From an uncultured Muribaculaceae bacterium (GTDB taxonomy: Bacteria; Bacteroidota; Bacteroidia; Bacteroidales; Muribaculaceae): a stretch of DNA of 64,000 bases. Location: assembly GCA_905233845.1 (NCBI GenBank), contig CAJOFH010000001.1, positions 1 through 64,000 on the forward strand, read 5' to 3'. This document shows, piece by piece, positions 1 through 64,000 of this stretch; position 1 is the first letter of the stretch; each line of letters opens with the position of its first letter. Position numbers and translations under genes: made by a program. The notes beneath the pieces are model-generated. The model worked only from the letters and a program-made list of their open reading frames with translations. It was not told the origin of the DNA and ran no database searches.

Positions 1-135
1 TCAACTACAAAGTTACAAAATATCTCGCTATTTTCCAAATATTAGCCCCACTATTTTTGATAAAAACAACATATTTCCTTATCCCGAACTCGGGTAATTT
101 TTAAATCTGATTCAAAAGAGCAAGAAGCGTCACAA

Positions 136-396
136 GTGCCACAAGAATCAGAAGAGCCTGCTGAATTAAAAGTGCCGCCAATACCACAAGAATCAAAGGA
201 GCCATCTATGCCACAAGATAAAAGTAAGGTTGATATAAGTGGTGTGGTTTTAATTATTGGTATTGTAGTTACTGTGATATTAGTAATAATACTGTTAAAT
301 TGGTTGCTATCGGATTACTGGCCAATAATTGACGGCTTGTGGTTCTTTATTGGCGTGGCCGTTGTGATTTATTTTGCACTCAAGCTATTAGGATAA
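136..396 (+). CDS. small two-helix membrane protein of unknown function
   Basis: I do not recognise this protein. It has 86 residues from the GTG at 136, or 62 from the in-frame ATG at 208. The first 33 residues are acidic and rich in Pro, Glu and Gln, with a short imperfect repeat (PQES.EP, PQES.EP, PQD). Two hydrophobic segments follow (about residues 35-58 and 64-85), so it is probably an inner-membrane protein. The frame is open back to the stop at 61-63 with no ATG, so an N-terminal part, such as a zinc ribbon, may have been lost, or translation may start at 208. No promoter motif was found upstream. Confidence 0.5.
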   Translation: MPQESEEPAELKVPPIPQESKEPSMPQDKSKVDISGVVLIIGIVVTVILVIILLNWLLSDYWPIIDGLWFFIGVAVVIYFALKLLG

Positions 397-448
397 ATTA
401 AGGTGTGCCCATTGCGAGCACACCGTAAAAATATAGAGGATTGTTTTA

Positions 449-1603
449 TTATCCGAGGAAGCCGAGCAGCACACCAGCGGCAACTGCCGAGCCGATAACA
501 CCAGCAACGTTTGGACCCATGGCATGCATGAGAAGGTAGTTGCTTGGGTCGGCCTTGAGACCCTGGTCGTTACTGATGCGTGCAGCCATAGGTACGGCAC
601 TTACACCGGCGTTACCAATAAGTGGATTCAACTTCTTGTGCTTAGGCAGGATGAGATTGAAGATTTTCACAAAGAGGACACCCGAGGTTGTGGCGATGAT
701 GAACGCCATGAAACCAAGCAAGAAGATCTTGATTGTGTCGGCTGTGAGGAACTCTGATGCCTGAGTTGATGCACCCACGCACATACCCAAAACGATTGTC
801 ACCATGTCGGTCATTGCGTTGCTTGCAGTCTTGGCAAGACGGGTGGTTACACCACTCTCACGAAGGAGGTTGCCGAAGAACAACATACCTAGCAGTGGAA
901 GACCACTGGGCACGAAGAAGCAGGTGAGGATGAGACCCACGATTGGGAATATAATCTTCTCGGTCTGCGACACTTTGCGAGCAGGTTTCATGCGCATGAG
1001 GCGCTCTTTCTTGGTAGTGAGCAGTCGCATGATGGGCGGCTGAATCACTGGCACAAGCGCCATGTAGCTATAGGCCGAAACAGCGATTGCTCCCATCAAG
1101 TTTGGCGCAAGTTTCGACGACAGGAAGATAGCAGTAGGACCGTCGGCACCACCAATGATGGCAATAGCACCAGCCTGGTCTGGCATGAAGCCCATAGCCA
1201 AAGCTACCATATAGGCGCCAAAGATACCGAATTGCGCAGCAGCACCCACAAGCATGAGCTTGGGGTTAGCAAGCAATGCCGAGAAGTCGGTCATCGCACC
1301 AATTCCCAAGAAGATGAGCGGTGGATACCAACCTTGTCGAACACCCTGATAGAGGATGTTGAGCACAGACCCTTCCTCGTAGATGCCAATCTCGTTACCT
1401 GGCTGGAAGGGGATGTTGCCTATGAGAATACCAAATCCAATAGGCACCAGCAACATAGGCTCAAAATCATGCTTGATAGCGAGGTAAATGAAAAGCAGAC
1501 CCACACAGAGCATGATCAAGCTCTCGGGCGACAACGTAACGTTGTAGAAGCCCGTGAATTCCCAAAATTGCTTCAGGTTTTCAGCAAGAGATAACAGTAC
1601 CAT
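449..1603 (-). CDS. oadB: sodium-pumping decarboxylase beta subunit (OadB/MmdB family)
   Basis: This is the integral membrane subunit of the Na+-translocating methylmalonyl-CoA (or oxaloacetate) decarboxylase. It releases CO2 from carboxybiotin and couples this to Na+ export. The 384 residues match the family length. Many hydrophobic helices are visible, with the family signature GGADGPTAIF near residues 150-160 and a second conserved block near residues 330-360 (NAGVSAVPMAARIS, then HAMGPNVAG). It is the last gene of a five-gene minus-strand run and starts 4 bp after the biotin carrier. Its neighbours make methylmalonyl-CoA the likely substrate; oxaloacetate cannot be excluded from sequence alone. 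Confidence 0.95.
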   Translation of the reverse strand: MVLLSLAENLKQFWEFTGFYNVTLSPESLIMLCVGLLFIYLAIKHDFEPMLLVPIGFGILIGNIPFQPGNEIGIYEEGSVLNILYQGVRQGWYPPLIFLGIGAMTDFSALLANPKLMLVGAAAQFGIFGAYMVALAMGFMPDQAGAIAIIGGADGPTAIFLSSKLAPNLMGAIAVSAYSYMALVPVIQPPIMRLLTTKKERLMRMKPARKVSQTEKIIFPIVGLILTCFFVPSGLPLLGMLFFGNLLRESGVTTRLAKTASNAMTDMVTIVLGMCVGASTQASEFLTADTIKIFLLGFMAFIIATTSGVLFVKIFNLILPKHKKLNPLIGNAGVSAVPMAARISNDQGLKADPSNYLLMHAMGPNVAGVIGSAVAAGVLLGFLG

Positions 1604-1607
1604 AATC

Positions 1608-2045
1608 TTAAGCGATAATCATAATGGTAGTACCCTCTTGAACCGACTCCTCGAGAGCAACGTTAATAGACTTAACCACACCGTCCTTGCCTGCATGAAT
1701 CTCGTTGCCCATCTTCATGGCTTCGAGGATGCAAACCACGTCGCTGGCCTTCACTTGCTGGCCCTCCTTAACATGGAACTCCTTGATGACGCCAGGTAGT
1801 GGCGATGCGATAACATGTTCGCCGGCGGCTGCAGCTGCAGGCTTGGCGGCTGCGGGTTTGGCGGTAGCTGCAGGAGCGTCGTTGGCAGGTGCCACTCTCT
1901 TAACTACAGGCTTTATGGCCTTCTCTTCCTCGAGCTCAACGGTGTAAGGCACGCCATTGACCTCGATGTTAGCGATATTGTTCTCAATGTCACCAACATT
2001 TACTTTGTATTCGTGACCATTGATTTTATACTTATATTCTTTCAT
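1608..2045 (-). CDS. biotin carboxyl carrier subunit of the methylmalonyl-CoA decarboxylase
   Basis: This small cytoplasmic protein carries the biotin that shuttles CO2 from the carboxyltransferase to the membrane subunit. It has 145 residues. An N-terminal beta-rich segment (1-50) is joined by a flexible Ala/Pro linker (about 55-75) to a biotinyl domain (78-145). The biotin-accepting lysine is K111 in EAMKMGNEI, the classical biotinylation motif. The Ala/Pro hinge is typical of biotin carriers of decarboxylase pumps. It lies between the OadG-like gene and oadB in the same operon. Confidence 0.95.
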   Translation of the reverse strand: MKEYKYKINGHEYKVNVGDIENNIANIEVNGVPYTVELEEEKAIKPVVKRVAPANDAPAATAKPAAAKPAAAAAGEHVIASPLPGVIKEFHVKEGQQVKASDVVCILEAMKMGNEIHAGKDGVVKSINVALEESVQEGTTIMIIA

Positions 2046-2071
2046 TGATAAAACAAATTAAATGTTAGTGA

Positions 2072-3112
2072 TTAATGATTGTCGTGATGCTCAGGAACGC
2101 GAAGCAGCAGGTTGCCCTTTGAGCCCCAGGCGCTGTGTGCCTCGTGGCTGTGGTCGATAGTTATGACGCCGCTTTCCTCGTCATGAGCTTTGAGGTGCTG
2201 GTAGAGTGCCATGCATATGGCAGCGATGGCTTCGTCATCGTCGCCAGCTTGAGCAGCAACAGGTGCAGGCTCATTGTCACTCTCGGCAGTTTTCTCCTCC
2301 TCTTTCTTTGCCTTGTCCTTAGCGGCAAATACATTACCAAAGATTTTGAACAAGATATAGAGGAGCAGCAGAGCGCTGAACACAACGCCCATCGACATGA
2401 GAGTGAGCATAATGCCGCTGGGGTCGCCGTCCTTGAATTTTTGGATATTCTCATTCACAGGACGAGCGTTGAACTTCGTAGGAGTGATTGCGAGCTCATC
2501 GGTGCTGCCGTCGCGCATCTGCCACTCGGTGGCGTCAAAGCTGCGTGAGTCCTTGTGCAGATTGATAGAATCTTCACTCACGCGAGCAAATGACTGATTG
2601 GAAGGAAGGTCAGCAGGCACGATTACCTCGTCAACGAGGTCGCCGTTCACGTCGTAGAGCGCGATATAGTTGTCCTTTCCAGCCTCGAGTTTGAATGGAA
2701 GGTGGAAAGTGCCAGCAGGGTCGTCATCGTCGGCAAAGAATACCACATGTGAGCGTGGCTTTACCTTGGTGTCGACATCACCACGGGGAATCACATAGAT
2801 TTTATCGCCTTCTCTCTCGCTGAGCTCATTAAGCAGCTGGTTGCGCTTCTTGTTGCTCTTCTGTTCTTCTTCCTTGAAATAGTTCTGGATGAAGTCCTGC
2901 TTGAAAGTGGTGATAAACATCTTCTCGATGGCGTTGGTGCTGTGCGAGGCATTGAAAATCTCAATCCATGCCGAGCGGTGGCCATCGATGTCAACATAGT
3001 TGCTGTCGTTTTGCACCATCACCTCGTTGATGCGCAAGTCGAGACGACCTTGCGCAACGGCAGTCATGGCAGCCACTACAGCAATCAGTGTCAATATTAT
3101 TTTCTTATTCAT
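2072..3112 (-). CDS. OadG-family (gamma/delta) subunit with an added N-terminal extracytoplasmic domain
   Basis: This is the probable small membrane subunit that assembles and anchors the decarboxylase complex. It has 346 residues, against roughly 80-130 for simple OadG/MmdD proteins. A signal peptide (about 1-20) is followed by an extracytoplasmic domain (about 21-215) that starts like a lamin-tail fold (LRINEVMVQN...WIEIFNAS). A single transmembrane helix lies at about 233-255, followed by a charged Lys/Glu-rich cytoplasmic tail. The tail ends in a segment common in Bacteroidetes OadG proteins (AIAAICMALYQHL...HSAWGSKGNLLLR). The OadG assignment rests on the TM-plus-tail part and the operon position. 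The role of the outer domain is unknown. Confidence 0.85.
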   Translation of the reverse strand: MNKKIILTLIAVVAAMTAVAQGRLDLRINEVMVQNDSNYVDIDGHRSAWIEIFNASHSTNAIEKMFITTFKQDFIQNYFKEEEQKSNKKRNQLLNELSEREGDKIYVIPRGDVDTKVKPRSHVVFFADDDDPAGTFHLPFKLEAGKDNYIALYDVNGDLVDEVIVPADLPSNQSFARVSEDSINLHKDSRSFDATEWQMRDGSTDELAITPTKFNARPVNENIQKFKDGDPSGIMLTLMSMGVVFSALLLLYILFKIFGNVFAAKDKAKKEEEKTAESDNEPAPVAAQAGDDDEAIAAICMALYQHLKAHDEESGVITIDHSHEAHSAWGSKGNLLLRVPEHHDNH

Positions 3113-3135
3113 TTCTTGAGTGTGTTGAATAGGAA

Positions 3136-4749
3136 TTACAATGGAATGTTGCCGTGCTTCTTGGCGGGATTGTTATACTTCTTGGTGCGCAGTTGCTCCA
3201 GAGCACGAATCACGCGGAAGCGAGTGTTGCGAGGCTCGATAACATCGTCGATGTAGCCATACTTGGCTGCGTTGAATGGAGTGCAGAATAGGTCGTTGTA
3301 CTCTTGCTCCTTCTCGGCGATATACTTCTTGTTCTCCTCCATGATTTCTTTTGCCTTAGCTTCGTCACCTGCCTCTTGGGCCTCGGCGGCGGCAGTCTTG
3401 GCTGCCTTCATATCCTTAGCATAGAGAATGCCGGCGGCACCAGCAGCACCCATCACAGCAATCTCGGCGCTAGGCCAAGCATAGTTCATGTCGCCACGCA
3501 GCTGCTTGCAGCTCATCACGATGTGGCTACCACCGTAGCTCTTGCGTAGGGTAACAGTAACCTTGGGCACTGTAGCTTCTCCGTAAGCGTAAAGCAGCTT
3601 GGCGCCGTTAAGGATAACGGCATTGTACTCTTGTCCTGTACCTGGCAGGAAGCCTGGCACGTCAACGAGTGTCACCAATGGGATATTGAATGCGTCGCAG
3701 AAACGAACAAAGCGTCCGCCCTTCTTCGAAGCGTTAACGTCGAGTACGCCTGCCATGTGCTGTGGCTGGTTTGCAACTACACCTACGCTTTGGCCGTTGA
3801 AACGAGCGAAGCCCACGATAATGTTCTTGGCGAAGTCGCGATGAACCTCAAGGAACTCACCGTTATCAACGATAGCACCAATCACGTCATACATGTTGTA
3901 GGGATCGTTGGGGCTCTCAGGGATGATGTTGTTGAGGGCGTCCTCAACGCGGTCGATAGGATCGTTGCACTCATAGCGAGGAGCCTCCTCCATATTGTTG
4001 CTTGGCATGTAGCTCAAGAGCTTCTTGATGGTCTCGATAACCTCTTCCTCGGTGTCGCAAGCAAAGTGAGTCACACCACTCTTCTGAGCGTGAACTGTGG
4101 CTCCACCAAGCTGCTCCTGAGTCACGTTCTCACCAAGAACGGTCTTCACAACAGCAGGACCAGTAAGGAACATGAACGAAGTGCCCTTGGCCATGAGGGT
4201 GAAGTCGGTGAGGGCTGGAGAATATACAGCACCACCTGCACAAGGACCAAGGATTGCAGAGATTTGAGGAACTACACCACTGGCGTCGATGTTGCGTTGG
4301 AAAATCTCGGCATATCCAGCCAGCGAGTTGATACCCTCGGGGATGCGTGCGCCGCCCGAGTCGTTAAGACCAACTACGGGAGCACCCTGTTTCATGGCAA
4401 GGTCCATAACCTTGCACATCTTCCATGCCATGGCCTCGCCAAGTGAGCCACCAATCACGGTGAAGTCCTGAGCGAAGACATAAACCAATCGTCCGTCAAC
4501 GGTACCGTAACCAGTTACCACACCGTCACCAAGGAACGATTTTTTTTCCTGACCGAAGTTTGTGCAACGGTGTTGAACAAACATGTCGAGCTCTTCAAAG
4601 CTGCCTGGGTCAAGGAGCATATTGATTCTCTCACGGGCAGTGAATTTGCCCTTCTCATGCTGCTTGGCAATGGCTTTCTCGCCGCCGCCCACACGTGCTT
4701 TGGCACGCATGTCGATGAGTTGTTGAATTTTTTCGAGTTGTTTACTCAT
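3136..4749 (-). CDS. mmdA: acyl-CoA carboxyltransferase subunit (methylmalonyl-CoA decarboxylase alpha / propionyl-CoA carboxylase beta)
   Basis: This cytoplasmic carboxyltransferase moves the carboxyl group of (S)-methylmalonyl-CoA to biotin, giving propionyl-CoA. The 537 residues show the two crotonase-like halves: oxyanion-type Gly-rich stretches such as LNDSGGARIPEG and GPCAGGAVYSPAL in the N half, and VDVPGFLPGTGQEY and SYGGSHIVMS in the C half. The C terminus (NNPAKKHGNIPL) is typical of PccB/MmdA. No biotin carboxylase gene is adjacent, which with OadB and OadG favours decarboxylation with Na+ export over ATP-driven carboxylation. It follows mce by about 27 bp. Confidence 0.95.
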   Translation of the reverse strand: MSKQLEKIQQLIDMRAKARVGGGEKAIAKQHEKGKFTARERINMLLDPGSFEELDMFVQHRCTNFGQEKKSFLGDGVVTGYGTVDGRLVYVFAQDFTVIGGSLGEAMAWKMCKVMDLAMKQGAPVVGLNDSGGARIPEGINSLAGYAEIFQRNIDASGVVPQISAILGPCAGGAVYSPALTDFTLMAKGTSFMFLTGPAVVKTVLGENVTQEQLGGATVHAQKSGVTHFACDTEEEVIETIKKLLSYMPSNNMEEAPRYECNDPIDRVEDALNNIIPESPNDPYNMYDVIGAIVDNGEFLEVHRDFAKNIIVGFARFNGQSVGVVANQPQHMAGVLDVNASKKGGRFVRFCDAFNIPLVTLVDVPGFLPGTGQEYNAVILNGAKLLYAYGEATVPKVTVTLRKSYGGSHIVMSCKQLRGDMNYAWPSAEIAVMGAAGAAGILYAKDMKAAKTAAAEAQEAGDEAKAKEIMEENKKYIAEKEQEYNDLFCTPFNAAKYGYIDDVIEPRNTRFRVIRALEQLRTKKYNNPAKKHGNIPL

Positions 4750-4776
4750 TTTTATTTGAATTGTATTGAGGTTTTC

Positions 4777-5196
4777 TTATTTGTTGGGGTCTTCGCAAAG
4801 CTCAACGAGAGCGCCAGCCGATGTCTTAGGATGAACGAAAGCGATGTTCAGGCCCTCAGCGCCCTTGCGGGGGGCCTTGTCGAGAACTCGGCCTTCCTTG
4901 TCCTGAATCTCCTGAAGTGCGTTTGCAACGCCGTCCTGCACGCAGAAAGCAATGTGCTGGATGCCGCCACGACCGCCGTTCTTCTCGATGAATTTGGCGA
5001 TAGCACTGTCAGGGCTGGTGGCCTCGAGAAGCTCAATCTTGGTCTGACCAACTTTGAAGAAAGCTGTTCTTACGTGCTGATCCTCTACTTCTTCGATAGC
5101 GAAGCATTTGAAACCGAGAAATTTCTCATAGAAGGGTATAGCCTCGTCAAGGCTTGTGACTGCTATACCAACATGTTCGATGTGTGAAATGTCCAT
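4777..5196 (-). CDS. mce: methylmalonyl-CoA epimerase
   Basis: Interconverts (R)- and (S)-methylmalonyl-CoA, linking the mutase to the decarboxylase. The 139 residues form two vicinal-oxygen-chelate modules. Probable metal-binding positions are H8 (HIEHVG), E55 or the nearby Gln, H81 (GGIQHIAF) and E132 (LVELCE); the exact assignment is by family analogy. It is the first gene of the operon, and a -7 motif lies upstream at 5258-5265. The mutase genes mutA/mutB lie 42 kb away rather than in this operon. Confidence 0.95.
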   Translation of the reverse strand: MDISHIEHVGIAVTSLDEAIPFYEKFLGFKCFAIEEVEDQHVRTAFFKVGQTKIELLEATSPDSAIAKFIEKNGGRGGIQHIAFCVQDGVANALQEIQDKEGRVLDKAPRKGAEGLNIAFVHPKTSAGALVELCEDPNK

Positions 5197-5257
5197 AATT
5201 AATTGTTAGTAAAATGTTTATATTATAAGTTAATTATATTATTCGTAAAAAGACGTG

Positions 5258-5265
5258 CAAAATTA
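5258..5265 (-). promoter_or_regulatory. putative -7 element of the mce operon promoter
   Basis: On the minus strand the bases read TAATTTTG, matching the Bacteroidetes sigma-A -7 consensus TAnnTTTG. No clear TTTG lies 19-21 bp upstream. Transcription would start near 5252, giving a leader of about 55 nt before the mce ATG. Confidence 0.5.
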
Positions 5266-5345
5266 CAAATTTTTTATTTAATTAAGGTGTAATTATGTGA
5301 TAATCTTTGTGAAAATTAAAAATGAAATACTCATTATAATTTAGC

Positions 5346-5381
5346 AAAAAAAAACGCGTTAAAATCGAAATTTTAACGCGT
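5346..5381 (-). terminator. rho-independent terminator after the secreted protein gene at 5403-6560
   Basis: A perfect 12-bp stem (5354-5365 with 5370-5381) closes a CGAA loop and is followed, in the minus direction, by a run of T complementary to A at 5346-5353. Confidence 0.85.
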
Positions 5382-5402
5382 GATGTGTTTTGCTAAAATA
5401 GA

Positions 5403-6560
5403 TTAGTAAGCCATAATGTAGTGATAGCCACCTTGAATTATTATCCATTGGTCGGCTATTTCGCGCCAGATGTTGTAGTGCATTCCTTCAAGTGAGCGAT
5501 AACGCACATAAATCTCAAAGCCTGCCTTAGTGTCGGTCATTACCATGATTTCGGGCGAAAATGCTGTCAGCTCATTGATGTCGGGGCCAATGCGTGTCGC
5601 GTTGGGATAATCCTTATCTTGCTCCCACCATGAATGATGTGTTGAAACCACCTGTCCTTTTGCGATGCACACAAATGCCGACAGCACATTCCCATTGTAT
5701 GGTTGGAAAATCACATTGTAGAACGTGCGACCTTTCTCTTGGCAAGTGGCAACCCACTCAATCTTGCGGATTTTGTATACGTTGCCGTAATATTGCTCAA
5801 TTGCTTTGCGGTCTTTAGCGTTAACTTTTGGTTTTGCCTCTCCGGTCAGATATCGTGAGAATTGCAGTGGTGTGTGGTCTTTGAACCACGCTTGAGGCAC
5901 GATGATGGGCACTGCCTGGTCATTTTTGTAGCCTCGGAACATCTTTTTGGTCATGGCGGCATCATCAAGAGCGTAGGTGTAGCATTTGCCTAGGTCGATT
6001 TTGGTACCGTCACTGTCGTAGCTGCCTTCTTTGGCTTTAACAAAATGTATGTTGCCTACGTGTGGCTTGAACACAATGCGATCATATTTTGTTGATTTCA
6101 TGACTGCTTCTTCGCTTGTCACATCGCCAGGCACGGTGAATTGGTTCTTGGCGATGTTGATGTCATAGGCAAACATAGGGTGGTGGCGCAAAGTGATGTC
6201 TTTGCTACTGTCGAATTCGGTGTTAATGTAAAAATCCTCAATACGATTCCAGTAGATTGAGTCTTTGTTTATTGTGTAATTGGGACTGATGATTTGTACC
6301 TTCCCATTAATAACTTTGTAGACCGTTTTCAACATGTTGATATCGGCAACAACTAACTCTTTAATGCCATCATTGTCAAGATCTTTGATGGCATAAAAGT
6401 AAGTTTTCTCGCCACCGTCAACAAGGTCATCGGAACTTGCAAGAATGTCGGCAAAAGCGGCAAAATAAAGTTGCTCTTCTGAAATGGATTTAGCGGAGCG
6501 TTGCGCCATAGCTGGCAACAGAATTACCAGTAGCAATGATAGGAGAATGTAACGTTTCAT
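5403..6560 (-). CDS. secreted protein of unknown function
   Basis: I do not recognise the family. The 385 residues start with a clear signal peptide cut near residue 20 (LLPAMAQ), with no lipobox, so it is probably periplasmic or secreted. Residues 25-120 contain DLDNDGIKELV, a calcium-loop-like D-x-D-x-D-G motif often seen in beta-propeller or FG-GAP-like repeats. The rest is beta-rich with many aromatic residues, and the C terminus carries no evident T9SS sorting domain. It is monocistronic: a -7 match (TATCTTTG, minus strand, 6596-6603) lies upstream and a strong terminator follows. Confidence 0.75.
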   Translation of the reverse strand: MKRYILLSLLLVILLPAMAQRSAKSISEEQLYFAAFADILASSDDLVDGGEKTYFYAIKDLDNDGIKELVVADINMLKTVYKVINGKVQIISPNYTINKDSIYWNRIEDFYINTEFDSSKDITLRHHPMFAYDINIAKNQFTVPGDVTSEEAVMKSTKYDRIVFKPHVGNIHFVKAKEGSYDSDGTKIDLGKCYTYALDDAAMTKKMFRGYKNDQAVPIIVPQAWFKDHTPLQFSRYLTGEAKPKVNAKDRKAIEQYYGNVYKIRKIEWVATCQEKGRTFYNVIFQPYNGNVLSAFVCIAKGQVVSTHHSWWEQDKDYPNATRIGPDINELTAFSPEIMVMTDTKAGFEIYVRYRSLEGMHYNIWREIADQWIIIQGGYHYIMAY

Positions 6561-6689
6561 AAAAGGAAAATTTTAAATGACATTTTTTAGACTTACAAAG
6601 ATAATAATTGTTTAATATATTGACACAATTAAGTTGGAAAAAACACCCAAACATTTCTATTATTTTTTTACTCATTCCTTGTTGCTTGA

Positions 6690-6724
6690 AAAACGTGACA
6701 CTGTGGCAGATTTTGTCACGTTTT
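6690..6724. promoter_or_regulatory. perfect 11-bp inverted repeat upstream of dnaK (candidate activator or repressor site)
   Basis: AAAACGTGACA at 6690-6700 is the exact reverse complement of TGTCACGTTTT at 6714-6724, with a 13-bp spacer. The centre lies about 55 bp upstream of the sigma-54-like -24 element. It is not followed by a T tract and there is no complete gene just upstream to terminate, so a protein-binding operator or enhancer is more likely than a terminator. Confidence 0.6.
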
Positions 6725-6759
6725 ATATATGATGCTCAATTAATGTGTCAGTAAATAGT

Positions 6760-6776
6760 TTGGCACGAAATTTGTA
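6760..6776 (+). promoter_or_regulatory. sigma-54-like (-24/-12) promoter of dnaK
   Basis: The sequence TTGGCACG, AAAT, TTGTA matches the sigma-54 consensus YTGGCACG-N4-TTGCW with one substitution (C to T in the -12 GC). The ten bases between GG (6762-6763) and the -12 GT (6774-6775) are the required spacing. TATAATTG at 6775-6782 weakly resembles a sigma-A -7 box, but it has a mismatch and no TTTG at 19-21 bp upstream. The start site would be near 6787, about 60 nt before the ATG. Confidence 0.5.
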
Positions 6777-6848
6777 TAATTGCGGGGTGGAAAGCCACCA
6801 AGAAGTGGCAATGAAACAGAATTACAAACAAAAAAACAGATATAAATT

Positions 6849-8795
6849 ATGGGAAAAATTATTGGTATTGATTTAGGAACAACTAACTCATGCGTATCGG
6901 TTCTTGAAGGCAAGAACCCCGTTGTGATTCCTAACAGTGAAGGCCGTAACACCACCCCAAGTGTGGTGGCTTTTGTTGACGGCGGCGAACGTAAAGTGGG
7001 CGACCCGGCAAAGCGCCAGGCAATCACTAACCCTACCCGCACAGTTTACTCTATCAAGCGTTTCATGGGCGAGACCTATGACCAGACGTTGAAAGAGACT
7101 GAGCGTGTACCTTACAAGGTGGTTAACAACGGTAGCAATCAGCCTCGTGTGGAGATTGATGGTCGCCAGTACACACCACAAGAAATCTCGGCTATGATTC
7201 TGCAGAAGATGAAGAAGACTGCCGAAGACTATTTAGGAACTACCGTTACCGATGCGGTAATTACCGTTCCTGCTTACTTCAACGACTCACAGCGCAAGGC
7301 AACTAAAGAGGCAGGTGAGATTGCTGGACTTAACGTGCAACGTATCGTGAACGAGCCAACGGCTGCCGCTCTTGCCTATGGTCTCGATAAGGATCAGAAC
7401 GACAAGCGCATTGCAGTGTTTGACTTGGGTGGTGGCACATTTGATATCTCTATCCTGGAGCTTGGTGACGGCGTATTTGAGGTTAAATCGACCAATGGTG
7501 ACACACACTTGGGTGGTGACGACTTCGACCAACGCATCATCAACTGGCTTGCCGAGGAGTTCATGCGCGATGAGGGCATTGACCTGCGTAAAGACCCAAT
7601 GGCTCTCCAACGTCTGAAAGAGGCTGCTGAGAAGGCCAAGATTGAGCTCTCAAGTTCGATGAGCACTGAGATTAACCTGCCTTACATCATGCCAGTGAAC
7701 GGAATTCCCAAGCATTTGGTGAAGACCCTCAGCCGTGCTAAGTTTGAGCAACTGTGCGACGACCTTATCCAGAGCACTATCAAACCTTGTGAGCAGGCGT
7801 TGAAAGATGCAAACCTGACTCCAAGCGACATTAACGAGGTAATCCTCGTGGGTGGTTCTACCCGTATTCCAGCTATCCAGCAGATTGTGGAGCGCTTCTT
7901 TGGCAAGGCTCCTTCGAAGGGTGTTAACCCCGACGAGGTGGTTGCCGTGGGTGCCGCAATTCAAGGTGGCGTGCTCAGTGGTGATGTGAAAGACGTGCTG
8001 TTGCTTGACGTGGTTCCTCTGAGTGTTGGTATTGAGACTCTTGGCGGCGTGATGACTAAGCTCATCGATGCCAACACCACCATTCCAACTCGCAAGAGCC
8101 AAGTGTTCTCGACTGCCAGTGACAATCAGCCAAGCGTGGAAATCCACGTGCTTCAGGGTGAGCGTCCAATGGCTCGCGACTGCAAGACATTGGGTATGTT
8201 CCACCTCGATGGTATAGCTCCCGCACCTCGTGGCATTCCTCAGATTGAGGTGACCTTTGAGGTTGATGCCAACGGCATTATGAATGTGAGCGCTAAAGAC
8301 AAGGCAACAGGCAAGGAGCAGAGCATCCGTATCGAGGCTTCGAGTGGCTTGAGCGATGCTGAGATTCAGCGCATGAAAGACGAGGCAAGCGCCAACGCTG
8401 CAGCCGACGCTAAGGAGAAGGAACGCATCGACAAGATTAACCAAGCCGACGCGATGATCTTCCAAACTGAGAAGAGTCTGAAGGATCTCGGTGACAAACT
8501 TCCTGCCGACAAGAAGAGCCAGATAGAGACTGCCCTCGGCAAACTCAAAGAGGCTCACAAGAACCAGGACATTGACGCTATAGACGTTGCTACCAAGGAG
8601 CTTGAGACCGTCTTCCACGAGGCTTCGCAGCAGATGTACAACCAAGCTGGTGCACAAGGCGGCCCACAGCCAGGCGCTGGCTTCGCCCCAGGTGCTGCAG
8701 GCTTTGGTGGTGGCAACCCAGGTGCCGGTTCTCAAGGCGGAAACAACCAAGGTGGCGACAACACCGCACAAGACATCCCCTACGAGGAAGTATAA
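6849..8795 (+). CDS. dnaK: molecular chaperone DnaK (Hsp70)
   Basis: This ATP-dependent cytoplasmic chaperone folds and disaggregates proteins with DnaJ and GrpE. The 648 residues carry all Hsp70 landmarks: the phosphate-1 loop [10 protein letters not shown] (residues 5-14), the actin-like phosphate-2 motif FDLGGGTFD (near 195), VGGSTRIP (near 338), the interdomain linker [13 protein letters not shown] (near 385), the peptide-binding beta domain, a helical lid, and a Gly/Gln-rich tail ending EEV, where many homologues end EEVK. Neither dnaJ nor grpE is adjacent. The gene is monocistronic, with an unusual sigma-54-like promoter and an upstream palindrome. Confidence 0.99.
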
Positions 8796-8816
8796 TCAAG
8801 GATTATAAACACAAAC

Positions 8817-8853
8817 GAGCCCCCATGGCATTCATTTGTTGCCATGGGGGCTC
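8817..8853 (+). terminator. terminator hairpin after dnaK
   Basis: A perfect 14-bp GC-rich stem (8817-8830 with 8840-8853) has a 9-nt loop. The following sequence is only moderately T-rich. It lies 22 bp after the dnaK stop. Confidence 0.75.
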
Positions 8854-9027
8854 ATTGCAAATCAATACATTTATTTGCAACACAGCACAATAACAACACA
8901 AAGACATTGACGTAAAAAGTATAGATGAAGAAGTAAAAAAGCACAAAGTGATGCATGTGATTAGTATGATTTAAAATCAATTCTTTAGTTTTTGTAAATA
9001 TTTAGCTAATGATAAATATAAATTGTC

Positions 9028-9035
9028 TAACTTTG
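9028..9035 (+). promoter_or_regulatory. putative -7 element for the beta-propeller lipoprotein gene
   Basis: TAACTTTG fits TAnnTTTG exactly. The upstream TTTA at 9001-9004 is a weak -33 candidate at slightly long spacing. It predicts a start near 9040 and supports translation from the ATG at 9082. The rest of 8856-9027 is AT-rich and I see nothing else in it. Confidence 0.5.
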
Positions 9036-9081
9036 CAGGCGTTTTTTCGAAGTATATAACTTGATTTTAAAAAATGAATAT

Positions 9082-10662
9082 ATGCGTAATATTATTGCTA
9101 AGATTGTGGCTTTGTCACTGGTGTTGATGCTGATGGGCATGAGTGTGTGGTCTTGCAAGGGTTTAACAGGCAAGAGTGGTAGTGCCGATAGTGATAGTGT
9201 TGTACAGAGAATAGACACTGTTATGTTGCCCGACACGTCTTTCCCGTCGGTAGAGAATTTGACCTACGAAGTGGAGGTGCTCGATTCATTGACCAGTGGC
9301 GTGCTCAACAACTTAATAAACCCCTACGATACCGTACCTGGTATCTTCACCTTCCGTGGTGGGCATTATCGTGATGCTCGCACCTATAGTGGAAAAATCA
9401 AGGGTGTGCCATCTAAGATTGTTCAGGACTGGTCGTTCGCTACCGAAGTTCGTGGTCAATGGGGGGGTGGCACTGGATGGACTGGACAACCAGTATATGT
9501 GAAATGGCCCAAGGCTCAGGTAGATAAGTTCCGGCAAATGTCGCCTAGTTTGACTGCAGATTTCAGCGATGAGGAGATAATCGTTGGCTCGCTGTGTGGT
9601 GAAGTGTATTTCCTCAACTTTGCTACAGGAAAACCGAGCCGTAAACCAATTCTTGTCGATAATCCCATTAAGGGTTCTGTTTCACTTGATCCAGCTTTGA
9701 ATGGCAGTCTGTATGTGGGTCATGGTGTCCCAACGCATCAGCCATTCGGACATTTAGGTGTGGACCTCTACAAGCATGAGGTCGTGTACACTTGGGGTCG
9801 CGACAAGAAGGCTAATCGTGGCTGGGGAGCTTACGACTCTTCGCCGATAGTAGCAGGGCAATTCATGTTCTGGCCTGGTGAGAATGGCACGTTCTATAAA
9901 TATGAGCGCAAGGGCAATGGCCAGCTTGTGATGCACAGTGCGTTGCGATACTTGGTAAAAGGCGACAGCGGCGCTGGCATAGAGTCAAGTATGGCAGTTT
10001 ATAAGAACTATGGCTATTTGGGTGACAACCATGGCGACGTATTGTGCGTTAATCTCAACACTATGAAACCCGTGTGGCACTACGATAATCATGATGATAT
10101 AGACGGTTCGATAGTTCTTGAGGTGGAGAATGGAGTTCCCTATATTTACGTTGGTTGTGAGGTGGATCTTCAAAGCGGCTCTGATGCTCAGACTCACTTT
10201 GTGAAACTCAACGGTCTTAATGGTAGTGCTGTGTGGGAATGGTCTTGCCCGAGTCGCCGCAGCTATCAAGGCAAGAAGCACTTCGACGGTGGCTTATATT
10301 GCACGCCTCTCATTGGCGATGGTAATTGCAAGAATATGATATTTGCATCTTTTAATCAACTTGATGGCAAGGGTGCTTCAGAGTTTTTAGCTTTTGACAA
10401 GAAAACGGGACAAGTGCTCTATCGCAAGCCTCTTGTATTCTATGCATGGTCTTCGCCAGTGGGATTTTATAACGAGAAAAATGAGCTCTACATCGTGATA
10501 GGCAATTCCAATGGTCATCTATACTTGATTCGTGGCAAAGATGGCGAGATTCTCTATGACCAAGTGATGTCGAGCAACTTCGAGTCATCGCCAGTAGTCA
10601 AAGAAAATATGCTCGTTGTTGGCTCCCGTGATGGCAAGATATACCGATTCCATGTAGAGTAA
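9082..10662 (+). CDS. PQQ-like beta-propeller lipoprotein
   Basis: A cell-envelope lipoprotein of 526 residues. From the ATG at 9082 there is a lipoprotein signal peptide ending in a lipobox-like VWSC; a TTG at 9061 only adds a poor extension. The body contains repeated WD40/PQQ-type beta-propeller blades, for example VNLNTMKPVWHYDN, VKLNGLNGSAVWEW, FDKKTGQVLYRKPL and IRGKDGEILYDQVM, each with a strand, a turn and a Trp or Tyr. This is the fold of BamB and of PQQ enzymes, but no catalytic residues are evident. The function is unknown; a scaffold or binding role is likely. It is monocistronic, converging on the lipoprotein gene at 10739. Confidence 0.8.
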   Translation: MRNIIAKIVALSLVLMLMGMSVWSCKGLTGKSGSADSDSVVQRIDTVMLPDTSFPSVENLTYEVEVLDSLTSGVLNNLINPYDTVPGIFTFRGGHYRDARTYSGKIKGVPSKIVQDWSFATEVRGQWGGGTGWTGQPVYVKWPKAQVDKFRQMSPSLTADFSDEEIIVGSLCGEVYFLNFATGKPSRKPILVDNPIKGSVSLDPALNGSLYVGHGVPTHQPFGHLGVDLYKHEVVYTWGRDKKANRGWGAYDSSPIVAGQFMFWPGENGTFYKYERKGNGQLVMHSALRYLVKGDSGAGIESSMAVYKNYGYLGDNHGDVLCVNLNTMKPVWHYDNHDDIDGSIVLEVENGVPYIYVGCEVDLQSGSDAQTHFVKLNGLNGSAVWEWSCPSRRSYQGKKHFDGGLYCTPLIGDGNCKNMIFASFNQLDGKGASEFLAFDKKTGQVLYRKPLVFYAWSSPVGFYNEKNELYIVIGNSNGHLYLIRGKDGEILYDQVMSSNFESSPVVKENMLVVGSRDGKIYRFHVE

Positions 10663-10681
10663 ATCGCAATTTTAGGATAAG

Positions 10682-10720
10682 AAAAATCAGCTTGAAACAC
10701 CTTGCTTCAAGCTGATTTTT
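10682..10720. terminator. bidirectional terminator between convergent lipoprotein genes
   Basis: A 15-bp stem (10682-10696 with 10706-10720) begins with AAAAA and ends with TTTTT, so it can terminate both converging transcription units. Confidence 0.85.
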
Positions 10721-10738
10721 TACTTATGCATGAGTTGA

Positions 10739-11269
10739 TTACTTCATCTTTATGTTGCCAAGAATAGCAGCAATCATCTCATTGTCGGCAGTCTTTACGT
10801 TTGTAGTGTTGACTTTGATTGTTCCTGAATTGCCGTCGCCAATTTTCATGATAGCGCTGTAAACGTCGCCAGCATCTTGTTTCCAAAGGAAAGTGGCATA
10901 GGTGTTGTCGCCAAATGTCTTTTCTCCCAAGTCTTGCATACCATCCCGATTCATTTTTAATTGCTTCTCTTGGGTGTAGTTTGACTGGTCATCATAAACA
11001 AAGTTGAAAATCTCACCAGAAGGAGCTTTCACGCTAATTTCTTTGTCCATCTTATTGGAAACTTCCCAGCTTTCGGGAACGTCGATAGTAAAATTGTTGC
11101 ACTCCACAGTGCCTGGGCCCTTAGAGCCTTCTTGCATTGTTCCATCGGCTGCTTGCTCGGTAGCAGTTGAGTCGTTTTGAGAGCCGCTTGCGCTTCCATT
11201 GGTGTTACCATTACCATTGCAAGCTGTGAGCATCGCAACAGTAGCAATCATTAAAAATAACTTTTTCAT
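10739..11269 (-). CDS. small lipoprotein of unknown function
   Basis: I do not recognise this 176-residue protein. The N terminus is a lipoprotein signal peptide with lipobox MLTAC (cysteine at about residue 17). A low-complexity Asn/Gly/Ser/Gln-rich spacer (18-50) precedes a compact domain (about 54-176) with alternating strands (NNFTIDVPESWEVSN, KEISVKAPSGEIFNFVYDD). That part resembles PsbP/DUF1795-type folds seen in small bacterial lipoproteins, but this is only a pattern impression. Location is the periplasmic face or the outer membrane. Confidence 0.7.
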   Translation of the reverse strand: MKKLFLMIATVAMLTACNGNGNTNGSASGSQNDSTATEQAADGTMQEGSKGPGTVECNNFTIDVPESWEVSNKMDKEISVKAPSGEIFNFVYDDQSNYTQEKQLKMNRDGMQDLGEKTFGDNTYATFLWKQDAGDVYSAIMKIGDGNSGTIKVNTTNVKTADNEMIAAILGNIKMK

Positions 11270-11377
11270 AAATAATTGAGTTTATTGGTTAATAAATAAA
11301 GTGGATATCAGTTGAGTGGGATATTGTATATTGCGCGCCAATCGTCGCAACAGCGAACATAAATTATTTTAGTCTTA

Positions 11378-13327
11378 TTAGTTCAGCAAGATATTATAGA
11401 TGATGGTAATATCGGTGGCAGTGATTATTCCGTCCTCGTCTTGGTCACCGTTGACGATGCTGCTTGAGTCGCCGTTGAGCAGATAGTTGTATAGTGCTGT
11501 CACATCTACGCTGCTCACGAAGCCATCTCCGTTCACATCACCGGGAACAACTGGAGGGATTTCACTCATCTCTTCCCATTTTGCTCCGTTGTGGCGATAG
11601 AAATATATTTTCTTGGCTTTAGCTTGAGCTACTTGCTCATAAGTGGGAAGGTCGTTGCGTTCATAATTACCACTGGGGAAATGGCAATACACATCAAGCC
11701 TGGTGCTCACATCTGGAGCATTGGCAATGAATTTGTCCCAACCATCGCTCTTAATATTGTTCCAATAGCAATATAACAATGTCAATTTGGAGTTTTGAGA
11801 AAGATTCAAGGTTGAGATATTATTTTGGTAACAATAAAGATGTTGAATGTTTTTGAGACCCTCAATTCCTGTAAGGTCGGCGATATTACTATTCTTAATG
11901 TCGAGGCCGGTGATAGTGGCGTTCTCGCTTTCATATATTACGGCATCATAGCCCTCGACACTGCCATAAAAGTGGGCGCGGAAAGCGTCATCGGGAAAAT
12001 GTGCGTAATCTATAGGCCAATAGTCCTGAAGAGCGTTAAGTGAATAAGTCTGTGCGCCATTTTTCACAACAAAGTCAAAGCCTTTACTTTTTAAGTTTCC
12101 AAGTTGAGAGCGGGTTGGGAGTGGATTATGCTCGGTAGCTGTAGCGTTAAATCCTTCAATCAGTGCCTCTTTGTCATCAGGTGCGGAATTGAGAGCTGAA
12201 ACCACACTTCCCCACTGTATACCCACCGAATTGTCGTAGCACCTCAAGTGGTAGAATTCGTTAGTCCCTAATCGCAGAATTTTTGTTTTTCCGCCCTCGA
12301 CCAGTAGTCGGCGAAAGCACTTGAAATAATTAAGACCAGTCCAGTCCTGAACATTCTTTAAGTTTTCATTGCCTGATGATTCTACATTGATTGTGCGTCT
12401 TTCAAAAATCTCGTAAGTTTCCAAGTTTGTACCATATTTTTCTGTTAGCCACGAGCGAAAAGTCGCGTCGGGGAAGTTTGTCACGTTGATTGGAATTCGT
12501 TGGGATATGATGATGTCATTGCCGGGCAATGTTTGACCAGATGAGTTGATAAATGTTTGATAACTCGTATCGAATGTTGCAGTTCCACTATAAGTGAAAT
12601 TAGTTATACTGCCGATAGAGTTGTTGTAACCTATTATTTGATTGGTTGAATTTGTAATGGAAAATTCCTTAACATTGCTAACAGCTGTAGCAGTCTCACT
12701 GCCGGTGCGGAGTAGTATGGCCGAACCATCGCATCTAACCTTTGAAAAACGCGTCAAGGCACTGCCGTTGGCGCTACGTGCAGTTATGCGCGAGTGATGA
12801 AACACGATTTGCTCGTTGGTAGTAGAGCTCGATGAGATAGCGGGGTTGGAGTTGCCAGTGAGGCTCATCACAAATGTGGCGTGATCGAAAGTTACAGTAG
12901 CGCCATCAGAAGCATACAAGCAGTTAGCATCGCCATCGCTTCCATATACGTTCACCCGAACCAATGCTTCGCATATGAAAGTGGTATTAGCTTTAATTCG
13001 AATTGGGGCGCACGTTGTGGAACTAAGATAGCTGTCGCTTGTCGCAAACATAACCGTCAGTCCGTCACAGCCTTCATTGTAGATGCAACGGTTGTCATTG
13101 CCAGTGCGATCAATTTTCACATTTTTAATGGTCAGCACATTAGTTGAGGGGTTATAAACCACCGAGTAGGGTTCGCTTGTGTTGTTGGCTTTAATGCTAG
13201 TGCCTTTTATATTGTTATAGTTGTCGCTGTTTACAGGCACACCGCCAATTTTGAAACCATAGTAGGTTGAGGCTTGAACTGTTGCTGCAAACGCAATCAA
13301 TGTCAAGAAGATGTATATTTTTTTCAT
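11378..13327 (-). CDS. secreted protein with leucine-rich repeats and a C-terminal dockerin-like domain
   Basis: A secreted 649-residue protein with signal peptide 1-19 (VQAS). Residues 20-270 are beta-rich and resemble a beta-helix or DUF-type carbohydrate-binding region. Two FPDATFR/FPDDAFR modules, at about 285 and 465, mark the Bacteroidetes surface LRR type; the second leads into an LRR segment (ITGLDIKNSNIADLTGIEGL, then LYCYQNNISTLNLSQN). The last 60 residues are two EF-hand-like loops (DVNGDGFVSSVDVTALYNYL and DQDEDGIITATDITIIYNIL), the dockerin type I pattern. Three other proteins in the window carry the same C-terminal type. Probably a cell-surface binding protein; the ligand is unknown. 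Confidence 0.85.
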   Translation of the reverse strand: MKKIYIFLTLIAFAATVQASTYYGFKIGGVPVNSDNYNNIKGTSIKANNTSEPYSVVYNPSTNVLTIKNVKIDRTGNDNRCIYNEGCDGLTVMFATSDSYLSSTTCAPIRIKANTTFICEALVRVNVYGSDGDANCLYASDGATVTFDHATFVMSLTGNSNPAISSSSTTNEQIVFHHSRITARSANGSALTRFSKVRCDGSAILLRTGSETATAVSNVKEFSITNSTNQIIGYNNSIGSITNFTYSGTATFDTSYQTFINSSGQTLPGNDIIISQRIPINVTNFPDATFRSWLTEKYGTNLETYEIFERRTINVESSGNENLKNVQDWTGLNYFKCFRRLLVEGGKTKILRLGTNEFYHLRCYDNSVGIQWGSVVSALNSAPDDKEALIEGFNATATEHNPLPTRSQLGNLKSKGFDFVVKNGAQTYSLNALQDYWPIDYAHFPDDAFRAHFYGSVEGYDAVIYESENATITGLDIKNSNIADLTGIEGLKNIQHLYCYQNNISTLNLSQNSKLTLLYCYWNNIKSDGWDKFIANAPDVSTRLDVYCHFPSGNYERNDLPTYEQVAQAKAKKIYFYRHNGAKWEEMSEIPPVVPGDVNGDGFVSSVDVTALYNYLLNGDSSSIVNGDQDEDGIITATDITIIYNILLN

Positions 13328-13363
13328 ATCTCAAGTTGAGTTTTGAATGTCTTTTTTATTGCA

Positions 13364-13395
13364 CAAATGTAGTGTTATTAATCCTATTATCCAAA
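13364..13395 (-). promoter_or_regulatory. promoter of the LRR-dockerin gene at 11378-13327
   Basis: On the minus strand there is TTTG (13392-13395), 20 bp, then TACATTTG (13364-13371), a full match to the Bacteroidetes sigma-A consensus. The start site falls near 13358, about 30 nt before the ATG. Confidence 0.75.
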
Positions 13396-13435
13396 AAACT
13401 GACAACCTAAATGCTCAGAAATGAAAGAAAATTCG

Positions 13436-13443
13436 TACCTTTG
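13436..13443 (+). promoter_or_regulatory. putative -7 element for the transporter gene at 13464
   Basis: TACCTTTG matches TAnnTTTG. It predicts a start near 13449, which leaves a short leader before the ATG at 13464 and argues against the TTG at 13455. Confidence 0.55.
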
Positions 13444-13463
13444 CACCCTCAAAATTGGGAACC

Positions 13464-14339
13464 ATGTGGATTCTGCTGGCAGTAATATCGTCGATTAGCT
13501 TGGGATTCTTTGATGTTTTCAAGAAACTCTCGCTTGAGCGCAACAATGTGTTTGTTGTGCTTCTCATAAACGTTATGCTGTGCGCTGTTTTGGTGAGTCC
13601 ACTTACGGTGATGTCGCTCATGGGCAAGGAACAGTGCGCCTTATCGGCTCATGGTCATGCTTTGATAGCATTAAAGTCGCTTATTGTCACCATCTCGTGG
13701 CTGCTGGGTTTTGCCTCGATGAAGTACTTGCCATTGAGCATCAGTGGCTCTATCAACGCTGCACGTCCTATCCTTGTGCTGGTAGGAGCGATTGCTATCT
13801 TTGGTGAAAGCCCAAATACTATTCAGTGGATAGGAATCATCTTGGGCTTTGTCTCGCTGCTTTGGGTTGGGTTCATTGGTCGTCGCGAGAAGACAGGGAA
13901 GGGATTAGGAATGTGGATTGTCATGGGCATCTTGTCAATAGTGCTGTGGGCTGCGAGCGGACTCTATGACAAATGGCTGCTAAGTAACGGCTTCACACCA
14001 CTTGCCATTGAGGCATGGTATCCTTTCTATCAGACCCTTATAATGCTGATAATAGTTGTGATAGAGCATAACAAAAAACGCAGCATCGACCGTTTTCACT
14101 GGAACAAGAACATCATTGTGATTTCGGTGTTTATCATCATTGCCGACCTGGCCTATTTCTATAGTCTGTCTTATCCCGAATCACTGGTATCAATAGCTTC
14201 GATGATACGTCGTGGCAGCTCGCTCGTGGCGTTCTTCTATGGTGTGCTGATACTAAAAGAGAAGAACCTGCGACTCAAGATTATCGATCAGATAATCCTT
14301 ATCGCAGGTATGACCTTGATTATTATAGGAAGCTTGTGA
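13464..14339 (+). CDS. EamA/DMT-family transporter
   Basis: An inner-membrane permease of the drug/metabolite transporter superfamily; the substrate cannot be told from sequence. The 291 residues contain about ten hydrophobic helices in two repeats of five. The first EamA half ends at SLLWVGFIGRREKTGKG (near residue 145) and the second near the C terminus. The conserved block SISGSINAARPILVLVGAIAIF is typical. The ATG at 13464 is preferred to the upstream TTG because it lies just behind a -7 element. It is monocistronic. Confidence 0.85.
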   Translation: MWILLAVISSISLGFFDVFKKLSLERNNVFVVLLINVMLCAVLVSPLTVMSLMGKEQCALSAHGHALIALKSLIVTISWLLGFASMKYLPLSISGSINAARPILVLVGAIAIFGESPNTIQWIGIILGFVSLLWVGFIGRREKTGKGLGMWIVMGILSIVLWAASGLYDKWLLSNGFTPLAIEAWYPFYQTLIMLIIVVIEHNKKRSIDRFHWNKNIIVISVFIIIADLAYFYSLSYPESLVSIASMIRRGSSLVAFFYGVLILKEKNLRLKIIDQIILIAGMTLIIIGSL

Positions 14340-14390
14340 TTAATGCTTACATAAGCTGGGTTGTGCTTTCTGACTCTTCACTCTCCACTC

Positions 14391-15488
14391 TCAACTCTTC
14401 ACTGGAATCTTGTCCACTCTTTTCTGGTGGCGGCCGCCTTCGAAAGCAGTCGAGAGGAAAGTCTTTACCATTTCAATAGCTTCTTCATTGGTCACAAATC
14501 GGCCTGGCATGGTGAGAATGTTGGCGTCGTTGTGTTGGCGAGCAAGGCGTGCAAGTTCAGGTTGCCAGCATAGCGCAGAGCGTATACCCTGGTGCTTGTT
14601 GAGAGTGATGTTGATTCCCTCGCCACTGCCACACACAGCAATGCCTGGGTAGCACTCTCCGCTCTCAACTGCCAGTGCACAGGGATGAGCGAAGTCAGGG
14701 TAGTCGCAGCTGTCTTCGGTATAAGTGCCAAAATCCTTGTACTCAATGTTGTTTTCTTTCAAGTAGTTGATGACTGCTTGCTTGGTGGCAAATCCTGCAT
14801 GGTCGCTACACAAAGCCACGGGAATACCAGGTTTCAAAATTGTTGTCATATTATCTTGTTTTTTAGTTAGTTTGTCATATATCTCATCAAATTTCTCTCT
14901 TATAGCTACTGGGTCTTTGAGCATTTCACGGAAAATGGCGAGAAGTTGAGCATTGGCACTTTCAGGAATCCATAGTTTTAGGTAGCCACCTTCGGCATAT
15001 TTCTCAGCCATGTGTTCGAGAAAGCGCTGGTAGTTTTCTTCTTTATTCAGGTTAGGGTAGTGCTTGAATGAGAATTGGATGGTGCGTCGGATGATGGTGT
15101 CGCCATCTATCTGGCGGTCGGCTTCGGCTACAATTCTGCCATATATTGAGCGTGGGTCATGGTCGCTCGAAGCACGATGGTCCTCTGCGGCTTGGGCAAT
15201 AGTCTCTATCTCATCAGACGAGAACCAACGTTGCAGCCTATCGTCTTCTCGGACGATGCGGGCACTCTCGGTATGATGAGTCTTTCGGTCTACTTCCAGT
15301 CCCAAATCGTGATAGGCGGCAGCCACGAGCAATATGGCGCGATTCACAGTAGGGTAGTGCTGTGCCAACCGTTGGCTCTCCTCCATTACATAGTGTACAT
15401 GGTTTCGCCTATGACCAGCATCAAATGCATCATATCGTGGAACTATCTCCCTTTCTAGGAACTCTGCAATCTCGTTATACTGTTTCAT
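14391..15488 (-). CDS. HD-domain phosphohydrolase fused to ribose-5-phosphate isomerase B
   Basis: One 365-residue frame joins two enzymes. Residues 1-213 form an HD-superfamily hydrolase: HRRNHVHYVM, then AAAYHDLGLE with the HD dyad, then AAEDHR; it probably cleaves a phosphate ester with divalent metal. Residues 214-365 form a complete RpiB: CSDHAGFATK, the catalytic-cysteine motif VCGSGEGI, then HNDANILTMPGRFV. RpiB interconverts ribose 5-phosphate and ribulose 5-phosphate. The junction is the plain linker KLTKKQDN followed by a methionine codon at 14849-14847, exactly where an independent RpiB would start, so a separate shorter product is possible. The start overlaps the lpxB stop (15485-15488), indicating coupling. 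Confidence 0.88.
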   Translation of the reverse strand: MKQYNEIAEFLEREIVPRYDAFDAGHRRNHVHYVMEESQRLAQHYPTVNRAILLVAAAYHDLGLEVDRKTHHTESARIVREDDRLQRWFSSDEIETIAQAAEDHRASSDHDPRSIYGRIVAEADRQIDGDTIIRRTIQFSFKHYPNLNKEENYQRFLEHMAEKYAEGGYLKLWIPESANAQLLAIFREMLKDPVAIREKFDEIYDKLTKKQDNMTTILKPGIPVALCSDHAGFATKQAVINYLKENNIEYKDFGTYTEDSCDYPDFAHPCALAVESGECYPGIAVCGSGEGINITLNKHQGIRSALCWQPELARLARQHNDANILTMPGRFVTNEEAIEMVKTFLSTAFEGGRHQKRVDKIPVKS

Positions 15489-16615
15489 TTAAGCTGTTGT
15501 ATTATTCGCTGAGCTGTTGTTTTTGCACAGTCTTTATCAGTCAGTATATCAACCATTTGTTTGTAGCCGTTCAGCATCTTTTGACGCTCTGGGCCTTCAA
15601 TGAGTAGTTGTGAAAGCAACATGTCCACGCTATCTACATTGCACATGTGCAAGAGCAACTCGGGGATGATAGGGTCGTCGGCGATGAGGTTGGGGAGGGT
15701 CACATATTTCCCTTTGATGAGTTTGCTGTAAAACCAGTATAGGCGTTTGCTGCCGTTCATGCGATAGCAAGCCACTTGTGGCGTGCCTAATAGTGCTGTT
15801 TCAAGAGTTGCTGTACCTGAGGTCACGAGTGCCACTCTTGCATTTCGCACCAGCTCAAAAGTTTGGTCACGAAGCACAGGAGTCTTGTGGCTGCCCATAA
15901 CCTCGTTGTATAATGCATTGTCAATGCTTGGAGCTCCGGCAATCACCGCTTGGCAGTCGGTGTGGCGCTTAGCTGCTTTGAGCATAGTGGGAAGATTGTC
16001 ACGAATTTCTTTCTTGCGGGAACCAGGCACAATGGCGATGATGGGTTTCTCTGCATCAAGACCATTGGCAGCACAGAACTCACAGGGAGAGCGCATTATT
16101 TTTAGAGCATTGGCAATCTCTTTTACTGTTGGGTTTCCCACATATTCCACCTCGTAGTCATGCTTGAGGTAGAATTGGGTCTCAAATGGCAGAATCGAAA
16201 ACATTCGGTCAACGTATCGCTTAATGTCCTTCACGCGGTATTCCTTCCACGCCCACACCTTTGGAGAGATGAAGTAGAACACCGGTATGTCATGACTTTT
16301 AGCCCATTTCGCCATTTTTAGGTTGAATGAGGGATAGTCTATAAGAATCAAAGCGTCCGGACGGTTGGTGGTCATCGCCTGTTTCGAGCGTTTCATATAG
16401 CCAAGGATACTGCTTAGATGCTTAATCACCTCGATAAACCCCATGAACGCCATGTCGCGGTAATGGATAAGTGGTTCATGGCCAGCACTGTCGGCCATAA
16501 GGTCTCCACCCAGGAACTCCACCTGAGCTTCGCCATCTTGTTCCTTCAGGGCATCAATCAACGCGCTGCCATGAATGTCGCCCGACGCCTCGCCAGCTAT
16601 AATAAAATATCTCAT
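15485..16615 (-). CDS. lpxB: lipid-A-disaccharide synthase
   Basis: Condenses UDP-2,3-diacylglucosamine with lipid X to form the lipid A disaccharide at the inner face of the inner membrane. The 376 residues match the family length. Typical motifs are GEASGDIHG near the N terminus, the LIDYPSFNLKMAKWAK and YFISPKVWAWKEYRVK blocks (about 110-150), FETQFY and VGNPTV (near 165-185), and VPGSRKKEI (near 225). The stop codon overlaps the HD-RpiB start, so the two are probably co-transcribed from a promoter interleaved with that of tgt. Confidence 0.97.
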   Translation of the reverse strand: MRYFIIAGEASGDIHGSALIDALKEQDGEAQVEFLGGDLMADSAGHEPLIHYRDMAFMGFIEVIKHLSSILGYMKRSKQAMTTNRPDALILIDYPSFNLKMAKWAKSHDIPVFYFISPKVWAWKEYRVKDIKRYVDRMFSILPFETQFYLKHDYEVEYVGNPTVKEIANALKIMRSPCEFCAANGLDAEKPIIAIVPGSRKKEIRDNLPTMLKAAKRHTDCQAVIAGAPSIDNALYNEVMGSHKTPVLRDQTFELVRNARVALVTSGTATLETALLGTPQVACYRMNGSKRLYWFYSKLIKGKYVTLPNLIADDPIIPELLLHMCNVDSVDMLLSQLLIEGPERQKMLNGYKQMVDILTDKDCAKTTAQRIIQQLK

Positions 16616-16635
16616 TAAATTGTTTTTTTGATTTA

Positions 16636-16667
16636 CAAAAGTATAAATAATATGTGTGAATTACAAA
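16636..16667 (-). promoter_or_regulatory. lpxB promoter
   Basis: On the minus strand TTTG (16664-16667) and TACTTTTG (16636-16643) are separated by 20 bp. The predicted start is near 16631, about 15 nt before the lpxB ATG. Confidence 0.75.
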
Positions 16668-16671
16668 TAAA

Positions 16672-16703
16672 TTTGGCAGTTCATTTAGGTTATTGTAATT
16701 TTG
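16672..16703 (+). promoter_or_regulatory. tgt promoter
   Basis: TTTG (16672-16675), 20 bp, then TAATTTTG (16696-16703). The predicted start near 16709 supports the ATG at 16722 and excludes a TTG at 16701. Its -33 box sits 4 bp from the -33 box of the divergent lpxB promoter. Confidence 0.75.
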
Positions 16704-16721
16704 CACAATAATTTGAAAATT

Positions 16722-17852
16722 ATGGACTACAAAGTAGTAGCGACAAATAAAGACACTAAGGCTCGTGCTGGTGTCATCACCACCGACCATGGCGAGATAA
16801 TGACTCCCATCTTTATGCCAGTGGGCACTGTGGGCAGTGTTAAGGCTGTGCATGTTAGTGAGCTGAAAAATGACATCAAGGCTCAAATCATACTGGGCAA
16901 CACCTATCATTTGTATCTGCGTCCAGGCATGGACATCATTGAGCAGGCTGGTGGATTGCACAAGTTCAACAGTTGGGACCGCCCCATCCTTACCGATAGC
17001 GGTGGATTTCAGGTATTCTCTTTGAGCGAGAATCGCAAATTGAAAGAGGAGGGCGTGACCTTCCGCAGCCATATTGACGGCTCGAAGCACTTGTTCACTC
17101 CCGAGAAGGTGGTAGACATTCAGCGCTGCATTGGCAGCGACATTATGATGGCGCTCGATGAGTGCCCTCCAGGCACCAGCGACTACCGCTACAGCGAGAA
17201 ATCACTACGCCTCACGCAGCACTGGCTGGAGCGTGGTTGGAAGCATTTCAAAGAGACACAGCCTCGCTATGGTCACAGTCAGGCGTTTTTCCCTATTGTG
17301 CAAGGCTGCACCTATACCGACTTGCGTCAGGACGCGGCAAAACACGTCGTTGACTTGGGCGCCGAGGGCAATGCCATTGGCGGTTTGGCAGTGGGTGAGC
17401 CAGTAGAAGTGATGTATGATATGATTGAGGTCGTGAATGAGATTCTGCCCGAAGATCGTCCTCGCTATTTGATGGGTGTTGGAACTCCTGCCAATATGCT
17501 TGAGGCGATTGATAGGGGAGTGGACATGATGGACTGCGTGATGCCCACACGCAACGGCCGCAACGGCATGCTCTTCACTCAGCATGGCATCATGAACATG
17601 CGCAATAAGAAATGGGCAGATGACTTCTCGCCACTGCAGGAAGATGGTGCGTCGGTTGTTGACCACATTTACAGCAAGGCTTACGTGCGTCATCTGTTCA
17701 TCGCCCAAGAGCTGCTTGCCATGCAGATAGCGAGCATCCATAACCTTGCGTTCTACCTGTGGCTCATGACCGAAGCTCGTAAACACATAATTGAAGGAGA
17801 TTTCAAGTCTTGGAAAACAGCGATGCTGGAACGAGTGACACGACGACTATAG
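16722..17852 (+). CDS. tgt: queuine tRNA-ribosyltransferase
   Basis: Exchanges guanine for preQ1 at position 34 of tRNAs with GUN anticodons. From the ATG at 16722 the protein has 376 residues, the normal bacterial size. The conserved blocks are TPIFMPVGTVGSVK, DSGGFQVFSL with the nucleophile/acid aspartates, DECPP, GGLAVGEP and DCVMPTRNGRNG. The zinc-ligand region expected near the C terminus (CxCxxC in many homologues) is not obvious here; after the catalytic core I read only the HLF.AQE.LA stretch. The LptF/G permease starts 4 bp downstream, a pairing common in Bacteroidetes. Confidence 0.95.
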   Translation: MDYKVVATNKDTKARAGVITTDHGEIMTPIFMPVGTVGSVKAVHVSELKNDIKAQIILGNTYHLYLRPGMDIIEQAGGLHKFNSWDRPILTDSGGFQVFSLSENRKLKEEGVTFRSHIDGSKHLFTPEKVVDIQRCIGSDIMMALDECPPGTSDYRYSEKSLRLTQHWLERGWKHFKETQPRYGHSQAFFPIVQGCTYTDLRQDAAKHVVDLGAEGNAIGGLAVGEPVEVMYDMIEVVNEILPEDRPRYLMGVGTPANMLEAIDRGVDMMDCVMPTRNGRNGMLFTQHGIMNMRNKKWADDFSPLQEDGASVVDHIYSKAYVRHLFIAQELLAMQIASIHNLAFYLWLMTEARKHIIEGDFKSWKTAMLERVTRRL

Positions 17853-17855
17853 ACA

Positions 17856-19169
17856 ATGGGAATAACCAGGAGGTTCAAAAAGGGTTCTGATTCCATACTG
17901 CAAAACAGCGACAAGCAGTGGGAAATGGTAAATGAGGGCACAAGTTCTGTGCGCTCTGACTATGATTTTACGCAAATTGAAATTCCCAAAGTGGACTCTC
18001 AGAACCTCCAGGAGAGCGATACACTTGTGGAAGTTCCTCCCGTTCCTTCGAGTACTCGAGTTGATCAGCCACAATCAGAGAATAAAATCGGCAAACGGTG
18101 GATAAAGCATTTTGATGCCTACATCATAAAAAAGTTCTTAGGCACTTTCTTCTTTGCCATCTTGTTGCTGCTTGCTATTGTGGTGATGTTTGACATCAAC
18201 GAGAAACTTGATGCCATGCTCACAGCTCCGCTCAAGGAGACAGTGTTCAAGTATTTTTTGAACTTCCTGCCTTATTTCGCCAATCAGTTTGCACCGCTAT
18301 TTGTGTTTATTACAGTTATTTTCTTTACATCGAAGCTTGCCGATCACAGCGAGATAATAGCTATGCTCTCGAGTGGCATCAGTTTCAAGCGTCTGATGGT
18401 TCCTTATCTGGTCAGTGCCTCGTTGATTGCAGCAGGCACATTGGTGCTGGCTCTATACATTATTCCACCGGCCAATGTGAAACGAATAGAATACACCAAC
18501 CAATGGGTGAAAAACAAACGAGTGGATTTTGGCGACAACATTCAGTTGCAGGTAAAGCCTGGAGTAATGGCCTACATGTCGCGCTATGACAACACCACCA
18601 GGCGCGGTTTCCGTTTCACAATGGAACAATTTGACGGCAACAAACTGGTGTCGCGTATCACAGCCGAGGATGTTCGTTATGACACATTGGGTCGATGGAC
18701 ACTTAACAATTACACCGTTAGGACGTTTGATGGCTTGAAAGAGGTACTCGCTCGTGGAGAAATAATCGATACAATGCTCAACGTTGAGCCACGTGACTTC
18801 CTTATCTCCAAGAATGACCAAGAGATGATGACTTCGCCTGAGTTAAGGGAATATATCAACAAGCAAAAGGCGAGAGGAGTCGCGAATCTCCAACAGTTTG
18901 AGCTGGAGTATGAGAAACGCTTTGCTATGACAGCCGCCGCCTTTATCTTGACGGTGATAGGCTTGTCGCTATCATCGCGCAAGGTGCGTGGAGGCATGGG
19001 TATAAACATTGGAATAGGACTGATGCTCAGCTTCTCTTATATCTTGTTCATGACTGTGACACAGACTTTTGCCATCAGTGGCTACACTTCTCCACGGCTT
19101 GCGATGTGGATTCCCAACATAGTATATACAGTAATCGCGATTTTTCTTTACCGCCGTGCCGCGCGATGA
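17856..19169 (+). CDS. LptF/LptG-family lipopolysaccharide export permease
   Basis: A YjgP/YjgQ-family inner-membrane subunit that, with LptB ATPase, extracts LPS toward the LptA bridge. It has 437 residues. TM helices lie near 96-115 and 145-170, with more after a periplasmic beta-jellyroll (about 215-320) and a final bundle at 355-430. The first 85 residues are a polar extension absent from E. coli LptF/G; its function is unknown and the true start may be later. It is 4 bp behind tgt and overlaps the next gene by ATGA, so the three form one operon. Confidence 0.88.
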   Translation: MGITRRFKKGSDSILQNSDKQWEMVNEGTSSVRSDYDFTQIEIPKVDSQNLQESDTLVEVPPVPSSTRVDQPQSENKIGKRWIKHFDAYIIKKFLGTFFFAILLLLAIVVMFDINEKLDAMLTAPLKETVFKYFLNFLPYFANQFAPLFVFITVIFFTSKLADHSEIIAMLSSGISFKRLMVPYLVSASLIAAGTLVLALYIIPPANVKRIEYTNQWVKNKRVDFGDNIQLQVKPGVMAYMSRYDNTTRRGFRFTMEQFDGNKLVSRITAEDVRYDTLGRWTLNNYTVRTFDGLKEVLARGEIIDTMLNVEPRDFLISKNDQEMMTSPELREYINKQKARGVANLQQFELEYEKRFAMTAAAFILTVIGLSLSSRKVRGGMGINIGIGLMLSFSYILFMTVTQTFAISGYTSPRLAMWIPNIVYTVIAIFLYRRAAR

Positions 19170-20656
19170 GAAAGCCTGACAATAACAACAAATCATTTTC
19201 GGCATCATCGGTTGTAATTGTGGTGTTGATGATTTTGGTGGTGCCTCTTTTGTTGTTGTTTTTCTCTATTGACTCCCCTTGTTATGAGGTGTGGGGAAAG
19301 ATGGACTCATCGTGGTATTTCACGGCAGGCAAAGCGTGGTTTTCGGGCATGGTGCCATATGTGGACTTTTCCGATTCCAAGGGACCATTGCTATGGCTCA
19401 TTTATGGCTTGGGCTACGGCCTGAGTCATTTCAATTATGTAGGCGTGTGGCTAATAACATGCATTTTCTATATTGTCACAACGTTTTTCAACTACCGCAC
19501 TGTGCGTATCTTTGTTGATAGGCGTTGGCTATCGCTTGTTGTCGCGTTGCTGATGCTGACATTTTATTTCAACCCCATCATTCACGACGAGACTCGTTGC
19601 GAAGACTTTTGCCAGCCGTTTATTGCCTTGAGCTTATGGGCAACGTGCCGATTGTTGTATCAAGGTGGGGTGTCACGTCATTTCAAGCAGAAGGCTTGGC
19701 TTGTGGGCTTGTCGATAGGTGCCACGTTGCTCATCAAGTTCACGCTGGCGATGATGGTGCTGTTCTTTGCCGTCATTATTGGTGTTGAGGCGAAGCGTTC
19801 GGGATCTTTTAAGGCTTGGGGTGTGGCTTGGCGTGTCTTGGCAGGTGCAACGTTTGTGTGCTTGCCCTTGGTGGTGGCGTTTGCCGTCAGGGGCAACCTT
19901 GACGATTTTTTCAGAGAGTATTTCATCGTCACCTCTCAAATCTCGTCGCATGCTCCACGCTTGAATGTGATAAAATGGTTGCTTGGTGGTGGCTTCCTGT
20001 CGTGGCTGATAATTGTGATGAGTGTGAACACTGGGGCAATGTTCTTTGTCGCCAAGCGACGGGCTTGGATGCCAGTTGTGGCCTTCTTTTGGTTCCTGCT
20101 CGTCACGGTGCAGAATGCCGAGTGGAGTTACTATTATTGCAGCTGCATGATTTTTGGCTTATTTGGAATGATTGCTCTTGCTAAGCTTGTAAAAGGGAAG
20201 ATTTTGGGTGCAGGGTTGCTCGCAGTGGCGGTGATGGGAGCGGGCTATGCTTTTTATTCACATTTGTCGGAATATCCGTCATTCAAGCTTCTCAATCATG
20301 AGAGGAATCACTATTTCGACACAAAGCGTGATGAGTATTATCGCCACGTTGATGTTGTGAAAAACGTGAAATCTCCTCGCATTGTGTTCTTCAACTGCAA
20401 CAATGTTATAAACGTCGCCGACGAGACGGGAGGGCTGCCGGGATGCAAGTATTTTGCCAAGCAGTTTGGCGCCACTCAGGAGATGACGCACTCACAACTG
20501 GTTGACATTGAACGAAACCGTCCTCATTTTGTCTATGTGAAGGAAACCGACACCGAGAGTTTAGAGTGGATTGAAGAATTGGGCTATATCGTCGTTCTCG
20601 AGCTCGGAGAGGTTTTCAAAGTCTTCTTATTGGCGTTACCAGAGTTGAAGAATTAA
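19166..20656 (+). CDS. polytopic membrane protein, probable GT-C glycosyltransferase
   Basis: A 496-residue membrane protein with about ten hydrophobic helices. Near residues 45-75, DSSWYFTAGKAWFSGMVPY and the DFSDSKGPLL segment resemble the first loop of GT-C (family 39/83-like) transferases, with an Asp for the lipid-phosphate sugar donor. The last 130 residues are soluble. It probably adds a sugar to an envelope glycan from an undecaprenyl-phosphate donor; this is inferred from fold type only. The ATG at 19166 overlaps the stop of the preceding permease gene, better than the longer frame from 19106, which runs inside that gene. It converges on deoD with a 4-bp overlap. Confidence 0.7.
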   Translation: MRKPDNNNKSFSASSVVIVVLMILVVPLLLLFFSIDSPCYEVWGKMDSSWYFTAGKAWFSGMVPYVDFSDSKGPLLWLIYGLGYGLSHFNYVGVWLITCIFYIVTTFFNYRTVRIFVDRRWLSLVVALLMLTFYFNPIIHDETRCEDFCQPFIALSLWATCRLLYQGGVSRHFKQKAWLVGLSIGATLLIKFTLAMMVLFFAVIIGVEAKRSGSFKAWGVAWRVLAGATFVCLPLVVAFAVRGNLDDFFREYFIVTSQISSHAPRLNVIKWLLGGGFLSWLIIVMSVNTGAMFFVAKRRAWMPVVAFFWFLLVTVQNAEWSYYYCSCMIFGLFGMIALAKLVKGKILGAGLLAVAVMGAGYAFYSHLSEYPSFKLLNHERNHYFDTKRDEYYRHVDVVKNVKSPRIVFFNCNNVINVADETGGLPGCKYFAKQFGATQEMTHSQLVDIERNRPHFVYVKETDTESLEWIEELGYIVVLELGEVFKVFLLALPELKN

Positions 20657-21369
20657 AGACTGCCGGCTGCTTCAAGAGCGAGCTTCATCATATTGCGGAA
20701 ACTTGATTGTCTTTGCTCGGCATCCATTGACGTGCCATCAACCAGCGAGTCACTGATAGTGAGCAAGCAGGCGGCCCCCTTGCCCATCACGCGTGCGTTG
20801 TGGAACAAGGCGAAGCTTTCCATCTCGACGCAGTCTACTCCAGTGCGTTTTCTCGTCTCTTGCCATGGCTCACTGGCAGGACCTCCATAGAACACGTCGC
20901 TCGAAAGCACTTTGCAGGAGCAGCAATCGATACCCAATTCCTTGGCCTTTGCAAGAATCACCTCGTTGATGTGCTCGCTGGGAAAGAGCTCGTGACTTGT
21001 CTCACCATTATGAACTTGCGCGAAGGACGACTGACTATAGGCACTGCTGGCGAGTACCACATCACCTACCTTAAGTCGCTCGGTGTAACTCCCTGCTGAG
21101 CCTATCCTAATAATGTTCTCTACGTCGTAGAACTTAAACAGCTCATGACTATAGATTCCAATGCTTGGCATCCCCATTCCGCTTGCCATCACCGAGACAG
21201 GCTGGTCGTGATAGGTGCCAGTAAATCCAAGCACGTTTCTAACCGAAGTGACAAGTTGCGCATTGTCGAGAAAATTGTCGCTGATGAATTTCGCCCGCAA
21301 AGGGTCACCGGGCATGAGAACTATTTTAGCAAAAGCACCTTCTGGGGCATTAATGTGTGGCGTGGCCAT
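20653..21369 (-). CDS. deoD: purine nucleoside phosphorylase, DeoD type
   Basis: Phosphorolyses purine (deoxy)nucleosides to base and (deoxy)ribose 1-phosphate in the cytoplasm. The 238 residues match hexameric DeoD. The N-terminal TPHINAPEG and VLMPGDPLRAKFI contain the family His and phosphate-loop residues. MGMPSIGIYSHEL, RIGSAGSY and DCVEMESFALF (purine-binding Glu) follow, with the catalytic Asp in TISDSL. The stop overlaps the end of the convergent GT-C-like gene by 4 bp, with no room for a terminator between them. Confidence 0.95.
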   Translation of the reverse strand: MATPHINAPEGAFAKIVLMPGDPLRAKFISDNFLDNAQLVTSVRNVLGFTGTYHDQPVSVMASGMGMPSIGIYSHELFKFYDVENIIRIGSAGSYTERLKVGDVVLASSAYSQSSFAQVHNGETSHELFPSEHINEVILAKAKELGIDCCSCKVLSSDVFYGGPASEPWQETRKRTGVDCVEMESFALFHNARVMGKGAACLLTISDSLVDGTSMDAEQRQSSFRNMMKLALEAAGSL

Positions 21370-21403
21370 AGGGGAAGTTGTATTATTATTATTTTAATGA
21401 AAT

Positions 21404-22909
21404 TTATTTTTTGCCTTTCTTGGCTTCATAATCGCGGAACACACGGTAGGCATTTTCAATTTGTCGCACATAGTTGATAGTCTCGGTGCCACGGCAGTAA
21501 CCGTAACTGCACACTGGGTCGTTATAGAACTCAGGATGAGTCATCCATAGCAAAGCCTCTTCAACATTGGAATACCAAACCTTAGGGTTCTTGTTGTATT
21601 TCTGAGCCAGCTTGATGGCATCGGTGATGTGTCCCACTCCAGCATTGTAAGAGCCTAGTGTGAACCTCATCCTCTCGGCATTGTTTGGTATATAACTTTG
21701 CAGGAATTTATTGGTCTTCGAGATGATAAGACTGGCAACATAGACGCTCTTCTCGGGGTCCTTGAGGTCTTCTTCGGTAAAGCCATAACTACGTGCCGTG
21801 CTGGGCATGATCTGCATCAAACCTTGGGCGTTCGCCCATGATTTTGCTTGTGGGTTGAAGTTTGACTCCACATAGGCGACAGCCGCAAGTAGCGTCCACT
21901 CAACTCCAGCTGTTGGAGCATATTTCTTGAACAACTGGTCATAGGCCGAGATGTCGCCGTCCTTGCGAGAGTAGATTTTTTTGAGATCTTCTTGTTGCTC
22001 GGTCACTGTCTCTTGATTGTGTCTCTCAACGATGTTGTTCAAGGAGTCGCTCATGGCTTTCATCGAGTCGAGATGATGCTTGTTCATGCTGAAATATCTC
22101 TGCTTGATCACTCGAGCCTGGGCAACGGTTTCGTCATTTTTTGACCAGTTGTTGATGGTGTCGGCAAGCCATTTCCATTCATTCCCTACCGCCCAAGAAG
22201 AACGTTGAGGGAAACCCACTTTCAGACTGATATTTATCCTGTCATCATAGGTTTTTGTGATTTGAGCGATGTCGCTGTCGGCGATGGTGAAAGGCAGCCT
22301 GCCGCTTGCCACCATGTCGATAAGGTCTTCGCTAATCAAAGAGTCGTTCTCGATAGCGTGAATCTTGATTCCGCCACCTATCTCGCTGTCAAGATTCTTT
22401 AGTCGAGCCTCATAGCTTGAGCCATGAATCACGTAGATGTCCTTGCCAATGAGTTGTGTCACGTTGTTTACAGTGTCGGGGCTTGCAGGTTGCACAAGCA
22501 CCTGGTATGTCTCATTGGGTGCGCCACAATGAATCACATGTTGCTTGTACTCGGCAGTAATAGGAATCTCATAAGCTGCGATATGAACTTTGTTGTTCTC
22601 GACATAGCTGATAAGCTCCTTCATGCTGGTGGCGACATGAAATTTAATATTCATGTGGTTCTCATGAGCAAATGCACAAATTCTCTCATAATCATAGCCA
22701 AGAGTGTCGCCCTTCAAGATGAAAAAACTTGCTGGGCTGTAGATTGTGCCAACAATCAGCGTGTCGGGGAACTCATGATTGATGGTAATGGTGGGCAGCG
22801 CCTCGGTCTTGGTTTCAACAGTTGATTGCTCGCTTGTCTTTACATTGTTGCACGCAAGGAATGTAAAAACAAGGAAAAACAAAATTATATGTGACTGAGA
22901 AAACTTCAT
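21404..22909 (-). CDS. membrane-bound lytic murein transglycosylase F-like lipoprotein
   Basis: A peptidoglycan-cleaving lipoprotein of 501 residues. The signal peptide ends in the lipobox FLAC (cysteine at about 20). Residues 45-275 form a solute-binding (SBP_bac_3-like) domain: LIVGTIYSPASFFI, then DTLGYDYERICAFA. Residues 330-470 form an SLT goose-lysozyme-like domain with catalytic Glu in AAVAYVESNFNPQAKSW, followed by GLMQIMPSTARSYG and LGSYNAGVGHI. This is the MltF order. A coiled region of about 45 residues joins the domains. The gene lies downstream of cdsA on the same strand. Confidence 0.92.
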   Translation of the reverse strand: MKFSQSHIILFFLVFTFLACNNVKTSEQSTVETKTEALPTITINHEFPDTLIVGTIYSPASFFILKGDTLGYDYERICAFAHENHMNIKFHVATSMKELISYVENNKVHIAAYEIPITAEYKQHVIHCGAPNETYQVLVQPASPDTVNNVTQLIGKDIYVIHGSSYEARLKNLDSEIGGGIKIHAIENDSLISEDLIDMVASGRLPFTIADSDIAQITKTYDDRINISLKVGFPQRSSWAVGNEWKWLADTINNWSKNDETVAQARVIKQRYFSMNKHHLDSMKAMSDSLNNIVERHNQETVTEQQEDLKKIYSRKDGDISAYDQLFKKYAPTAGVEWTLLAAVAYVESNFNPQAKSWANAQGLMQIMPSTARSYGFTEEDLKDPEKSVYVASLIISKTNKFLQSYIPNNAERMRFTLGSYNAGVGHITDAIKLAQKYNKNPKVWYSNVEEALLWMTHPEFYNDPVCSYGYCRGTETINYVRQIENAYRVFRDYEAKKGKK

Positions 22910-22963
22910 TAATAGTGTCTTAAATACAGAGTTTCTACTTTAAATAACTATTAATAATAATGA

Positions 22964-23830
22964 TTATTGTATTATCGAAACGATTTCGAGCAGTATAATC
23001 ACAGCAGGTGCCACAAATAGCAGACTATCGATGCGGTCAAGAATTCCGCCATGACCAGGAATGAGGTTGCCCGAATCTTTCACACCAGCAGTGCGTTTCA
23101 GCAATGACTCAAAGAGGTCGCCCAGCGTAGCTGCCACCACCACAATGATAGCCATTAGGATCCAAGTATCTACACTAATCCACTGGTCAACACTTAATTC
23201 CTTGTTGTTGAATAAGGCACCTACTGGCTCAACGCAAGCAATGATGATAGCGGCTATAATAACAAATACCGCTCCACCAATCACGCCTTCCCAAGATTTC
23301 TTGGGGCTGATGCGCTCAAAGAGTCGATGCTTTCCAATGGCACATCCCACAAGGAATGCCCCTGTGTCATAGAGCCAAATGAAGATAAACATAGCAAGAA
23401 CTACTTGTGGTGAGTGTTTGGTAGCGATAATCCCCAAGATAGAGAGTGGCACAGCTACATAAACTAACGATGCCAACGATTGTCTGATGTCGGCAATGGC
23501 ATTATGGCTTGGGAGGTAAATTTGATAGCTTAATCTAACCAAGAAATAGATGGCAAGAGGTACCAGTAGCAATCCGTCCACCATTTGTGAGTGATGGTTG
23601 AGCAGCGACAGCATTAACGCCACTCCACCCGCACAGTCGATAACTGTTATGTATTTAGAAACAGCCTTTCGGTCGTGGTTAAATAATCGAGATGCTTCGA
23701 TAATGCCAAGAATAATAAAGCATGAAATGAGAATGACAAATAATATCTTGCTGCTGTTCCATAGTAGCAGCGAAGCCACAATCAATGCCACATAAATGCC
23801 ACCAAACAAGGCTCTTTTAACTATATTCAT
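22964..23830 (-). CDS. cdsA: phosphatidate cytidylyltransferase
   Basis: Makes CDP-diacylglycerol from CTP and phosphatidic acid, the entry to phospholipid synthesis. The 288 residues contain seven or eight hydrophobic helices and the diagnostic C-terminal signature as KRTAGVKDSGNLIPGHGGIL, then DRIDSL. A TAAATTTG -7 match (minus strand, 23866-23873) lies just upstream. It is divergent from rarA. Confidence 0.96.
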   Translation of the reverse strand: MNIVKRALFGGIYVALIVASLLLWNSSKILFVILISCFIILGIIEASRLFNHDRKAVSKYITVIDCAGGVALMLSLLNHHSQMVDGLLLVPLAIYFLVRLSYQIYLPSHNAIADIRQSLASLVYVAVPLSILGIIATKHSPQVVLAMFIFIWLYDTGAFLVGCAIGKHRLFERISPKKSWEGVIGGAVFVIIAAIIIACVEPVGALFNNKELSVDQWISVDTWILMAIIVVVAATLGDLFESLLKRTAGVKDSGNLIPGHGGILDRIDSLLFVAPAVIILLEIVSIIQ

Positions 23831-23918
23831 AGCATGTTTTTTAAGTCTATCATAAAATTTGCATGCAAATTTACACTTTTTTTAGAAATAATGCATCAAA
23901 TACTATCATAAAATGCAC

Positions 23919-23926
23919 TATCTTTG
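23919..23926 (+). promoter_or_regulatory. putative -7 element of rarA
   Basis: TATCTTTG matches TAnnTTTG; no good -33 box is seen. The predicted start lies about 25-30 nt before the rarA ATG at 23960. Confidence 0.5.
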
Positions 23927-23959
23927 TAGTTTAATTGTAACAAATTCAGAAAAATCTAT

Positions 23960-25234
23960 ATGTATGAACCACTGGCCGAGCGCATGAGGCCCAAATCGCT
24001 CGACGATTACATAGGGCAAAAACACCTTGTAGGCGAGGGGGCCGTGATTCGCCGCATGATAGAGAGTGGTAACATTTCCTCTTTTATTTTGTGGGGACCA
24101 CCTGGAGTGGGAAAAACTACGTTGGCGCGCATCATTGCCGAGCAGACTAAGGTGCCTTTCTACACCCTGAGTGCCGTCACGAGCGGAGTGAAGGAGGTTC
24201 GAGATGTTCTTGACCGTTGCCGTGCCGATGCAGGCAGTATCTTCACCACAGGACGCCCAGTGCTTTTTATCGATGAGATACACCGCTTCAATAAGTCGCA
24301 ACAAGATTCTTTATTGGGTGCAGTGGAAAAAGGTACAGTCACGCTCATTGGAGCTACTACCGAGAATCCGTCATTTGAGGTCATCAGACCATTGCTCTCA
24401 CGTGCTCAGGTCTATGTGCTTGAGCCGCTCAGTAGAGAGGATTTGCTTGAGTTACTTAACCGAGCCATCAAGACCGACCGCATTTTCAAGGACCGTGAAG
24501 TTCGAGTAGAAGAGACCGAGGTACTGCTTCGATACAGTGGAGGTGATGCCCGCAAATTGCTTAATATCCTCGACCTGATTTATCAGTCGCTTGATGCCCA
24601 CGAGCCATTTGTCATCACCGACCAGATAGTTACCAACCGCCTGCAGCAGAACCCACTTGCCTTTGACAAGAACGGAGAGATGCATTATGATATAATCTCG
24701 GCATTCATCAAGTCGATACGTGGCAGTGATCCCGATGCTGCCGTCTATTGGCTTGCACGGCTTATCGCAGGTGGAGAGGATCCAAAGTTCATCGCTCGAC
24801 GCCTTTGCATACTTGCTGCCGAAGATATAGGTCTAGCTAACCCCAATGCATTACTGCTCGCCAATGCTACCTTTGATATCATCAACAAGATAGGGTGGCC
24901 CGAAGGACGCATTCCATTGAGTGAGTGCGCAATCTACCTAGCTACTTCCGAAAAAAGTAACAGCGCTTATCTTGCTATCGATGATGCATTGGCGCTAGTT
25001 AATCAGACAGGTAACCTGCCAGTGCCATTGCATTTGCGAAATGCTCCTACCAAGCTAATGAAAGAATTGGGTTATGGTGTCGACTACAAGTATGCTCACG
25101 ACTTCCCGGGACACTTTGTTCATCAGGACTATCTGCCCCAAGAATTAAAAGGGACAAAAGTTTGGACCCCTCAACCCAACGCCGCCGAGAACAAACTCCG
25201 TGAGCGCCAAGAGCATCGTTGGGGAAAAGATTGA
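23960..25234 (+). CDS. rarA: replication-associated recombination protein A (AAA+ ATPase)
   Basis: A RarA/MgsA/WRNIP1-family ATPase acting at stalled replication forks. The 424 residues start with PLAERMRPKSLDDYIGQKHLVG, a clamp-loader-like N terminus. Walker A is GPPGVGKTTLA (about 50-60), Walker B is LFIDEIHRF (about 98-106), sensor 1 is IGATTENPSFE, and arginine finger and sensor 2 regions follow (RPLLSRAQV, GDARKLLNILD). The C-terminal tetramerisation domain carries IAAEDIGLANP-like and YKYAHDFPGHFV stretches. It is monocistronic. Confidence 0.97.
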   Translation: MYEPLAERMRPKSLDDYIGQKHLVGEGAVIRRMIESGNISSFILWGPPGVGKTTLARIIAEQTKVPFYTLSAVTSGVKEVRDVLDRCRADAGSIFTTGRPVLFIDEIHRFNKSQQDSLLGAVEKGTVTLIGATTENPSFEVIRPLLSRAQVYVLEPLSREDLLELLNRAIKTDRIFKDREVRVEETEVLLRYSGGDARKLLNILDLIYQSLDAHEPFVITDQIVTNRLQQNPLAFDKNGEMHYDIISAFIKSIRGSDPDAAVYWLARLIAGGEDPKFIARRLCILAAEDIGLANPNALLLANATFDIINKIGWPEGRIPLSECAIYLATSEKSNSAYLAIDDALALVNQTGNLPVPLHLRNAPTKLMKELGYGVDYKYAHDFPGHFVHQDYLPQELKGTKVWTPQPNAAENKLRERQEHRWGKD

Positions 25235-25243
25235 TGTGTGCCG

Positions 25244-25283
25244 CAAAAAAAAGAAAAGTGCCGTCTCAACCAAGGCGGCACTT
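25244..25283 (-). terminator. terminator after the Wza-like gene (possibly bidirectional)
   Basis: AAGTGCCG (25256-25263) pairs with CGGCACTT (25276-25283). In the minus direction the stem is followed by a nearly pure T stretch (complement of 25244-25257); the plus side (TTAACTTTATTTG) is also T-rich. Confidence 0.75.
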
Positions 25284-25311
25284 AACTTTATTTGTTTTAT
25301 ATCTAAGAACG

Positions 25312-26121
25312 TTACTTCGTCAGAGTGATGATGAAAGTAGCGATTGAAATTAGAGTTCCTACCGACGACAATCCAAGTGACAATGCTGGTGGAACGTTCC
25401 ATGATTGTCGGGCTTTAGAGCTGTTAGGCTCAACGTAGATGATGTCGTTTTGTTGCAGGTTGAAGCTTGGTGAGACAATCATATTCTTGTCGTTCATATT
25501 CACAGTGCGAATAGAGCGGCTGCCATCACTGTTGGTGCGTACAATCATCACGTTGTCACGACGGCCGTGGATAGTCATATCACCAGCCAAGGCTAAAGCC
25601 TCGAGAAGATTCAATCTACCATTAACAGCCTTTATCTCACCTGGGTTTTTAACCTCACCAAGAATGTATACTCTAAAGTTCTGGAATCTTACTTCTACAC
25701 CTGGCTTTTCTTTGAGGTAGCGTGGATAAATCAATGAGGCGATGTGGTTCTCTACAGCGCTTTTGCTCATTCCACCAATGTGAAGAGAACCAAGGTAAGG
25801 GTATTCGATGTTTCCGTTGGCGTCAACAAGATAATAGTACATCGAATTCTCGTTGTTGTTGTTCATGTTAGTGTTGCCTCCTAATTTGGAAACATAATCA
25901 ATTTTGTTAAAGGGCTTAACCGCTTCGGCGTTGCGGCTAATGACATTGATTTGCAGCATATCGCCAGGCATTACAATGGGATCACTTGCTTTTGCAGCCG
26001 ATTGTAGCACATCTTGTGGTAGTTGGTCGGCACCAATCATGTAGGGGATGTCTTTCTCGGTGTTGCAACTTGTCATGAGAGCTGCAACAAACATGACGAA
26101 TAATAATAATTTTGATTTCAT
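25312..26121 (-). CDS. Wza-like polysaccharide export lipoprotein
   Basis: An outer-membrane lipoprotein of the polysaccharide biosynthesis/export (Poly_export plus SLBB) family. The 269 residues have lipobox LMTSC (Cys at 19), an export domain (about 50-140, DPIVMPGDMLQINV... IEYPYLGSLHIGG) and an SLBB beta-grasp domain (about 155-235, VYILGEVKNPGEI... NLLEALALAGD). A C-terminal hydrophobic segment (about 245-267) may span the outer membrane like the Wza helix. No Wzc kinase or capsule genes are adjacent, so it stands alone here. Confidence 0.92.
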   Translation of the reverse strand: MKSKLLLFVMFVAALMTSCNTEKDIPYMIGADQLPQDVLQSAAKASDPIVMPGDMLQINVISRNAEAVKPFNKIDYVSKLGGNTNMNNNNENSMYYYLVDANGNIEYPYLGSLHIGGMSKSAVENHIASLIYPRYLKEKPGVEVRFQNFRVYILGEVKNPGEIKAVNGRLNLLEALALAGDMTIHGRRDNVMIVRTNSDGSRSIRTVNMNDKNMIVSPSFNLQQNDIIYVEPNSSKARQSWNVPPALSLGLSSVGTLISIATFIITLTK

Positions 26122-26165
26122 ATAGTTTTTTGTTAGAATTAATTACATTTTTTGTTACTGCGCTG

Positions 26166-26196
26166 CAAATTTACTGCAACTTTGATAAATATCAAA
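26166..26196 (-). promoter_or_regulatory. promoter of the Wza-like gene
   Basis: On the minus strand TTTG (26193-26196) and TAAATTTG (26166-26173) are separated by 19 bp, a complete Bacteroidetes sigma-A pattern. Confidence 0.7.
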
Positions 26197-26304
26197 ATAT
26201 TTATCACAAAGATTTTATTTTATATTAAAACGATTAGTCTGATGAGTAAATTTAAAAAGTTGTTAAAAGACAATGTCTATTTTAATTTATTAAAATAATG
26301 TATG

Positions 26305-26312
26305 TAATTTTG
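26305..26312 (+). promoter_or_regulatory. putative -7 element of the hydrogenase operon
   Basis: TAATTTTG matches TAnnTTTG. It would give an AT-rich leader of about 85 nt before the GTG at 26404. No -33 box is obvious. Confidence 0.45.
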
Positions 26313-26403
26313 TACAACTTTTTGGATGACCTATTAATTAGGGTAGTTTAATAAAGAAAAATTAATAAATTTCAACTAATAACTAAAACAACAAATTTAC
26401 CCA

Positions 26404-28311
26404 GTGAAAACCTTGAACTTTGAAGACTTGATTCAATTCAGGAAAAAAGCTCAGGCGAATCTCAACGTTCGTGAACTGAGTTATGCTGCTGAGAGTGATA
26501 AATGCTGTGGACTGGCCGTTGGCACTGAGCACATTGAGTTGCTGTGCTGCGGAGGTACTGGCTGTAAAGCTTCAAGCAGTGCGAAAATTGTCGACAACTT
26601 GAAGGCTGCCATTGAGGCTAATGGTATTGCTCGTAAAGTTGATGTGATTGTAACAGGATGTTTCGGTTTCTGCGAGAAAGGCCCTATTGTTAAGGTGATG
26701 CCTGACAATACTTTCTACACTCAAGTGAAACCTGAGGACGCCGACGAAATCGTTAAGGAGCATGTGATTGGTGGTCGTCGCGTGGAGCGTTTGCTCTATG
26801 TAGACCCCAAAACCGAGGAGCATGTGAGCGACTCAAAGCACATGGACTTCTACCGTAAGCAGAAGCGTGTTGCTCTGCGTAACTGCGGTTTCATCGATCC
26901 CGAGAATATCGCCGAATACATCGCACGCGACGGTTATGCTGCACTTTCAAACGCTTTGCAGAACCAGACTCCCGAGGAGGTTATCGACATCATCAAGAAG
27001 TCGGGACTCCGTGGACGTGGTGGTGCAGGCTTCCCAACTGGTATGAAGTGGGGATTTGCCCGCAACTATCAGGCCGACCACAAGTATGTGGTTTGTAACG
27101 CCGATGAGGGCGACCCTGGAGCGTTCATGGACCGCTCAATTATGGAGGGTGATCCCCACTCAGTTATTGAGGCTATGGCATTGTGTGGCTTCTGTATTGG
27201 CGCCAACGAAGGTCTTATCTACATCCGTGCCGAGTATCCATTGGCAGTACACCGTCTTAAGATTGCCATTGAGCAGGCTCGTGAATATGGCATGCTTGGC
27301 AAGAAGATTATGGGCAGTGACTTTGATTTTGACATCGAGATCCGCTATGGTGCTGGAGCTTTCGTTTGTGGTGAGGAGACAGCTCTTATCCACTCTATGG
27401 AAGGTAAGCGCGGTGAGCCAACCCTCAAACCTCCCTTCCCCGCCGAGAGCGGTTATATGGGATATCCTACTAACGTTAACAATGTTGAGACTCTTGCCAA
27501 CGTTCCCATCATCCTCACTAAGGGTGCCGACTGGTTCGCATCAATCGGAACTGAGAAGTCAAAGGGTACTAAAGTGTTTGCTTTGGCAGGAAAAATCAAT
27601 AATGTTGGACTTATTGAGGTTCCAATGGGCACTACCTTGCGTGAGATTATATACGACATCGGTGGTGGCGTGAAGAACGGCAAGAAGTTTAAGGCTGTTC
27701 AGACTGGTGGCCCTTCGGGAGGTTGCTTGACCGAGAAGCACCTTGATATTCCAATCGACTACGAGAGCCTCGGAGCTGCTGGCTCAATGATGGGTTCTGG
27801 TGGTATGATTGTTATGGACGAGGACGACTGTATGGTTTCGGTTGCCAAGTTCTATCTTGAGTTCACTGTAGGCGAGTCCTGTGGCAAATGTACACCCTGC
27901 CGCATAGGTAACAAGCGCATGCTTGAGATTTTGACTCGCATCACTGAGGGCAAGGGCACTATGGATGATATTGACCACCTCAAATCGCTTGCTGCTACCA
28001 TTAAGGATACAGCACTCTGTGGTCTTGGTCAAACTTCTCCGAACCCTATATTGTCAACTATCGACAATTTCTATGATGAATATGTAGAGCACGTTAAGAA
28101 GCACACTTGCCGCGCTAAGCAATGTAAGGCTCTCTTGACCTACACCGTTAACCCTGAGAAGTGTAAAGGCTGTGGCGCTTGCGCTCGCAACTGTCCTGCC
28201 GACGCTATCATGGGCGATGTTCGCAAACCACATGTTATTAATCCATTCAAGTGCATCCGTTGCGGTATGTGCCAGTCACGTTGCCACTTCGATGCTATTC
28301 AGATTTTCTAA
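26404..28311 (+). CDS. hydB: trimeric [FeFe] hydrogenase, HydB (NuoF-like) subunit
   Basis: The flavin subunit of a HydABC-type hydrogenase, where NADH and ferredoxin electrons meet. It has 635 residues from a GTG start. Domain order: thioredoxin-like [2Fe-2S] domain (C49-x4-C54, C86-x3-C90); NuoF core with FMN/NADH motifs (GRGGAGFPTGMKW at 204-216, NADEGDPGAF at 232-241); SLBB; a [4Fe-4S] site (C493, C496, C499 in GESCGKCTPC); and two ferredoxin-type [4Fe-4S] clusters at the C terminus (C587, C590, C593, C597; C617, C620, C623, C627). This is the HydB layout of electron-bifurcating or electron-confurcating hydrogenases. hydA follows 21 bp later. Confidence 0.95.
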   Translation: MKTLNFEDLIQFRKKAQANLNVRELSYAAESDKCCGLAVGTEHIELLCCGGTGCKASSSAKIVDNLKAAIEANGIARKVDVIVTGCFGFCEKGPIVKVMPDNTFYTQVKPEDADEIVKEHVIGGRRVERLLYVDPKTEEHVSDSKHMDFYRKQKRVALRNCGFIDPENIAEYIARDGYAALSNALQNQTPEEVIDIIKKSGLRGRGGAGFPTGMKWGFARNYQADHKYVVCNADEGDPGAFMDRSIMEGDPHSVIEAMALCGFCIGANEGLIYIRAEYPLAVHRLKIAIEQAREYGMLGKKIMGSDFDFDIEIRYGAGAFVCGEETALIHSMEGKRGEPTLKPPFPAESGYMGYPTNVNNVETLANVPIILTKGADWFASIGTEKSKGTKVFALAGKINNVGLIEVPMGTTLREIIYDIGGGVKNGKKFKAVQTGGPSGGCLTEKHLDIPIDYESLGAAGSMMGSGGMIVMDEDDCMVSVAKFYLEFTVGESCGKCTPCRIGNKRMLEILTRITEGKGTMDDIDHLKSLAATIKDTALCGLGQTSPNPILSTIDNFYDEYVEHVKKHTCRAKQCKALLTYTVNPEKCKGCGACARNCPADAIMGDVRKPHVINPFKCIRCGMCQSRCHFDAIQIF

Positions 28312-28332
28312 CGACACACGATTATTTTCATC

Positions 28333-30093
28333 ATGGAAGAGAAATTGATAAAACTTACTATAGATAACCACGTAGTGGAAGTGCCTAAGGGAACTACACT
28401 GCTGGAGGCCGGTAAACTCATCGGCATCGATATCCCCACCTTGTGCCACATCGACCTGAAGGGCACTTGTGTGAAGAACAAACCTGCATCGTGTCGCCTG
28501 TGTGTGGTAGAGGTAGAGGGCCGTCGCAACTTGGCTCCCGCCTGCGCTACTGCATGTATGCCCGACATGGTAGTTTATACTAATTCTGCCCGCGTTATTC
28601 GCGCTCGCAAGACCATAGCTGAGCTTATCCTCAGTGATCACCCCAACGATTGCCTCACTTGCCCCAAGTGTAGCGATTGTGAGCTTCAGCGTCTTGTAAT
28701 GCGTCTGAACATTCGTCAGATGCCTTACAACGAAGGCGAGAAGAGCCAGCGCAAGAACGAGGTTACTCCAGCTATCACTCGCAACATGGAGAAATGTATT
28801 TATTGCCGTCGTTGCGAGAGCGTTTGTAACGAAGTTCAAAGTGTTGGTGTTCTAGGTGCCATCCGACGTGGCTTCGACACCACTATTGCTCCAACATTTG
28901 ACCGTATGTTTGTCGATACCGACTGTACCTATTGCGGTCAGTGTGTTGCAGTGTGCCCAGTGGGTGCTCTCACCGAGCGTGACTATACCGATCAGCTCAT
29001 GGCCGACATCACCAATCCCGATAAGGTTGTCGTTGCTCAGCCTGCACCAGCAGTGCGCTTCGCCCTCGGCGAGGAATTTGGCGAGCCAGGCATCGTTACT
29101 GGAAAACTTGCTACCGCATTGCGTGACCTCGGCTTTGACTATGTATTTGATACCGATTTTGCTGCCGACCTCACTATCATGGAGGAAGGTGCCGAGATTC
29201 TTGATCGCCTCAAGAAATTCCTTGCTGGTGACAAGAGCGTGAAATTGCCTATCATGACATCTTGCTGCCCTGCTTGGGTTAACTTCTTTGAGCACAACTA
29301 TCCTGATCTGCTTGAATATCCATCTAGTGCCAAGTCACCAGCTCAGATGTTTGGTGCTATTGCTAAGACCTATTGGGCTGAGAAGATGGGCATTCCACGC
29401 GAGAAACTCGTTGTTGTTTCTATTATGCCTTGCTTGGCTAAGAAGTATGAATGCGGACGTGACGAGTTTAAGGTTGACGGCAATCCTGATGTTGACTATA
29501 GCATCTCTACTCGTGAGCTAGCTCGACTTATCAAGCGTGCTAACATAAACTTCGCTCAACTGCCAGATAGTGACTTCGACAGCCCATTGGGAGAGTCGAC
29601 AGGTGCTGGTGCTATCTTTGGCGTGACTGGCGGTGTTATGGAAGCTGCTCTTAGAACTGTTTATGAGGTTTATACTGGCAAGACTTTGCCTCGTATCAAC
29701 TTTGATAATGTGCGTGGCTTTGAAGGAATACGTGAAGCTAAAATCGATCTTAATGGTTTTGAACTTAAGATATGTGTAGCTCATACCCTCAGCAATGCCC
29801 GTGTCGTTATGGACAAGCTTCGCGCTGGCGAGCTCGACTACCATGTGGTTGAGGTTATGGCATGTCCTGGCGGATGTATTGGTGGTGCAGGTCAGCCTTA
29901 CCACCATGGTAACTTCGATGTTATCCAACAACGCTGCGATGCCCTCTATGCTGAGGACGAAGGCAAGCCCATTCGCAAGAGTCATGAGAACCCCGACATC
30001 CAGAAGCTTTACAAGGAATTCCTGGGCGAGCCTCTGAGCGAGAAGTCTCACCACTTGTTGCACACTCACTATTTTGACAAATCTATTAAGTAA
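28333..30093 (+). CDS. hydA: [FeFe] hydrogenase catalytic subunit HydA
   Basis: Reduces protons to H2, or oxidises H2, at the H-cluster. It has 586 residues. Order: plant-type [2Fe-2S] domain (C38, C54, C57, C71; C46 also present), His/Cys [4Fe-4S] site (H103, C107, C110, C116), two [4Fe-4S] clusters (C155, C158, C161, C165; C198, C201, C204, C208), then the H domain. H-cluster ligands are intact: C312 in TSCCPAW (with proton-transfer C311), C367 in MPCLAKKYE, and C511 and C515 in EVMACPGGCIGG. A small-subunit-like tail follows. This is a prototypical group A enzyme. Confidence 0.96.
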   Translation: MEEKLIKLTIDNHVVEVPKGTTLLEAGKLIGIDIPTLCHIDLKGTCVKNKPASCRLCVVEVEGRRNLAPACATACMPDMVVYTNSARVIRARKTIAELILSDHPNDCLTCPKCSDCELQRLVMRLNIRQMPYNEGEKSQRKNEVTPAITRNMEKCIYCRRCESVCNEVQSVGVLGAIRRGFDTTIAPTFDRMFVDTDCTYCGQCVAVCPVGALTERDYTDQLMADITNPDKVVVAQPAPAVRFALGEEFGEPGIVTGKLATALRDLGFDYVFDTDFAADLTIMEEGAEILDRLKKFLAGDKSVKLPIMTSCCPAWVNFFEHNYPDLLEYPSSAKSPAQMFGAIAKTYWAEKMGIPREKLVVVSIMPCLAKKYECGRDEFKVDGNPDVDYSISTRELARLIKRANINFAQLPDSDFDSPLGESTGAGAIFGVTGGVMEAALRTVYEVYTGKTLPRINFDNVRGFEGIREAKIDLNGFELKICVAHTLSNARVVMDKLRAGELDYHVVEVMACPGGCIGGAGQPYHHGNFDVIQQRCDALYAEDEGKPIRKSHENPDIQKLYKEFLGEPLSEKSHHLLHTHYFDKSIK

Positions 30094-30117
30094 TCTTGGC
30101 TAAAACCTCTATATATT

Positions 30118-30606
30118 ATGGCAAAAGCAAAAGAAATGAAATTGGCATGTAATGTCATTGAGCAGGTGGAGGCCATCTGCGACAAGCATGGTAACAAACC
30201 AGGCGAGCTCATCAATATTCTTCACGAGGCACAGTCGATGCACGGCTACCTCCCCGAGGAAATGCAGCGCATCATCGCACGCAAGCTCAATATACCAGCT
30301 TCTAAGGTTTATGGTGTTGTGACTTTCTATTCGTTCTTCACCATGACTCCTAAGGGCAAGCACCCAATTTCGGTGTGCCTCGGTACTGCTTGCTACGTGC
30401 GTGGCTCTGAGAAGTTGCTTGAGGAGATTAAGCGCATTCTCAACATCGAGGTAGGTGAGACTACCCCCGACGGCAAGTTCTCACTCGACTGCCTGCGTTG
30501 TGTGGGTGCCTGTGGTCTTGCTCCCGTTGTAACCATCGGCGAGAAGGTTTACGGACGCCTCCAACCTAAGGATGTTCAAAAGATTCTCGAAGAGGTGGAC
30601 AACTAA
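30118..30606 (+). CDS. hydC: [FeFe] hydrogenase HydC (NuoE-like) subunit
   Basis: The 162-residue thioredoxin-like [2Fe-2S] subunit that completes the HydABC trimer. The N-terminal helical part (GELINILHEAQSMHGYLPEE) is typical of NuoE. The cluster cysteines are in CLGTACYVRG (C-x4-C) and LRCVGACG (C-x3-C). It starts 24 bp after hydA and is followed by a strong terminator, so hydB-hydA-hydC form one operon. No hydE, hydF or hydG maturase is in this window. Confidence 0.95.
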   Translation: MAKAKEMKLACNVIEQVEAICDKHGNKPGELINILHEAQSMHGYLPEEMQRIIARKLNIPASKVYGVVTFYSFFTMTPKGKHPISVCLGTACYVRGSEKLLEEIKRILNIEVGETTPDGKFSLDCLRCVGACGLAPVVTIGEKVYGRLQPKDVQKILEEVDN

Positions 30607-30625
30607 TTTTCCACACCTAATTATA

Positions 30626-30662
30626 AAAAACGGTCATGACCACAGCGGTCATGACCGTTTTT
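30626..30662 (+). terminator. terminator of the hydBAC operon
   Basis: A 16-bp stem (AAAAACGGTCATGACC with its complement, loop ACAGC at 30642-30646) ends in TTTTT. Its symmetric A/T ends make it potentially bidirectional. Confidence 0.9.
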
Positions 30663-30704
30663 CTATTTTAATTCAGTAAAAACAATCATTAAGTGTAACT
30701 GTGT

Positions 30705-30735
30705 TTTGTTGTTTAGGGATTTATAGTTATCTTTG
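30705..30735 (+). promoter_or_regulatory. promoter of the BspA-type LRR gene
   Basis: TTTG (30705-30708), 19 bp, then TATCTTTG (30728-30735). The predicted start is near 30741, which supports the ATG at 30763 and shows that this gene is transcribed separately from hydBAC. Confidence 0.8.
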
Positions 30736-30762
30736 CGTTGTTTAACCACAATAACTAAAATT

Positions 30763-32757
30763 ATGAAAACATTATTTCGCAAACAAACTAGTGCTTGGTT
30801 GCGTATTTTAGCAGTAATATCTGCAATGACTGGGTCACTATTGGCAAGTGCCTACGACTTCAAAGTGGGAGATCTGTGTTACAACAAGTATAATGAGACC
30901 ACAGTCTATGTCACTTATGAACTGGAAGGGACTTGGGAACCGCGATACACCAACCTTCCTGCCAATCTCACTATTCCTGCTACTGTGACCTACCAGGGTG
31001 TCACTTACACAGTGGCTTCTATTGGTGAATCTGCATTCCGTTATTGTGAGGGCTTGACTAAAGTTGTTATTTCTAATGGCATTCAAAGCATAGGAGAAGA
31101 TGCTTTTATGGATTGTACTGGTTTGACTTCCATAAACATTCCATCTTCAGTAACAAGCATTGGTGAATCAGCATTATGTCGTTGCTCATCGCTCACTTCG
31201 GTCACGATACCCAATTCCGTTACTACGATGGGCAGTCATGTGTTTTACGAGTGCACAGGACTGAAAAATGTGACTCTTCCCAATCAGTTGAAGACCATTA
31301 CTGCCTATATGTTCTATGGATGCACAAGTCTTGAAAGTTTCAATATGCCTAATTCCGTAACTCATATTCATGGTTCTGCGTTCAGTGAATGTTCTTCACT
31401 GAAAAACGTCACTTGGAGCGAGAATCTTGTTGCTGTGTATGGTCATGCTTTTAAGGGAAGTGCCATAGAGAGTCTTGTGCTTCCAGCATCATTCACCACA
31501 TTTGAGACAATGACATTGAATGGCGCTTTTCAGGGCTGTGCCAAAACATTGAAGTCCATCGTTGTTGCTGAGGACAACCCCGTCTATGACTCTCGTGGCG
31601 GATGCAACGCACTCATTAACACTGCAACCAACACTGTGCTCTTGGGGTGCCGCAACACTGTGATGCCATCTACTGTCACCACCATTGGCAATGACGCTTT
31701 CTGTAATTGTGTGCCTATGACGAGCATTTCGTTCCCATCTTCTGTGAAAAGAATAGAGCAGAACGCATTTAGAGGTTGTACTGGATTGAGGAATGTTGAT
31801 TTCAATCAAGTAACAAGTTTAGCAAACTATGCCTTCGAAAACTGCGGATTGGAGACACTTACCATTCCAGCTTCTTTAACATCGTTTTCCAGCTTTGCAT
31901 TTTGGGGTTGCCCTGCATCACTTAATGAGATTACTGTTGACCCAGGTAATAGTTATTATAGCTCACCTAATGGCTGCAATGCCATTATCAGAGGTACTAC
32001 ATTGGTGCTTGGTTGCAGGAATACCGTAATTCCTAACACTGTGAAATCAGTAGAAGATTGCGCTTTCTTGGGGTGTTCAGCTCTGACAAACCTGGAACTT
32101 CCTGAAGCATTGCTAAGTATTGGTAGTCGCGCTTTTCAGGGTTGCTCAGGTTTGACATCTCTTGAACTTCCCGAAACATTAACGAGCATAGGCTCTTACG
32201 CTTTCTATTCTTGTAGCGGTTTGGAGAGTATTACTATTCCTCCCCTGATAATCAACATTGGCAATTATACTTTTTACAATTGCAGAGCCCTGACAAACAT
32301 TTCCCTTCCATCGGTCAAGACTATAGGTGAGCAAGCTTTTTATTCATGCTCAGGTCTAAATCGTGTGACAATGGGAAGTGAACTAACATCTATAGGAGCG
32401 AGGGCTTTTTATTATTGCCAAAATCTTGAGTCTGTATATTGTTTAGCACCCACTCCACCTACTATTGGGGCATCTTGTTTTTCTGCCAATGCCATCGACA
32501 GAAAAATATATGTACTTGCCGATGCAGTGGAGGCGTATAAAACCAAGTGGAAAGCATACGCCAATGCGATTTTCTCCCTTGCTACAGGTGGCGACGTTGA
32601 TGGCGACGGCACAGTCACGAGTGGTGATGTCACAACTCTCTACAATTTTATCTTAAATAGTGGAGGGACCTATGATCCTTTATTTGATGTGGATGGCGAC
32701 GGGGCTATTACAGCCGCCGATGTGACCATGATTTACAACATTATTTTAGGATTTTGA
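30763..32757 (+). CDS. secreted BspA-type leucine-rich-repeat protein with C-terminal dockerin-like domain
   Basis: A surface protein of 664 residues. The signal peptide (about 1-29, LLASAYD) leads into roughly twenty 23-residue LRR_5 (BspA/TpLRR) repeats of the form SITIPNSVTTIGSHAFYECT, spanning about residues 70-590. Two larger inserts (VVAEDNPVYDSRGGCNALI and a second copy near 400) are characteristic of this family in gut Bacteroidales. The last 55 residues are dockerin-like (DVDGDGTVTSGDVTTLYNFI, DVDGDGAITAADVTMIYNII). Family members bind host matrix or other bacteria; the ligand here is unknown. The ATG at 30763 is chosen over a TTG at 30733 that lies inside the promoter. Confidence 0.9.
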   Translation: MKTLFRKQTSAWLRILAVISAMTGSLLASAYDFKVGDLCYNKYNETTVYVTYELEGTWEPRYTNLPANLTIPATVTYQGVTYTVASIGESAFRYCEGLTKVVISNGIQSIGEDAFMDCTGLTSINIPSSVTSIGESALCRCSSLTSVTIPNSVTTMGSHVFYECTGLKNVTLPNQLKTITAYMFYGCTSLESFNMPNSVTHIHGSAFSECSSLKNVTWSENLVAVYGHAFKGSAIESLVLPASFTTFETMTLNGAFQGCAKTLKSIVVAEDNPVYDSRGGCNALINTATNTVLLGCRNTVMPSTVTTIGNDAFCNCVPMTSISFPSSVKRIEQNAFRGCTGLRNVDFNQVTSLANYAFENCGLETLTIPASLTSFSSFAFWGCPASLNEITVDPGNSYYSSPNGCNAIIRGTTLVLGCRNTVIPNTVKSVEDCAFLGCSALTNLELPEALLSIGSRAFQGCSGLTSLELPETLTSIGSYAFYSCSGLESITIPPLIINIGNYTFYNCRALTNISLPSVKTIGEQAFYSCSGLNRVTMGSELTSIGARAFYYCQNLESVYCLAPTPPTIGASCFSANAIDRKIYVLADAVEAYKTKWKAYANAIFSLATGGDVDGDGTVTSGDVTTLYNFILNSGGTYDPLFDVDGDGAITAADVTMIYNIILGF

Positions 32758-32786
32758 TTAAAGAAATTTCTTATTATCTTGTTAAT

Positions 32787-34601
32787 ATGTCAGAAAACAA
32801 ACAACCTAAAACTCCAACAAACCTAAAACCAGCCGAGTCGCAGGCTGCCAGTATTGAACAAAATTATGGTCTGAAAGCTCACGACTATGTTCAGGTGCAG
32901 TGCTGTTCGGGTAAGGCATGTCGTAAAAACGATAGCGAGCGCATCATCAATCTTTTCAAGATGATGCTGCATGCCCACGGCATCGACGATATGGTCGATG
33001 TGGTTACATCGGGATGCTTTGGATTCTGTGCCAAAGGTCCTATAGTGCGCATTCTCCCCGACAACATCACCTACACCCACGTCAAGCCCGAAGATGTGAA
33101 CGTAATTGTCGAAAAACATGTTGTGCGAGGTGAACTTGTCGATGAGTTAAGATATGTGGAAGCTGCAGTTCATCACCTTGAGGTTGAGTCGCGACAATGG
33201 AGTTCCTTTAAACGACCCGTGTCGCTTGACTCGATGCTAAACCACTATATTTATGAAATTGGTGGCACACCATTCTTGAATGTGCTGTCCTATGTCATCG
33301 ACTCCGAGAAATGCCGTGGTTGCACTGCATGTAAGCGTAATTGTCCGGTTAATGCTATAAGTGGAGTTGTAAAACAGCCCCATGTTATTAATCCATACAA
33401 ATGCACGTGTTGCGGTAAGTGCAAAACTAAGTGCAAGTTCGACGCTATCGATGGTCCCATTGGTGTGCTTGATGAGCGCAATTCTATCAATGATGTGCTT
33501 GCCGACATCAAAGACACCGATAAGCTCGTCATCGCTCAAACAGCTCCTGCTGTGCGATTTGCTTTAGGAGAGGAATTTGGGTTGGCACCGGGAACAGTAG
33601 TGACGGGTAAGATGATAACAGCATTGCGCAAGTTGGGATTTGACTATGTGTTTGACACCAACTTTGGTGCCGATTTCACCATCATGGAAGAAAGCGCTGA
33701 ACTTATCGACCGTCTCAAGCGTCGCATTGCTGGTGATCCCGATGTTAAGCTTCCCATGACAACTTCGTGCTGCCCAGCATGGGTAAATTTCTTTGAGAAT
33801 GATTATCCCGACTTGCGTGAATATCCTTCTACATGTAAGTCGCCGGCGCAGATGTTTGGCACCATTGCCAAGTCTTTCTGGGCCGAGAGGATTGGGATTC
33901 CCCGCGAAAACATATCGGTTATCTCTATCATGCCATGTGTGGCTAAGAAATATGAGTGCGCACGCGACGAGTTTATCTATGATGGCATACCCGATGTGGA
34001 TTGCAGTATTACAACATTGGAGCTTGCCGAGATGATTAAAAATGAAGGAATTGACTTTGTGGAATTGCCAAATGGTCAGTTCGACTCTCCACTTGGCGAC
34101 GCAACGGGAGCAGGAACAATATTTGGAACTACAGGAGGTGTGACCGAAGCCGTGTTGCGCACCGCATACGAGAAATTCACTGGTAAAACATTGCAGAAGA
34201 TTGAGTTCACACAGGTGCGTGGCATGGACGGCATTCGCGAGGCCACAATCGACATGGAAGGTTTTGAACTCAAGGTGTGTTTGGTTCACACGCTCAACAA
34301 TGCCCGCATCATTATGGACAAACTTCGTGCTGGGGAGCTTGACTATCATCTCATTGAGGTGATGTCTTGCCCAGGTGGATGCATTGGCGGTACTGGGCAG
34401 CCTTATCACCATGGCGACATTAGTGTGCTCGAGGCACGCCAGCGATCTATGTATGCCACCGATGTCACTAAGATAGTACGCAAGAGCCACGAGAGTCCTG
34501 CCGTTAAACGGATTTACGATGAGTACTTGGGTAAGCCTCTGGGTAAGAAAGCACACAAGCTGCTTCACACTCATTTCCGTGACAAGTCAATTATATCATA
34601 G
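32787..34601 (+). CDS. chimeric [FeFe] hydrogenase: HydB-type thioredoxin and ferredoxin modules joined to a HydA catalytic domain
   Basis: A second hydrogenase of 604 residues from the ATG at 32787 (a TTG at 32754 overlaps the preceding gene and is unlikely). Residues 30-125 match the thioredoxin-like [2Fe-2S] domain of HydB (C40-x4-C45, C77-x3-C81). Residues 170-222 match the two C-terminal HydB [4Fe-4S] clusters (C176, C179, C182, C186; C206, C209, C212, C216). Residues 245-604 match the HydA H domain throughout, with all H-cluster ligands (C329, C384, C528, C532) and proton-transfer C328. The NuoF FMN/NADH core and the HydA-type [2Fe-2S] and His/Cys sites are absent. It is probably an active ferredoxin-linked or sensory hydrogenase; which one is unknown. 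Confidence 0.9.
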   Translation: MSENKQPKTPTNLKPAESQAASIEQNYGLKAHDYVQVQCCSGKACRKNDSERIINLFKMMLHAHGIDDMVDVVTSGCFGFCAKGPIVRILPDNITYTHVKPEDVNVIVEKHVVRGELVDELRYVEAAVHHLEVESRQWSSFKRPVSLDSMLNHYIYEIGGTPFLNVLSYVIDSEKCRGCTACKRNCPVNAISGVVKQPHVINPYKCTCCGKCKTKCKFDAIDGPIGVLDERNSINDVLADIKDTDKLVIAQTAPAVRFALGEEFGLAPGTVVTGKMITALRKLGFDYVFDTNFGADFTIMEESAELIDRLKRRIAGDPDVKLPMTTSCCPAWVNFFENDYPDLREYPSTCKSPAQMFGTIAKSFWAERIGIPRENISVISIMPCVAKKYECARDEFIYDGIPDVDCSITTLELAEMIKNEGIDFVELPNGQFDSPLGDATGAGTIFGTTGGVTEAVLRTAYEKFTGKTLQKIEFTQVRGMDGIREATIDMEGFELKVCLVHTLNNARIIMDKLRAGELDYHLIEVMSCPGGCIGGTGQPYHHGDISVLEARQRSMYATDVTKIVRKSHESPAVKRIYDEYLGKPLGKKAHKLLHTHFRDKSIIS

Positions 34602-34625
34602 TTGCAAAACTACATTTCATAGAAG

Positions 34626-34664
34626 AAATCCCCGCCAAGCTTCATTCAGCCTGGCGGGGATTTT
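34626..34664. terminator. bidirectional terminator between the second hydrogenase and serA
   Basis: AAATCCCCGCCA (34626-34637) pairs with TGGCGGGGATTT (34652-34663), a GC-rich core flanked by A and T tracts on either side, between convergent genes. Confidence 0.85.
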
Positions 34665-34690
34665 ATAAAGGTGCTGTCAAGAAACCTTGA

Positions 34691-35608
34691 TTATTTGTTA
34701 ACCTGGAAACGGTTGAAGCCGTCCTTAAGGTGTGCTACAACTTGGTTGGCAGCAGCAAGACCAGCGTTGATGTTGGCCTCGGCAGTTTGAGCACCCATCT
34801 TCTTAGGAGTGAAGAATACTCTCTCGGGGAATTTCTCCTCAAGTTCAGCGGCATTCTCAGGCTTCACGTCGGCAACATAGCGCAGGTCGGTACGCTCGGC
34901 GAGAACAGCGGCAAGATCTTCCTCGTTGATAACCTCCTTGCGAGCGGCATTAATCAGGGTGCCACCCTTGGGCATAACCTCAAGAAGAGCACGGTTTACC
35001 GACTTGCGAGTTTGGTCGTTGGCTGGGATGTGAAGACTTACGAACTGATTGTTCTTGTAAAGCTCCTCAACAGAGTATACAGGAATGATGCCATCGGCTT
35101 CCATTACTTCGTCCTTGATGAATGGGTCGAGGGCGCTGACTTTCATGTCAAAGCCCTTGGCAATGCGTGCCACGTTGCGGCCCACGGCACCATAGGCGTG
35201 GATACCCAGGGTCTTGCCCTTGAGCTCGGTGCCCGATGTGCCATTGTAGCGGTTGCGGATGAGCGAAACAATCATACCAAACACGAGCTCTGCAACTGCG
35301 TTGGCATTTTGTCCAGGAGTGTTCATTACGCACACACCATGCTTAGTGGCCTCTTCGAGGTCGATGTTATCATAACCAGCACCGGCGCGAACTACCACTT
35401 TGAGTTGTGGGGCAGCGTCAAACACCTCTTTGTCAACCTTGTCGCTGCGCACGATGAGACCGGCACAGTCGGCAATTGCATTAATCATGTCTTGCTTAGT
35501 GCCTTTCTCAACGAGCACTAACTCATGACCACCTTGTTCAACAACTTCGCGGATACCTGTTACGGCAGCTGCAGCAAATGGTTTCTCGGTAGCAACTAAA
35601 ATCTTCAT
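34691..35608 (-). CDS. serA: D-3-phosphoglycerate dehydrogenase (short form)
   Basis: Oxidises 3-phosphoglycerate to 3-phosphohydroxypyruvate, the first step of serine synthesis. The 305 residues are the short Bacteroidetes form without the C-terminal ACT regulatory domain, so classical serine feedback through ACT is not expected. The NAD-binding loop reads HAYGAVGRNVARIAKG, a variant of GxGxxG in which the first Gly is Ala. Catalytic-region motifs include VVRAGAGYDNIDLEEA, NAARKEVINE and KMGAQTAEAN. It lies 69 bp downstream of serC, with a palindrome in the gap. Confidence 0.92.
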   Translation of the reverse strand: MKILVATEKPFAAAAVTGIREVVEQGGHELVLVEKGTKQDMINAIADCAGLIVRSDKVDKEVFDAAPQLKVVVRAGAGYDNIDLEEATKHGVCVMNTPGQNANAVAELVFGMIVSLIRNRYNGTSGTELKGKTLGIHAYGAVGRNVARIAKGFDMKVSALDPFIKDEVMEADGIIPVYSVEELYKNNQFVSLHIPANDQTRKSVNRALLEVMPKGGTLINAARKEVINEEDLAAVLAERTDLRYVADVKPENAAELEEKFPERVFFTPKKMGAQTAEANINAGLAAANQVVAHLKDGFNRFQVNK

Positions 35609-35632
35609 TTTGCTATTATTTTATTTTTTAAT

Positions 35633-35655
35633 GGGTCACGACATGGTCATGACCC
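35633..35655. promoter_or_regulatory. 10-bp stem-loop in the serC-serA intergenic gap
   Basis: GGGTCACGAC (35633-35642) faces GTCATGACCC (35646-35655) across a 3-nt loop; in the minus-strand RNA the one mismatch becomes a G-U pair. An A-rich rather than T-rich sequence follows in that direction, so it is more likely an mRNA-processing or stability hairpin than a terminator. Confidence 0.5.
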
Positions 35656-35677
35656 ACTATATTATATAATGTGTGAA

Positions 35678-36745
35678 TTAATGATTGTTTTCAAATTCCT
35701 TCATTGCGTCAACAAGAACCTTCACGCTCTCGAGTGGAAGTGCATTGTAGAGAGATGCACGGAATCCACCTACGCTGCGGTGACCCTTGATGCCAACGAT
35801 TTCCTTGTTGGTTGCAAACTCGAGGAAGTCCTTCTCGAGTTCTTTGTACTCGGGTTTCATCACGAAGCAAACGTTCATGAGCGAGCGGCTGTCCTCGTGA
35901 GTAGTACCAACAAACATTCGGCTAGCGTCGATAGCGTCGTAAAGGCATGCGCCCTTCTCCTCATTGATGCGCTGCATCTCTTTCACGCCACCCAGGTCTT
36001 TAAGCCAATGCAGAGTCTGTAGTGCAGTAAAGATTGGCAGCACGGGAGGAGTGTTGAACATCGAACCCTTGTCGATGTGAGTTTGGTAGTTAAGCATAGT
36101 TGGGATCGCGCGGTCTACTTTGCCCAGGATGTCCTTCTTGATGATAACGAAGGTGACACCTGCAGGAGCAAGGTTCTTTTGTGCGCCACCATAGATGAGA
36201 GCATACTTTGATACGTCAACTGGGCGAGAGAAGATATCGCTCGACATGTCGGCTACCAATGGCACATTAACATCGAGATCCTCACGCAACTCAGTGCCGT
36301 AGATAGTGTTGTTGGTGGTGATATGAAGATAATCAGCATCGGCAGGAACGGTATAGTTCTTGGGATAGTAAATGTAGTTATCTTCCTTAGACGAAGCTAC
36401 AACCTCAACCTCACCAAATAGCTTGGCTTCTTTGATGGCCTTGTTGGCCCATGTGCCTGAGTCAACATAGGCGGCCTTAGTTTGCAGAAGGTTGTAGGGA
36501 ATCATGCAGAACTGGGTGCTTGCGCCACCGCCTAGGAACAGAACTTCATATCCCTCGGGGATATCAAGCAATTCCTTGAATAGGGCTTGTGCCTCGTCCA
36601 TTACAGCTTGAAACTCCTTGCTGCGATGAGAAATCTCAAGAACCGATAAGCCTGTACCGGCAAAGTCACGGATGCCATCAATAGTCTTTTCAATAGCATA
36701 CTGGCTCAAAATTGATGGGCCTGCATAGAAATTGTGCTTTTTCAT
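35678..36745 (-). CDS. serC: phosphoserine aminotransferase
   Basis: Transaminates 3-phosphohydroxypyruvate with glutamate to phosphoserine, the second step of serine synthesis. The 355 residues match the family. Motifs are [11 protein letters not shown] at the N terminus, [17 protein letters not shown] (cofactor phosphate contacts), [13 protein letters not shown], and [12 protein letters not shown] with the PLP-lysine. The C terminus contains [15 protein letters not shown]. The minus-strand TACTTTTG at 36792-36799 is a likely -7 box. It is transcribed with serA. Confidence 0.97.
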
Positions 36746-37161
36746 AAAAATGTAGTTTGTTTAAAAATAATGGTAATAAAAAATCTTTTCGCAAAAGTAC
36801 CTATTTTTATTGACTCAACAATGATAAAATGAGAAAAGAAATTATGTTATAAAACATAATCATTTTTTACAACAAATGCCAGTTTTTGCTGTTTTGAGCA
36901 TGAAAAACTTCAAACATCTCCCTTTTTATTAGTCATTTATGGAGAATGTTAATTAAATAACGATTTAAAACTAAATTTTGTTATACGTTTAAATAAAATA
37001 AACAGCTGTGAAAAATGGATAAAACTCAATTTTATGCTAAAGAACATATTTTTTAAGACTTTTGGTTCCACTTTTTTACTATAAATTTGTAGTGTTCTTT
37101 GGAGATAAGAATAAACTAAATAGTAATTTTTTAAAAATTAATTTTCTAAATCATTTCAATC
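36746..37161. promoter_or_regulatory. AT-rich divergent regulatory region between serC and gdhA
   Basis: This 416-bp gap holds no gene. It carries the serC -7 box (TACTTTTG, minus, 36792-36799) and a gdhA -7 box (TAAATTTG, plus, 37082-37089) preceded by TTTTGG near 37061, which is too close to be a standard -33. The long AT-rich stretch between them is more than two promoters need and may hold operator sites for gdhA, but I see no clear inverted repeat. Confidence 0.5.
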
Positions 37162-38505
37162 ATGAATGTTGAAAAAATTATGGCCCACCTGGAGGCTAAA
37201 CACCCAGGCGAATCAGAGTATCTGCAAGCAGTTCGCGAGGTTCTCGAATCAGTAGAAGAGGTTTACAACCAGCACCCTGAGTTTGAGAAAGCTAAGATCA
37301 TCGAGCGCATTGTTGAGCCCGAGCGCATCTTCACATTCCGTGTAAACTGGATCGACGACAACGGTGAGGTACAAACCAACCTCGGCTATCGCGTGCAGTT
37401 CAACAGCGCTATTGGCCCTTACAAGGGTGGTCTCCGCTTCCACAAGGCTGTTACTCCTTCAATGCTTAAGTTCTTAGGTTTCGAGCAGACTTTCAAGAAC
37501 GCTCTTACTACTCTGCCTATGGGCGGTGGCAAGGGTGGTTCTGACTTCGATCCCATTGGCAAGAGCGACGCCGAGATTATGCGTTTCTGCCAAGCTTTCA
37601 TGCTTGAGCTTCGCCACTGCATTGGTCCCGACCAGGACGTTCCCGCAGGTGACGTAGGTGTTGGTGGCCGTGAGATTGGTTACCTCAATGGTATGTATCA
37701 GAAACTCTCTCGTCAGTATCACACTGGCGTTCTCACTGGCAAGGGCGAGACTTGGGGTGGTTCAATCCTCCGTCCAGAGGCTACTGGTTTTGGCGCTCTC
37801 TATTTCACCGAGCACCTTCTCCACAAGGCTGGCAAGGACATCAAGGGCTTGAAGGTTGCTCTCTCGGGCTTCGGAAACGTAGCTTGGGGTGCTGCTATCA
37901 AGGCTACTGAGCTTGGCGCCAAGGTTGTTGCCATTTCTGGTCCTGACGGCGTTTGCGAGATTGCCGATGGTATCACCAAAGAGATGATCGACTATATGCT
38001 TGTTATGCGTGCTTCTAACCGCAACAAGGTTCAGGATATGGCCGACAAGTTCCCCGAGCAGGCTAAGTTCACTGCTGGCAAGAAGGCTTGGAGCATTCCT
38101 TGTGATATCGCTCTTCCTTGCGCATTCCAGAACGAGCTTAGCGAGGACGACGCTAAGGAACTGAAGGCTAACGGCTGCTGGTGCTGCTGCGAGGTATCTA
38201 ACATGGGCTGCCAGCCTGGCGCAATCCACTACTTCCAGAACAATGGCGTTCTCTTCGCTCCTGGCAAGGCTGTTAATGCTGGTGGTGTTGCTACCTCTGG
38301 TCTCGAGATGACTCAGAATGCTGCTCACCTGAGCTGGTCGGCAAAGGAAGTTGACGAGAAGCTGCACTGGATTATGGAGAACATCCACGAGCAGTGCGTG
38401 AAGTTCGGTACTAAGGAAGATGGCACTATCGACTATGTTAAGGGTGCTAACATCGCAGGCTTCATGAAGGTTGCTCAGGCCATGCTCGAGCAAGGCGTAA
38501 TCTAA
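37162..38505 (+). CDS. gdhA: NADP-type glutamate dehydrogenase
   Basis: Reversibly aminates 2-oxoglutarate to glutamate, the main ammonium-assimilation enzyme in gut Bacteroidales. The 447 residues match hexameric bacterial GDH. Landmarks are GPYKGGLRFH (substrate lysine), the catalytic region TLPMGGGKGGSDFDP, PAGDVGVGGREIGYL, the dinucleotide motif SGFGNVAWGAA, and AGGVATSGLEMTQNA. It is monocistronic with two terminators in tandem. Confidence 0.98.
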   Translation: MNVEKIMAHLEAKHPGESEYLQAVREVLESVEEVYNQHPEFEKAKIIERIVEPERIFTFRVNWIDDNGEVQTNLGYRVQFNSAIGPYKGGLRFHKAVTPSMLKFLGFEQTFKNALTTLPMGGGKGGSDFDPIGKSDAEIMRFCQAFMLELRHCIGPDQDVPAGDVGVGGREIGYLNGMYQKLSRQYHTGVLTGKGETWGGSILRPEATGFGALYFTEHLLHKAGKDIKGLKVALSGFGNVAWGAAIKATELGAKVVAISGPDGVCEIADGITKEMIDYMLVMRASNRNKVQDMADKFPEQAKFTAGKKAWSIPCDIALPCAFQNELSEDDAKELKANGCWCCCEVSNMGCQPGAIHYFQNNGVLFAPGKAVNAGGVATSGLEMTQNAAHLSWSAKEVDEKLHWIMENIHEQCVKFGTKEDGTIDYVKGANIAGFMKVAQAMLEQGVI

Positions 38506-38552
38506 TGGCGATTATCAGCAATTGATATAACAATAGATAATATATCCAGAAT

Positions 38553-38586
38553 GTCTGCTCTCACATGTTGGGAGCAGACGTTTTTT
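38553..38586 (+). terminator. first gdhA terminator
   Basis: GTCTGCTC (38553-38560) pairs with GAGCAGAC (38572-38579), followed by GTTTTTT. Confidence 0.9.
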
Positions 38587-38610
38587 GCTATCATTTGGGA
38601 TGGAGAATAA

Positions 38611-38650
38611 GAATCGCGGCACTTTGGTGAAGTGTCGCGGTTCTTTTTTT
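38611..38650 (+). terminator. second, tandem gdhA terminator
   Basis: A 14-bp stem (38611-38624 with 38630-38643, two G-U pairs in RNA) is followed by TTCTTTTTTT. It is followed by a small inverted repeat, CCTAAT and ATTAGG (38671-38687), on the rpoZ side. Confidence 0.85.
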
Positions 38651-38717
38651 GCCCGAATCGGTTATTATGTCCTAATGACTGATTAGGGTTTAAGTTGTAT
38701 TGTTCTCTTCCCAGGAA

Positions 38718-39056
38718 TTAGAAGTTGTCCTTCTCTTTAGTTACGTTCCTGTGGTAGAGTTTGCCGTCCTCATATTCCTTAGTGGCAATCAGAGTTGACT
38801 TAGGCAGTTTCTCGTAGTATTTCGAGATTTCGATTTGCTCGCGGTTCTCCGATATTTCCTCCAGGTTGTCGGTTTTTTCGGTGAACTCCTGCAGCTTCTT
38901 CTCGAGGTCGTTCTTCATGTCGGCCGAGATTTGGTTGGCTCGCTTGCCAATGATAGCCACTGTCTCATAGATGTTGCCAGTTTGCTGTGCCAAGTCGATA
39001 AGGTCGTGCACAGTAGTGTTTTGTGGAGCGTTTGATTTCTTGTAATCGATAGCCAT
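38718..39056 (-). CDS. rpoZ: RNA polymerase omega/Rpb6-like subunit (Bacteroidetes type)
   Basis: A small RNA polymerase assembly subunit. The 112 residues contain the core helix TGNIYETVAIIGKRANQI, the Bacteroidetes form of the omega/Rpb6 motif that clamps the beta-prime C terminus, followed by a charged helical segment (MKNDLEKKLQEF). It lies 65 bp downstream of bamD on the same strand, a linkage common in Bacteroidetes. Confidence 0.88.
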   Translation of the reverse strand: MAIDYKKSNAPQNTTVHDLIDLAQQTGNIYETVAIIGKRANQISADMKNDLEKKLQEFTEKTDNLEEISENREQIEISKYYEKLPKSTLIATKEYEDGKLYHRNVTKEKDNF

Positions 39057-39121
39057 TTTGTCTATAATTATATATATGTGTAATTTGTTTATTGTCTATT
39101 TTTATTCCTAATCGCTGTTGC

Positions 39122-39931
39122 CTACTTTTTGTGGTTCAAGAATTTGTCGGCGATCTTGAACATATTATCGGCCTCTTTTCGGTTCTCGCTGTTAGGGTAG
39201 TCGTTGATGTAGGCGTAGTACTCATCAACCACGGTCCTGAAGCGTTCCTCTTTCTTCTCGTCAACACTCATCTGAGCCTCTTTGAAACGAGAACGTAGGA
39301 TTAGAATCTCTAATTTTTCCTTATATTTAGTATAAGGATAGGATTTAAGAGCGTTTTTGGCGGTAATCACTGCACTCTCGTAGTTGTTGCCTAGATATCC
39401 GCCCAGGTTGTAGTAGAGTTGTGCATTCTCCAGTTCTTTCAGCACCAGCTTGTCCTGAAGCTCGAAGATAGCGTTTTGTGCTACGCCCACCTTGTCGCTC
39501 CTTGGGAAATAGTCGAGAAAAGCTTGTAGTTCTTCAATCGCCTTCAGTGTCATGCTCTGGTCGAGTTGAGGCTCGGGAGAGTCAAGGTAGTAGCCATAGC
39601 CGGCATAGTAACGTGCCAGCTCAGTGTACCGTCCTTTAGGATATTGAGTGTAGTACTGTTTAAAATATGATCCAGAGTTGAGGTAGTCTTTGTTCTCGTA
39701 ATAGCTGAGAGCCAATAGATACAGACATTCTTCGCCTTTCTCGGTGCCCTTGAAGATGGGGACCAGGTCGGCGAAGATTGTGTAAGCCTGAGTGTATTTC
39801 TTGTTCTCGAAGGCCTTCTTGGCGTACTCATACTTGAGGTTATAGTCTCCGCTCTTGAGTACCTTGTTGTACTCACCGCAAGCGGTGAGCAGCACTACGA
39901 GCGACAATATCATCAATAAACGGCGTGTCAT
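39122..39931 (-). CDS. bamD: outer-membrane assembly lipoprotein BamD
   Basis: The BAM-complex lipoprotein that helps BamA insert beta-barrels. From the ATG at 39931 the protein has 269 residues. The lipoprotein signal peptide ends VLLTAC, and the mature part consists of about five TPR-like helical pairs (DYNLKYEYAKKAFENKKYTQA, TYPKGRYTELARYYAGYGYY-like, NYESAVITAKNALKSYPYTK). A -7 box TAACTTTG (minus, 39957-39964) places the start of transcription near 39952, which favours 39931 over the further upstream ATG at 39946. Confidence 0.93.
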   Translation of the reverse strand: MTRRLLMILSLVVLLTACGEYNKVLKSGDYNLKYEYAKKAFENKKYTQAYTIFADLVPIFKGTEKGEECLYLLALSYYENKDYLNSGSYFKQYYTQYPKGRYTELARYYAGYGYYLDSPEPQLDQSMTLKAIEELQAFLDYFPRSDKVGVAQNAIFELQDKLVLKELENAQLYYNLGGYLGNNYESAVITAKNALKSYPYTKYKEKLEILILRSRFKEAQMSVDEKKEERFRTVVDEYYAYINDYPNSENRKEADNMFKIADKFLNHKK

Positions 39932-40041
39932 TTCAGTTATTTGCATATTTAGCGTGCAAAGTTACACATAATTCACCACATAGCAAGTCATTTCATGCAA
40001 AAAACATTTAAAAGATGTCAGTTTTGAGTATTCTTGGGATG

Positions 40042-40131
40042 ACTTGGAACAACTGGGACAGTTGGGATGGTTGGGACAATTGGGATAGTTGGGACAATTG
40101 GGACGGTTGGGACAGTTGGGACAAATGGGAC
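40042..40131. repeat. 10-copy 9-bp tandem repeat
   Basis: Ten 9-base units of the form (A/G)(A/G)TTGGGA(C/T) run without interruption. Units differ mainly at the first two and last positions. The motif GGGACAGTT recurs in the neighbouring dispersed repeats, so this array probably expanded from one of them. Confidence 0.9.
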
Positions 40132-40141
40132 AGAAGCAATT

Positions 40142-40200
40142 AACACCGCTCCGGCGGTGTAATACATTGACAACTCCCAGGAGCGTGTGGGACAGTTTTT
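40142..40200. repeat. dispersed repeat copy 1 (hairpin plus conserved tail)
   Basis: ACACCGC-TCCG-GCGGTGT forms a 7-bp hairpin (40143-40160), followed by a conserved tail AATACATTGACAACTCCC, then AGGAGCGTGTGGGACAGTTT. A near-identical copy lies at 40306-40360. Confidence 0.85.
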
Positions 40201-40305
40201 GAAAAAAAAACTCGCGCGAAAAAGTCAAACAACAGGAACAACTCATTTACAACTATAACAACCAATAAAGTTCTTCTTGGGACAGTTTTGGGAAAAAAAT
40301 ATTAG

Positions 40306-40360
40306 AACACCGCGCCTGCGGTGTAATACAATGACAACTCCCAGGAGCGTGTGGGACAGT
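40306..40360. repeat. dispersed repeat copy 2 (hairpin plus conserved tail)
   Basis: ACACCGC-GCCT-GCGGTGT (40307-40324), then the same tail as copy 1 with one or two changes. It runs directly into the 136-bp direct repeat at 40347. Confidence 0.85.
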
Positions 40361-40482
40361 TTTGCAAAAAAAAATCATGAATCACTTGCATCGCTTTGTG
40401 CTTTTAATCCTCGATGTCAATGAGCTCTTGTGCTTTTGGGCATGCACAAAGGTATGGAGTTGTTTTGAGTCTGAACAATATT
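40347..40482. repeat. 136-bp direct repeat, left copy
   Basis: About 90% identical by eye to 45907-46040, from GCGTGTGGGACAG to AACAATATT. It encloses a minus-strand small-RNA-like unit. With the right copy it brackets the 6S-like RNA and the two secreted-protein genes. Confidence 0.9.
40366..40442 (-). ncRNA. candidate small RNA, left copy
   Basis: On the minus strand a promoter-like pair (ATTG at 40476-40479, 21 bp, TACCTTTG at 40447-40454) is followed by about 75 nt. These end in a stem-loop (TCATTGACATCG with CGATGCAAGTGA, a two-base internal mismatch, loop near 40400) and nine T (complement of 40366-40374). The second copy at 45907-46040 preserves promoter, stem and T-run while differing in sequence. 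No reading frame of note is present. Inference only; the family is not recognised. Confidence 0.45.
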
Positions 40483-40502
40483 AAAAAAAGTAGTAGTTAA
40501 TT

Positions 40503-40534
40503 ATTGTAATTATAGAAAAAAAGTGTTAACTTTG
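40503..40534 (+). promoter_or_regulatory. promoter of the 6S-like RNA
   Basis: ATTG (40503-40506), 20 bp, then TAACTTTG (40527-40534). The predicted start is near 40539. Confidence 0.65.
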
Positions 40535-40538
40535 CAAA

Positions 40539-40742
40539 CGGTAATCTGAGGATTGCCATTTTGACATTGCTGTTTTTTTAAAAAGCGTTATGCTTTTCTT
40601 GTAATCTGAAAACTTGAGAACTTTTCAAAATAAACACAAGAAGAAGTCACGGCAGATTCCATGCTTTAGACGTGTGTTGCTTTCTTGTTTTTTCTCATGA
40701 CCTTCAGATTACAAAGTGTGGCATAGCAGTCCACGCTTTTTT
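40539..40742 (+). ncRNA. ssrS: candidate 6S-like RNA (Bacteroidales-1 type)
   Basis: A transcript of about 204 nt delimited by a promoter and a terminator, with the layout of 6S RNA. A perfect 12-bp closing stem is TTGTAATCTGAA (40599-40610) with TTCAGATTACAA (40703-40714). Inside are a partly paired bubble (GAGAA with TTCTC) and an inner helix (ACAAGAA with TTCTTGT). A 5-prime hairpin GGTAATC-TGAG-GATTGCC precedes it. The 3-prime terminator AAAGTGTGG with CCACGCTTT is followed by T. From memory, a Bacteroidales RNA of this length, promoter and terminator boundary has been described as resembling 6S RNA. Leader RNA of the downstream gene is the alternative. Confidence 0.5.
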
Positions 40743-40792
40743 GTTTAATAATAATTTTGCTTTGAGGATTGCCAGAGTAGAATACTATTAAC

Positions 40793-41728
40793 ATGAAACG
40801 TATTAGTTTTTTATTGGTGCTGATTGTTGCCTTGATTGCATCGGCACAGAACAGCGGATTAGGTTTTAACTATCAAGCTGTAGTGAGAAATGTAGATGGC
40901 ATTTTGCTTGCTAACTCGGATGTGACTCTCAGGATTTCACTTTATCCAGGTCAAATGTCAAGCACTCCAACATGGGTGGAGACCCACAATGCTCACACCG
41001 ACATCTCGGGGAGTTTTGGCATTACTGTTGGTAAGGGAAACCGACAATCAAACAGTACAGTCAGCAAATATTCTGATATTAATTTTTCGGCTACATACTA
41101 TTGGATGAAGGTGGAGATACTTGAGGGTAGTAATTATCGTGAGGTAAGCTATGCGCAATTGCCCAGCTCGCCTTATTCGGAAGTGGCACACAATGCTTCG
41201 GCTGTTCCATCAGGAATGATTATGGCTTTTGCTGGACCAGCCGAGAATATTCCAGCTGGTTGGCTGCTATGTGATGGTTCTGAAGTTAGTCGTTCAGAAT
41301 ATGCTAATCTTTATAATGCCATCGGTGTAAGCTGGGGGACTGGTGATGGCTCTACAACATTTAATCTTCCAGACTTGAGAGGTATGTTCCTACGTGGTGT
41401 CTCAGGAGAATCGACTAATGACGCTGATGCCGAGGATCGAGTCTCTTTAAAAGACAACGGAGGAAATACTGGCAACAACGTGGGCAGTTATCAAGGAGAT
41501 GCTATAAGAAATATTACAGGCGCATGTGGAACATTTGGTGGTGAGAGTCGAGGTGATCTACCTGACACAGGTGCATTATGGAGAGAATTAGGTGTCGCAA
41601 AAAATACAGGAATTGACCATAATGGGCTAGGTATAAAATCAGTAAATCTTGATGCATCTCGTGTAGTACCTGTCGGTAGTGACAACCGCCCCAAGAATGT
41701 ATATGTAACTTACATTATTAAAATATAA
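40793..41728 (+). CDS. secreted phage-tail-collar-domain protein
   Basis: A secreted 311-residue protein. Signal peptide 1-18 (ALIASAQ); then a Bacteroidetes beta-sandwich N-terminal region (LGFNYQAVVRNVDGILLANS to PYSEVAHNA, about 20-133); then a tail-collar domain (about 138-205: VPSGMIMAFAGPAENIPAGW, LCDGSEVSR, FNLPDLRGMFLRG). The rest is Gly/Asn-rich, with NRPKNVYVTYIIKI at the end, the normal end of collar-type fibre proteins. No other phage gene is near, so it is a host surface or secreted fibre-like protein. It lies 5 bp upstream of the 1289-residue gene and is probably co-transcribed with it. Confidence 0.8.
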   Translation: MKRISFLLVLIVALIASAQNSGLGFNYQAVVRNVDGILLANSDVTLRISLYPGQMSSTPTWVETHNAHTDISGSFGITVGKGNRQSNSTVSKYSDINFSATYYWMKVEILEGSNYREVSYAQLPSSPYSEVAHNASAVPSGMIMAFAGPAENIPAGWLLCDGSEVSRSEYANLYNAIGVSWGTGDGSTTFNLPDLRGMFLRGVSGESTNDADAEDRVSLKDNGGNTGNNVGSYQGDAIRNITGACGTFGGESRGDLPDTGALWRELGVAKNTGIDHNGLGIKSVNLDASRVVPVGSDNRPKNVYVTYIIKI

Positions 41729-41733
41729 TAACT

Positions 41734-44700
41734 ATGAAAAGAGTTATAGCTTATCTATTGTTGGCGGTGATAGGCTTGACGGCTTTTTCGCAGTCACCAA
41801 GCAAGTCAGTTAGTATGCGTCCCGCCTATCCAGTGGCGATAGGAGAGAAAACAGTTGACAGTGTGACGTATTCAAACAATGGCTTGTATATGCATGATAT
41901 TTTGCAGGACAGCCTGCCTCGTTATGAGATAGGTGAGATTCCGAAGCAAACAGTTAGATACACAGAAGAAGGTCATGGCTTTTACGTGAAAGCCGATTCA
42001 TTACACTCAGCTAATGTAAATTATAGCTATTCTATTGATATTGCTCCAATTGGTCCTATAGAGTTCAATAACAAGACTGGACGATTCAAGTTCTATCCTG
42101 CCGCAAATGACTATCAGACATTTGTGGTGAACTTTGTTGCATCAAGTGGCACCAACAGCGTGTCGGAGGATGTAGAGTTTAGCTTAATGCCTCCCACTAT
42201 CGATGAGAGTGCGATAATCCAATCACAAGGTACAATGCCTTCTGCCGAGGATTATACACTGGTAGCCGAAAGTGAGCTTGGAGATTCGGTATTAAATGGT
42301 CGCGAGCGTAAAGTGTATAGCTATAGTGTTTCGGGTAAGGACGTTGTGTTTGACAACTCAGTCCAAAACAAAGTGTGGGGGCTGAGTGGACGTGAAGACA
42401 TACATGATTTGAATATTTACGCAGAAAGGCTGTTTGTTCGTTCAGCATTATCCTTCCCACAGACAAATGTGACTATCTTTGCTAAAGAGTTAATTTTTGT
42501 TGATAAAAACGGAGTAGTATCTGGCATCAACACAACACCAATACCTGTTGACACCATTACAAATGGAACTGGTATTAATGGTGCAAATGCTGGAAACATA
42601 TCGTTATATGTGAAGACGCTTCGTGGCAATTGCGCAAAGAGGTTTATCTTAAATGGTGGTAAAGGCCAAAGCTCAAATCGTAATGGCACACCTGGCAACG
42701 GTGGCAATGGTGGTACAATAATCTCAACGATTGATGTTAGTCAATACTGTGATTATGCGCGTGGCAGTAGTGGCTTGAAATATGCAGCAAATCATGAAGA
42801 AACAACTCAAGTTGGAGAGATAATTGGTGCTGGTGTTATTGGTAGTCCTGGTCATTACGAGGCAGAGAACAACCCCTATCTTTATTTGCACCCATATTAT
42901 ATTGCACCAGTTATTCGTCATGCCAATGATGCATTTATCAACAACAAGCCCGATGCAGCATTGCAGGTTTGCAATGAGTACCACGCATTGATTGAGGACT
43001 ATATGAACTCGACAGAATGGGAATCTTGTGATGAAGAAAACGATATTAGTTATCAGCAAGACCTTTCTGAGATTGACGATATGCTAATAAGGCTGAATCA
43101 AGGACTCGATTATTTTGGTAATCCTCAGGGATGGGTTCCTTTGTTGTCATTTGAGGTGATGCTAAGCAATTATAATGCTGAGATAGATCGTTCTATTCCT
43201 ACTCTGTATATGTACTATTGGTTGACTAAAGTTGACCAGACGTTACAAAATAAGGTCAAGGCAAGCCAATTTGCAGCAAATAATACAGAACAAGAAATTG
43301 ATAACAATTTAAGCTTAATTAATCAATGGATTGCTGAGATTCCAGTATTGGAAGACCAATCAAATGAAATCCAAGATGCTATTGATAATTTAACTCAAAA
43401 AATACAAGTATTGGAAAACGAGTTGCTTGCTAAAGCTCGGAAAAATGTAAAGAAGCGAAATCGTATCAAGAAGGCTATGGGTGTGTGTAAAGTTGTAGCA
43501 AATTGCTTGCCTGTGCTTGGTCCCGTAGGCACTGCCGTAGGTACCGCCATGAATGTTGTGTTATCGTCTGGAATTTTGGACCAATTCACAGGTGTGAATT
43601 ATTCACAAGCAGTTCAAGGCGTTAGTAATCAGGCTTGCAGCGAGAACTTTTTCAGTAATTTGAGCAATGCTCTAAAATCAGCCAAGGATTCTATTGGTGC
43701 AAATGGGCTTATCAATGGCTTAAAGAGTTCATTCAAGGGGCTGAAAGACATAACAGCACCGTTGATCTCCAATATTACAAGTGTTAGCAGCTTGTTGTCA
43801 CATGGCTCAATGCCTGAAGGTGAGGTCAAAAGTGAATTGGAGAGGTTAAAAGCCCAATCAGTTGAATTTCAACGCTTAGATAATGAGATTAACACCTTAA
43901 ATTCAGCCAAAGCAGTATTGAAGGCCAAAATTGATAAAATGATGTGTGATATTAATGGGTTGAATAAAGAGCTTGGAGAAGATCTTGTCTCATTAGATGC
44001 ATTCCGTCGAGATGCTTTTTGTGGCAACAGCAAGCGAGATTTGAACGCAATGATATATCTTGAGAAGATGGAGCAACGAGCAAAGAATCGACTGTTGAAA
44101 TATCATTATTATTTGCGCAAAGCCTATGAGTATAGAATGTTGAGACCATACGTTGGAGAGTTCAACTTAGTGGGTATGTTTGAGAGGTTTGAGGCATTGG
44201 GTATGGCATTAGATGATGTTATTGATGCTAATGCTTATTCATCACTCTCAGCAATTTTCCGTGATGTTGTCTCTGGAATGGCAGAGGAAATTATCGACCA
44301 GTATTCTAACAGTTATCCTGAACAGTCGGCTCCAATCACTATTGTGCTTTCAAAGGAACAGCTTAATTTAATTAACACGAGCGACGGTATAAAACTTAAT
44401 TTTCATGAGATGGGCATTTTCTCACCCGATGAGGAGAATGTAAGAATTGTGGATTTGGGAATCAAGCATATCGATAGCCATGTTGAAGGTAATGTGGGTT
44501 ATTCGGGATATATGGACTTGAACATGACCCATAGTGGTGTTTCACAGTTCCGCAAGGATGGTCAGATATATTGGTTTAACCATATTTCAAAGTCAACAAG
44601 CTCTCCTCACACTTGGGGATTTCGACATGATGCAGTGACACAAGAGAATACTACTATTACACCATCGGCTGCAAGTGAATCATTGTTGTATTCTATTCTT

Positions 44701-45603
44701 AATGGCAGCAATAACAATATTATGTTATTCTCTCGTCCATCGGCTTGGGCTGATGTGAACTTAACGAAAAAAGTTCATACTCAAGGTGGTGCTGATATTG
44801 TCATTGATTCTTTGGTGCTTACTTTACAATATGACTTTACTCGTCGTCCAAATAGGATGCGTAATATTGACATTACTACAAGTGGCGGGATGATGCCATA
44901 TATTGCATGTAACCAAGCCGACTATAATGGAAGAAGTGATGGAGAAGGAAATCTCTATAGATCATATATTAATAGTAGTGCACCTGTTACTTTTACAGCT
45001 ACTGAAAAATATGAGAACTATTATTTCATTAATTGGACAGACCGTGCTGGTACTGTGGTTTCTGACACAAAAGAGTTGACAGTAAATAGAAATAGAGATC
45101 AATTTTACACTGCAAATTATGAGCGTAGAGTACCAATAATGAATGTCCCTGATACTATTAAGGTCGCGAAAGGGGCAGGTAGGCTAACAGTTCAAGTTTC
45201 TAACATTGGTTCGGGCGAGACCCCCATGGAATGGGAAGTTTCGGACTCATTATGTAGTTGGGTTCATATTGATGGTGTTGCTGAAGGTATTGACACAGGC
45301 AGTTTCTCTTTCAAGTATGACGCAAACATGGGTGAAACAGAAAGAGTTGATGTTCTTGAGTTCTTTGCTCCCGAGACTGATGAGATGTCAAAGATGATAT
45401 ATGTCATTCAAAGTGGTAATGCTGGAGTTTATGGCGATGTTAACGGTGATGGCATCGTTTCGACTGTAGATGTTACCATTATTTATAACTATCTGCTCAA
45501 CAGTGACACCACCTATTTGAGTACGAGTGATGTGAATGGTGACGGAATTATATCATCAGTTGATATTACAATAATCTACAATATCTTGTTAGGAAATCAT
45601 TAG
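41734..45603 (+). CDS. giant secreted coiled-coil protein with InlB-like, BACON-like and dockerin-like C-terminal domains
   Basis: I do not recognise the whole protein. It has 1289 residues. Signal peptide 1-19 (TAFSQ); a beta-rich N part (20-270); a Gly/Asn-rich stretch (about 278-335); then a long helical region (about 390-860). That region holds two coiled coils (near 527-576 and 696-750) around a hydrophobic hairpin-like segment (583-612, VANCLPVLGPVGTAVGTAMN), and LLKYHYYLRKAYEYRML near 787-803. A beta region follows, then an InlB-like repeat (about 1045-1130, FINWTDRAGTVVS), a BACON-like domain (about 1135-1225) and dockerin-like loops (1232-1289). The coiled-coil plus hydrophobic layout recalls helical pore-forming toxins, which is inference. 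Confidence 0.75.
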   Translation: MKRVIAYLLLAVIGLTAFSQSPSKSVSMRPAYPVAIGEKTVDSVTYSNNGLYMHDILQDSLPRYEIGEIPKQTVRYTEEGHGFYVKADSLHSANVNYSYSIDIAPIGPIEFNNKTGRFKFYPAANDYQTFVVNFVASSGTNSVSEDVEFSLMPPTIDESAIIQSQGTMPSAEDYTLVAESELGDSVLNGRERKVYSYSVSGKDVVFDNSVQNKVWGLSGREDIHDLNIYAERLFVRSALSFPQTNVTIFAKELIFVDKNGVVSGINTTPIPVDTITNGTGINGANAGNISLYVKTLRGNCAKRFILNGGKGQSSNRNGTPGNGGNGGTIISTIDVSQYCDYARGSSGLKYAANHEETTQVGEIIGAGVIGSPGHYEAENNPYLYLHPYYIAPVIRHANDAFINNKPDAALQVCNEYHALIEDYMNSTEWESCDEENDISYQQDLSEIDDMLIRLNQGLDYFGNPQGWVPLLSFEVMLSNYNAEIDRSIPTLYMYYWLTKVDQTLQNKVKASQFAANNTEQEIDNNLSLINQWIAEIPVLEDQSNEIQDAIDNLTQKIQVLENELLAKARKNVKKRNRIKKAMGVCKVVANCLPVLGPVGTAVGTAMNVVLSSGILDQFTGVNYSQAVQGVSNQACSENFFSNLSNALKSAKDSIGANGLINGLKSSFKGLKDITAPLISNITSVSSLLSHGSMPEGEVKSELERLKAQSVEFQRLDNEINTLNSAKAVLKAKIDKMMCDINGLNKELGEDLVSLDAFRRDAFCGNSKRDLNAMIYLEKMEQRAKNRLLKYHYYLRKAYEYRMLRPYVGEFNLVGMFERFEALGMALDDVIDANAYSSLSAIFRDVVSGMAEEIIDQYSNSYPEQSAPITIVLSKEQLNLINTSDGIKLNFHEMGIFSPDEENVRIVDLGIKHIDSHVEGNVGYSGYMDLNMTHSGVSQFRKDGQIYWFNHISKSTSSPHTWGFRHDAVTQENTTITPSAASESLLYSILNGSNNNIMLFSRPSAWADVNLTKKVHTQGGADIVIDSLVLTLQYDFTRRPNRMRNIDITTSGGMMPYIACNQADYNGRSDGEGNLYRSYINSSAPVTFTATEKYENYYFINWTDRAGTVVSDTKELTVNRNRDQFYTANYERRVPIMNVPDTIKVAKGAGRLTVQVSNIGSGETPMEWEVSDSLCSWVHIDGVAEGIDTGSFSFKYDANMGETERVDVLEFFAPETDEMSKMIYVIQSGNAGVYGDVNGDGIVSTVDVTIIYNYLLNSDTTYLSTSDVNGDGIISSVDITIIYNILLGNH

Positions 45604-45632
45604 AATTCCAGAGATTAAAGAAAATTGAGTGT

Positions 45633-45670
45633 CAAGCGCCGTGAAAGGAGCAATCCTGTCGCGGCGCTTG
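45633..45670 (+). terminator. terminator-like hairpin after the 1289-residue gene
   Basis: CAAGCGCCG (45633-45641) pairs with CGGCGCTTG (45662-45670), 30 bp after the stop. It is followed only by TATTATTGAG, so termination is plausible but weak. Confidence 0.6.
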
Positions 45671-45780
45671 TATTATTGAGTATTGATGTTGTTGCAACAG
45701 TAAAAACGATTCTTAAGCATTAAACAAGTTCAGCTTTCACTCGCTTAATCTCATTATTGTCTTCAAAAGCACTTTTTCAT

Positions 45781-45900
45781 ACTCCCCCCCCTGCCCATCT
45801 ATCTTATATGGGGAGTTTAAGGCGTTGATAATAAGGATAAAAAATCATCGAATTCACATTAACCTAAATCCTAATGACCGAATTGGGATTAACAACGCCT
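45781..45900. repeat. cluster of inverted repeats of unknown role
   Basis: Three inverted repeats lie in 120 bp. ACTCCCC faces GGGGAGT (about 45781-45817). GGCGTTGATAA (45821-45831) faces TTAACAACGCC (45889-45899) with one mismatch. AATCCTAAT faces ATTGGGATT (45867-45890). The last resembles the small palindrome at 38671-38687 (CCTAATGAC shared). No gene is present in 45671-45906. Confidence 0.5.
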
Positions 45901-45906
45901 AATCTC

Positions 45907-46040
45907 GCGTGTGGGACAGTTTTGCAAAAAAAAATTATGAATCACTCGCATCACTTTGTGTTTTAATCCTCGATGTCAATGAGCTCTTGTGCTTTTGGGC
46001 ATGCGCAAAGGTATGGTGTTGTTTGAGTCAAAACAATATT
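45907..46040. repeat. 136-bp direct repeat, right copy
   Basis: The right partner of 40347-40482, in the same orientation, about 90% identical by eye with two short indels. It lacks the hairpin and tail repeats that precede the left copy. Confidence 0.9.
45926..46001 (-). ncRNA. candidate small RNA, right copy
   Basis: Minus-strand ATTG (46035-46038), 21 bp, TACCTTTG (46006-46013), then about 75 nt ending in CATTGACATC paired with GATGCGAGTG and a T-run (complement of the A-run from 45926). Relative to the left copy the stem sequence has changed while pairing and T-run are kept. Confidence 0.45.
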
Positions 46041-46075
46041 AATTGAAAACTTTCCTGATGGGGGATTGATGGTGT

Positions 46076-46113
46076 AAAAAAAATGGTTCTACTGCTTTGA
46101 GGCAATAGAACCA
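46076..46113 (-). terminator. terminator of the beta-barrel gene
   Basis: GGTTCTA (46085-46091) pairs with TAGAACC (46106-46112), extended by TGC with GCA. The minus-direction T-run complements the A-run at 46076-46083. Confidence 0.85.
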
Positions 46114-46136
46114 ATTATGATAGTTGTGTGTTGTTT

Positions 46137-46976
46137 TTAGAAGTTGTAACCGAGTACTAAAGTAAATGAATGGTTCTTTATTGAGTGACGGTTTATCTTG
46201 ACCATTCTCTTACCGTTAACGTTAACGAGGCCACCATCATAGTTGAAACCAGCGTAGTATTTCTTCTTGTAGGTTACACCCGAGCCAAAAGCAATACCCA
46301 TATCGAATGGGTTGATGTAGTTGCTCTTGTTAGTGTTGATGTTTTTTAAACCCAGGATTCGCACTTCGTCTCTTGCGAGCACATCTTCAGATAAATCATA
46401 GATGTCAGATGGTTTAGCAAATGTTTTGTTTCTAGTAAGGTCGATAGAACCTAACGAGCTGTCGTCAATATCGCTCTTCACTGAAGCTTTTCCAGCTATG
46501 CCATAAGAGAAATAAGGACCAAGGTTAACCTCAATCTGAAGCTTTGGGTTGATGTTGTAGCGATAAGAAGCCTGTGCAGGAATGCGAATGTTGTGCATAG
46601 TGAGATTAGCGTTGTACTCAAAGTCCTGATCATATTGAACAGCGTAGTTTCTCTTGAATTTGAGTTTTGCGCCAGTGGTATTGTAGTAAAGACCAGTGTT
46701 CACCCAAAGGTTCTTGAGGATAGGGATGTCAACATTAACACCTATTGAGATACCTGCTTTTTTGTGAACGCTATACTCAACAGGCAGGGGGTCGAAAGCC
46801 GCTTCTACGACATCGTTAGTCACATTATTCTTCATGCCCATAACGTTAAGCGCTGCTCTTACACCAAAGGTGATTTTCTCGTTAGACTTCTCGGTAGAGA
46901 AGAAGTCGCTGAATTTTTGTGCCGAGACGCTCATAACGCTCATAGCTGCCACGGCGAGGATAATAAATTTCTTCAT
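46137..46976 (-). CDS. outer-membrane beta-barrel protein (PorT-like family)
   Basis: An outer-membrane protein of 279 residues. The signal peptide is cut near residue 19 (VSAQ). The mature sequence is a run of amphipathic strands (ITFGVRAALNVMGM, LWVNTGLYYNTTGAKLKF, IRIPAQASYRYNI, LQIEVNLGPYFSYG) and ends in SFTLVLGYNF, a terminal aromatic that suits BAM-mediated insertion. This matches the outer_membrane_beta-barrel (PorT-like) family, whose members are mostly of unknown function. The -7 box TAACTTTG (minus, 47036-47043) lies upstream. It is monocistronic. Confidence 0.85.
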   Translation of the reverse strand: MKKFIILAVAAMSVMSVSAQKFSDFFSTEKSNEKITFGVRAALNVMGMKNNVTNDVVEAAFDPLPVEYSVHKKAGISIGVNVDIPILKNLWVNTGLYYNTTGAKLKFKRNYAVQYDQDFEYNANLTMHNIRIPAQASYRYNINPKLQIEVNLGPYFSYGIAGKASVKSDIDDSSLGSIDLTRNKTFAKPSDIYDLSEDVLARDEVRILGLKNINTNKSNYINPFDMGIAFGSGVTYKKKYYAGFNYDGGLVNVNGKRMVKINRHSIKNHSFTLVLGYNF

Positions 46977-47076
46977 TGTTGGTGATATTTGATTAATTAT
47001 TAATCTGTTAAATGAGTTGATTTTCTTTCAATTTACAAAGTTACAACTTTTTCTGAAATAAACTATAAAATATGCG

Positions 47077-47119
47077 TAAAAAAATTAAGCCGTTCGAAGT
47101 ATGATGCCTCGAACGGCTT
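47077..47119 (-). terminator. terminator of the mutA-mutB operon
   Basis: A perfect 11-bp stem (47087-47097 with 47109-47119) is followed in the minus direction by AATTTTTTT. Confidence 0.9.
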
Positions 47120-47165
47120 TGTAGAGTATTTATGCCCCATTAATAGGGCTAAATAATGGACTGAA

Positions 47166-49301
47166 TTACTCCTCGTCGAGGAGGATTTCCATTACCTTGA
47201 TGGCACTCTTCATCACCGAGGTGCCAGGGCCAAAGATTGCGGCCACGCCAGCCTTGTAAAGGAAGTCATAGTCCTGCATAGGAATTACACCACCAGCGGT
47301 GACGATAATGTCCTCACGGCCAAGCTTCTTGAGCTCCTCGATAACGGCAGGGATAAGGGTCTTGTGACCAGCAGCGAGCGAAGAAACGCCAAGTACGTTC
47401 ACGTCGTTCTCCACTGCCTGACGAGCGCTCTCCTCAGGAGTTTGGAACAATGGTCCCATATCGACGTCGAAACCACAGTCGGCATAGCCGGTGGCAACCA
47501 CCTTGGCTCCGCGGTCGTGACCGTCCTGTCCCATCTTGGCAATCATGATGCGAGGTTGACGACCTTCTTGCTTAGCAAAGCGCTCAGTAAGTTCACGTGC
47601 GCGCTTGAGGTCGGGATCAGAAATAGCTTCGGAAGAATACACGCCTGAAATTGTTTTAACAACTGCTTTATAACGGCCTACGACTTCCTCGCAGGCATCA
47701 CTAATCTCACCGAGCGAAGCACGGTCCTTGGCTGCCTCTACTGCCAATGCCAGCAGATTGCCCTCGCCAGTGCGAACGCACTCGGTGATGGCTTTGAGGT
47801 CGGCTTGAACCTTGGCCTCGTCGCGGTTCTTGCGCAACTCCTCGAGGCGTGCAACTTGCTCGTTGCGAACCTCGGTGTTGTCAATCTCAAGGATATCGAT
47901 AGGAGCCTCTTTCTCGAGAGCATACTTGTTGATGCCCACGATAGTTTGAGCACCGCTGTCGATGCGAGCCTGAGTGCGAGCTGCAGCTTCCTCGATACGC
48001 ATCTTGGGCACGCCAGTCTCAATAGCTTTAGCCATACCACCCAGCTTTTCAATTTCCTGGATGTGTTCCCAAGCCTTATGCACGAGTTCGTGTGTAAGGC
48101 GCTCTACATAATAAGAGCCAGCCCATGGGTCGATGGCCTTGGTGATATAGGTCTCTTGCTGGATGTAGATTTGGGTGTTACGTGCGATACGTGCCGAGAA
48201 GTCGGTAGGCAGCGCGATTGCCTCGTCGAGAGCGTTGGTGTGCAGCGACTGGGTGTGACCCTGAGCGGCAGCCATCGCCTCGATACAAGTGCGGCCCACA
48301 TTGTTGAATGGGTCTTGTGCTGTGAGCGACCATCCTGAAGTCTGGCTGTGGGTACGCAGCGACATCGACTTGGGGTTCTCAGCGCCAAAGCTCTTCACAA
48401 TCTTCGCCCAGAGGAGGCGACCGGCGCGCATCTTTGCAATCTCGGTAAAGAAGTTCATCGAGATGCCCCAGAAGAACGACAGACGAGGAGCGAAAGCATC
48501 GACACTAAGACCAGCATTCACACCAGTGCGGATGTAGTCCATACCATCGGCAAGGGTGTAAGCCAGCTCGATGTCGGCAGTAGCACCAGCCTCCTGCATG
48601 TGGTAACCCGAGATAGAGATAGAGTTGAACTTGGGCATGTTCTTTGAGGTGTACTCAAAGATGCTTGCGATAATCTGCATCGAGAACTTAGGAGGATAAA
48701 TATAGGTGTTGCGCACCATGAACTCCTTGAGGATGTCGTTCTGGATGGTACCAGCCATGTGATCGAGCTGAGCACCCTGCTCCAGACCCGAAACGATGTA
48801 GAACGCCATAACTGGCAGCACGGCACCGTTCATGGTCATTGATACCGACATTGTCTCCAGAGGAATTCCGTCGAAGAGCACCTTCATGTCCTCAACCGAG
48901 CAGATAGAAACACCTGCCTTACCCACGTCGCCAACTACACGCTGATTGTCGGCATTGTAGCCACGGTGAGTAGGAAGGTCGAATGCTACCGAAAGACCCT
49001 TCTGACCTGAAGCCAGATTGCGACGGTAGAACGCGTTACTCTCGGCAGCAGTCGAGAAGCCAGCGTACTGACGCACTGTCCATGGACGGAAGGGGTACAT
49101 AAGGCTGTAGGGGCCTCCAAGGAAAGGAGGAATACCAGCTACGAAGTTGAGGTGCTCAAGCCCCTCGATGTCTTCCTTAGTGTAAACTTGCTTAATGTCG
49201 AGCAACTCGGCATTGCGCCATGGTTCGGCAAGATGCATAGGCTTGTGTTCAACATTGAAAGCCTCGTTTGCTATGTCTATGTTTTTGAAATTTGGTCTCA
49301 T
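47166..49301 (-). CDS. mutB: methylmalonyl-CoA mutase large (catalytic) subunit
   Basis: Interconverts succinyl-CoA and (R)-methylmalonyl-CoA with adenosylcobalamin. The 711 residues form an N-terminal TIM-barrel with the substrate tunnel ([36 protein letters not shown]) and a C-terminal B12 domain (about 580-711). The B12 domain carries the DxHxxG motif ([15 protein letters not shown]) whose His replaces the lower cobalt ligand, then [14 protein letters not shown] and VTAGGVIP. It follows mutA by 9 bp and feeds the Mce/decarboxylase operon at 0.4-5.2 kb. Confidence 0.98.
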
Positions 49302-49310
49302 GTTGCTCGA

Positions 49311-51131
49311 TTATTTTAAAAGTTTAGCATTAAATTCGGTCAATGTGGCTTGCACATTGCTCTTCACGTTGATAAAGTACTTGATGCCAAGCTCCTTGAA
49401 CGCGTCGTTCTCGGGTCCAGCAATCACAAACTCGGTGCGTCCGTTCAAGTATTTGAACGCTGCGGGCGCAAACTCGTCATACTCAGGATCACTTGAGCAG
49501 AGCACGATAACGTCGGCCTTCTTCTCTAGTGCAGCATCGATGCCTTCCTCTACGGTCTGGAAGCCGTTGTTGTCGATAATCTCATAACCAGCGCAAGCAA
49601 AGAAGTTGCTGCTGAACTGAGCGCGAGCTAAACGCATGGTAAGGTTACCAATTGTGAGCATGAACACCTTGGGAGTGTGGGCAGCGTTCTCGGTTGCGAG
49701 ACGCAGTTGCTCGAAGTGAGTTGCGAGACGCTGACGATTCAGAATGTTCTCGGGCTGAGCCTTGTAGTTGATGTTGGCAGCCTTGCCATCACTTTTCTCG
49801 GTGAAGTTGGGGAACTGGTTGGTGCCGAGCAGCTGCTCACGGCGCTTAGCCACCTTGTCGAAGCGTGCCTTAGCGCTTGCATTAACAGCGGCGGTCACTT
49901 CGCCAGCCTCTTGTACGGCCTTGAAACCGCCCTTGTCTTCAACGTCGAGGAAGAGTTTCCATCCCTCTTGAGCTATTGACATGGTAAGCATCTCAACATA
50001 GTAAGAACCACCAGCAGGGTCAACCACCTTGTCGAGGTGACTCTCTTCCTTGAGCAGAATTTGCTGGTTGCGTGCGATGCGCTCGCTGAAGTCGTCGGGA
50101 GTTTGATAAGCCTTGTCAAATGGTGCTACAACGATTGAGTCAACACCAGCCAGAGCTGCCGACATGGCTTGAGTTTGGCTGCGGAGCAGGTTCACGTAAG
50201 AGTCGAAAACAGTCTGTGTGAACTCTGTGGTAGCAGCGTTTACAACCATCTTGCAAGCACAGTCGCACTCAGGGTTGTATTGCTTAACGATTTGAGCCCA
50301 CAGCATGCGAGCAGCACGGAACTTCGCAATCTCCATGAAATAAACTGTAGAGATACCCATGTTGAACTTGATGCGGGTTGCAACCTCTTGAGCGGGAACG
50401 CAAGCCTCGGTGAGCATTGCCATCCATTCATTGCCCCAAGCCAGAGCGTAGCCCAGCTCTTGGTAGATGAAGGCACCAGCATTGTTGAGCATGATTGCGT
50501 CAACGCTGAGCACGTGCAGGTTCTTGACGGGCTTCACGATGTCGAGCATCTCCTTTGCCATAGCTACCATGTCGCCAGGGAAGGGTTCGCCGTGCTTGAA
50601 GTAGCGGCGGAAGGGGTCGAAGTTGATAGAGCCGACAAATGACTCTTGGGCGCCCTGCTTCTCGATAACAGCTACAAGCTGCTTGGCAACGTCGAGAGCT
50701 ACCTTCACGCAGCAGTTGATGTCGACAGCCACAAGATTCACGTCGATGCCATTGAGCAGAGCCTCGATGTCAACGCTTTGACCGTGAGGCAACTTGAAGC
50801 AAACGTCATTGATGCCCTTGTTGAGCACCTCGAGTGCCTTGGCGTTAGCCTCTTTCACGTCTTTGACTTCGATGTCTTGGCGTACATACCAGTCGTTGCT
50901 CACACGAGTGCCTCTTACGAAAGGAAATTCGCCAGGAAGAGACTCGGTGGTTTTGAGGTTCTCAATATCAACGCCACGGTAGATGGGCTCAACATTGAAA
51001 CCTTCGTTTGTCCGCCAAATCATCTTCTTGTTGTAGTCGGCACCTTTGAGGTCGACTTCAGCCTTGGCACGCCACTCCTCGGGGGTGACTGGTGCGAATT
51101 GGTCGAACAATTTTTCAAATTTTTCTGCCAT
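49311..51131 (-). CDS. mutA: methylmalonyl-CoA mutase small (structural) subunit
   Basis: The non-catalytic partner in the alpha/beta heterodimer. The 606 residues show the same fold order as MutB (a barrel, then a Rossmann-like domain). The C-terminal domain lacks DxHxxG, as expected for a subunit that does not bind B12 (FFACAGYEIIDNNGFQTVEE where the motif would be). The minus-strand TACCTTTG at 51204-51211 is the probable -7 box. The gap 51132-51338 otherwise holds only AT-rich sequence and one small hairpin, ATTGGTC with GACCAAT (51309-51328). Confidence 0.97.
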   Translation of the reverse strand: MAEKFEKLFDQFAPVTPEEWRAKAEVDLKGADYNKKMIWRTNEGFNVEPIYRGVDIENLKTTESLPGEFPFVRGTRVSNDWYVRQDIEVKDVKEANAKALEVLNKGINDVCFKLPHGQSVDIEALLNGIDVNLVAVDINCCVKVALDVAKQLVAVIEKQGAQESFVGSINFDPFRRYFKHGEPFPGDMVAMAKEMLDIVKPVKNLHVLSVDAIMLNNAGAFIYQELGYALAWGNEWMAMLTEACVPAQEVATRIKFNMGISTVYFMEIAKFRAARMLWAQIVKQYNPECDCACKMVVNAATTEFTQTVFDSYVNLLRSQTQAMSAALAGVDSIVVAPFDKAYQTPDDFSERIARNQQILLKEESHLDKVVDPAGGSYYVEMLTMSIAQEGWKLFLDVEDKGGFKAVQEAGEVTAAVNASAKARFDKVAKRREQLLGTNQFPNFTEKSDGKAANINYKAQPENILNRQRLATHFEQLRLATENAAHTPKVFMLTIGNLTMRLARAQFSSNFFACAGYEIIDNNGFQTVEEGIDAALEKKADVIVLCSSDPEYDEFAPAAFKYLNGRTEFVIAGPENDAFKELGIKYFINVKSNVQATLTEFNAKLLK

Positions 51132-51338
51132 AACTTTTTAAAGTAAATTTATATAGTAACGTAGTAAATTTTGCGTTAAAATAATATTTTCAAAAAACGA
51201 CCACAAAGGTACAAATTATTTGTGAAATATATTATAATTTATTTTGTTTTTAAATAAAATTACATTTTCGGGAGGCTGATTTGGTTTTTCAGAGGAAATA
51301 GAACCCAAATTGGTCATTTTAGACCAATGCTGAATAAA

Positions 51339-51376
51339 AATCAAGCGTCGTGACGGTTACAGCCGCCACGACACTT
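51339..51376 (-). terminator. terminator of the Big2/FGE gene
   Basis: A 14-bp stem with two G-U pairs in RNA (AAGTGTCGTGGCGG on the minus strand) is followed by GATTTTTATT. Confidence 0.8.
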
Positions 51377-51401
51377 GGGGAATTTATGCATTTGCACGAT
51401 G

Positions 51402-53684
51402 TTACTCTTCGCTCAAAGCAAGGCGCACGCCGAGACTTAAGTGGCTGTATCTGGCATAGTTTCCAGCGCGGTATGACACTCGGCAATAATTGGTGTCATC
51501 GTTAAATTTGCCACCACGGAACACACGGTAAGAGCCTGAAGTGGCTCCTGTGGGATTGGTTTGTGGATCAGGGTTGTAATTGCCTAAAATGTCTTGACAC
51601 CACTCCCACACATTGCCGCTCATATCATAGATCCCTAACTCGTTGGGAGTTTTAGTACTCACTTCATGAGTAACGTTCCCAGAATTCTCGTTATTCCAAG
51701 CTACATCATCAAGGTTATCACTTCCTGAATACTTGTATCCCTTGCTCTTATTCCCACCACGAGCGGCATACTCCCACTCGGCCTCGGTGGGCAGGCGGAA
51801 GTTTTTGCCTGTCATTTGATTCAGCTTTGAAACAAATGTACTGCAATTATACCATGTGATTTTTTCTACAGGATAAAGGTCGCCTTTATGATTGCTTGGA
51901 TTGCTTCCCATCACAGCCTTCCACAACTCTTGTGTCACTTCAGTCTCACCAATGAAATAAGGTGATAATGTCACTTCATGTGCTGGCATTTCGTTGCTGG
52001 CGGCTTCGTTCCCCTGCTCTGGTGTTGCACCCATTAAGAAGGTGCCACCCTCAACTCTCACCATATTAAATTTCACACCATTGACCTCATATTCTACCAC
52101 AATGCTGCCACTTCCGCTACCACTCGAACCATTCAACAACTCTTCATAAACAGAAGTTATATCTGCGGCATTAACTGAGCCGTCATCGTTAACGTCACTT
52201 GTGCTGATGTATCTCATGTCGCCATCGAGCAGATAGTCATACAGTGCTGTTATATCGGCTGCTGTGACTGTTCCGTCACAGTCAACGTCATTGCTGTAGG
52301 TGTAACGATGAGACACTGTCACACTGCAAGTAGCACTCAGATTAGTGCCATCAGTGGTTGTTGCCGTCACAGTGGCATTGCCTAATGCTTTGGCGAACAA
52401 TAGTCCATTGTCATCCACACTCAACACGCTTGGGTCACTTGATGTCCAAGTCACTGTTTGCGATGCATCGCTAGGGGTGATTGTTGCTTCCAGTTGTGAT
52501 GTCTCGCCAAAGTGCATATTGATCGAAGAATGGTTAAGGGTAATGTTAGATGCAAACTCAGGAGCCACAGTTACTTCACACGATGCACTTAAGTTTGTGC
52601 CATCTTTTGTTGTAGCTGTGACAGTGGCATCGCCAAGATTCACAGCTGTTACAAGTCCATTACTGTTAACCGTCGCAACTGTGGTGTTGCTTGATTTCCA
52701 TTCCACTTCCTGAGAGGCATCAGATGGAATCACAGTAGCATTAAGTTGAAGCGTCTGACCAATTTTAAGTCCAGCAGCGGTTTGATTCAAATGAACTTCA
52801 GTCGCAACAGCTGGTAATACAGTGATTACACACATTGCTTTCTTGTTGCTGCCATCAACGGTGCTGGCAGTAATGATAGCATTACCAAGACTAATTGGTG
52901 TGACAAGGCCTGATTCACTCACCGTTGCGACATCAGCATTGCTTGATGTCCATACCACCTCTTGATGAGCGGTAGAAGGCAATATCGTTGCATTCAACTG
53001 GAGTGTTTGATGCATATGCACATCGGCCTCCATGTAATTAAGTTTAACTGATGTAGGGGCTGTCTTCACTGTCATTTTGCACATAGCAGTCAAGTTCGTA
53101 CCATCATTTGTCGTGGCGGTAATCCATGACACGCCCTCATTAACACCAGTCACCAGTCCATTATCATTTACTGTTGCAACATCGTCATTAAATGAATACC
53201 AAGTAACCGATGGGTCGGTGGCATAACTGGGTTCTATGGTTGCCTCCAATTGTTTCTTGCCCCCTACACAAACTACACCTTCGGTCTCGTTTAAAGTAAT
53301 ACTCGTGACATCAAAACCATTCACTGTAATTGTATAAATCACAATCGCTGTTTCATCACCTCCTGTAAAAGAGTCAGTACGATGCTGAGTGACAGTAAAA
53401 GTATATGTGCCTTTTTTTAGAGCAGTTATTTGGTAAAAATATTGCTTTAGGAAAACGCCCCATTGGCTATTCGAAATATAGCCTTGATTCACAATAAAAG
53501 CATCTGGATCAGACATTTCATAGGTGTCATATTGTGATTTGTCTAAGCCAATCTCATAAGGTCTGAGAGTTATCAATTCGCCAACAGTCATCGTTATTTC
53601 CTGAGTGTAAACAGAGGGAGTGTCACCAAATGCCATTTGAAACACCGATAGCAACAGAAAACAAAATAATGTAAATTATTTCAT
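51402..53684 (-). pseudogene. secreted Big2-dockerin-FGE-like protein gene with a nonsense codon at position 3
   Basis: From the ATG at 53684-53682 the frame reads M K stop, then FTLFCFLLLSVFQMAFG, plainly a signal peptide whose third codon should be Lys (AAA) but is TAA (53678-53676). The remaining 750 codons are open. They encode a beta N part, four Big2 Ig-like repeats (about residues 115-445, each with a pattern like SITLNETEG... GLVTGVNEGVSWITAT), a dockerin-like pair (DVDCDGTVTAADITALYDYL, DVNDDGSVNAADITSVYEEL), an SGSGSGS linker, and an FGE/SUMF1-like domain (about 520-750, GGTFLMGATPEQGNEA, RLPTEAEWEYAARGG, DMSGNVWEWCQD). The active-site Cys pair of true formylglycine enzymes is not evident, so the FGE part is more likely a binding domain. 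Translation from TTG 53654 would remove most of the signal peptide. Confidence 0.8.
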
Positions 53685-54189
53685 ACGCATCATGTGGCGG
53701 GGGAAGTGGTTGTCCCTCCGTTGCCATGTTGTTGCCCCGACTTTGTTAATGGGTTTATTGTAAATGGACTATAATAAAAAGCGTGAGGAACTTGTTCTGT
53801 CTATTGATTCTAAGGCATCGCCAAACACATCATTCGAAATAAACCGTCTACCCACGTCATGCCGATGTATCAGTCCCTCCTGCGGGGTGGATACAGGCAA
53901 GCGGCGACGCTTGAAGACTGCTTTATCCTTCGAGTTAAAAAATTGGCGATTTTTAGAATCAGGATAAGCAAAAACGCTTCTTTTGAGGATGTTAAACAAC
54001 AGATTGATTATCTAAAAAGATTGTAAATCAAGGATTTGTGTCGCTTTTATCCTCCCAAAATGTCATCAAGCACAAAGTGCAACCTCTGTTGCGTGCTGGA
54101 ATTGTTGCAAAGGTAACACATTAATCAATATTTTGCAAGTGTTTTGTGTGCAATTTATGACACAAAGAGGTTGATTCAGGTGAATGGTG

Positions 54190-54222
54190 TTGTCTTTTTG
54201 TTGTCTTTTTGTTGTCTTTTTG
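54190..54222. repeat. three-copy 11-bp tandem repeat
   Basis: TTGTCTTTTTG occurs three times head to tail, about 70 bp upstream of the GT2 promoter. Confidence 0.85.
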
Positions 54223-54287
54223 CTATTTTTATGTTTGTTTTTTCCCTTTTTTCCCCTTTAATGTGTAGTAAAAATAGTTTTTTTTTG

Positions 54288-54295
54288 TAATTTTG
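54288..54295 (+). promoter_or_regulatory. putative -7 element of the GT2-YfhO operon
   Basis: TAATTTTG matches TAnnTTTG, about 20 nt before the ATG at 54317. No consensus -33 box was found; the upstream is a T-rich tract. Confidence 0.5.
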
Positions 54296-54316
54296 TGGTT
54301 CTAAGATAAAAATGAT

Positions 54317-55282
54317 ATGGAAAACGATACACCAATACTATACATTGTCGTGCCGTGTTTTAATGAGCAGGAGGCGTTGCCGCAGTCGCATGAGCGGCTT
54401 TCGCAGTTGCTTGACGAGATGATAGGGCAGGAGAGAATAGCTTGTGAAAGCAAACTGCTCTATGTTGATGATGGCTCAAGGGACGATACATGGAAGATTG
54501 TTGACAATTTGGCACATGAGAGCAATCGCGTGGCTGGCGTGAAGTTGGCGTGCAACAGCGGCCACCAGAATGCGTTGATGGCGGGTCTTGCCGCTGCTGT
54601 GGAGCATTGCGACATCGCAGTGTCGATTGATGCTGATCTTCAGGACGATATCAATGTGATTCCACAGATGGTTGAGCGTTACAAAGACGGCTGCGACATC
54701 GTTTTTGGCGTACGCCGCGAGCGCAAGAGCGACACTTGGTTCAAGCGCACCACAGCAGGGATGTTCTACCGCATGATGAAGCGGCTTGGCGTGTCGACCA
54801 TAGAGAATCATGCCGACTACCGCCTGATGAGCCGCCGCGCGGTACTCGCGTTGCTTGACTACAAGGAACGCAACTTGTTCATTCGTGGTATCGTCACAAA
54901 GCTTGGCTACAAGACCGATTGCGTGTATTATGACCGTTCGGCTCGCATCGCTGGCGAGAGCAAATATCCGCTATGCAAGATGATGAATTTTGCCATTGAT
55001 GGCATTACGTCGTTCAGTGTTAAGCCAGTGCGACTTGTGTTCACGGTGGGTGTATTGTTCCTTGTTATTGCCCTTATAATGCTAATTTATGTGCTGTGCG
55101 CTTATTTCATGGGGCGTGCAGTATCGGGTTGGCCCTCGCTGATTTTGTCGATTTGGCTTGTGGGGGCATTCGTCTTGATAGGTTTGGGCATTATTGGCGA
55201 ATATGTGGGCAAAATTTATACTGAGGTGAAGAACCGCCCACGATATAATGTCGACACCACAATAGGCCTTGACAAAGAATGA
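54317..55282 (+). CDS. family 2 glycosyltransferase (GtrB/DPM1-like, polyprenyl-phosphate sugar synthase)
   Basis: Probably transfers a sugar from a nucleotide sugar to undecaprenyl phosphate at the cytoplasmic face, making a lipid-linked donor. It has 321 residues. The GT-A domain (1-230) carries VVPCFNEQEALPQ, VDDGSRDDTW and SIDADLQDDI, with the QxxRGK-like region replaced by RERKSDTWFKR. Two C-terminal TM helices (about 235-265 and 270-295) are typical of GtrB. The next gene is a YfhO-like membrane protein starting 8 bp downstream, which suggests that the pair decorates an envelope polymer. Confidence 0.9.
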   Translation: MENDTPILYIVVPCFNEQEALPQSHERLSQLLDEMIGQERIACESKLLYVDDGSRDDTWKIVDNLAHESNRVAGVKLACNSGHQNALMAGLAAAVEHCDIAVSIDADLQDDINVIPQMVERYKDGCDIVFGVRRERKSDTWFKRTTAGMFYRMMKRLGVSTIENHADYRLMSRRAVLALLDYKERNLFIRGIVTKLGYKTDCVYYDRSARIAGESKYPLCKMMNFAIDGITSFSVKPVRLVFTVGVLFLVIALIMLIYVLCAYFMGRAVSGWPSLILSIWLVGAFVLIGLGIIGEYVGKIYTEVKNRPRYNVDTTIGLDKE

Positions 55283-55289
55283 GCTTGAT

Positions 55290-57467
55290 ATGAGAAAGTT
55301 GCTGCTTCTCACATTATTCACGCTTGCTCTGGCTTTGTTGCCAGTGATGGCGTTGCGTGGTGATTTGTGGCTGTCGAGCGACTTTGTGCACCAAGAGGTG
55401 GCATTTATTCTTGAGACTAAACGCATGCTCTCCACAGGAGCTCCGTGGTGGTCGTGGAACACCTATCTAGGTGCTGATTTCATTGGCTCTTACGCCTTCT
55501 ACACGCTCACGAGTCCCTTTGTGTGGATAAACTGCCTGCTATCTGAATCTTTACTTGAAGTTGGAGTGGCTATAACCTTTGTGCTCAAGTTTTTGTGCAT
55601 GGCGATTCTTGCATGGATTTATTTGCACAAGATGGGTGTGAGTAAGGCAAATTCAGCGTTTGGCTCCTATCTTTTTACGTTCTCGTCATTCAGCATAGCC
55701 TCATTATATTATTACCATTTTTACGAACCTATTATTGTGTTCTTGTTGTTGCTGATTGCTGTGGAGCGCTTGCTCAGGCGAGAGCGATGGGGAATGACGT
55801 GTGTTGCATTGGCCTCGTTTGCGGTGGTATTTGTGAATTTCTATTTTGCGATAGGAACTCTCATTTTCACACTCATATATGTGTTTTTTAGGGCAAGTAG
55901 CAATGAGATTGATTTCAGTGTGAAAATTGCAGTTAAGGGTTTTGTTGCTGTGGCGGTTGGCATAGTCATGTGCTCGTTCTTGTTGCTGCCAGTCTTGAAT
56001 CAGATGCTTGTGACTACTCGTGCCGATGCGCAAAGTGCTTTTGACACCACTGCAATGCTCAACCTGCTTGAGCGCTTGCGCACACTGTTTATGCCCAAGG
56101 TTGTTGAGGGTGCAACAGTATTTGTCCCTGATGGCTCGGCATCGCTAAGTAATGAGGCGTGTATCGCCGTTTTTGGCTTGTCGCTGGCTCTGGTTTATGC
56201 GTGGCATCATCGTGACTGGCTAGCGGCATTGTTGGTAACATTATTGGTACTGTATCTCACTCCGCTGAATGGCATCTTCACGCTGTACACCAATCCGTTA
56301 TACACTCGTTGGGCATTTGCTCTCACATTGATAATAGTGCTTTGCACGGTTCGAGTGCTCGATGAGTTTCGCAATGTGAAGAGGGGAGTGATATCATACT
56401 CAATCTTGTCGTCGGTGGTGGTGTTGGCGTTTGTTGCTAAAGTGGTTATTGGTAATGGTTTGCATTTCCCTGGCCCTCGGTTCATTGCATTGATAGCTTT
56501 GTTCTTTGCGGGTATTGTGGCTTTAGTAATGTGGGCACGTGGCAAAATGCGTCAGCGTTGGCTCAAGGTGGCTGTTGTTGCTTGCGTGGTAGTGCAAATG
56601 TGGCTGTTCCTGATTAACTTGGGCACTGACTCTAAATGGTATAACAGCTTGAAGAACAATGTGGAGCGAGGCACTGATGTGGTGACCTCACGTTCCGACT
56701 TCAGGAATGGTGACAGTTTCTTGGCTTACAATGCTGGACTATTGCGTAATCGTGCGAGTGTACAGGGGTATCACTCAGTGATATACAAGGACGTAGATGC
56801 GCTTATGAAGACTGCAATGCATGACTTCTGGGCGAAAAACAAACTGCGCGCCAACGTGCATCAAGACGAACTTGAAGCACTGCTCTCGGTGAAAGACATC
56901 TATGAATTTGACTCAGTGGTGAATTTGACAAGGCGTGATAATAAGTATTACATTCCCATGGGTTTTGCCTACGATAGTTATATCACTCGAAGTAAGTTTG
57001 ATGAACTTATTAATGATACAACAATCAATTTGCCTTTGCTGATGCTCAATTCTATGGTAGTAGAAGACCGGAATATACAGGAGCTTGGCTTGACTCATGA
57101 ATTTGAGTTGGGGGACACTTTGCTTGATTTAGATAGTGTTGTGGATGAACGCAAAAGGGTAGTGGCGAGTGAGTTTGCTGGCGACTCGCGAGGCTATAAG
57201 GCGAAAGTTGATGTTCCTAAAGAGACGGTTATGTTCTTTAGCGTGCCGATTGCCTATGGCTTCAAAGCAACAATAGATGGCAAGCCTGCGACAATCTTTA
57301 AAGCAAATTTGTGTATGCAGGCTATGAATATTCCAAAAGGCAAACACACAATCGTAGCATCCTATTTCCCATCGGGACTGAAAATAGGTGCTTGGATTAG
57401 TTCAATTGGGGTGTTGCTGTTCTTGTTGATATGGTTTTTTGATAGAAAAGCCCTCAAACGAAGATGA
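55290..57467 (+). CDS. YfhO-family polytopic membrane protein
   Basis: A large inner-membrane protein of 725 residues from the ATG at 55290 (the longer frame from 55269 overlaps the GT2 stop). It has about 11-13 hydrophobic helices in the first 450 residues. An N-terminal loop (RGDLWLSSDFVHQEVAFIL, WNTYLGADFIGS) resembles the GT-C acceptor/donor loop seen in YfhO. A soluble extracytoplasmic part (about 450-690) and a final TM helix (about 700-720) followed by FDRKALKRR complete it. YfhO-type proteins act as GT-C transferases in cell-envelope glycosylation, fitting the adjacent GtrB-like gene. It converges on the gene at 57469 with 1 bp between stops. Confidence 0.85.
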   Translation: MRKLLLLTLFTLALALLPVMALRGDLWLSSDFVHQEVAFILETKRMLSTGAPWWSWNTYLGADFIGSYAFYTLTSPFVWINCLLSESLLEVGVAITFVLKFLCMAILAWIYLHKMGVSKANSAFGSYLFTFSSFSIASLYYYHFYEPIIVFLLLLIAVERLLRRERWGMTCVALASFAVVFVNFYFAIGTLIFTLIYVFFRASSNEIDFSVKIAVKGFVAVAVGIVMCSFLLLPVLNQMLVTTRADAQSAFDTTAMLNLLERLRTLFMPKVVEGATVFVPDGSASLSNEACIAVFGLSLALVYAWHHRDWLAALLVTLLVLYLTPLNGIFTLYTNPLYTRWAFALTLIIVLCTVRVLDEFRNVKRGVISYSILSSVVVLAFVAKVVIGNGLHFPGPRFIALIALFFAGIVALVMWARGKMRQRWLKVAVVACVVVQMWLFLINLGTDSKWYNSLKNNVERGTDVVTSRSDFRNGDSFLAYNAGLLRNRASVQGYHSVIYKDVDALMKTAMHDFWAKNKLRANVHQDELEALLSVKDIYEFDSVVNLTRRDNKYYIPMGFAYDSYITRSKFDELINDTTINLPLLMLNSMVVEDRNIQELGLTHEFELGDTLLDLDSVVDERKRVVASEFAGDSRGYKAKVDVPKETVMFFSVPIAYGFKATIDGKPATIFKANLCMQAMNIPKGKHTIVASYFPSGLKIGAWISSIGVLLFLLIWFFDRKALKRR

Positions 57468-57468
57468 G

Positions 57469-57900
57469 CTATTTTCCAACTATTTTTCTGACAGCTTGAA
57501 CAATAGAGTAGTTTGGAGAACCGTTCATTGCTGGAATCCATGATATCTCGCCAAGGTCAAGATTGTGGATTACTTGAGTCCCAGCATAGTTGGTTAAGAC
57601 TCTTGGTCTAAAACTATTGTTAACAACGTCAATTTGCCAGGTGTCAATCTCATGTGTGTACCTGCTAAATTCATTTGATTTATAGAGAGCGATATATTCT
57701 TTTCTCTTTTTGGCTAATTTGTTCTTTTTCGGAACAATTTTTACCATTACATCATAGGCATTGTATTGCTCGTTGTAGTAGATTTTGTTGTTGTCAATAA
57801 AATAACTGACATTGTCGTTGCGTGCGACTTCAATCCACTTGGCATTGACAGAGGGAAAAAGGAATAAGGAGAATAATAAAATGCTGATAAATCGGTTCAT
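57469..57900 (-). CDS. small secreted protein, surface-adhesin-E-like
   Basis: A 143-residue secreted protein with signal peptide 1-20 (FPSVNAK). The mature domain opens with WIEVARNDNVSYFIDNNKIY and has YDVMVKIVPKK and EYIALYKSNEF. This W-x-x-V...YFIDxxKI pattern resembles the small surface-adhesin protein E domain found in many proteobacterial and Bacteroidetes envelope proteins. The role here is unknown. Just upstream (57906-57938) is an 11-bp repeat in three copies. Confidence 0.65.
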   Translation of the reverse strand: MNRFISILLFSLFLFPSVNAKWIEVARNDNVSYFIDNNKIYYNEQYNAYDVMVKIVPKKNKLAKKRKEYIALYKSNEFSRYTHEIDTWQIDVVNNSFRPRVLTNYAGTQVIHNLDLGEISWIPAMNGSPNYSIVQAVRKIVGK

Positions 57901-57905
57901 AATAA

Positions 57906-57938
57906 TCTAATTTAAATCTAATTTAAATCTAATTTAAA
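57906..57938. repeat. three-copy 11-bp tandem repeat
   Basis: TCTAATTTAAA occurs three times in a row immediately upstream of the small secreted protein gene, where it would lie in its leader or promoter. Copy-number change could alter promoter spacing. Confidence 0.85.
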
Positions 57939-58076
57939 GGATAATTAATGGTGTAATGTGTAAAGATAACACTAAAATTTTATAATTACATAAATTGTTA
58001 TATCATTTTAATTTTCAATTATGCAAATTTTTATATGCAGAAAACTACTATTTTTGTTGCATCATTGTGTTTTTGA

Positions 58077-58110
58077 CAAAAAAACGGCTCGCCAAGATAC
58101 TGGTGAGCCG
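58077..58110 (-). terminator. pgk terminator
   Basis: CGGCTCGCCA (58085-58094) pairs with TGGTGAGCCG (58101-58110) with one G-U in RNA. In the minus direction a seven-T run follows. Confidence 0.85.
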
Positions 58111-58130
58111 CTAATGATTATAAGGTGTGA

Positions 58131-59384
58131 TTACTCGCCCTTGATGGCTGCTACGCCTGGGAGCGTCTTGCCCTCGATGGCTTCGAGCATTGCGCCACCA
58201 CCGGTAGATACGTATGATACTTGGTCGGCGAGACCGAATTTGTTTACAGCGGCAACCGAGTCGCCACCGCCCACGAGTGAGTAGGCACCATTCTTAGTTG
58301 CCTCGGCAACATACTTTGCGATTTCGCCAGTGCCTTTAGCAAAGTTCTCGAACTCAAATACACCAACAGGACCGTTCCAGAGGATGGTCTTGCTATTCAT
58401 GATGATTTCTTTCCACAGTGCGAGCGATGCGGGACTTGCATCCATGCCTTCCCAACCGTCATCGATGTTGTGGGTGTCGAAGATGCGCTGCTCGGTGTCG
58501 TTCTTGAACTCACGGCCAGCCACAGTAGCTACCGAAAGCTGCACGTGTACGCCCTTCTTCTTTGCTTCGGCAAGCACGTTGAGAGCCTCGGGCATCAAGT
58601 CGTCCTCATGCAGCGAGTTACCGATGCGACCACCTTCGGCCTTGAAGAATGTGAAGCCCATGCCGCCACCAATGATGAGGTTGTCAACCTTGTCGAGCAG
58701 GTTCTTGATAACTGCGAGCTTAGATGAAACCTTGCTGCCGCCAATAATAGCGGTGAAGGGGTGTTGAGCGTTCTTGAGAACATTGTCGATAGCTGTAACC
58801 TCTTTCTCCATGAGCAGACCCAGCATCTTGTTGTCGTTATCAAAGTAATCGGCGATAACTGCAGTTGAGGCGTGACGGCGGTGAGCGGTACCGAAGGCAT
58901 CATTCACATAGCAGTCGGCATAGCTGGCGAGAGTCTTGGCAAACTCAGCCTGACGAGCCTTCATCTCTTTTTTTGCATCGTTGTAGGCAGGATCTTCTTT
59001 GTCGATGCCCACGGGTTTGCCTTCTTCCTCGGGGTAGAAGCGCAAGTTCTCAAGAAGCAGAACCTCGCCTGGCTTTAGGGCAGCAGCAGCGTCGGCTGCA
59101 TTGGCGCAGTCGGGGGCAAATTTAACCTCAGTGCCTAGAGCTTTAGCCACATCGTCAACAATCTGGCTCAGCGAGAGTTTGGGATTGACTTTTCCCTTAG
59201 GCTTGCCCATGTGCGACATTACTACCAAAGAACCTCCGTCGGCGAGAATTTTCTTAAGGGTGGGCAACGCACCGCGAATGCGGGTGTCGTCGGTTATCTT
59301 ACCTTCTTCGTTCAGGGGAACGTTGAAATCAACACGCACAATTGCCTTCTTTCCGGCAAACTTGTAATCATTAAAATTAGCCAT
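58131..59384 (-). CDS. pgk: phosphoglycerate kinase
   Basis: Transfers the acyl phosphate of 1,3-bisphosphoglycerate to ADP in glycolysis. The 417 residues have the two-domain PGK layout: [20 protein letters not shown] near the N terminus, [11 protein letters not shown] (substrate loop), [11 protein letters not shown], the hinge region [32 protein letters not shown], and the nucleotide-binding [10 protein letters not shown] near the C terminus. The minus-strand TACCTTTG at 59428-59435 is the likely -7 box. Confidence 0.98.
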
Positions 59385-59551
59385 GATTTTTCTGATTTAA
59401 AATTATTACCTATGTTTTTTCTGGGTGCAAAGGTAACAAAAAACAACGAAATAGACCAACAAAATATGACATAATATATATTTAAGGTTACTTGATGGTT
59501 AATTTTTATTAAAATTTTAGCAACTAGTATTTCTATTAATGTAAATGGCAC

Positions 59552-59559
59552 TAAATTTG
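59552..59559 (+). promoter_or_regulatory. putative -7 element of ssrA
   Basis: TAAATTTG matches TAnnTTTG, 24 nt upstream of the predicted mature 5-prime end of tmRNA. Confidence 0.55.
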
Positions 59560-59583
59560 CAGCCACTTTCATCGAAACATTTT

Positions 59584-59983
59584 GGGGCTGACTTGGCTTT
59601 GACAACGTGTTGAGGTGGTAAGTAAGCATGCAGAGTGACGATACCTGTGCTCTTTAAATTCATGGCATCCTAAACTTTAATTGGCGAGAATAACTACGCT
59701 CTTGCTGCTTGATCGAAGTACAGTAGATCAGCTTAATCTTTGCCCAAGGCGGTAGAGACAAGACATCACCCGACGGCCCTTGCTCCGAGGCTTGTTGAAC
59801 AGGTGGTGCTAGCATATCGGGGATAGAGGTTGATGTGTCTCGAGTCAACCTTGAGATTTAGGGACTAAGCCCTCGGTTGGTGGTCTTGAGCCTGCCGTGG
59901 GTCGAAAACCAAGTCAACGACTAAGCATGTAGAAAGCTTATTAGTTCCACGTTTGGACGAGGGTTCAAACCCCTCCAGCTCCA
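59584..59983 (+). ncRNA. ssrA: transfer-messenger RNA
   Basis: Rescues stalled ribosomes by trans-translation with SmpB. The acceptor stem pairs GGGGCTG (59584-59590) with CAGCTCC (59976-59982). The T-arm GGGTTCAAACCC (about 59961-59972) is normal. The tag frame starts at GGC (59683) and reads GENNYALAA, then TGA (59710-59712), the Bacteroidales tag. The 3-prime end after the discriminator A is CGA in the DNA, so CCA is not encoded and must be added after processing. The ends are set by pairing and may be off by a base or two. Confidence 0.96.
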
Positions 59984-59990
59984 CGAAAAG

Positions 59991-60034
59991 AATCGCAAGC
60001 ATCTTCTCAGTAAAGACGCTTGCGATTTGTGTTT
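59991..60034 (+). terminator. ssrA terminator
   Basis: AATCGCAAGC (59991-60000) pairs perfectly with GCTTGCGATT (60018-60027), followed by the T-rich TGTGTTT, 8 nt after the mature tmRNA end. Confidence 0.8.
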
Positions 60035-60050
60035 AATGTCTCAAAAGATA

Positions 60051-60221
60051 TTATCTTTTCTTTTGTATCAAAACCAAATAAGCAAAAGCGGTTATGACAT
60101 ATATGATATATCGTGTGAAGCCACTTGAGATATAATGACGAGTAAGTAATGCGACGATTAACGCCACAACACCGAGTAAAATTGCTCGAATGCAACCAAT
60201 TTTATTTAGGTTATTACTCAT
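60051..60221 (-). CDS. small membrane protein of unknown function
   Basis: A 56-residue frame from the ATG at 60221: a short polar N terminus (MSNNLNKIGC), two hydrophobic helices (about 12-28 and 35-51) and a basic end (QKKR). A -7 match (TACTTTTG, minus, 60243-60250) sits 22 bp upstream, giving a short leader as for other genes here. This supports a real gene; the longer frames from 60245 or 60195 fit the promoter less well. The function is unknown. Confidence 0.5.
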   Translation of the reverse strand: MSNNLNKIGCIRAILLGVVALIVALLTRHYISSGFTRYIIYVITAFAYLVLIQKKR

Positions 60222-60354
60222 TGATAATTTCAAAATAAGCCACAAAAGTACTCTTTATCTATTTAAAAGAGGTAATTTTTCTTAAAAAAAGAATTGGTGA
60301 ATGATTTATGGCTGTTTTTTCATTGGTCTTCACAAATAAGATAAATAAAGGTCA

Positions 60355-61464
60355 TCATAGCTCAGCTTCCTTGAGTTTCTCGGCATTTTCGGCTACGATA
60401 AGGTGGTCGATGCAGTCCTGGATGTCACCGTCCATGAATGCTGGCAAGTTGTAGATTGTGTAGCCAATGCGGTGGTCGGTGATGCGGCCTTGCGGATAGT
60501 TGTAGGTGCGTATCTTTGCCGAGCGGTCACCGGTACTAACGAGAGTCTTTCGGCGACTGGCAATGTCATCGACATATTTTTGATGTTCCTTGTCGTAGAT
60601 GAATGTGCGCAGACGAGCTAACGCACGTTCCTTGTTCTTGGGTTGGTCACGGGTCTCGGTACACTCGATGAGGATTTCTTGCTCCTCGCCAGTGTTGGGG
60701 TTGGTCCACATGTAGCGTAGGCGAACGCCCGAGTTCACCTTGTTTACGTTCTGTCCGCCAGCTCCACTGCTGCGGAAGGTGTCCCACTTGATTTCACCCT
60801 CGTTGATTTCAATGTCAAAAGGCTCGGCCTCGGGAAGGATAGCTACCGAAGCCGCCGAGGTGTGGACGCGGCCTTGGGTCTCGGTGACTGGCACACGTTG
60901 CACACGATGTACGCCGCTCTCATACTTGAGAGTGCCATAAACGCCATTACCTGTGACACTGAATACAATTTCTTTGTATCCACCAGCGGCTCCTTCGCTG
61001 CACGATGACACTTCGATTTTCCAACCTTTGTTCTCGCAGTAACGAGTGTACATGCGTGCAAGGTCACCGGCAAAGAGTGCGGCTTCGTCGCCACCAGTGC
61101 CGCCACGAATCTCAATTATAGCGTTCTTTGAGTCTTCTGGATCTTCGGGGATAAGAAGCAGCTTGATTTTCTCTTCGAGTTTGGGCAGTTCCTCTTGATT
61201 GGAGTCAATCTCCTCTCGTGCCATCGCCCTCAGTTCCTCGTCGTTCTCACTGGCGAGCAGATCCTTGGCGTCCTCGATATCCTGTACCATTTTCTTGTAT
61301 TCGTGGGTGACCTTGAGCAGGTTCTCAAGGCTCTTATATTCTTTGCTAAGTTTCACATAGCGCTTCTGGTCGGCAATCACCGATGGGTCGGTAATAAGGG
61401 TTTGAATCTCTTCAAACCGAGAGTCAAGTCCTTCCAGTCGCTCAAGTAATGTGTTATTTGCCAT
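60355..61464 (-). CDS. prfA: peptide chain release factor 1
   Basis: Recognises UAA and UAG and triggers peptide release. From the ATG at 61464 the protein has 369 residues (MANNTLLERLEGLDSRFEEI), close to standard RF1; an upstream in-frame ATG at 61593 would add 43 residues of poor quality that cross the promoter. Domains: N-terminal helical domain, then the codon-recognition region VQRVPVTETQGRVHTSA with the PxT tripeptide as P-V-T, and the catalytic SSGAGGQNVNKVNSGVRL with GGQ. The -7 box TACCTTTG (minus, 61488-61495) is 24 nt upstream. It is divergent from the flavoprotein gene. Confidence 0.97.
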   Translation of the reverse strand: MANNTLLERLEGLDSRFEEIQTLITDPSVIADQKRYVKLSKEYKSLENLLKVTHEYKKMVQDIEDAKDLLASENDEELRAMAREEIDSNQEELPKLEEKIKLLLIPEDPEDSKNAIIEIRGGTGGDEAALFAGDLARMYTRYCENKGWKIEVSSCSEGAAGGYKEIVFSVTGNGVYGTLKYESGVHRVQRVPVTETQGRVHTSAASVAILPEAEPFDIEINEGEIKWDTFRSSGAGGQNVNKVNSGVRLRYMWTNPNTGEEQEILIECTETRDQPKNKERALARLRTFIYDKEHQKYVDDIASRRKTLVSTGDRSAKIRTYNYPQGRITDHRIGYTIYNLPAFMDGDIQDCIDHLIVAENAEKLKEAEL

Positions 61465-61524
61465 ATCTGTCGTTTCAAATTTGGGTGCAAAGGTACAAAA
61501 TATTTCCCAATCCCAACTTGGTAA

Positions 61525-61556
61525 TTTGTGTTTATCCCAAGATTTTGCTAATTTTG
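61525..61556 (+). promoter_or_regulatory. promoter of the flavoprotein-AlkD-EamA operon
   Basis: TTTG (61525-61528), 20 bp, then TAATTTTG (61549-61556), a complete match; the start near 61562 is about 25 nt before the ATG at 61587. Confidence 0.8.
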
Positions 61557-61586
61557 TGCTGTTTTTTTCAAAGAAGTTAAGAAAAT

Positions 61587-62207
61587 ATGACAAAAGTATT
61601 ACTGATAAACGGTTCTCCGCGTAAGGATGGCAACACCTTTATTGCGCTCAGTGAAATGGCTAAAACACTTAATGAGCAAGGTGTTGAGTCCGAGATTGTG
61701 TGGATTGGTGTGAAACCTGTGCGTGGCTGCATTGCTTGTGGAACATGTAAGATGAAAGGAGATGGCAAATGCACCTTTGACGACGACATTTGCAACGAGA
61801 TGATTAAGAAGATAAATGCTGCCGATGCTTTAGTGGTTGGTTCTCCTGTCTATTATGGCCAGCCGACTGGGCAAGTGTTGTCATTAATTCAGCGAGCCTT
61901 CTATGCTGGCGCACTAGTTGATGGCAAACCTGCCGCTGCTGTGGCAGTGTGCCGTCGTGGTGGAGCTACTGCAGCCTTGCAAACCCTGATGATGCCTTTC
62001 CAGCTCAAGAATATGCCGCTTGTGACTTCGCAGTACTGGAACATTGTATATGGAATGAATAAAGGTGATTCCAGTCTTGACACCGAAGGTATGCAAACCA
62101 TGCGTCAGCTTGGGCGCAACATGGCTTGGGTACTAAAGAACAAAGAGGCATCGGGATTGAATGCTCCTGAGGAAGAGCAGTGGCAGCCCATGCATTTTAT
62201 CAGGTAG
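61587..62207 (+). CDS. NADPH-dependent FMN reductase / iron-sulfur-flavoprotein-like protein
   Basis: A cytoplasmic flavodoxin-fold oxidoreductase of 206 residues. The FMN-phosphate loop is LLINGSPRKDGNT (residues 4-16). Residues 49-65 hold RGCIACGTCKMKGDGKC, whose closely spaced cysteines recall [4Fe-4S]-binding iron-sulfur flavoproteins, though the family also contains members without a cluster. VVGSPVYYGQPTGQVLSLIQR is the second flavin contact. The electron partner is unknown. It is first in a three-gene operon. Confidence 0.88.
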   Translation: MTKVLLINGSPRKDGNTFIALSEMAKTLNEQGVESEIVWIGVKPVRGCIACGTCKMKGDGKCTFDDDICNEMIKKINAADALVVGSPVYYGQPTGQVLSLIQRAFYAGALVDGKPAAAVAVCRRGGATAALQTLMMPFQLKNMPLVTSQYWNIVYGMNKGDSSLDTEGMQTMRQLGRNMAWVLKNKEASGLNAPEEEQWQPMHFIR

Positions 62208-62211
62208 AGTA

Positions 62212-62991
62212 GTGGTGGCAAACAAGGGAAAAGTGTTAACGACAGCCGAGCAGGTGATTGCTCACATGCAATCGCTTGGCAATGAGCATCAGGCTTTGCA
62301 TCTGATGCGTTTCTTCAAGACAGGGAAAGGTGACTATGGAGAAGGTGACAAGTTCTTGGGCATTAAAGTGCCCGAGACTCGCAAAGTGGTTGCTCAATGC
62401 AAATCTTTGCCACTAAGTGATGTGGAGAAACTGCTCGCCTCAAAGTGGCATGAGGTGCGATTGTGTGGTCTGCTGGTGCTTGTTGCGCAGTTTGATTCTA
62501 TTTGTTCAAATCGTTTGCTTGACGATGAAAATGCTATTATCCGTCGCGATACCATTGTTGATTTTTATTTGAATCATGCTCGTAGTGCCAACAACTGGGA
62601 CCTTGTCGACTTGTCGGTATATAAAATCCTGGGACGTTGGCTCATGGTGCCCTCAGCCTTGAGCGATGCACAAAAGTTGGAAACCATTGACCGACTTGCT
62701 GCAAGTGACAACCTCTGGGAGCAGCGCATGTCGATGGTGTGTACTATGGAGCCCCTCAAACAAGGCGAACCCTCGTTCACATTGCGTTATGCCGAGTGGC
62801 ACCTGCATCACACTCACGATTTGATGCATAAAGCTGTTGGGTGGATGTTGCGTGAGATGGGCAAGCGAGTAAGCCTTGACTTGTTGCGAGATTTTTTGCA
62901 ACATCATGCTCACGAGATGCCTCGCACCATGTTGCGTTATGCCATTGAACTCATGAGTGCCGAGGAACGAAAACTATGGTTGATGAAATGA
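62212..62991 (+). CDS. DNA alkylation repair protein, AlkD-like
   Basis: A HEAT-like-repeat DNA glycosylase family member that probably removes N3- and N7-alkylated bases. It has 259 residues from the GTG at 62212, 4 bases after the previous stop; a GTG at 62215 or the overlapping ATG at 62161 are alternatives. Helical repeats run throughout. FLGIKVPETRKVVAQCKSLP (about 45-65) and SKWHEVRLCGLLVL are typical of AlkD, as are NNWDLVDLS and the LWEQRMSMV segment with its Trp and Arg in the DNA groove. The end overlaps the EamA start by ATGA. Confidence 0.85.
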   Translation: MVANKGKVLTTAEQVIAHMQSLGNEHQALHLMRFFKTGKGDYGEGDKFLGIKVPETRKVVAQCKSLPLSDVEKLLASKWHEVRLCGLLVLVAQFDSICSNRLLDDENAIIRRDTIVDFYLNHARSANNWDLVDLSVYKILGRWLMVPSALSDAQKLETIDRLAASDNLWEQRMSMVCTMEPLKQGEPSFTLRYAEWHLHHTHDLMHKAVGWMLREMGKRVSLDLLRDFLQHHAHEMPRTMLRYAIELMSAEERKLWLMK

Positions 62992-63881
62992 GAGTAGAGA
63001 AGACATCAAACTGGTGGTTTCATGTTCTTGCCATCTTGGTTATAGTGGCGTGGGGAGCTTCGTTCCCCTGCACCCGGCTGTTGCTCGATGCCAATCTCAC
63101 ACCTACCGAGATATTCGTATATCGTTCGGCGATAGCCTATCTGGGACTTCTGCTGATATCGCGTTTCAACATCTCCTTTTGGGGGTGGCGCGACGAGACG
63201 CTGGCGGTGTTGTGTGGACTCACCGGTGGAGCTATGTACTTTGTGCTACAAAATATTGCGCTCAAATTGACTCTGCTTAGCGATGTGGTTATCGTGATTG
63301 CTATTAACCCGCTGTTGACCACCATCTTAGCGGCAATGTTCCTTAAGGAAGAGCATTTCTCATGGAAGATTCTACTAAGTTCGATGGTGGCGTTTGCTGG
63401 AGTGGCGGTGGTTACCTTCCGTGACGGATTTGTGTGGGGTAATGGACTGCTGGGCAATGTGCTGGCATTCTTGGCAGCTCTCTCTTGGGCAGTTTATAGC
63501 GTTATTCTCAAGCGAGTGCAAGGTCGCCACAGTACTCTCTCCATTACCCGCAAAGTGATGATTTACGGCACTTTGTGCGCTCTGCCAGTAATGTTGTTGG
63601 AGCCAATGACTTCCATTGCAACGTTGCTGCGAACCGACGTTCTTCTTAACATGCTGTTCCTGGCTTTGATTTGCTCAATGGCGGCATTCTTCATTTGGAA
63701 CCTTGTTATTAAGAAGATTGGGGCCATCAGGTCAAGCAATTACCTCTACCTTGACCCAATAGTCTCAATAATAATAGGTGTGATAGTCCTTAACGAACGA
63801 GTGGGAGTTATCGCAGTAGTGGGCTGTGCTTTAGTGCTCTTGGGTGTCATTATGGTGGAGAAAATGACTACAAAAAACTAA
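62988..63881 (+). CDS. EamA/DMT-family transporter
   Basis: An inner-membrane permease of unknown substrate with 297 residues from the ATG at 62988, which overlaps the AlkD-like stop (an ATG at 62976 adds four residues). About ten hydrophobic helices form two EamA halves: LVIVAWGASFPCTRLLLDANLTPTEIF-type at the start of the first and FLAALSWAVYSVILKRVQGRH at the start of the second. Each half ends in the SxxxLxPVxxxxxG-like motif (NPLLTTILAAMFLKE; LDPIVSIIIGVIVLNE). It differs clearly from the DMT transporter at 13.5 kb. Confidence 0.85.
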   Translation: MRVEKTSNWWFHVLAILVIVAWGASFPCTRLLLDANLTPTEIFVYRSAIAYLGLLLISRFNISFWGWRDETLAVLCGLTGGAMYFVLQNIALKLTLLSDVVIVIAINPLLTTILAAMFLKEEHFSWKILLSSMVAFAGVAVVTFRDGFVWGNGLLGNVLAFLAALSWAVYSVILKRVQGRHSTLSITRKVMIYGTLCALPVMLLEPMTSIATLLRTDVLLNMLFLALICSMAAFFIWNLVIKKIGAIRSSNYLYLDPIVSIIIGVIVLNERVGVIAVVGCALVLLGVIMVEKMTTKN

Positions 63882-63908
63882 ATACTGATAACTGACAAAT
63901 ATAAAACT

Positions 63909-64000
63909 ATGATTGACGAAATTTTGAAATTTAACCGTGAATTTGTGGAACGTGGCGATTACAAGCAGTATGTTACCGACAAGTACCCCAACAAGAAACT
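63909..64000 (+). CDS. beta-carbonic anhydrase, N-terminal fragment (cut by the window end)
   Basis: Only about 30 residues are visible. They read MIDEILKFNREFVERGDYKQ followed by YVTDKYPNKKL, which matches the N terminus of Bacteroidetes beta-carbonic anhydrases, where a short helix precedes the KYP.KKLAIVSCMD segment. The zinc motif lies beyond the window. The start is 27 bp after the transporter stop. Confidence 0.65.
   Translation, partial: MIDEILKFNREFVERGDYKQYVTDKYPNKK

Follow-up and report, generated by a model that had tools for sequence, protein, structure and literature searches.

A fusion of HydB ends with a HydA catalytic domain, probably a one-protein, ferredoxin-driven [FeFe] hydrogenase in a bacterial genus of the gut and rumen

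Near the hydBAC genes of an uncultured Muribaculaceae bacterium, the window (the whole 64,000-nucleotide stretch of DNA analysed) carries a gene whose product joins the two ends of HydB to the catalytic domain of HydA. With a probability of about 0.6, we propose that this product is a single-polypeptide, ferredoxin-linked group A [FeFe] hydrogenase that would operate beside a confurcating HydABC and that was made from local copies of hydB and hydA. Sequence comparison establishes the domain order, the junction, a single origin in the genus, the conservation of the ligands, and purifying selection. The fusion is probably active as a hydrogenase.

Domain make-up and sequence constraint

The features of the locus and the protein are collected in Table 1. 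As the original prediction held, the thioredoxin-like (TRX) domain and the two-cluster ferredoxin part match HydB. In BLASTP searches against the window's own proteins, residues 6-143 of the fusion aligned with residues 13-152 of HydB (38% identity, E 3e-28) and residues 166-221 with residues 577-632 (59%, E 6e-21). HydC matched the TRX part weakly (28%, E 3e-4). Residues 206-602 were 65% identical to residues 198-585 of HydA; the predicted match of residues 245-604 to HydA therefore stands, with its start moved to nearer 224 than 245. Up to approximately residue 222, ending in FDAI, the sequence matches HydB's own C-terminus. Residues 224-231 are PIGVLDER, or PVGALSER in the other fusion clade, and their HydA counterpart is PVGALTER. 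Because the protein is HydB-like before this point and HydA-like from approximately residue 224, HydB residues ~1-152 and 574-632 appear to have replaced HydA residues ~1-208, and would thus be joined to HydA from ~209 onward.

Pfam assigned PF01257 to residues 27-110, Fer4 to 169-192, PF02906 to 247-535 and PF02256 to 547-600; the H domain is complete. The Complex1_51K and NADH_4Fe-4S domains of the window's HydB were absent from the fusion, as were Fer2_4 and NADH-G_4Fe-4S_3 of the window's HydA, in agreement with the earlier observation that the NADH/FMN core of HydB and the N-terminal Fe-S modules of HydA are missing.

Table 1. Features of the hyd locus and of the fusion protein. Positions are those of the window; residues are those of the fusion.
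Feature	Position	Strand	Details
hydB	26404..28311	+	TRX, FMN/NADH core, NADH_4Fe-4S, C-terminal 2[4Fe-4S]
hydA	28333..30093	+	NADH-dependent [FeFe] hydrogenase of group A6 by NCBIfam (865 bits against a cut-off of 765)
hydC, NuoE-like	30118..30606	+	
Terminator-like hairpin	30626..30662	+	16 pairs, 3' of hydC
Promoter-like site, TTG-N19-TAnnTTTG	30706..30735	+	Ahead of the LRR gene in the window
BspA-type LRR protein gene	30763..32757	+	C-terminal dockerin; between promoter-like site and fusion gene
Fusion hydrogenase gene	32787..34601	+	604 aa; TRX-like [2Fe-2S] - 2[4Fe-4S] - H domain; intact ORF
Thioredoxin-like [2Fe-2S] domain	32874..33161	+	Residues 30-125; Cys 39, 40, 45, 77, 81; origin HydB N-terminus
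Linker	33162..33281	+	Residues 126-165
2[4Fe-4S] ferredoxin-like domain	33282..33452	+	Residues 166-222; eight Cys 176-216; origin HydB C-terminal 'bridge' domain
Inferred junction G223/P224	33453..33458	+	HydB C-terminal ...FDAI to HydA PVGALTER, just past last ferredoxin Cys of HydA
H domain and small-subunit-like tail	33456..34592	+	Residues 224-602
H-domain motifs			TSCCPAW 326-332; MPCVAKKYE 382-390; EVMSCPGGCIGGTGQP 524-539

We evaluated conservation in an alignment of 41 fusions. The H-cluster cysteines, described as intact in the window copy, are indeed invariant throughout (C328, C329, C384, C528 and C532), as are the five TRX and eight ferredoxin cysteines. All 41 copies contain the L1, L2 and L3 H-cluster motifs, including the proton-relay Cys; L1 reads TSCCPAW and both Met of L2 and L3 are retained in every copy. 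The motifs follow the relevant portion of PMC11926857 and the relay Cys that of PMC8163306. Within the linker, Y154, Y156 and EIGG (157-160) did not vary across 25 aligned copies. For all four parts (TRX, linker, ferredoxin, H), dN/dS was 0.00-0.16 (seven pairs with unsaturated dS), and by this measure the fusion is under purifying selection. Seven H-domain sites are fixed differently in the fusion and in the genus's HydA (at least 95% on each side; 41 fusions, 33 HydA). One of them, T325 (M in HydA), adjoins TSCCP; another, T536 (A in HydA), falls within the L3 motif.

A first structural model (A2) had a pLDDT of 69 and left the TRX part unmodelled. Using a second alignment that included HydB and HydA fragments (A4), the pLDDT was 80 and the pTM 0.66. 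In a further alignment (A3), containing entire HydB sequences, the HydB core seemed to land on H-domain columns, and this version was set aside. The linker region, residues 124-167, had a pLDDT below 50, and the ferredoxin domain was modelled with middling confidence (pLDDT of 49-89 in 10-residue blocks). The best structural matches of the fusion were CpI and CbA5H, both monomeric group A enzymes. As the fold searches were filled by hydrogenases, they barely test residues 1-158, and the TRX part was judged by its sequence.

Origin and distribution

Fusion, HydA and HydB proteins were taken from the named loci, from genomes of the order, and from genus genomes that have no fusion. Before the trees were built, 32 loci (L001-L002 and L052-L081) were excluded as presumed repeats of genomes already represented. 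Thinning by identity reduced the fusion rows from 41 to 14, the genus HydA from 35 to 10, and other HydA from 40 to 38. In the H-domain tree, which the original prediction had named as a check, the 14 fusion rows formed one clade (100/99), and these together with the genus HydA (24 rows) formed another (100/100) that excluded the 38 other HydA. The tree of the TRX and ferredoxin parts (14 fusion, 13 genus HydB and 25 other HydB rows) likewise gave a fusion clade (100/100), which grouped with the genus HydB (27 rows, 99/96). Trees of the TRX part and of the ferredoxin part by themselves, with few columns each, also recovered the fusion as one clade, at 94/97 and 87/85, respectively.

A position of the fusion nested inside the genus HydA looked supported (99/92). 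The AU test left the sister position standing (p 0.52, not rejected), and we therefore claim only that the fusion groups with the genus's HydA. Since the H-domain tree and the TRX-ferredoxin tree are concordant, both halves derive from the genus's own hydBA genes, much as had been envisaged for an internally deleted HydB whose ends were fused to the H domain of HydA. On these trees, the two halves were most simply joined once, in one duplication and fusion. Within the genus this event is an old one, not confined to the window's genome. Stem branches measured 0.57 and 0.59 in the TRX-ferredoxin part and 0.16 and 0.27 in the H domain; the fast evolution of the former could mean a different partner.

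Some related loci show further irregularities. In G146 (L112:2258-5947), HydB is 90% identical to the window's but HydA just 77%; in the tree, the HydA of this genome and that of L016 are the nearest to the H domains of the fusions. The cluster may have undergone recombination or gene conversion. In L028:1666-5361, what looks like a small indel at the hydB end puts hydB and hydA into one frame of 1232 aa. This is possibly an assembly indel, and it shows how easily a HydB end can be joined to HydA. In L005:5607-7808, HydA and HydC form one frame of 734 aa in which the HydA end is lost, perhaps an assembly artefact.

The distribution of the fusion was evaluated in several genome samples; in the large ones, scoring was limited to the top 3-5 first-look candidates from each genome. 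Using an HMM of 25 fusions, the full-length fusion was detected in 55 of 101 genomes of the genus, the window's own included; in 2 further genomes it is broken off by a contig end. HydA is also present in 52 of the 55, and it occurs without the fusion in 19 of the 101. In one of these 19, G060, other genes lie where the fusion would sit, although identity to the window's proteins reaches 97% for HydB and 96% for HydA. As these genomes keep HydA without the fusion, the fusion is dispensable. In an earlier sample of the family, 30 of the 40 genomes of the genus contained the fusion and none of the 257 from other genera did, and high-scoring HydA occurred only in the fusion-bearing genus among the matches listed.

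Outside the family, none of the matches listed for 393 genomes of the order (E to ~1e-130) spans the TRX to the H domain. The same holds for the matches listed for a second phylum, sampled through an Oscillospiraceae-titled genome (249 genomes, E to ~1e-139). No row spanning TRX to H domain was found in 247 genomes of the phylum or in five genomes of other phyla. One Omnitrophota match (L045) seemingly covered query residues 33-604 and was rejected: it proved to be a HydA of the usual kind whose TRX-like domain is C-terminal. Among the matches listed, none with the architecture of the fusion lies outside the genus. Finally, 42 of 49 named loci, from a contig scan that picks up close relatives only, carry the fusion (40 complete, 2 truncated at a contig end). 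Their titles are uncultured Bacteroidales, Prevotellaceae, Porphyromonadaceae or Muribaculaceae, and several come from rumen or gut.

Locus, transcription and redox context

In the window, the ATG of the fusion lies 29 bp past the stop of the LRR gene. Counting the loci with both genes in reach, the window included, the fusion ORF opens less than 500 bp from hydC on the same strand in 25 of 33. A gap of more than 600 bp, as at the window's LRR gene, occurs in 7 of the 32 other loci. The gene after the fusion encodes a 2-hydroxyacid dehydrogenase on the opposite strand, and the next genes resemble SerA, SerC and glutamate dehydrogenase.

Regulatory sites were counted in 26 loci with a hydC-fusion gap of at most 700 bp, the window not among them. 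Because these loci are related, the following counts are not independent: a T-rich hairpin lies 3' of hydC in 20 of 26, and 23 have TAnnTTTG upstream of the fusion (3.7 expected, with a maximum of 8 over 200 shuffles), preceded 18-21 bp upstream by TTG in 14 of those 23 (expected 0.3; at most 2 in shuffles). We take this TTG...TAnnTTTG arrangement to be the form of the Bacteroidetes promoter consensus. In the window, general sigma-70 and terminator scans were no richer than shuffles. Membership of the hyd operon, with the fusion as its fourth gene, was also considered; the hairpin and the TAnnTTTG sites are against this. Thus, the fusion is likely to be a separate transcription unit at most loci, with its own putative promoter behind the hydC terminator.

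In the window's own genome, hydA and the fusion are the two genes that match the H-domain family; HydF and HydG (contig 17) and PFOR are also present. RnfC was not detected above the cut-off in this genome. It was found in 0 of 6 genus genomes, whereas 40 of 103 genomes from the rest of the family have it, a pattern that is only suggestive; it is conceivable that ferredoxin outlets have been replaced in the genus.

Class, proposed function and alternatives

The fusion scored as a member of the group A [FeFe] hydrogenases (TIGR02512, 463.4 bits; cut-off 405.95). Against the full-length HydA profile NF040763, it scored 578 bits, below the cut-off of 765, and covered profile positions 183-571 only. 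Each of its domains is homologous to a domain of HydA or HydB in HydABC (group A3; A6 in NCBIfam), the source being assigned by the trees. Unlike HydABC, it is one polypeptide without the FMN/NADH core or the N-terminal [2Fe-2S]/[4Fe-4S] chain of HydA; PF01512, the FMN/NADH (51 kDa) domain of group A3/A6 HydABC and of the Nyctotherus type, was not found in it. Group A1 enzymes of the CpI type carry N-terminal plant-type [2Fe-2S] and NADH-G-type modules, and PF13510 and PF10588 are absent from the fusion. Like the monomeric group A enzymes CpI and CbA5H, the fusion is a single chain with a group A H domain and an adjoining 2[4Fe-4S] domain. It differs from them in having a HydB-type TRX-like [2Fe-2S] domain in place of their N-terminal modules, and in its ancestry. 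M2-type hydrogenases are not known to carry a TRX domain. The M2-type enzymes of D. desulfuricans and M. elsdenii, named in PMC8163306, share the core of 2[4Fe-4S] and H domain, but in the fusion the 2[4Fe-4S] domain comes from HydB.

Two other natural chimeras provide comparisons. In the Nyctotherus ovalis hydrogenase, modules of the 24 kDa and 51 kDa types are fused to an [FeFe] H domain; unlike the fusion described here, it retains the 51 kDa (NADH) module, with NADH as donor (PMC2216082). HydR of C. perfringens is likewise a fusion that opens a new electron route to an [FeFe] hydrogenase; its partner is a catalytic rubrerythrin, whereas that of the fusion is a set of electron-transfer modules from a sister subunit (PMC11926857, in part). 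In the HydDB scheme, as excerpted from PMC5037454, group A1 is the default where no NuoF, GltA/GltD or HycB type protein is encoded immediately downstream. The fusion, followed by a 2-hydroxyacid dehydrogenase gene, falls under this rule, and a classifier that considers nothing beyond H domain and downstream gene would default it to A1. The same excerpt states that group A enzymes diversified chiefly through domain architecture and quaternary structure; the fusion is therefore a new arrangement of a known kind of enzyme. That its domain order was not recognised as a named subgroup in the original prediction agrees with the literature searched, which gave no description of the architecture; the search took in parts of the review PMC8924675 and did not extend to the 2010 modular classification paper.

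Structural papers on bifurcating hydrogenases assign the modules B3/B4 and B5 to the ferredoxin arm, the ferredoxin role of B3/B4 being a proposal in the portions of PMC9499530 and PMC8880783 that deal with it. The fusion retains all of these. In the proposed mechanism, electrons from reduced ferredoxin would enter at the HydB-derived 2[4Fe-4S] domain (B3/B4). Because this domain occupies the place of HydA's own 2[4Fe-4S] domain, they could pass from it straight to the H-cluster and reduce protons to H2. NADH and FMN would be uninvolved, and the fusion would therefore neither bifurcate nor confurcate. The TRX-like [2Fe-2S] domain on its flexible linker may be a tethered docking or relay module. 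The fusion, with a putative promoter of its own in most relatives, would be a ferredoxin-only valve alongside HydABC. Weighing against this mechanism are the proposed status of the B3/B4 assignment, the middling confidence of the ferredoxin-domain model, the fast evolution of the TRX-ferredoxin part and the dispensability of the fusion. More speculatively, the ferredoxin arm wired to the H-cluster might be an adjustable bypass of HydABC, possibly sharing with it HydC or the bridge docking site, through which the genome switches between coupled and uncoupled H2 formation.

The fusion could instead join HydC and/or HydB through its TRX domain, as a variant catalytic subunit or a modulator of HydABC. 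Such a role would suit its position beside hydBAC, its near-constant company of HydA, and the contact between the HydB N-terminal domain and the HydC C-terminal domain in a NiFe homologue (PMC8880783, in the part on that contact). It is nevertheless unlikely, as the fusion has neither the HydA N-terminal domain, which forms the path between flavin side and H-cluster, nor the HydB core, and in most relatives it has its own promoter-like site and hairpin. Somewhat less probable again is H2 uptake or another partner, with the TRX [2Fe-2S] cluster as entry or exit for a different donor or acceptor and H2 oxidation as the direction. The seven fixed H-domain differences, with T325 and T536 near the cluster motifs, would fit this, and a chimeric hydrogenase can be strongly uptake-biased, as reported for HydR in the portion of PMC11926857 concerned. 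Pfam detected no fused acceptor domain, however, and a PFOR able to supply ferredoxin, with no RnfC above the cut-off, favours ferredoxin disposal.

We regard a sensory hydrogenase comparable to HydS (groups C/D) as very improbable. HydS types also often lie near group A operons, and here a second hydrogenase beside HydABC has two [4Fe-4S] motifs before its H domain, as do M2e/M2f in the section of PMC8163306 on these types. That section describes the sensory types as having lost the relay Cys (C299), with changed Met residues and a C-terminal Cx2Cx4Cx16C; all 41 copies of the fusion, by contrast, retain the relay Cys (C328) together with both Met, and the window copy has no Cys after C532. 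Moreover, Pfam found no PAS domain in the fusion, and its SerA-, SerC- and glutamate dehydrogenase-like neighbours do not suggest a sensory role. An assembly chimera or a decaying gene has the least claim of all: although the named loci are metagenome assemblies and neighbouring genes at some of them contain indel-like read-throughs, one architecture recurs in 55 genomes and in 40 complete and 2 contig-cut named loci, with conserved ligands and low dN/dS.

Under the preferred reading, a ferredoxin-linked hydrogenase, the fusion would be a natural minimal construct, in which the B3/B4 and B5 modules and the H-cluster are present and the flavin and NADH sites are not. The ferredoxin site on HydABC and the roles of B3, B4 and B5 have been argued from structures, according to the pertinent parts of PMC9499530 and PMC8880783. 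If the fusion takes electrons from ferredoxin, the assignment of the ferredoxin arm would be supported without engineering. A genus of the gut and rumen would gain an H2 enzyme not found described in the literature searched, probably a one-protein, ferredoxin-driven hydrogenase, and the fusion would show how a hydrogenase changes its electron partner through one domain exchange.
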